Positions 1 through 28,519 of a stretch of 28,519 nt of DNA are shown here, one piece after another. Both the position numbers and the translations under genes were made by a program. The stretch comes from Paramacrobiotus metropolitanus (Eukaryota > Tardigrada > Eutardigrada > Parachela > Macrobiotidae). Each line of letters begins with the position of its first letter. Within the stretch, counting starts at the first letter, position 1. Below the pieces are notes generated by a model, which ran no database searches, had not been told where the DNA came from, and saw only the letters and a list, made by a program, of their open reading frames with translations. The stretch covers positions 1-28,519 of the forward strand of contig NW_026570617.1 in the NCBI RefSeq assembly GCF_019649055.1, in the 5' to 3' direction.

Positions 1-199
1 GTAACTGTAACACAATTTAAAAAAAATGGAGCTCTCCAATGACCGTTTTCATCTACCGACCTCCTGAAAGGCTAAATAAAAATTACTAAAGTAAGAACTT
101 ATTCCCGACATTCCCGTTTCCGCATAGTTCGCGAACCAGATCGTTTCGCTCACTCTACGGGATAGATTCCGTTTCTGTCTCCGTCCCTGGATCCATTCT

Positions 200-501
200 G
201 GATCTAGCATTAGAAACTGATGGACTGAATGGAGGCAATAGTTGTGCAGCAGATAGAGATCGTATACGGCCGGTCTGTGCTGCTGCAGTGTCGCGTGTTG
301 TCCAAACTTGTCATTTAAGACAATAAAAACGCGTACGAACTACTGCCTACCCGGATCAGGATGCCCCAGACCTCAATGGCACGGTCGTGTTGCGTAATGG
401 TCAGCCGGCTCATTGCTGTTATCCAGCCACCGCACAATGACGAGCAACACATCGTCGTCGCGAGGCACGCACAAGGCGTCCGAGCGAACGAAGTTGACAA
501 C
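200..501 (-). pseudogene. Fragment A: BACK-domain exon relic of a KLHL-like gene
   Basis: Read on the minus strand from 501, the sequence gives VVNFVRSDALCVPRDDDV followed by a region ending VRWLDN. This corresponds to the start of exon 3 of the kelch genes C, D and E (the stretch ending in ARWLHHDFEQRR in E). A frame change follows, after which QHDRAIEVWGIL resembles EQRRWELWEIL of E, and further down a degenerate match to the LLACINAS segment is visible near 230-260. No other exons of the gene were recognised. The piece lies head-to-head with pseudogene B, the same arrangement as the D/F and E/G pairs, so it is probably what remains of a third kelch/BTB pair. It has no coding capacity as it stands. 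Confidence 0.65.
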
Positions 502-666
502 TTCTCGTATCGAGCACAGAATTCGTCAAACAGTGTTAAACTGCGTGAAGTTCTGTCATATTGTTCGATGGTTTTATATCGGGGGTGATATGCTCATACC
601 AATTTCCAATTCGTAAATTGACGTAACAGGACTTGCTGCAAATCACAGTATTTTATCGTTACCGAA

Positions 667-755
667 AGTTTAATTTTGAAAGATTCGTCTGAAAAAGTCG
701 ACGCCGGTTTTTCTGTCAAGTGTGACCGAAGCAGCGGAAATCAGGTGAACACATA
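667..755 (-). repeat. Inverted copy of pseudogene B intron 2 sequence (left arm)
   Basis: The reverse complement of this stretch matches 1964-2053 at roughly nine bases in ten over about 90 bp, including an unbroken shared core around TTGACAGAAAAACCGGCGTC. The right arm is in the intron between exons 2 and 3 of pseudogene B. The two arms are about 1.2 kb apart in opposite orientation. Confidence 0.8.
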
Positions 756-1112
756 CAAGTGCTCGTAGTCGTGGCTGCACTGTAGAAATTTCAATTTCAT
801 GGCTGCACTATCCTTCAAGTGCCGGGCTAGGGCACAGTACAGTTGTAATTAAATTAACTTCAGTTTTATTTTAACTTACAGTAATTAAATTAACATCAGT
901 TAATTAATAATTTACCGTGTACGTCCCGTTCCGCGTACGTCCCGATCACCGCAATTGATTGTACACGTACATACCGTAACTTGGTTTTAGGGTTACATGT
1001 AATACGGGGTTTTGCTGGCCCGTAGGTCGCAAATTTTTAGTCACGTGTTAAAGTCATCGAGACTTTACCCGTGCAGTCACCGTAGCAGTCTTAGGAAAAC
1101 TCAGCATTTTAT

Positions 1113-1196
1113 AGTCAGACTCAGCCTTTTAGTACTCAGACTCAGCCCTTCAGTAGTCAGACATAGCCTTTTAGGGGTCAGACTCAGCGCTTCAGC
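1113..1196. repeat. 21-bp tandem repeat, four units
   Basis: Four consecutive 21-bp units share the pattern AGTCAGACTCAGCCTTTTAGT with a few substitutions each. A weaker fifth unit precedes them at about 1092-1112. The period is a multiple of three, so both strands show short repetitive open frames here, but nothing else supports coding. Confidence 0.85.
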
Positions 1197-1442
1197 GCGG
1201 GCCGTTCTACCTCCATTTCCCAACGCTCTGCGGACGTTGTAATTGGGCAGTACACCGTGTATCGTGTTGACTACATAGTGCGTAGATTGATAACGGAATC
1301 CGGCAATATTGTTCTTGCTGTTTACCCATGCAACGTAGTAGAAAGGTAAAAACAAATCATATTAATTTCATGATTTTTTCTGGCGGATGCGTTTAACAAT
1401 TATTGTGGAGCCCAGATACCTGTCCGATCTTAAATCGTTAGA

Positions 1443-1554
1443 ATGGCCGAGCTTGTTGAGCTTTTACGCCTTTATTACTTTCCGCTCTGCGATAGAGACA
1501 GTCAGCGTGGCGATAAGTTAATTGAACGGTTGATTGCTACAATGGATTCCATGG
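1443..1554 (+). other. Possible short coding exon, unassigned
   Basis: An ATG at 1443 follows an in-frame stop and opens 37 codons beginning MAELVELLRLYYFPL. The frame runs into a good splice donor, G|GTATGT, near 1554. I could not find a matching downstream exon: the next acceptors lead into stops. The peptide has no family I recognise. The sequence TGGAGCCCAGATACC at about 1406-1420 could be a tRNA primer-binding site, which would make this the start of an LTR-element gag, but no LTR pair was found. The downstream family 1 relic B lacks its N-terminus, so this could instead be an unrelated leader exon. Confidence 0.2.
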
Positions 1555-1963
1555 GTATGTACAGAAGTTGGTTTTGGCGAATACAGTGTGTAGTAGTTCC
1601 CGCATTAATGTATATTTAAATAAATTAATTTAACGTGGACCTGCGCACACTGCTCCTGGTCAGCGGCGAGCTGACCGACGTGCAATTTGTCGTGGGCAAC
1701 CCACCCGGCGCCGCCAAGTTGTTTTCGGCTCACAAGTCTGTTACGAATTTTACGTGGCTGCATATTGAATGAGAGCATATGCGTTGCGCCGTGGCGGATT
1801 AATTGTGTCGGCGGGTATCTTGTCATCGTAGATTCATCCTGAGCCGGAGCAGTCCCGTGTTCTACACCATGTTCAATGGGAGTTGGAAGGAAAGCGGTGA
1901 GCGTGCCATTGGTGTTCCGAGATTCTGCCGGATGCGTTTTGCAATATGCTTCAGTAAGCGATG

Positions 1964-2053
1964 CATGTGTTCACCGGATTTCCGCTGCTTCAGTCACACT
2001 TGACAGAAAAACCGGCGTCGACTTTTTTAGACGAATCTTAGAAAATTTAAACT
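1964..2053 (+). repeat. Inverted repeat, right arm, in intron 2 of pseudogene B
   Basis: This is the partner of the arm at 667-755 in inverted orientation, about 92% identical by eye. It begins 10 bp after the exon 2 donor of pseudogene B. It may be a dispersed element in two places or the trace of a local inversion or duplication. Confidence 0.8.
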
Positions 2054-2377
2054 GCAGCATGCGGGAATAATATGCATGATATAATTGTCGTGCTGTTTTC
2101 GGTAAATGCGTACTTCACCTTGCTCATTATTTCAATAAGTTCGCCGAAGTATCCGCGCAGAACGAGAAACTTTACTATGTATACGCTCATCGCAAGTATA
2201 TCTACACAAATTCCGTGGACAATGGTCTGAAGGACGAAAACGTTTTTGAGACTATCCAGTGGATAGTATCCACTGCGCCGATAATTACAATTGACACTGC
2301 TGGAAGATTTCTGCGTGAAATTCATCCGGACGAACTTAGACGCCGACAACTGTCTCATGTATCTCGAAAGGGTAACT

Positions 2378-2836
2378 TTTTTTTCATAACTGTGTTTGTG
2401 CAGCTTTGTCGTATCAAAAAGGCGGGTAAATTTTCGCCAATTGGCCTTTTGGCGATTAAATTGAACATCTTGTTTGGCACCGCATCGACTAGATCTGGAA
2501 CATAAAATTTTTCCTACTGACAATTAACGCGAAAGTAACGCATAATTGCATCTATCTATAGATTTTAATGTAAGGTTTATTTATTCAAATACAGGTACAA
2601 TACACTGAACATAGAACAAAAACCGTTAATCACAGATTCACAGTAACAAAATCTCATTTAACGCTGTCGCTCCCTGTGGAAAAAATTCTGATGTCGTTCG
2701 ATTCATACTTTATATGTACAAGGTACAATAATCAGAATGCATATATTAAAGGGCAAATGTCAAAAACAGGAAGGAATAAATAAATGAAGGAAACTGTTTT
2801 GGTCAAAAAGATTTTTTTGGTCTATAGATTAGGCAG
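2378..2836. other. Intron-like stretch of pseudogene B
   Basis: This separates exon relics 3 and 4 of pseudogene B. It is AT-rich and holds a single copy, at about 2719-2752, of the sequence that is tandemly duplicated at 4361-4512. Nothing else was recognised. Confidence 0.5.
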
Positions 2837-3215
2837 TGTCCTCATGCTTGTATTGCTGGCCTCGAGGAGGACTGCTTAGAAACTGTGGACAAATACAGCC
2901 TCGCTATTCTGCCGTCGGACTATTTCCCGATCGTTGACAGGGAGACACTGAAACTGATTGTGCAGCGCGGCACGCTGCGGGTGGATGAGGACACCGTTTA
3001 CACAGCTTTGGAAAAGTAGATAGTTCATGATCTCCTTGCAAAGTGTATCGGTTTTGAGTCAAAGCGATGTTTCCGACAGGTGGTCCCTGACGGCTTGTGT
3101 GCGGAAGGGTCTGGAGCCCTCCCATATCAACCGGCTGGCGATGCTGGTCGACTTGTTCCCCGTCCGTTGCCCTCTGTTAAGAAATCCGGATCGTTTGTAC
3201 CGCCGCCATTTTGCG

Positions 3216-3584
3216 AGAGAGACGAAAAACTGATACGCCGCCTGACCGTTACTCTGCGGGGATGTAAACGCGGTCACGCATCAAGGAACATGGTGTATCA
3301 TACAGCTTTTGCACCATGCAGTCGCAGTCAACAGATCACCTGGAAAGCAGTCACTTCAGCCTGTGTGTTTTGTTGTTACCTACTTTTGTATGCTCTTTGT
3401 CCCATGCTGGCCATGCACACACGCATGCGCAGCCGTTTCTGTATCCTCATATCGGTACGCGTGCACCCCTGCCTAAACTGACTGCTTATAAACCTAAATT
3501 AACATTAATTAACAGTTACCGAAGACTCTTTTCTGATTTCGCGATTTTTGGTTGTGGAACGATTGACGTCAACGAGTAATATTT
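3216..3584. other. No recognisable gene
   Basis: Between the last B exon relic and the retroelement fragment I see only non-conserved open stretches. The C-terminal exon of B would be expected here and is missing, probably replaced by or lost with the retroelement insertion. Confidence 0.4.
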
Positions 3585-4199
3585 TTGTTTTATTTTGTGA
3601 TTCATGTTCTCATGCACTCATGTTCTAAGTGCCACAAGCCGGTTGATGTGTATGGCCACCACGGATTGTCCTGTGCTTTCTCAGCCGGAAGACATCCACG
3701 CCACGGCGGCTTGAATAGTATTTTGTGCAGATCGTTAGTATCAGCCGGCATCCCTGCAAAATTGGAGCCGCGAGGTACATCCCACACATCGGACCGTCGC
3801 CCAGATGGCTGCACCACGTTTGCGTGGCAACGCGGTATGTGTTTGGCGTGGGACGTGACCTGCGTGGATACTGTTGCTATGTCTCACCGGAAAGCCACAT
3901 CAGTCACTGCGGGATCCGCCGCCGCGCAGGCGGAGGATAGAAAGGCGGGACTGTACTTGTACCTACAGGGCAGATACATCTTCGTACCGCTGGTTTTTGA
4001 AACTCTTGGACCATGGGGAAAATCAGCTAGCCGTTTAGTGAAGGAAATTGGCTAGCGACTTCAACAGCATACGGGTGAGCCTCGCTCCCATGAGTACCTC
4101 CGTCAACGTCTGTCGCTGGAAATTCAGCGAGGCAACGCTGCTTCCGTTCTCGGTACAATGGAAGGAGCGGCAGTATTAAATGAAATTTTGTTATTTTGA
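3585..4199 (+). mobile_element. Retroelement 3' fragment 1: CCHC knuckle plus nuclease-like domain
   Basis: The open frame from 3585 contains a C-x2-C-x8-H-x4-C knuckle (CSKCH...GHHGLSC), then GGLNSILCRSLVSAGIPAKLEP, RRPDGCTTFAW, LAWDVTCVDTVAMSH and FVPLVFETLGPWG. A TAG at 4053-4055 interrupts the frame, which reopens at once with RLQQHTGEP...RLSLEIQRGNAASVLGTM and ends at a TGA at 4197-4199. From family knowledge, this order (CCHC, then RPDG..., WD.TC.DT, and a terminal QRGNAAS motif) is the C-terminal end of metazoan reverse-transcriptase proteins of the non-LTR type that use a restriction-like PD-(D/E)XK nuclease. The reverse transcriptase part is absent, so this is a 5'-truncated, dead copy. 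The clade is not certain. Confidence 0.65.
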
Positions 4200-4360
4200 T
4201 TTACTGTTTCAAAACTGTGATGTTACCGCATTTTTTGTGATTATTTTGATGCCTTATGATCTACAATGGGTATAAACAGAAATTACCGGGACGACCGATC
4301 CATTTGTTACGATTGAAAATGACAAGATTATCGAGTGATATTGAGGAAAAATTCTGATAT

Positions 4361-4512
4361 GGTACAATAATCAGAATGCATGTATTAAAGCGTAAGATTC
4401 TCTCATTTCTTTGCTTGAAATTATTTTCACATTCAAGGTACAATAATCAGAATGCATGTATTAAAGCGTAAGATTCTCTCATTTCTCTGCTTGAAATTAT
4501 TTTCACATTCAC
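4361..4512. repeat. 76-bp tandem duplication
   Basis: Two head-to-tail 76-bp units start with GGTACAATAATCAGAATGCA at 4361 and 4437 and differ at very few positions. The opening 34 bases occur a third time at about 2719-2752, preceded in both places by AAAAATTCTGAT. The units flank no gene. Confidence 0.9.
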
Positions 4513-4860
4513 AAACCAGGGAAGCGTTGACCTCTAGCTGCATGTTTTGGAGAATTACTAATTGTACCAGCTCTAGTGGTGAATTAAGTTACTTTTGCGG
4601 CTCGGAAGCACTTTGGAACTGCCGATCTGGATGTTTTTAACTAAGCGGTGAAAACATGGGTGTGGCTTAAACATGGGTTAAGCCTTAAAGAGAATGAGAA
4701 TACTTCCGCTGTGTATTCGTATACAACGATACAAGCCAGTCTGTTGTAAAATCCGTATGCAGCGGTAGTACAATACGAACAGCAGTGCCCATACAACCAC
4801 ACTCAACGCAATAAGTTTGAGTTGGAAATATCCAAATCGACATAATTATTATGTATTTTA

Positions 4861-4982
4861 CGTACAACCAATAATCCATCCGCCGGATCCGACACACGCG
4901 GAGGCGCGAAAGCGTTCAGTCGGCATCACAGGCAGCTCACTGCATACGTCCAAATGCGGATCGTAGCAGAATAATAATCCTG
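4861..4982 (-). pseudogene. Fragment K: single kelch repeat relic
   Basis: The minus strand reads FCYDPHLDVCSELPVMPTE, then RFRASACVGSGGWIIG, then a stop. This matches the kelch blade at the end of exon 4 in D and E (AAFCYDPKADVW...MPTGRYSAAACVGS). The conserved Trp of DVW is Cys, and the YVIG that ends the exon has become IIG with no splice donor. Neighbouring exons were not found. It is a decayed piece of another KLHL-like gene, on the opposite strand to gene C just downstream. Confidence 0.75.
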
Positions 4983-4985
4983 AAC

Positions 4986-5486
4986 ATGACCTGCCATTTC
5001 GTCGACGAAAATTCGTCAACCGTCATGTCGTTGTGAAGCGCCGTATGGCTCACCGCTCAGCTTGCGCAGCTTCGTCAGTTTCCGCTTAAAGCGCCCTCTG
5101 GCCTGGCCACCAACGGACCAACCACATTCCGCCTCGCGCCATGTGGACCACCCAGTCCGAAGAGCATTTGCATTTCCGCATCGGTAAAACCGATTGCAGA
5201 GTTCTTTCTCATTCACGTTACGACGAGCCAGCTGGTGTTTTGTTGCTTTGCTGGCGATTTTTTCAATACACACTGACCCATTTATCTCGCGCTTTTCCTT
5301 CTTTATCGAGCCGGCTTTACGTTGGACAACGGCCAAGTGGACTCTCAAATCGTCGTACAGACACAATGTCGACCCGTCACGATGTCGAACTAACGTTTGG
5401 CTAAACCATCTCAGTCTTAAGCCTTGCTTCTTAATTTTCTTGGGTTTTTAGTTTTCTTCCCTGCGCACACTATTCAGTTCATTTGC
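4986..5486. other. Region upstream of kelch gene C
   Basis: No conserved gene is visible. An open minus-strand frame (about 5366-5016) has a skewed, basic composition and no domain I recognise, so I treat it as chance. The promoter and any 5' untranslated exon of gene C should be here. Confidence 0.4.
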
Positions 5487-5519
5487 TGTTTCAAGAGTAA
5501 TTCCACAAACAAATTGAGG
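5487..5519 (+). promoter_or_regulatory. Conserved 5' leader of kelch genes
   Basis: The bases just before the start codon of C (TTGCTGTTTCAAGAGTAATTCCAC...TTGAGG then ATG) match the leaders of D and E, which read TTGCTGT..AGAGTGAT.CCACGTA...CTGAGG before ATGGC. Conservation directly upstream of all three starts supports the ATG choice and marks shared untranslated sequence. Confidence 0.55.
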
Positions 5520-8002
5520 ATGGCGGCAGTCAATGGGACTGGTGAGCAAGTGACTGGCACGCGAGTTGCGGCTAATGCGGATCTTCATCGGGAATGGCAG
5601 AATCTGCGAACCTCGAGAATGTTATGTGATGTGGAGCTGCGTGGTGCCGAAGCGCAGTCTACAGGGATTCCCTGTCATCGCAGCGTACTCAGTGTGCACA
5701 GTGGGTATTTTCGCATCATGTTCCTATCGGGGATGAAGGAATCCACAGAGACAGCTGTTCAGCTGCGAAACATCTCCCATATTGTTCTATCCGAGTAAGT
5801 CTCATTTCCGCTAAGCTGAAAATTTTCTACGGCAATCTTGGACTCTTGGGTTTGCGTCTGTTGCGGTGTTTTCTACACGAAAAGTGTTGTTAGAAGATTT
5901 GTCTGTATTCCTTATGGTTGGTGCGCGCGGAACGTTCTTGCTGGGTTCTTTACGCTACACCAAGTACTCTGTGATATTGATAATGTCGTGATAATATAAT
6001 AATCTCCAATTTTTGTTGCCCAGGTTGATTGACTATTGCTACGTGGGAGATGTTCTCCTCACCGACAACAACGTGCAATCACTGCTAACTGCTGCGTCGT
6101 TTCTGGACATTGGTGCCGTCGTAGAATCCTGCTGGACATTTATGGAAAGCCGTACAGACGTTCAGAACTGCCTGATGGTGTATTGTTTCGCGGATTCCGA
6201 TGCGCATAAGAACGCTGCGTTAGCACGCAAAGCCAAGGCGTTGGTGCTCCAAGGTTTTGTTTCTGTTTCCCAGCAGCCGGAATTCCTTGCGCTGTCAAAC
6301 GAAAAGGTATTTATTTGACGCCATGGTGCAATTGTAGTCCTTCATAAAGCACAATTCACCTCGATCCCGGCACAATTCAAAGTACAGCACTAAGGAATAC
6401 TTCCCTGTATATTTGGCAGGTAATCGACATCATTCGCTCCGACGATATTCAGGTGCCTGGTGAAGATCAGGTTCTGCTCGCTGTCAAAGGCTGGCTCCAG
6501 CATAATCCCATGCAGCGACGCTGTAAGTTCTGGGAGATCCTGCAGTGCGTTCGGCCCTCCTACTTGAGCCCACAGGGCATCAAGGACTACTTATTGGCCT
6601 GCATCAACGCCCTTAAGTATTACGCCGGCGGAGATGGACTGCTGCACCAGTCGGATGATTTGCAGGTTTTACCGGGAAGCGACGCGGAGCCTTTATCGTC
6701 GCGGAGTGTTGCTCGGAAGTCGTATGGTAGGTCTGTAGACGACACAAGTCTGATAGCGCTTTTCTGAGGTGTTGTAATCATCATGACCATTCTGTTACTC
6801 CATAGTGCCTTTCATTGCGTAAATTTGACCATTGCTCACTGCTCGCGCTGCTCCCGGTGCACGAATATAATCCACCATATTATTATGGTTGCAGGGATTG
6901 AGAACATTACTGTCTGTGCCGGAGGGCATTCCGAAACTTCCTGGATTTCTCAGGTAGACAGCGTAGATGGCGTTAACCCACGCACTTCCCGATGGAGGAA
7001 GCTGGCGCGGCTTCCGTACCGTGTGGCCAACAGCGGTTTGGCGGTCATCAACAATGAGCTGTTCTTGTGCGGTGGCATCATCGGTTGTGGTGACTCGCGT
7101 GTGACGCCGCGGACGATTCGTTATAACCGTACCCTTACTTGTTGGACGGATATGGCGCCGATGCAAACTGGTCAAGGTAATCATAGTGCTGCGGCCATTG
7201 CGGGCCACATTTACGCAGTTGGTGGTTATGGGAGCGATACGCGCACGCTAGCCACAGTGGAGCGTTACGATGTGACCACCAATCAGTGGACGTATGTGGC
7301 GTCCTTACCCACGCCGCTGGAGAAGTTCGCGATCGTCAGTTACGACGATCAGTTGTTCGTTTTGGAGGTTGATTGTCAAATGCTCCTAATGCTACTGATT
7401 TGGCATTCTGTTATGACCCAAAATCGAATACCTGGACTGACTTGCCCAAGATGCCGACTGCACGATTCCGCGCCTCTGCCTGTGTCGGATGCTACGGGTG
7501 GATTTACGTAATAGGTGCGAGAGGCGCGAAACATCTCCGGAGTTGTACGATGTGTCATGTTTTTTATTGCATTCACAGGTGGAAGGAGCGGTGGCGCCCT
7601 CACCGCCCTGAGCTGTGTTGAGGCTTATAACACCACGACGAAGCAGTGGATTAAGAAATGTAAGTGGTACACTAGTTTGATGCATTCTTTCCGAAAACAA
7701 CCAGAAGTGCGTACGCGGCTACGCATAGAAAATTTGTTAAAAACTGTGCGATGCAGCTTTCTCACTGGGTTACAGCTGAAATCTGTCGTCCACTGTATGG
7801 TGCTGGTGCTCACTGTGTGGACAACAACATTTACGTTCTGGGTGGATTAAACCAGGCCAGTGTCGCTACGAACACAATTTACGTTTACGACGTGTTTTCG
7901 GGCACATGGATGATCTCGAAATGCCAGCTGCCTGTTGGGAAATGGGCGTTTGGTTGTGCTGTCGTGGAAATCGTAAAGGATAAAAGCGAGCACTTGTATT
8001 AA
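5520..8002 (+). pseudogene. Gene C: KLHL-like BTB-BACK-Kelch, six exons, one frameshift
   Basis: The exons are 5520-5794, 6024-6306, 6420-6726, 6895-7514, 7580-7659 and 7776-8002, all with GT-AG introns and matching phases. Exon 1 has the BTB start (RMLCDVELRG, CHRSVLSVHSGYFRIMFLSGMKEST). Exon 2 finishes BTB (NVQSLLTAASFLDI) and enters BACK. Exon 3 completes BACK (GEDQVLLAVKGWLQHN). Exons 4-6 carry about six kelch blades. Predicted length is close to 597 residues, normal for KLHL proteins, which usually present substrates to Cullin-3 ligases. The coding length is one base over a multiple of three. After DDQLFV at 7361 the frame slips (four T instead of an expected five) and an in-frame TGA follows at 7370-7372, before the frame resumes with SNAPNATDLAFCYDPKS. 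Everything else is intact, so it is either a very young pseudogene or carries a sequence error. Confidence 0.8.
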
Positions 8003-8440
8003 TATCACTGAATTTGGTCGATATTCCGCTAAAAAACCGCTTAATGAAATATGCTTATGGTGGTGTGATGAAGTATGTATATTACTTGCATGATTGACAG
8101 GAATGCCTGATTTGGTTAAGTATACGATTCATCCTGGGTGAGTTCTTTTGTTGCGGACTATCTGTGCAGTGCACTAGTGTCTACGCGCATTTTGTTAAGT
8201 TTATTTTTCAAGAGAAGATCAAGCAGTAGTCCGATTTTTCCCATATGTTGTTCACTTTAAGTAAACGGTTTCATATTCTGCGTACCGGTCACCTGTACCA
8301 CTCAGAGAATCAAAAAACCGACGCATTAAAGCAATACAAGATCTCGCCAAATAAACCACCAAAATTAATTTAACTGCTTTTTAACTAATGTGTTTTATGA
8401 ATATGGATTTTAACTAGAAAATTAAACACAAGCTTGCTGC
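8003..8440. other. Gene-free interval after C
   Basis: AT-rich sequence downstream of C. AATAAA at about 8350-8355 could be a polyadenylation signal for a long 3' untranslated region. I see nothing else. Confidence 0.35.
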
Positions 8441-8444
8441 AGAT

Positions 8445-8835
8445 CTACCCGCACTTCAACTTGCCGGCTTTGCAGGCAGCCAGCTGAGCGCCCGTAACTA
8501 TAAGGTCGATCAATTTCACCTCACACTGTTGGTTTCCGAGGTGAGCGATGTGCGTACTGCCATCAGTAGTTTTTGAAAAATATTCCACCAGTCATTAAAG
8601 CAAACGCGAATTTCTTGGCCCTGTATCAGGATATCCGACGCCCGCCCATCTAGTCTGATCCACTTATGATGAAAGATTACCCTTTACCCTCGGCAGCCAT
8701 ACCATTTCCACGTCTGCCACCAACTTCGCGCGGCATCCAGTAGTCGTGTTCGGCTCGAACAGAAACCTGCTCCTTGAACCGGAAACCAGCGAGACCACTG
8801 CCCTACCGGGACTCTGTCGAAAAGGCCCGCGGAAA
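8445..8835 (-). pseudogene. Pseudogene J: (R)ASDIL C-terminal module relic
   Basis: Read on the minus strand, the pieces RFKEQVSVRAEHDYWMPREV, DGRASDILIQGQEIRVCF and EVKLIDLIVTGAQLAACKAG (ending at a stop at 8447-8445) match, in order, the C-terminal exon of gene I (CKELVFVRAGNTGWLPGEIS, IVRASDILKKHQMII, VDFMDLVISRNQMTLWKVAK). They lie in different frames with stops between them, including a TAG in the FSTESR segment near 8815. The upstream BTB and BACK exons were not found. It shows the module is a real, inherited sequence and that family 1 once had another member here. Confidence 0.75.
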
Positions 8836-8899
8836 CGGAGCTGGCATGCCCGTCTAACACTCTTAGGATTAGTCGCGCCCTGATGGCGACTTGGAAGCC

Positions 8900-10440
8900 A
8901 TCTGCTGCATATTAAGTGAACGGTGTAGCTGAATTTATACTGTCATCCGCAAGTTCAGGTCGACAGTGTCCGCATGTGGTAGCTTAAAATACAGTTGAAA
9001 TAACGCAGTGAACGGCGCTCATTGACGGTTCTTGCAATCGTTTTTATATAGTTTGCGAAAACAACTGATTACCGTTTCCGTTTCCGTACGGATACTGCTC
9101 GATGCCGCTTGACTTGACCGGCAATAACTAGATATTCAGTAGAACACAAATTATTTGCATTTGCACTAGACATCTTTCAAGATTAATTTTCCTTGCGATC
9201 TGACAGCCGTCTGCTTAACGCGTCTGCTCTGTATCTGTTCGAGTACTGTACGGCTACAATAACTGCAAGTACGTGATTACATCTACAGGTGCAATAATTT
9301 CTACAGAATTAAGATAATAAAACAATTAAATTAAGACTGAAAGTCCAGAGATATCCCAACTGACAACACACGCTTCAACTTTAGGACGACTGCTTTAATA
9401 TTGATCGAACAACTGCCGACATAACGCCCTGATTTGTGCCGTCAGTACGATATAAGGATAATTATGGCAGTGCTAATGCTTTTTAGCGGTTTATGTCTGC
9501 TACTGGCCTGCTGCAATCTGCATACATATAAAAGTAAAACTTTAATGGTATTGACCATAAGGCCTGTGTACGTAACTGGCCAGTAGCAAGAGTAATATCA
9601 ATGAACCGTGAAAAAAAATGAGTGTTCAGCATCATTTCAATTTTTATTCATAAACCGAGGACTGCTCCATAAGATTCCAAATCAGCCGAATCTCTTCACA
9701 ACTTGACTCCACATCCTGCAATAATAAAAATTCTGAAAATCTTCTAAGCATTCCCACCAATTCTGTTAGTGTGCAATGTGCATCGAACGGTAAATACTCG
9801 ACAGAGTAATTGTGCATAATTGGACGAAGTCAACATCGCACCTTTTTACTACACCCTTATTCTCACTGCATTTAAAACGGCTGCTCCTTATGAATCCACA
9901 TTCTATGTAGATTAGGACAAATTTACCCACACGGGTATATATTAAATGTTCGTTTAGATGTGATACACTACAGCTGCAATCTGCAAGCGCCATACGTAGT
10001 GCTGCTGTTCTACGTAGTCCTGCTGTTCATGCAACTTGAGTAGATTGAGAAAAACAACTAGGGTATTCTGAGTAATGCTAAATACTGTAGCCGTACAAAT
10101 GAGATCTGTAGTGAAGATGTACATCTCATTGGTGCTAGTTCAACCGGAAACATCAGAATGTGTACTTGTACGAGATGACCAGTTCTAACGTGGATTTTCT
10201 AGACTTCTGAGATTGTCTGAATGTTCTGAAATCATTCTTGCTCTTGCCCTTGCCCTTGCTCTTCCCCAATGACTTTTCAGCTGATTAAAAATGTTTGTGC
10301 ACTTTGACAATCGCGCCGGTATCGGTTAACATGTTCACAATTGCATAATTGATTTTTGGGTAATTCGTTGCTAACTCGTAACATTAAAATGCGAAACGAA
10401 TCATGGTCACCGTACGATTACAATCAAATATCCTCTGTTT
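8900..10440. other. Gene-poor interval
   Basis: About 1.5 kb with no recognisable gene. It contains an 18-bp tandem duplication at 9993-10028 (TACGTAGT.CTGCTGTTC twice) and a short CTTGCY hexamer run at about 10236-10262. Open frames are short and unconserved on inspection. Confidence 0.5.
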
Positions 10441-10452
10441 TATCAGTGGTAG

Positions 10453-10987
10453 ACGGGTGGATCTAACGGCCACCACGGTCTGTCCTGTCCAAGTAGTAAG
10501 GGAAGATGGTCGCGTCATGTTGAGCTGAACAACGAAGTTAAACGGGGTGTGGAGCTTGCGGGTTATCCTTGTCAAGCCGAACCGATTGGCCTATCAGATA
10601 AAAATGGCAGCGACCAGATGGTATGACCTCGATTCCAGTACGTGACGGTAAAGCGGTTGTATGGGATGCGACGTGCTGGGACACGGTGGCCGTTTCGCAC
10701 GTGCACGCGAGCTCGATGAAAGCCGGAAGTGTAGCGCAGTTGGCCGAAGACAGTAAGCGGCGGAAGTACGATTTCGTCGAAGGTTTGAGATATTTCTTAT
10801 AACCTCTGGCAATTGAGACGCCGGGAATTTTCGGAGCGTCTTTTGCGGAGCTGGTCCGTTTCGTCGGGAGGAAGATTCGTGATAAAACTGGAGAACCTCG
10901 ATCTACACCCTTTTTGAGACAACGTTTTAGTCTAGCAGTAGTCAGAGGCAAATGCAGCCGCTGTTTTGGGTACTCTTAACACACGTC
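10453..10987 (+). mobile_element. Retroelement 3' fragment 2, same family as fragment 1
   Basis: This matches the fragment at 3585-4199 motif by motif: GHHGLSCPSSKGRWSRHVELN, LAGYPCQAEPIGL, RPDGMTSIPV, VVWDATCWDTVAVSHVHA, PLAIETPGIFG and, at the end, NAAAVLGT. Frames change near 10600-10610 and again near 10950, and a TAA sits at 10800-10802, so it is non-functional. The two copies differ at many residues, so they are separate old insertions or different subfamilies rather than a recent duplication. The knuckle cysteines upstream of GHHGLSC are lost. An AATAAA at about 11102 followed by a T-run may mark the 3' end of the element. Confidence 0.65.
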
Positions 10988-11156
10988 CAAAAACCACGAA
11001 GGACACTAAGGATTTTGGATGTTTTTTTAATGTTTAAAATTTAGTTATTTGAATTAGTGTAAATGTGCGCTCGCGTATTGACACATGTGCTGGCAGATGC
11101 CGAATAAAGTTTTTTTTATCTATATCCGCTTTTCTTATACGAATACGGATAGAAAC

Positions 11157-13005
11157 TTAAACATACCCGCCTAAACCTCCGGATTTCGCTACTTTCCAGA
11201 GCGTCATTTGATTGCGACTAATCACGAGATCCATGAAGTCGACCTCAACGTTTCCGTCTGCGACGTGGACAATGTGCCGACCGCTTGCAGCCGCTAAACC
11301 GCAGTACTCCGCTGAATTAAAGCAGCAATTCCGCCAAGCAATAATCATTTGATGCTTTTTCAAGATATCGGACGCTCGCACGATCTGATCCGGAGCATAT
11401 ACGGTCACCGATTTGGCCTGGATGTTGACGGTAATACCATTTCCGTTTCTGTCACTAATCTCTCCGGGCAGCCAGCCTGTATTCCCGGCCCGAACAAACA
11501 CCAGCTCCTTGCACTGAAAATCGATAAAACCGGTACACATCCGCGGTTCAACCGGAAAGCCGAGCGGCGGTTTAACATTGGCGTGCTTGTACTTGTAGAT
11601 AGCAAGTAGTTCGATTTCCGTAAGTAGTTCACTCTGCAAAAGACACATTGGCAATGAGTATTGACTATTGAGTAATACTGCTTTACAATCTGAGCGCAGT
11701 TTTTGCACTGCACTAACCTTGTCAGGACCGTTGACCAGCTGAGAATCGGTGAGCAATGGAAAACGGATAAGCGACAAGACTGCGCCCAGCATCTGACGCC
11801 GATTGCCGCTGGACGGTTTGAGGTTGTTCTTGCGGCATGCCTCCACAGACCACCTGCAGCCGGCATCCAGTTATCAAGATGAATAATATAAACACTTTAA
11901 GTGAAATCGACGTACTCTTCCACGGCCGTGTAGATGCTGTTCTCATCCGCCGACAAAGCATTTCGCTGCAGCACCAACCCCAGTGTATCTTGACTAATCG
12001 CCATGAACTGCTTCGAATGAAAAATAGCGTCAGTCGACGCATCCACCACTGCCAAACACTTTTCCACGCAGGCCGCAACGCTGTCATGTTTGAATGGTTT
12101 CACCTGCTCCGAGCCCAGATAGCTGATATTGAATTTAAACGGTACAGGTGTCAAGGTTAAACTATGCTATGCTACTCACATTTTCGAGATACACCAAGCA
12201 GTTGTCGGCGTTCAAATGGCTGCGGACGAATTCCAGGCATTTTTCCATGAGGAACGGCAGATTGTACTTGTCGGCGCAGTAGATAACCTGGAAAACGTTC
12301 TCCACCCGCAGACTACCTCGTGCTGAACCAGTGTACATGAATCTGCAGTAAAAAGGTGAGCATTTAGCAAAACCTTCCAGGTTTTTGTGAGAATTCTCCT
12401 TTGAAATCCTGGTAATTGTGGTCTTCGTGAGTTTCTCGTGTATTTCTTTTATTACCTACTTAGCAACTCTGTTGTTGCTGTGTACTTGATGTCGTACTAC
12501 CACTCAGTTATCCTGCCAGCTGGCTACTGTTACCATCAACTTGTATTATAAAAAGTATTACTTATTTTACGTATTCCTGCAAACACGACAGTAATGCATA
12601 AACAAAACAAGCCTTAAGGCTGAACCCAGCGTACCCGAGCATGATGGAAAATGCTTCTGGCAGAACCTCCATGACATCAATCGGCTCTTCTCGACTCTCC
12701 GGCAATCCTCCATTGAACATGGCGTCAAACACGTCGCTATTCAGACAGAGGATGAACCTGAAAGTAAAGACAGCGCAATTTGATTACTGGAGGAGAAATC
12801 TGTAGGAGAAATCTGTTATTGGAATCTGTAAGGGTCTCACTCACTTGTGAGCCTGAAATATTTTCGCGGCTCCATGCTGGCGTCCGACGGTGAACTGCAC
12901 ATCGGTCATCTGTCCCGTGGCCAGAACGTGTTTCAGAAGATTGTTGATCCCCGGGGCTCCGCGTCGCCAGTCGGAAGCCGCAGATGTTGTCGGAGATTGA
13001 GGCAT
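11157..13005 (-). CDS. Gene I: BTBD6-like BTB-BACK protein with novel C-terminal (R)ASDIL module
   Basis: Six exons on the minus strand: 13005-12845, 12757-12635, 12342-12180, 12103-11916, 11853-11718 and 11633-11157. All have GT-AG borders and consistent phases and give 415 residues. BTB spans about 25-149 (TDVQFTVG, FDAMFNGGLPE, VIYCADKYNLPFLMEKCLEFV). BACK is about 150-225 (CLAVVDAST, ADENSIYTAVEEW). The helical linker MLGAVLSLIRFPLLTDSQLVNG matches the segment that precedes PHR in BTBD6. From residue 258 the last exon has no PHR signature. Instead it reads ELVFVRAGNTGWLPGEIS, QIVRASDILKKHQ (RASDIL at 343-348) and MDLVISRNQMTLWK. By family analogy it is a Cullin-3 adaptor whose module would choose the target. 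The start ATG fits the length of exon 1 in H exactly (161 nt). Confidence 0.88.
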
Positions 13006-13855
13006 GGTAGGATTTACAAACAGCCTGTTGCTAGACGATCTCTGCTTGACGGTTTGCGGGTTGCAGGTTGCACCAGAAAAATTGAAGTAGTCGACTTCAA
13101 GTAGACAAAACGGCAGAAGAAAGTGAAAAAAGTCACAATAACTTGTATGGAGATTAACAGCTGCGAAGTAGATGAAAGCTCGCTTCTAAAAGCTCTGAGT
13201 GTGGACGCATTAACCCATTTACTGTGGGCGCCTGCAATTGAGGATTATGCCGGAGACGGCGGAGAGGAAGACTCGGATTGGCTGTGGTCGGCCATCTTAT
13301 TCATTTTATGCCAGGTCACTGAGTGCAGCGAGGGCCGGACACTGAAGTTCATCAGTTCATCAGTTGCTCAGATATCAAAATATACTGATTTTATCAGCCA
13401 CATGATCGGTGAGCGCGTCTAACAAAATAATTATAATTATTACAGACTGTATGCTTTGGTTTACTTGAAGCTGTATTAGAAAGTAAGTATTAACAAGATT
13501 AAAAAAAAGGCGGAAGCAGCCAGAACCAACCCTCTAAGGCAATGTTTAAGCGGAGCAAATTTTTTAAACAGAGATATATGGCCAAGCAACGTTGCCGCTC
13601 GGAATATTTATCTGTTGTTTTCTGCTAGGAATATTTATCTCGTACGTAATGCGAAAGCTGTAATGCACAGTATTACGCAATAAATCACTAGGTGTTAATT
13701 TTTTATCTGGTGATGAACATCGTAAGTAAAAGAAAAAATTGCCGCAACATGCACACAATGTCACAAAGCGCAAGAATTGCGACAAAACTAGAAAACACCA
13801 GCGAATTCATCGACGATGGTTGTCGTAAACAGAACAATCATTCCGGACGTGGTTC
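13006..13855. other. Interval between gene I and the 3' end of D
   Basis: The upstream region of I overlaps an unexplained plus-strand frame (ATG at 13147, stop at 13422, about 91 acidic residues) without domains or obvious splice partners. I give it low weight. The part at about 13640-13805 is homologous to 21795-21965, the 3' flank of kelch gene E. For example, GATGAACATCGTA and TTGCCGCAACA.GCACACAAT occur in both, which marks the left end of duplicated block 1. Confidence 0.5.
13640..13805. repeat. Left edge of duplicated block 1 (3' flank of D)
   Basis: This stretch aligns with 21795-21965 downstream of E through shared runs such as AAGCTGTAAT.C.CA.TATTAC, GATGAACATCGTA, TTGCCGCAACA and AACACCAGCG. 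It shows that the duplication took non-coding flank as well as genes. Confidence 0.7.
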
Positions 13856-14455
13856 TCATGAACTGAACAACTGAACTGCAATTTGAGGTTGTTCGTTATG
13901 CTCCCTTGGGATTTTGGCCACGCTGCAGCCAAAGCCCCATCTTTCAACGGGCAACTGATTTTCACGGCGCGTCCATGTGTCCGAAGACACGTCGTACACG
14001 TTGATCGATTTCTCCACAGTTGCGTCAGCGCCTCCCAGAATATAGATTTTGTCGCCGATGCAACAGGCTCCAGCGGCATTCAGCGGACGGCGCAGGCTAC
14101 CTACCAGAAAGAAAAAGCCAGTCTGTCTAGCTGAAATTAGCGTTCAAAGTGCAAAGTGAACAAACTGAAGAGAACCCACATTTGTTTTGTCCACCGCTTG
14201 CTCGCCGGATTAAAAGCCTCAACGCAGGTTAAATTACAAGCGCTGCTGCCTCCACCTAGCAATCGAGATACAGCTGGGATCACGGAAATTACTATACTGC
14301 AAGAATTAACGCTTCCGATATCGGTGTAGAAGTACCGATAACGTAGATGCATTCATCTGATCCCACGCAGGCTGCTGCGCTGTACCTTCCAGTCGGCATC
14401 TTGGCCCACACATCCGCTTTCGGATCGTAACAGAATGCCGCATCCGTCAGACTAA

Positions 14456-15251
14456 CCAGGGAACCTAGGGGTCCTCCCCCTTTAGAAAAATCTCATTTTT
14501 TGCACAAAGGTAGTAAACATATGTAGGACATTTAAAAAAATTTTTTCAGCTGCTGTAATCAAGGTAGGCGTGATCAAACGCAATTTAAAGTCGTTAGATC
14601 AGCCATATCTTCACACATGCTAATATATCAGGTTTTTTCTCCGTTACTTCTTCGTTTTCATGAGTGACACCACCGTTTAGTTTTTTGTACATGATAGACA
14701 CTTTGAGGTCGTGATATTTTATAGTTGCTCAAACGAAATTCAAGAGAAAAACTGATGATAAAGGAATATATTTATAACCATTCCAGTAAAGAACATTTTC
14801 GGTAAAAAATTTGGTAAAAACCGCTTTTACAAATTTTGTAAAAGCGGGTGATAGAATACAGACAGAATACAGACACGTGATAGAATACAGATACGCATGC
14901 TGCGCTGCAGCAACGTACAAGAGTGTTAAATACAGGACAGGACAGGAGTAAAGTACTGGAGTGAAATGCTTGATGTGTGGTTTTCAATGCGGTTTTCTTG
15001 ACCACAGCAGGTGAACTCGCAGCCTTAAACCATGCGTCACTTATGAAATCAAAGAATTAACTGACAAAAAATCGATATATTATCATACCTATGTGCAGTA
15101 CTTACCAACTTAACAATTTTAAATTACGTTTGACCATGCCTACCTTGATTACAGCAGCTGTAAATATTTTTTTAAATGTCCTACATATGTTTACTACCTT
15201 TGTGCAAAAAATGAGATTCTTCTGAAGGGGGAGGGCCCCTATGTTCCCTGG
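14456..15251. mobile_element. 796-bp non-autonomous DNA transposon (MITE-like) in a kelch exon of D
   Basis: The element starts CCAGGGAACCTAGGGG and ends with the complement CCCCTATGTTCCCTGG. Terminal inverted repeats run about 145 bp (14456-about 14602 and about 15105-15251) at roughly 90% identity, with a perfect core of about 50 bp. It is flanked by TAA at 14453-14455 and 15252-15254. A 3-bp TWA duplication is the habit of PIF/Harbinger elements (family knowledge), but the TIR sequence was not compared with any library. The interior of about 500 bp encodes no transposase. It holds a perfect 13-bp-arm palindrome at 14821-14847 and short direct repeats of TGATAGAATACAGA. Confidence 0.9.
14821..14847. 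repeat. Perfect palindrome inside the D transposon
   Basis: The arm CCGCTTTTACAAA at 14821-14833 is exactly complementary to 14835-14847, with a single T between them. The inner part of the element is not otherwise conserved with the terminal repeats. Confidence 0.9.
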
Positions 15252-17026
15252 TAAGACGGTCCATAGTCGACGGCCTATAGTCGCCTCCGAATGCAAATAT
15301 CTGACTATCAAAGCTGATGACGACTGACTTCGCCAGGGGTTTTGGTAAGGATGCCACATATGCCCATTGATTGCTGAGCGCATCGTAGCGCTCCACAGTG
15401 GCTACTGCCTGGTAATGATCGTCAAATCCCCCAACGACGTATATGTGATCGCCCATCGAGGCAATACCCAGATCGCGTCGTCCAGTGTGCATTGGCGCTA
15501 CATGCTTCCAGACAGCCCGAGCGCTGTCATAGCGCAGTGCCCATGGCGTCACATCCCCGATCCGAAAACCGAGAATCCCGCCGCACAGGAACAAATCTCC
15601 ATTGATGACTGCCAGGCCGGCATTGGCAACTTTGTACGGTAACGGTGCCAATTTCGTCCACTGTGCAGTGTTTGGACTGAAGTATTCCACGCTGTCCAGC
15701 AGAACTGTCCAGGTCTTGAAACCGCCGGCACAAACGATAACTCCCTTGCAGTCTACTTCTATAAATCAAATCAAACTATGGTAATGAAAACATTAATAAT
15801 TCGAAATATGACAGTCTCGTGCATGTTCTTGGGTTCAGTAAAAAGCGCTAAAGCGGGACCTCCGCAACCGTACCATACGATTTGCGTGCGGTGTAGAGGG
15901 TGGAAGATGCCTCGCTGATGGTTCCAGGCAAGACTTTCAAGTGAGACAGGGCTTTTTCGGCTCCCGAATAGTCCATGGAGGCGTTAATGCAGGCCAGCAA
16001 GTATTCGTCACGGCATTGTGGACTCAGATACGCCAGCCGAATGCGCTGCAGCATCTCCCAAAACTCCCAGCGTCGCTGCTCGAAATCATGCTGCAGTCAT
16101 CGAGTAACTGCGCGCACTGCATTATCTTCGCACCCCACGCACAAGGTATCGTAGCGGATCAGGTCGATAACCTGTCGATTTTGAACCAAGTTTACGTCAT
16201 TACGGGACGTTCTTTAGCGCGTAAGCTAAGTACCAGAGCAGCTTACCGTAGTTTTCGGCAGCTCCAAAAATTCCGGTCCTTGCGAGACGTCAGCAAAATG
16301 CTTAAGAACATAAACTTTGGCTTTGTCGGCTAACGCGGGATTCTTGTGCGCATCGGAATCGGCGAGACAGTACAGCATCAGACAGTTCTTTGCGTGTATG
16401 TGCTTCTCCATGAATTCCCAGCAAGCATCCACGACGGTACCAATGTCCAGAAACGCGGCAGCAATCAACAATGACTGCATGTTGCTTTCAGTGACGATAA
16501 CGTCCTCCATGTAGCAGTAGCCGTTCAACCTGTAAAGCAAAACGTCGAAGATCACCATGATGATGGCATGATCATATTCCAGGAGCCCCCATCGCTTTAT
16601 TTCGTGGCGAAAAAATAAAATACCTTCTCTGAATGCAAGTTATGTAAATTCGCGTGTACAAACAAACCCTTCGCCAAAACGAAAACAAAATACCTAGTTT
16701 TCGAATCTGGAGACTTACTGGGACAAAACAGTGTGGGACATGTTGTGGAGCTGAATAACTTTCTGTGTGGATTCCTTCATTCCCGACAGGAACATGGTGC
16801 GGAAATACGCACTGCGCACACTGAGGACGCTGCGATGACACGGAAGCCTTGGCGACTCCGCTTCGCAACCTCGCAGCTCCACATCACAGAACATTTGCGA
16901 GGCTCGCGGATTCTCCCATTCCCGACACAAATCCCCGTTACTCGCACCAATTCTCGCCCTACTCTCCCCTTGTCGAGGAAGGTTGCCATTCTGACCGATT
17001 TGCTCACGAGCCCTCTTGGCTGCCAT

Positions 17027-17374
17027 CCTCAGGAAATACGTGGAATCACTCTACAAACACAGCAAAAATCGTGCCTACGCCGCATAAAGAACGGCCTGTC
17101 AGCATGAGTTTGACAGTTCTCCACTGACTGATGTCAATCCCGGTAGAAAAAAGCCTATGACAAAACTTCAGAGCCAAAAGAATGGAAAAATGCGTTTTCA
17201 AAGTAGAAAACTTAAAGTTTTCAAAACCAAATATTAAAAGCCAATCTTTAACGACAAATTAACGTTTCTAATTGTACGTAATTTGTAAATACATACAGTA
17301 CCGCGCTCACATTCTGGACTACTTGAAGTACAGTAACTACTTTACTGCTGTGCGGTTGTGTGCGCGTTCGGGAG
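17027..17374. other. Left half of the D/F bidirectional intergenic region
   Basis: The conserved kelch leader (complement of CCTCAGGAAATACGTGGAATCACTCTACA) lies next to the D start. Further out, 17085-17220 aligns with 24488-24620 next to E (AACGGCCTGTCA, then GGAAAA.GC..TTTTCAAAGTA). This supports common descent of the two intergenic regions and probably contains the D promoter. Confidence 0.55.
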
Positions 17375-17939
17375 ACGCGTTCTTCCCTCGTATGGGAACA
17401 ATGCGTTCATTGGCTGTGATCACAACCAATAGAAATTGCGAAATGGGCTCCATTACATTACCGTCTAGGCGCTACTAATTAGGTGCTACTAAATACTTTA
17501 ATAAATTCGCGTTTGCAATGCGAATTTCGTCTAGGTGCTACTAATTATTATTGCAAATTGCAATGCACGTGCAGTATATGTAGGTGCTACTAATTAGGTG
17601 CTACAAATATTTCTAGGTTATTTCTAGCCACGTATAAGTTATGTCTAGGTGCTACTAATTTGGTTTTCTGATATTTTATAGTAATGCGATGTAGGTCATG
17701 TCTAGGTGCTACTAAATAGGTGCTAATAATATTTTATTGCAGTGCAATGCAAATTTATCTAGGTGCTACTAAATTTTTAACAGCAAAGCGATATGAATTT
17801 AGGTGCTACTAATTAGGCGCTACTAAATATTTTAGTATAATCGAGCCGCGTAATCCGGTATTTCACAATTTCTATTGGTTGTGATGTTAAATTATCACAG
17901 CCAATGAGGGCGTTGTTCCCATACGAGGGAAGAACGCGT
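17375..17939. mobile_element. 565-bp inverted-repeat element with 10-bp target duplication
   Basis: The ends are ACGCGTTCTTCCCTCGTATGG and its complement. The terminal inverted repeats extend about 70 bp through CATTGGCTGTGAT and CACAACCAATAGAAATTG, with a small gap. The element is flanked by an identical 10-bp direct repeat, CGTTCGGGAG, at 17365-17374 and 17940-17949. No open frame could be a transposase. TSDs of 8-11 bp with long TIRs are typical of Mutator-like elements (family knowledge), so a MULE-type MITE is my best guess. The corresponding E/G intergenic region has no such element. Confidence 0.88.
17464..17828 (+). repeat. Eleven TAGGTGCTACTAA-type motifs inside the 565-bp element
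   Basis: Copies begin near 17466, 17480, 17532, 17580, 17595, 17643, 17702, 17716, 17759, 17801 and 17815. Most read TAGGTGCTACTAA(A/T); variants are TAGGCGCTACTAA, TAGGTGCTACAAA and TAGGTGCTAATAA. Eight are arranged as four close doublets, with a TAGGC variant at each outer end, all on the same strand, and separated by unrelated AT-rich spacers. They are the only ordered feature between the terminal repeats. Confidence 0.9.
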
Positions 17940-17955
17940 CGTTCGGGAGTGCCCG

Positions 17956-17987
17956 CTACCTCCCTGATGTGGCAGTGTATTTAAACG
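17956..17987 (+). promoter_or_regulatory. Conserved block upstream of F
   Basis: CTACCTCCCTGATGTGGCAG followed by TGTATTTAAACG is nearly the same as 24723-24755 upstream of G (TTACCTCCCTGATGCGGCAG then TGTTGTTTAAACG). It is about 270-350 bp before the start codons, with a TATTTAAA/GTTTAAA core. A shared core promoter is a reasonable inference; simple conservation by recent duplication is the alternative. Confidence 0.45.
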
Positions 17988-18257
17988 CCAGAATAACGCT
18001 TCTCGTTGCTGTCTGGCTCAATCAGTGCAATGAATAATCATATAATGATGCAATCAGTGCGGTCTGACGAAAAGTTTTGTTTTTGGAAATACATATTCTT
18101 TGCGTAAACCATAAACAATTATAATAGAACCATTTACTGTGTTCTGATTTCTGCTATATTCAACACTATCCTGCCGTGCTGATTCACTCGACAGCTGGCA
18201 GTTTGACTTTCCGAGACTAAGCATCATCGGCGTTCCTCGCAATCATTGGCTTTTACC

Positions 18258-20946
18258 ATGTCAGGAACCTTCTCCCTTTCTCCACGGAATCCTGAGCGAA
18301 CGCAATGGCGAACGACACTTGGAGGAATCGCGGACCAGATGAAGCATATCTTGATCACCGGTGAACTGAGCGATGTGCAGTTCGCTGTCGGGCGTGAGTA
18401 TGGCGACGAGAAGATCTTCTCCGCTCACAAGTTAGTTCAAGTGCCTCTTGAAGTTCCTGAGAACGCCTGATGGAGCTACAACTGACAAGGTGTATATTGC
18501 AGGTTTGTACTAGGCCTGGGCAGCGACGTTTTCTACACTATGTTTAACGGGGGTTTGCCAGAGACTGGCAACAGGCCCATCGATGTCCCGGAGATTCTAC
18601 CCCAGGCTTTCGCCAACATGCTCAAGTACGCACGATTTCTATGAATTATTGGCACAATCATTTGCGTGAGCCGCGGCTTCGCATATGAGGTATGAGGATT
18701 GGTGGGCAAATAGTCTCGTATTAAATGGGGGCATTTTCTTAGGTATCTCTATACTGGTACCTTGGATGAAGAACTCACAGCCGAAGATATCTTGCAAACC
18801 ATTTACTGTGCGGACAAATACAACTTACCGCAGCTGACGGATTTGTGCTTGCACTGCGTTAATACCCACTTCAACGCTGACAACTGTCTGCTCTTCTTGG
18901 AAAAGGTTGGTGGTAAAAAAGTTTAGATTCACAGTGTATGACAAGAAAAGGCAGTTGTTGTCGACGTGAAGCGCACTGAATGTGAGCCAGCTGCGCAGTG
19001 ATATTTATTTTTCCGAAATGCGCACCAACTGTCCTAGTTCCTCTATTCTTTGCCATACCTTTTTTGCTAAGAAATACGGTACAGATTGCATACAACTGAT
19101 AAAAGAATATTCTTCTGCCCAGGTTAAATCTGCACCGCACGATTGCTTTGCTGGTTTATTGGAGAAGTGCCTGGCAGTGGTCGACGCACACGGCCGCGAT
19201 GTTGTGAAGGCGGAGCAGTTCAGCTTGATCGGGCAGGATACGTTGGCAATGATCCTACAGCGCAGTACGTTGGCCGCTGAGGAGAGCATCATCTACGAGG
19301 CCGTGGAGAAGTGGGTTGTCTTTGTTCCACTGTTGTTTGCTGCAACAGTGACTGTTTTGGGGCGGTTACAGGTGGTCTAGGGAAGCCTGTCAGCGGGGCA
19401 ATCTGGAGTCCTCGCAGATCAACCGTCGATGGGTGTTGGGTCCGGCGCTGTTCTTCGTCCGTTTCCCGCTGCTGACCGATGCTCAGTTGATTAGCGGACC
19501 CGTCGCGGTAAGTTGGGGGAAGCAGCATCCTTGTGATGAACTGACTTAGTAACCATAATTCATAATTGTACTACTGTATTATTGATCTGTCAGTTATTAT
19601 CGTATTAATAGATCAGTAGTCATCAGTTGCTCTATTAACAGTCCAGAGTGTTATATTTTCATACGTGACAATCCTATCAAATACTTCGACGTTTTTCGCA
19701 TTCTGGACACTTTCACGATAATATGGTTTTGCGTAAACGAAAACGGTGGAAAAAGTTTGCGTTGTTCCACATCAGAAAACTTGATAATTCGTAATAAAGA
19801 TCGTGAATAAGCATGTTTAAAAACAATACTCTTCCTCTAATCAACTTTTTGAATGATTTATCATTTGTAAATTGTAACAACGCGGAAAGTACCCGTTCTC
19901 TGGTATCTGCTACGCGAATCCATATACGCGAATATCCGCTTTTTGCATTCTGGACACTTTCACAATGTCAAAGTGTCCAGAATGCAAAAAGCGTCGAAGT
20001 ATCCAATTGTGCAATTTAAGGTTAAACAGTCGCATGCTCCCATATCCAGCATTCTATACGCATGCGGCTCACCGCACTTTTGCGACAGCCGGATATTTTG
20101 ACTTACGAGCAGCGATTTCTGGAGAATGTATTCCTGCAGATACCTGAAACATACCATTCCATAGAGAAAATCGGTTCTAATAAGTACTATTTCAGAGTAT
20201 TTCTTTCAGAGTATTTCTTACAACGGGGCAAGGATTATCATTCTTTTGCAATAATTATGTAAAGTATGTATTGCAAAAAGTATATTCTCCGGAAATCGCT
20301 GCTTGTTAGTACGTACAGACTGGTACAGTGCAGCGCGTCGCATGTGTACAGGTACGGGAGTATGCGACCGTTTTGTCTTAAATCTTAACTGCATTTTTGG
20401 CAGAGCGGACTGCTGCTGGATTCCGAGGTGCGGGGTATCTATCAGTTTAAGTATTCCCACTTTGGCTGCCAGCTTCCCTTTCCGACGGAGCCGCGAGAGG
20501 GTACGGTGTTGAACGTCGCCAGCGGCGGCGCCGAATTCACCTACAAGGAGAAAGTGTTCGTTGACGTTGGTTCGCCTGATGATCTCTGGGTTCCCGCACT
20601 GATTGTCGGGATAAGGGGAGCGGAGTTTGCCATTACGCGGGTGGGAGGAGAAACAGTGGAATGGTACGCCATGCACAAGATCGTCCGGGCCTCGGACATT
20701 CTGCAGAAAGGTCAAAAGATTACGCTGTACGGTGAGGTTCGTGAATCGGACGGCACTTATGTTGGTTGCCGCGCGAAAGATGTGCACGTCGTAAAATACG
20801 GTCTGTGCGGTCGCTCCGAGTGGTCAGGACCGCTGTGTGACCTGCGGATGAGTCGCGAACAGATAGCGGAGTGGAAATCCTCCAATGCATCACAGCTGGC
20901 CCATGTCGAATTCCAACGCCGATTACTGAATGATAAACGCTGGTGA
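18258..20946 (+). CDS. Gene F: BTBD6-like BTB-BACK protein with novel C-terminal (R)ASDIL module
   Basis: Six exons: 18258-18430, 18503-18625, 18743-18905, 19123-19310, 19372-19507 and 20404-20946. All are GT-AG and in phase, giving 441 residues with no lesion. BTB covers about 35-153 (SDVQFAVGREYG, FYTMFNGGLPETG, TIYCADKYNLPQL). BACK is about 154-230 (GLLEKCLAVVDAHG, EESIIYEAVEKW). The linker is VLGPALFFVRFPLLTDAQLISG. Exon 6 (residues 262-441) has LPFPTEP, VFVDVGSPDDLWVPALIVGI, HKIVRASDILQKGQKI (RASDIL at 356-361) and LRMSREQIAEWK, and it is 22 residues longer than in G and I. Intron 5 is 896 bp against about 55-85 bp in G, H and I because it contains an insertion. AATAAA at 21257-21262 may end the transcript. 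It is head-to-head with kelch D. Confidence 0.9.
19681..20002. mobile_element. Inverted-repeat insertion in intron 5 of F
   Basis: ATACTTCGACGTTTTTCGCA at 19681 opens a 33-base arm that is complementary, with about three mismatches, to 19970-20002. A third copy of its inner half (GCTTTTTGCATTCTGGACACTTT, 19938-19960) is exactly complementary to 19970-19992, leaving a 9-nt loop, so the right end can fold into a 23-bp perfect hairpin. No clear target duplication is visible. It accounts for part of the extra length of this intron. Confidence 0.6.
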
Positions 20947-22045
20947 CTGATGCAGTTTCACTCCGCCCTGACGCACTCAGTGTTTGTGAATTTTCGAAAT
21001 TTTGTTTGGCGAGTGTTTGAACGGTCGAATCTTGTTATAATTGTTAACTAAATATTTTGCTCGTGCAAGAAACGGATTGTTTGATTTTGTTGTTAATGTC
21101 TCCATTTGGAGTTTGCGTTTGGCCTGATTTTTCGCGATTTGGAATATCATATTCTGCAACAGTGTCTATATAACTGCTGCCTGTTTGCTTGAAGTTATGC
21201 GCACCCGAAATGTTCCGACAGTCAGCACGCATACCAACGATAATTGTCGCCGCTCAAATAAAAGTTATTCTGTTCACAGGAGTAATATTGGGCAATTTTA
21301 ACTTTTGTGACATTTACTGGCAACACGGAAAATGATCCGTGAAATATTATGCGCCGTTCTAGAGTTTGGTCTTGTGCAGACTGTTAATTTTCGGACCAGA
21401 ATAGCAATCCGTCATGCCCTTTGCCCTGCTTACCAGAAAATCCTTGTTTGAACCAGTTTAGGCGCAAAGTGACATTAAGTGCAAATTTACTTGGCGCCCG
21501 TGTAGAAGTTTTCCACTGTTTCTTTTTTATTTTTTCTGACTCCTGGCACTCTGATTTGCAGATGGGTACCGCGCGACGACATATGCACAAGTAGAATGGC
21601 AAATACGTACTCGTATACTTCTATAGGTAAGCAAATTTTGAACTTGTTATTCTTTGCAAGCCGATATCTGGTGGTACTTGGTACTGAATGTGGTTAGCTT
21701 TATTATTATTATTATCACTCTTTATTATTATTTGATAATTTATCAGGAACAAGCACGCACATACTGCAGTGAATATTATACAAATAATATGTCTGCAGTT
21801 GCGTAACGCGTAAGCTGTAATACGCACTATTACAAATTACAGCACAAAATGTCACTTTTTCTTATCTAATGATGAACATCGTACGCAGAACAAATTGCCG
21901 CAACAGGCACACAATCCCCCAAAACGCAAAAGAATTACGACAAAGCTAAGGAACACCAGCGTATTCCAGCTGGTTGCCTTAAACAGAACACTGATTTGGG
22001 AAGTGGCCAGGTTTTTACTTTTCAGGAAGCAGCTGCACCCGAAAT
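20947..22045. other. Junction between block 1 and block 2
   Basis: This holds the 3' flanks of F and E. It contains a possible F polyadenylation signal (AATAAA at 21257-21262), a TTA-rich microsatellite at about 21700-21735 (whose complement offers AATAAA for E), and at 21795-21965 the sequence homologous to the 3' flank of D at 13640-13805. No gene was recognised. Confidence 0.5.
21795..21965. repeat. Left edge of duplicated block 2 (3' flank of E)
   Basis: This is the counterpart of 13640-13805, with shared runs GATGAACATCGTA, TTGCCGCAACA.GCACACAAT and GGAACACCAGCG. Similarity continues into the final kelch exons of E and D. Confidence 0.7.
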
Positions 22046-24418
22046 TCAAGGTTTCTTGTTATGCAGTTTCGGGATTTCGGCCACGCAGCAACCAAAGCCC
22101 CACGTTCCAACCGGCAGCTGGTTTCACGGATCATCCATGTATCCGAAGATATGTTGTATACGTTGATCGATTTCTCAACAGTTGCACTGATGCCTCCCAG
22201 AACATAGATTTTGTCGCCAATGCAACAAGCTCTAGCGGAATTCAGCGGACGGCGCAAATTACCTACAAGAAAGGATAATCCAGTATCCATGATTCGCATA
22301 AAAAGCCGCAAACTGGACAACATCAACAGAACACACATTTTTTGGTCCACTGTTGGGTTTCCGGATTAAAAGCCTCTACACAGCTCAAACTGCGTACACC
22401 GTCGTTTCCACCTAGCAAGCAACTGTTATACGATCGTAGCAAAGGAAAAACTCTAAGGCTACTACTAAATAGCGATATTCTGGTACCGATAACGTAAATC
22501 CATCCGGATGGATCCCGCGCAGGCTGATGCGCTATATCGTCCAGTTGGCATTCTGGGCAGCTCACTCCAAACATCCGCTTTCGTGTCGTAACAGTATGCT
22601 GCATTGGTAAAACTAAGACAGTCAGATATAGACTTGGAGCCTCCAAACACGAACAGTCGACCATCGAAGCTGAAGACGGCTGACTTCGTCAACGGCGTTG
22701 GCAAGGATGCCACGTACATCCACTGATTGCTAAGCACATCGTATCGCTCCACAGATGCTAAGGTTCGGTAATGGTTGTCAAGACCCCCCACGACGTAAAT
22801 GTGATCGCCAGCCGAGGCAATACCCAGATCACGTCGTCCAGTGACTCCAGTCTGCATCGGCGCTACACAGTTCCATACAGCCAGAGCGCTGTCATAGCGT
22901 AATGTCAGCGGCGTCACATCCCCCCTCCGAAAACCGCGGATCCCGCCGCACAGGAACACGGCGCGGTTGCTGACAGCCAGACCGACATTGGCCACCCTGT
23001 ACGGCAGCGGTGCTAATTTCGTCCATTGTGCAGTGTCAGGATTGAAGTATTCCACGCTGTCCAGCAGAACGGACCAGGTCGAATCTACATGACCGCCGGC
23101 GCAGACGATAACGCTTTGGCATCCTACGAATCAAGTCAAAACTATGCTAATGCGAACATATGCACCGTTTTACTATCTCTTCGTTACTGCGTAGTCCGTG
23201 GGTTTCGGTAGGAAGGACCTCTGAAACTTTACCATAAGATTCTCTTGCCGTGTAAATTGTGGAGGATGCCTGGTTGATGGTTCCAGGCAAAACTTTCAAG
23301 TGTTCTGTCGGACGGAGCGCATTTTCTGCTCTCGAACGATCCGAAGAGGCGTTAATGCAGGCCAGAAAGTACTCGTCACGACATTGTGGACTGAGATGCG
23401 ACTGTCGAATATGCTGCAGTATCTCCCATAATTCCCAGCGTCGCTGCTCAAAATCGTGATGCAGCCACCGTGCAATGGCGCCAAATACGTCGTCCTCATG
23501 CGGCACACACAAGACGTCGCAGCGGATCAGGTCGACAATCTGTCAATTTTCAACGACTTAGTTGGTCATTATGGAATTTTCTCGTATATTTTAACTCGAT
23601 GAGGTGAATCTTGTTATGCTGATAGTAACAAGTTAAGTACCAGAACAGCTTACCACATTTTTTGGCACCTCCAAAAATTCGGGATTTTGCGAGATGTCGG
23701 AAAAAGTTTGAGAACACAGGCCTTAGCCTTGTCGGCTAGCTTTGGATTTGTGTGCGCATCGGAATCGGCGAGACAGTACAGCATCAGGCAGTTGCAGACG
23801 TGCATGTGCTCTTCCATGAACGTCCAGCAGGTGTCCACGACGGAGCAATCAGCAATGACTGGACGTTGCTTGCAGTGACGACAATGTCCTCCGTGTAGCA
23901 GTACTCAATTAGCCTGTGCAGCAAAACGTCGAACATCATAAGTTCATAATCAGAGAACGCCCATCATTCGTGGCAAAAACAAATAAAGACACTGCTCTGT
24001 ACACACTCAACGCAAGTCATATTTGCATTTACAAAGATCGAGCATCATCACAATCGAAAAGTTAGTTTGCACAACACGGTCACCACCTAGTTTGCGAAGT
24101 TGGTAACTCACTGGGACAGATCCGTGTGGGAGATGTTGTGTAGCTGAATAACCTTCTGCGTGGATTCCTTCATTCCCGAAAGGAACATGGTGCGGAAATA
24201 GGAGCTGCGCACACTGAGGACACTGCGATGACACGGAATCCCAGCAGAATCCGCTTCGGCACCATGCAGCCCACATCACAGAACGCTCGTGAGGCTCGCA
24301 GATTCTGCCATTCCTGGCGCAGATCCCCGTTACTCGCCCCAATCCGCGTCATACTCTTATCTTGCCGAGAAAGGCTGCCATTCTGATCGATTTGCTCACC
24401 AGCCCTCTTGGCTGCCAT
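22046..24418 (-). pseudogene. Gene E: KLHL-like gene with multiple small indels
   Basis: Minus-strand exons: 24418-24112, 23913-23654, 23539-23233, 23123-22487, 22411-22337 and 22262-22046, all with GT-AG borders matching D. The domains are BTB, BACK (CVPHEDDVFGAIARWLHH, intact Trp) and Kelch (LAPLPYRVANVGLAVSN, VGGLDNHYRTLASVERYD). Lesions compared with C and D: a 1-nt deletion after FCDV in exon 1 (307 against 308 nt, near 24271); a 22-nt deletion removing AAFLDIGT in exon 2 plus a further 1-nt deletion before the DISQNPEF segment (260 against 283 nt); one extra base near 22500 in exon 4; and a 1-nt deletion in the last exon near RET/SC. Splice sites survive although the frame does not, pointing to fairly recent loss. 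It is head-to-head with G. Confidence 0.88.
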
Positions 24419-25071
24419 CCTCAGGGAATACGTGGTATCACTCTACAAAGTACAAACAGCAAAATTCATGTAGATATCACATAATCAACGGCCTGTCATC
24501 CTGTGTTCAGCAGTTCCCAACTTACTAGTATCGATCGCGACAGAAAAAGGTCTGTGAAAAAACTACGCAGGTAAAAGAAAATGGAAAAGCAGGTTTTCAA
24601 AGTATGAAGTTTCAAATCACTTCTACTTTCTGATGTTAAGTGCCGCGCTACACATTTTGCACTGTTACTTGTGGCTTGTGCTGCTGTACAAAAGCTGCTG
24701 TTATTGAGAGCTTCCCGGATCGTTACCTCCCTGATGCGGCAGTGTTGTTTAAACGTCTTTTAAGCTTTTCGTTCGAGTTGCGTTCGTATCACCGTGCTGT
24801 CGACTGGTGACTGAAGACAGATGTGCTGCAGACGTGCAGTCAACATTTTCCACTTCATTTTTTCACTCTCCGATTATTTTCTTTGAAACGTCTGATTTTA
24901 AAAGTTACTGGCAAACTCAGGTAATAAGACATTAGCGTGTCGACATTGGTTGACTGAACTGCACACCGGATTCATTCTCTTTCTTGTTTCTCTGAAGCAA
25001 CCAGTCACCGCCGTTTTGGTTTGTTTGAAGATTACCATTCCTGTATTTTGGATTTCCTGCCTCTTTGAGTC
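24419..25071. promoter_or_regulatory. E/G bidirectional intergenic region
   Basis: This 653-bp gap separates the E start from the ATG-like site at 25072. The D/F gap is 1,231 bp, which becomes 656 bp once the 565-bp element and one 10-bp duplicate are taken away, so the two promoter regions are the same size. The kelch leader complement lies at about 24419-24455, a block shared with D at 24488-24620 and the block shared with F at 24723-24755. It is probably a shared divergent promoter. Confidence 0.55.
24723..24755 (+). promoter_or_regulatory. Conserved block upstream of G
   Basis: This matches 17956-17987 upstream of F with only a few differences (CTCCCTGATG(T/C)GGCAGTGT and a TTTAAAC core). 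The surrounding bases are much less alike, which argues that the block itself is constrained. Confidence 0.45.
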
Positions 25072-25109
25072 ATGTCAAGCCGTTCCTCTGTTCCTGCACA
25101 GCCTTCCGA

Positions 25110-26674
25110 ATGGCGAAGCACGCTTCCAGGAATGGTGATCTTCTGCAACATATTCTGGCTAGTGGGGAGATGAGCGATGTACAGTTCGCCGTCGGACGTA
25201 AGCATGGTCCAGTGCAGATCTTCTCTGCGCACAAGCAAGTCCACACGGCACTCGATGTTTACTCATTCATTCTGACAACGGTAATCGATGCTGTTCTGCA
25301 GGTTTGTACTCTCGCTGACCAGTGATGTCTTCTACACCATGTTCAATGGAGGTCTGGCTGAAAGCGGTGACAGCCCGATCAGTATCCCGGAGATCCTGCC
25401 CGACGCATTCGCTAACATGCTCAAGTACGTGTATCGCGGTGTATACATGTGGACTGCTTCGCAACGAAAAGGATTACCGATCACGAGCAAACGTATAGTG
25501 TATGCTGGTTTCTTGTTTCAGATTTCTGTACACGCGTTCACTGAATGGAGAATTAACAGAGGACAACGTCTTCCAGACGATGTACTGTGCTGACAAGTAC
25601 AATCTGCCGTTGCTGCTGGAACTGTGCCTCAAGTTCGTCAACACCCACCTGAAGGCCGACAACTGTCTCATGTTCCTGGAGAAGGTTGTTATTTGCGCTT
25701 AAGCCGCCGTTGTGGACCGTAACTAACTTTGTTTGATCAGCGCTTTTTCCGAGCAGGCTAAACACTCGATGCTGGAATGCACGGCTGGTTTTGTGGACAA
25801 CTGCTTGGTGTTCATCGACGCACATGGCTCCGCTGTTTTGCAGTCGGAGCAGTTCAGCGCTGTCGGACGAGATATCTTGGAGATGGTTGTGCAGCGCAGT
25901 ACGTTGTCTGCCGACGAAAATATCGTCTACACGGCCGTGGAGAAGTAGGCTAGAACCGGGAGCTGCGAAACGCTTCAAAATATACCGTTTTTGTTGTGAT
26001 TCGTAGGTGGTCGGTAAACGCTTGTGTCCGGGATAATCTAGAGCCTTCGCCAACCAGCCGTCGTGAAATGTTGGGACCGGCGCTGTTTCTTGTCCGCTTT
26101 CCTTTGCTGAGCGACGCGCAACTGGCCAATGGACCGGTCAAAGTACGCTGCCCAAAAGCTCTGTTGTATTTGTGCAATATTAATTGCAGTTTTGCAGAGT
26201 GGTCTGCTGTTGGACTCCGAACTGCGGGAGATTTACCGGTTTAAGCATTCCGACACAAAACCATCACTCCCCTTCCCGACGGAGTTTCGAAAAGGCTCCA
26301 TTCGGCGAACGGAAAGCTGCCCCACGGAACTGCGTTTCCAAGTGTTCGCGGACTTTGATGGTACTGGAGCGTACTGGCATCTTGGAAAGGTCGTGAAGAT
26401 GGCGGACGATGGAGAGGATTGCTTGGTTGTGCAGAATGAGCCAACAGACCCCAAAAGGTGGATTGCCGTAAGCCGGCTGGTCTGGGCTTCTGATATTCTG
26501 AAGAACGGGCAAAAGATCATGTGCTTGGATAGGGAGGTCTCGTATGTGGCTTGTCAAGGGTGCGCTGAACACATTGTTGACTACGGGAACCGCAATTACA
26601 TGCCACGTCCATTTTACTACCTGGGCATGAGTCGTGCCCAGATGGCGGCCTGGAAAGCGTCCATGGCCCAGTAG
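25110..26674 (+). CDS. Gene G: BTBD6-like BTB-BACK protein with (W)ASDIL C-terminal module
   Basis: Six exons: 25110-25234, 25302-25424, 25522-25684, 25757-25944, 26007-26142 and 26198-26674, for 403 residues. Intron 1 has a GC donor (CACAA|GCAAGT); the rest are GT-AG. BTB is about 15-137 (SDVQFAVGRKHG, FYTMFNGGLAESG, YCADKYNLPLLLELCLKFV). BACK is about 138-215 (CLVFIDAHGSAVLQSEQF, ADENIVYTAVEKW), and the linker is MLGPALFLVRFPLLSDAQLANG. The last exon (246-403) carries LPFPTEF, RLVWASDILKNGQKI, HIVDYGNRNYMPRPF and MSRAQMAAWK. The ATG at 25072 that matches the starts of F and H runs through QPSEWRSTLPG and then out of frame, so I use the ATG at 25110, giving a short new N-terminus. Confidence 0.84.
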
Positions 26675-27375
26675 TTGCGTGCAGGCAGAGTAGTAGTTCA
26701 GTTTTTTTGCGCTCTTCCGAGCGCCTTTTCTTGTTTTGTAGTCGTTGATTAGCATCAGAATTGTATAACTGCTGCCTTGCTTCTTTTTTACTTGGCCTTG
26801 TACTCCGTACGTTTCTTGCCATAGAATTTTCGTTAAGGTCATTGAGTGTTTTGAATGTGTGGGGCAGTCGGCTCTGTGCGGCATATTATGTAAGTATCCA
26901 AATGATCAACCCATTTTCACGCTTTTAACCGCGGTATGGTAATTCACTCTAATCGCATTTGAGATTTGAAATGCGGCTAGTAATTTGGATTACAAACAAC
27001 ATGAGATTGCCTTTCCAGCAGCAAGCCTAGAATTCTGAACGCATGCGGCGCAGAGCACTTGTGCGTTGTACGAACTAGATCATACAATTTTGACTTAGTC
27101 GTACAGTGCCCTGCAGCGAAACCTGATTAGGTGTTATTTGCAGCTGATACAAGCGCACGTATTAGTTCGAGTACTTACTATACGATGCTGTATGGTCACC
27201 AGCTGCAGAGAGACTGGCCTTCCTCATGGCTCATAATATATTATCGTTGTCGTCCAAAAGCGCATTAAAGATTGGTTGCATTTTTTCGATCGTGAATTTA
27301 TATTGCATGATCTAGGTTGCGCCTCCAGGTAAGACTGATCTGGGAGATCTTACTGGGAGTGTTCACCATTCAGCC
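26675..27375. other. Interval between G and H
   Basis: About 700 bp without a gene. A stretch at about 27030-27105 (TTCTGAACGCATGCGGCGCAGAGCAC.TGTGCG, later TTTTGACTTA) resembles 20055-20105 in intron 5 of F, which suggests a dispersed repeat. The 3' part should contain the H promoter, but the CTCCCTGATG block of F and G was not seen. There is no kelch partner upstream of H. Confidence 0.45.
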
Positions 27376-28519
27376 ATGTCAAATCACGCTCAATCCGTAC
27401 GGAATCCCGAATGGCGAACAACACTTGCAGGAGTTACTAACCAGTTGAAGCATATCTTGGCCAGTGGTGAACTGAGCGATGTGCAGTTCGCTGTCGGACG
27501 TCAGTATGGCGACGTGAAGATTTTCCCCGTTCACAAGTCCGTCTAATGCGCCTTCCTTGTTCCTTGCGACTGCTAAAGACTGACGAGTGGTTCCGTTGCA
27601 GGTTTATGTTGAGTCTGGGCAGCGATGTCTTCCATACCATGTTTAACGGAGGTCTGACGGAGAACGGCGGCAGTCCCATTGATATTCCGGAGATTCTACC
27701 GAGTGCTTTTGCCATCATGCTGAAGTTAGTACCACTTAGAATTGCGCGGTCGGACCCATAGCTGAGCGCAGTTTCGAAGGGTTTTATAAAACTATTATGG
27801 ACATTCCTAGGTATCTGTATACTGGTTGCGTGGAGGAAAAGCTGACAGCCGAGGAAACATTGCAGACCATTTACTGTGCTGACAAGTACAATCTGCCGCA
27901 GCTGGCGGACCTGAGCTTACAGCGCTTTTACACCCCATTCAATGCCAACGAGTGCGTCATCTTCCTGGAAAAGGTTGGTGGTACTGTACGATTGGTACTG
28001 TACGTCCAAACGTGAATATGGCTAACGAGTACAGGTTGGATAATGGAGTTTAAACGAGTGTTGTGAACAGTTTCTGCATTCGACGCACGAGCTCTCTGCT
28101 GGTTTGCTGGAAAAGTGCTTGACGGTGGCAGACACACACGGCCAAGATTTTTTGCAGTGCAAGCAGTTCAGCGCTATCGGACAGGATCTGTTAGTGACCA
28201 TTCTGAAGCGCAACACGTTGTGCGCTGAGGAACATATCATCTACACGGCCGTGGAAAAGTGGGTTCTCCTTCGTTTAGTGTCGCCGGCTGCCACTTCGCC
28301 TGATTCTGTGCGGTTGTAGGTGGTCTGCGGAAGCTTGTGTGCGGGACGGTGTGGAGCCTTCGCCGGCCAACCGCCGTCGGGTGCTGGGGCCGGCCTTGTT
28401 CCTCGTCCGTTTCGCGCGACTGACCGACGCGCAGCTCGCCAAGGGGCCTGTCGAAGTAGGTTGCGGCAGGAGAGTTAGTATCGTGAAGAACACTAAATTA
28501 ATGCATTTTTACAGAGTGG
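27376..28519 (+). CDS. Gene H: BTBD6-like BTB-BACK protein, truncated by window end
   Basis: Exons: 27376-27536, 27602-27724, 27811-27973, 28071-28258, 28320-28455 and the first five bases of exon 6 from 28515. All introns are GT-AG. The 257 visible residues contain BTB (LSDVQFAVGRQYG, FHTMFNGGLTENG, TIYCADKYNLPQLADL), BACK (GLLEKCLTVADTHGQDFLQ, AEEHIIYTAVEKW) and the linker VLGPALFLVRFARLTDAQLAKG. Exon 1 is 161 nt, as in I. Exons 2-5 have the family lengths 123, 163, 188 and 136 nt. The N-terminus (NPEWRTTLAGVTNQLKHILASG) is closest to F. The C-terminal exon lies outside the window, so the novel module is expected but not seen. Confidence 0.87.

Follow-up and report, generated by a model that had tools for sequence, protein, structure and literature searches.

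A Tudor-type module apparently stands in place of the PHR domain in a large BTB-BACK gene family of the tardigrade Paramacrobiotus metropolitanus

What follows BTB and BACK in a gene of the BTBD1/2/3/6 type when its last exon no longer encodes PHR? The question is raised by three genes (F, G and I) in a window of 28,519 nucleotides from Paramacrobiotus metropolitanus, which is the whole stretch of DNA analysed here (contig C397 in our labelling; the genome searched comprised 169.8 Mb). An earlier note on this DNA had described BTB, BACK and the linker behind them as kept in all three genes, and the C-terminal part as an unplaced module of 158-180 residues, perhaps related to Tudor or Agenet barrels, that replaces PHR and would represent a new kind of target-reading domain in Cullin-3 adaptors.

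Gene structure and the exon edge before the module

Splice models of F, G and I were built by reading exon edges. Each gene has six exons, the internal ones of identical lengths in all three (123/163/188/136 nt), and the introns are GT-AG throughout with the sole exception of intron 1 of G (GC-AG). In F, which lies on the plus strand, exon 1 (18258-18430) encodes the start of BTB, exon 2 (18503-18625) continues it and includes LPE as its phi-x-E motif, and exon 3 (18743-18905) ends it, while BACK is encoded by exon 4 (19123-19310) and runs out, together with the linker, in the 136-nt exon 5 (19372-19507); the domains of exons 2 to 4 were also placed by Pfam. The last exon of F is exactly 20404-20946, preceded by an AG acceptor and closed by a stop, and it encodes the linker SGLLLDSEV followed by the module. 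The exons of G, also on the plus strand, lie at 25110-25234 (followed by the GC donor), 25302-25424, 25522-25684, 25757-25944, 26007-26142 and 26198-26674, the last of these carrying the module (26261-26671). Gene I is read from the minus strand, from exon 1 (12845-13005) through exons 2 (12635-12757), 3 (12180-12342), 4 (11916-12103) and 5 (11718-11853) to exon 6 (11157-11633) with its module (11169-11570). The spliced products measure 441 aa (F), 403 aa (G) and 415 aa (I), and the last exons contribute 180, 158 and 158 residues, as the earlier note had it. BTB and BACK exceed their Pfam cut-offs in all three, and among PDB structures 2vkp, the BTBD6 BTB domain, comes closest to F (E 1.6e-18). 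Gene J (27376-28519, plus strand) is placed in the same family by its modelled BTB exons and by the BACK-like repeats D1, D3 and D4; it runs off the end of the window where exon 6 begins, and its module lies outside.

The same genome contains a true BTB-BACK-PHR gene, on contig C183, with an identical 136-nt exon that is followed by a phase-0 intron as in F. Beyond this intron the two genes read SGLLSDKEV...MPR (C183) and SGLLLDSEV...EPR (F) and then diverge, with PHR spanning three exons in the former and the module occupying a single exon in the latter. Because the module genes and C183 have in common both the 136-nt exon and, ahead of SGLL, the phase-0 intron, we conclude that PHR was replaced at this edge. 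The genes thus retain BTB, BACK, the linker and the exon arrangement of BTBD1/2/3/6 genes and differ from them in that a one-exon module, which appears to be of Tudor type, stands where PHR was. Both the retention and the replacement had been proposed from the sequence, and both are borne out.

The module and its relation to Tudor-type barrels

The landmarks that had been listed for the module are mostly present, with some deviations. F and G share LPFPTE and I reads LGFPVE; the W-P landmark is WVPALI in F and WLPGEI in I, whereas G has WHLGKV, outside the W(V/L)P(A/G) pattern. All three keep (I/L)V(R/W)ASDIL and SR.Q(I/M)..WK, and the loop between them ends in VVKYG, IVDYG and VADG in F, G and I, respectively. 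A profile HMM unites these modules with others: 60 further genome copies (L007-L066), mostly long matches taken from the search with the F module, match one iterated HMM together with F, G and I, and the resulting 63-copy set (alignment A1) covers 20467-20901 in F, a span also supported by the match of the family profile to the C11 unit described below.

Comparisons with known structures point to Tudor-type barrels for the first half. Against the PDB, the full-length profile yields six matches at E <= 10, five of them Tudor or PWWP chains, and a reversed full-length control (26 copies) yields none. The first-half profile (A3; 20512-20721 in F) yields ten matches, of which the best seven are chains of PHF20 (three), PHF20L1 (two), Polycomblike and TFIIS, with a best E of 0.023; no match reaches significance by itself, and one protein family accounts for five of these seven. 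We take these chains to be Tudor or PWWP domains, and 2ldm and 3p8d to be PHF20. The second-half profile (A4; 20692-20901 in F) gives six matches, with no Tudor domain among them. The spans of the two halves overlap in F by the RASDIL linker. In Pfam, four families, all of them SH3-like barrels, are matched by at least two of the 63 first halves: Agenet (6), Myosin_N (3), Tudor_3 (3) and PWWP (2). All of these matches are weak (best E 0.0002-0.03), and none of the four families appears in the 63 second halves or in the 26 reversed copies.

Single copies carry less of this signal. The last exons of F, G and I contain no Pfam family above cut-off, their only match being Myosin_N, below its cut-off, in I, and none of the three individually matches a Tudor-type family even at E <= 10. 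Among the 63 first halves the best E is 0.028 for Tudor_3 and 0.0056 for Agenet, and no copy passes a Tudor-type cut-off as judged from these E-values, which are weaker than others that lie at or below the cut-offs; for Agenet the cut-off is 27 bits, and an E of 0.0004 elsewhere corresponds to 21 bits. When the models of Agenet (7 matches), DUF4537 (2), TUDOR PF00567 (20) and Tudor_3 (2) are searched against the genome, none of their matches falls at a module locus. A search with 53-BP1_Tudor (PF09038) gave no match, and one with SH3_Hsr9 (PF24680) gave a single sub-threshold match on C31, and thus neither the modules nor the C11 gene. Agenet matches at C57, C481, C137 (two), C168 and C8 were not taken as module copies. 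An internal repeat between the module halves was sought and not detected, its hhalign score of 8.1 being exceeded by 10 or more of 40 column permutations.

A closer relative is found in a 53BP1/Hsr-9-like BRCT gene on contig C11 (at 1,056.7 kb; L117), which was listed by the Agenet, DUF4537 and later Tudor_3 searches and is outside the lists of the module searches with F, L050 and L048. It contains a second Tudor unit (TTD2) above the Pfam cut-offs of Tudor_2 and Tudor_3, flanked by one Tudor-like unit before and one after it; SH3_Hsr9 is weakly matched in all three units, and downstream exons exceed the cut-offs of BRCT_3 and RTT107_BRCT_5. Exon order and strand suggest that these parts form one transcription unit. 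This gene was one of seven loci tested against the module profile, and its TTD2 scores 30.2 over 71 columns, where neither 100 shuffles nor 246 background ORFs exceed 19.84. The Agenet loci set aside above lie, against the same profile, either over this background maximum (L110, 24.9; L109, 20.8; L112, 20.2) or inside its range (L111, L113 and L114). TTD2 also scores 26.9 over 22 columns against human 53BP1 (60 shuffles, at most 17.7); a direct kinship of the module itself to human 53BP1 was rejected, the alignment being in register and not above shuffles. On the combined PDB, Pfam and TTD2 comparisons, the first half of the module is judged to be homologous to Tudor-type barrels.

TTD3, the third of the Tudor-like units on C11, extends this relation to nearly the whole module. 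TTD3 was spliced by us from four exons, the last intron being our choice. The 63-copy profile matches it over positions 15-136 of 137 with 91.8 bits (E 1.5e-25 in a search space of 100,000 sequences), and the match takes in the terminal W-K helix. Without the chosen last intron, positions 15-111 are still matched (E 5e-21), and hhalign of the module against this version scores 94.3, with 60 shuffles at or below 21.6. TTD3 passes no Pfam cut-off, its best match being an unrelated family (E 0.005) and SH3_Hsr9 reaching 0.02; in the PDB it has four matches, the best three of which are PHF20 chains (E 0.12-0.6). It scores 26.3 against TTD2 (hhalign, probability 40 per cent) and does not rise above chance directly against human 53BP1. 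Only the neighbouring unit and the module's first half identify it as a Tudor unit. A genome search with TTD3 gives 94 matches at E <= 0.01, of which 87 fall at places from the module searches and three are exons of the C11 gene itself. Matches on C2 and C15 have the limits of the third TTD3 exon and may mark further 53BP1-like genes; the remaining two lie on C182 and C76. In another eutardigrade, Richtersius cf. coronifer, seven 53BP1 transcripts are reported in a transcriptome study (PMC6652013).

As judged from these alignments, the module is homologous to TTD3 over nearly its whole length, and through TTD3 a Tudor identity of the whole module is plausible. A second barrel, predicted at 20692-20901 in F together with the terminal SR.Q..WK helix, is placed only by colinearity with TTD3. 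The suspected Tudor/Agenet kinship therefore stands for the first half and is plausible for the rest, and in place of a new kind of domain the module is most likely a Tudor pair of the 53BP1 type that has diverged.

Two other identities have to be set against this one. A PHR domain that has diverged past recognition would explain why the module has the same position as PHR and a similar length; yet the module profile scores 13.7 against the PHR of C183 and C66, a value inside the spread of 40 shuffled versions of the C183 domain, which reach 18.2, whereas the two PHR copies score 115.9 against each other. PHR is also absent from the listed 25 of the 27 Pfam families for the 63 members. With the TTD3 match this reading is effectively refuted, and we give it a negligible probability. 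It is also very unlikely that the module is another SH3-like barrel, of Agenet, PWWP or Myosin_N type, that did not come from a 53BP1-like gene. Agenet is indeed the commonest weak Pfam match, in six of 63 first halves, and TTD3 passes no Pfam Tudor cut-off, but the near full-length match is to a unit of a BRCT gene, and the module also matches the Pfam-recognised TTD2 of that same gene.

Copy number and conservation of the family

With the F, L050 and L048 modules as queries, the genome yielded 122, 83 and 121 matches, respectively (E <= 0.001), which were merged within 150 bases into at least 197 loci on at least 41 contigs; these loci are places rather than proven genes, and since scoring was confined to the best candidates, both counts are minima. 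The median spacing between neighbouring loci is 7.8 kb. At 18 of the 197 loci every match bears a stop, and the other 179 have at least one match free of inner stops. PHR, by comparison, is matched seven times above cut-off, on four contigs. In PMC1257465, four to seven BTB-BACK-PHR proteins are given per metazoan genome, compared with the at least 197 module loci found here.

The modules are embedded in similar genes. For 40 of the 60 copies, chosen as close pairs and as a spread of the rest, about 2.1-2.5 kb upstream was searched for exons 2-5. The BACK-linker exon 5 precedes the module in 39 of them, exons 2-5 are complete in 35, and an in-phase AG acceptor lies immediately before the linker start in 34; in several of the copies with missing exons, these would fall on or past the border of the stretch examined. 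Divergence is highest in the module, whose mean pairwise identity is 0.333 against 0.437-0.584 for exons 2-5. Purifying selection acts on it, with dN/dS of 0.16-0.51 in the eight closest pairs among the 40 sampled copies; positive selection on the module was considered and set aside, all eight values being below 1.

In a tree of the modules, F, G and I fall together in one 16-row group (support 91/82, below the star mark of the tool). Rooted on TTD2 and TTD3, the tree has unsupported basal forks (27/22) and therefore settles neither the sister group nor the direction of capture. TTD2 forms a long branch, and TTD3 stands in a loose group with the copy on C88 and a small number of further modules.

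Proposed origin and role as candidate target receptors

We consider it probable that a BTBD1/2/3/6-type gene exchanged PHR for a captured Tudor pair and that the product grew into a large lineage-specific family of probable Cullin-3 substrate receptors. In such a scheme, PHR would have been lost from the 3' end of a BTB-BACK gene, directly behind the phase-0 intron and the SGLL..E..Y linker, and a Tudor pair akin to TTD3 of the 53BP1/Hsr-9-like gene would have taken its place. TTD3 belongs to a multi-unit gene, has three introns in our splicing and carries aromatic residues at three cage-like positions, while the modules are intronless, fused to BTB-BACK and rarely keep all three aromatics; the simplest and most likely reading is that a BTBD6-type gene acquired a TTD3-like domain by way of an intronless copy. 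Both the direction of capture and the intronless intermediate are inferred from these sequence features. In the encoded proteins, the BTB dimer would dock Cullin-3, BACK would hold the module at the C-terminus in position, and the choice of target would fall to the Tudor pair, with a binding face that has diverged between copies.

How the module might recognise a target bears on the suggestion that it reads methylated residues. The cage positions, which we take to be profile columns 32, 39 and 55, were mapped by alignment and by comparison with known structures. TTD3 has W, Y and W there, L038 (the copy on C88) retains W, F and W, and columns 39 and 55 are both aromatic in 13 of 63 modules, all of which would fit methyl-lysine reading (of histone or p53-like tails) in the manner of 53BP1-type Tudors, with Cullin-3 ubiquitination at chromatin. 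Against it, the aromatic trio is complete in one module of 63 (two with a looser first position) and 17 have none of the three; F, G and I read V/V/R, F/H/N and A/L/I. Because the full cage is missing in these three, the label of methyl reader is not supported for them, and for the family we regard methyl-lysine reading as unlikely; a diversified binding platform is favoured over a conserved methyl reader. The adaptor role itself could be mistaken if BTB and BACK served dimerisation and the Tudor-type module were a scaffold or a nucleic-acid-binding part. The phi-x-E motif of BTB domains contacts Cullin-3, and it is present in 26 of 38 exon-2 products (F, G and I and 23 of 35 others) and absent from 12, some of which are truncated matches; J reads LTE at this site. 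Cullin-3 binding is a prediction, as is target recognition by the module, but BTB, BACK and the gene structure are shared with BTB-BACK-PHR proteins, in which, according to PMC1257465, PHR is expected to recognise the substrate within a Cullin-3 receptor arrangement, and we consider a non-adaptor role improbable. A tandem array that is mainly decaying and has no function would account for the 18 loci with stops in every match; it is at odds with the 179 loci that keep a match free of inner stops, with the conserved splice sites and upstream exons and with the dN/dS values, and has very little probability in our judgement.

Lineage-specific expansions of BTB adaptors with MATH, kelch or NPH3 partners are described in PMC1257465. 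The MATH-BTB proteins of C. elegans resemble the present family in combining such an expansion with one presumed substrate-recognition domain (PMC1257465), and differ from it in their target domain and in the reversed order of domains. Title and abstract searches, which lay outside most subscription journals, found no description of BTB-BACK-Tudor proteins or of such an expansion.

The captured Tudor pair, if correctly read, suggests that, with about 200 gene copies, this tardigrade has an extensive repertoire of target receptors for ubiquitin ligases. It is a speculative and rather unlikely extension that a desiccation-tolerant animal has turned a 53BP1-like, chromatin-reading Tudor pair into the target end of some 200 Cullin-3 receptors, such that protein turnover would be steered by diversified readers of chromatin or nuclear proteins. 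What the genome presents is a Tudor-type module, related to one in a gene of the DNA-repair type, that was apparently grafted onto BTB-BACK and copied to about 200 loci. One and the same genome shows PHR as the domain replaced, the point of fusion and the likely relative of the module, which makes this a clear example of domain replacement; the family also provides a testable list of candidate receptors.

Further genes and exon copies in the window

Besides genes F, G, I and J of this BTB-BACK family, one more partial copy of the family's BTB and BACK exons is present at 1847-1919, 2955-3019 and 3078-3147, where it was detected as repeat families D12, D13 and D15. Gene J (27376-28519, forward strand) has open BTB exons as well as BACK-like sequence and shares the splice pattern of F, G and I; the end of the window truncates it immediately after the exon 6 acceptor. 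BTB-kelch-like genes at 5421-8002, 13806-17050 and 22015-24442, on both strands, are interspersed among the BTB-BACK-Tudor genes; BACK was assigned to them from matches and kelch by eye. Repeat comparison within the window places the copies in these stretches approximately 7.4 kb apart, with 71-86% DNA identity. The gap upstream of gene F contains numerous short repeats of the form TAGGTGCTACTAA (17500-17830). In the spliced gene models, intron 1 of gene G begins with a GC donor (GCAAGT, 25235), whereas that of genes F and I has GT.

A module copy on contig C302

At C302:42954-43364 of the P. metropolitanus genome (G000), the module copy fetched as L057 and L076 is adjoined by a second module, L025, approximately 1.35 kb upstream, and no match to any of exons 2-5 was detected in the upstream stretch fetched. 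Exon loss or an assembly problem is a possible explanation.

Other possible Tudor-like loci in the genome

A genome search with TTD3, the third Tudor-like unit of the 53BP1-like gene on C11, matched C2:3542199-3542408 and C15:539779-539997 (G000), with limits close to those of the third TTD3 exon, and a below-threshold Tudor_3 match lies approximately 10 kb from the C2 match. Both loci are possible paralogues of the C11 gene. Long open frames also occur in two sets of Agenet-matching loci, one on C57 and C481 (L109 1708-2622, L110 31-933) and the other on C137, C168 and C8 (L111-L114). Their Agenet matches are weak (E 0.0004-0.007, Pfam scan of five frames), and the frames look alike by eye; the two sets are perhaps further Tudor-type families in the P. 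metropolitanus genome.
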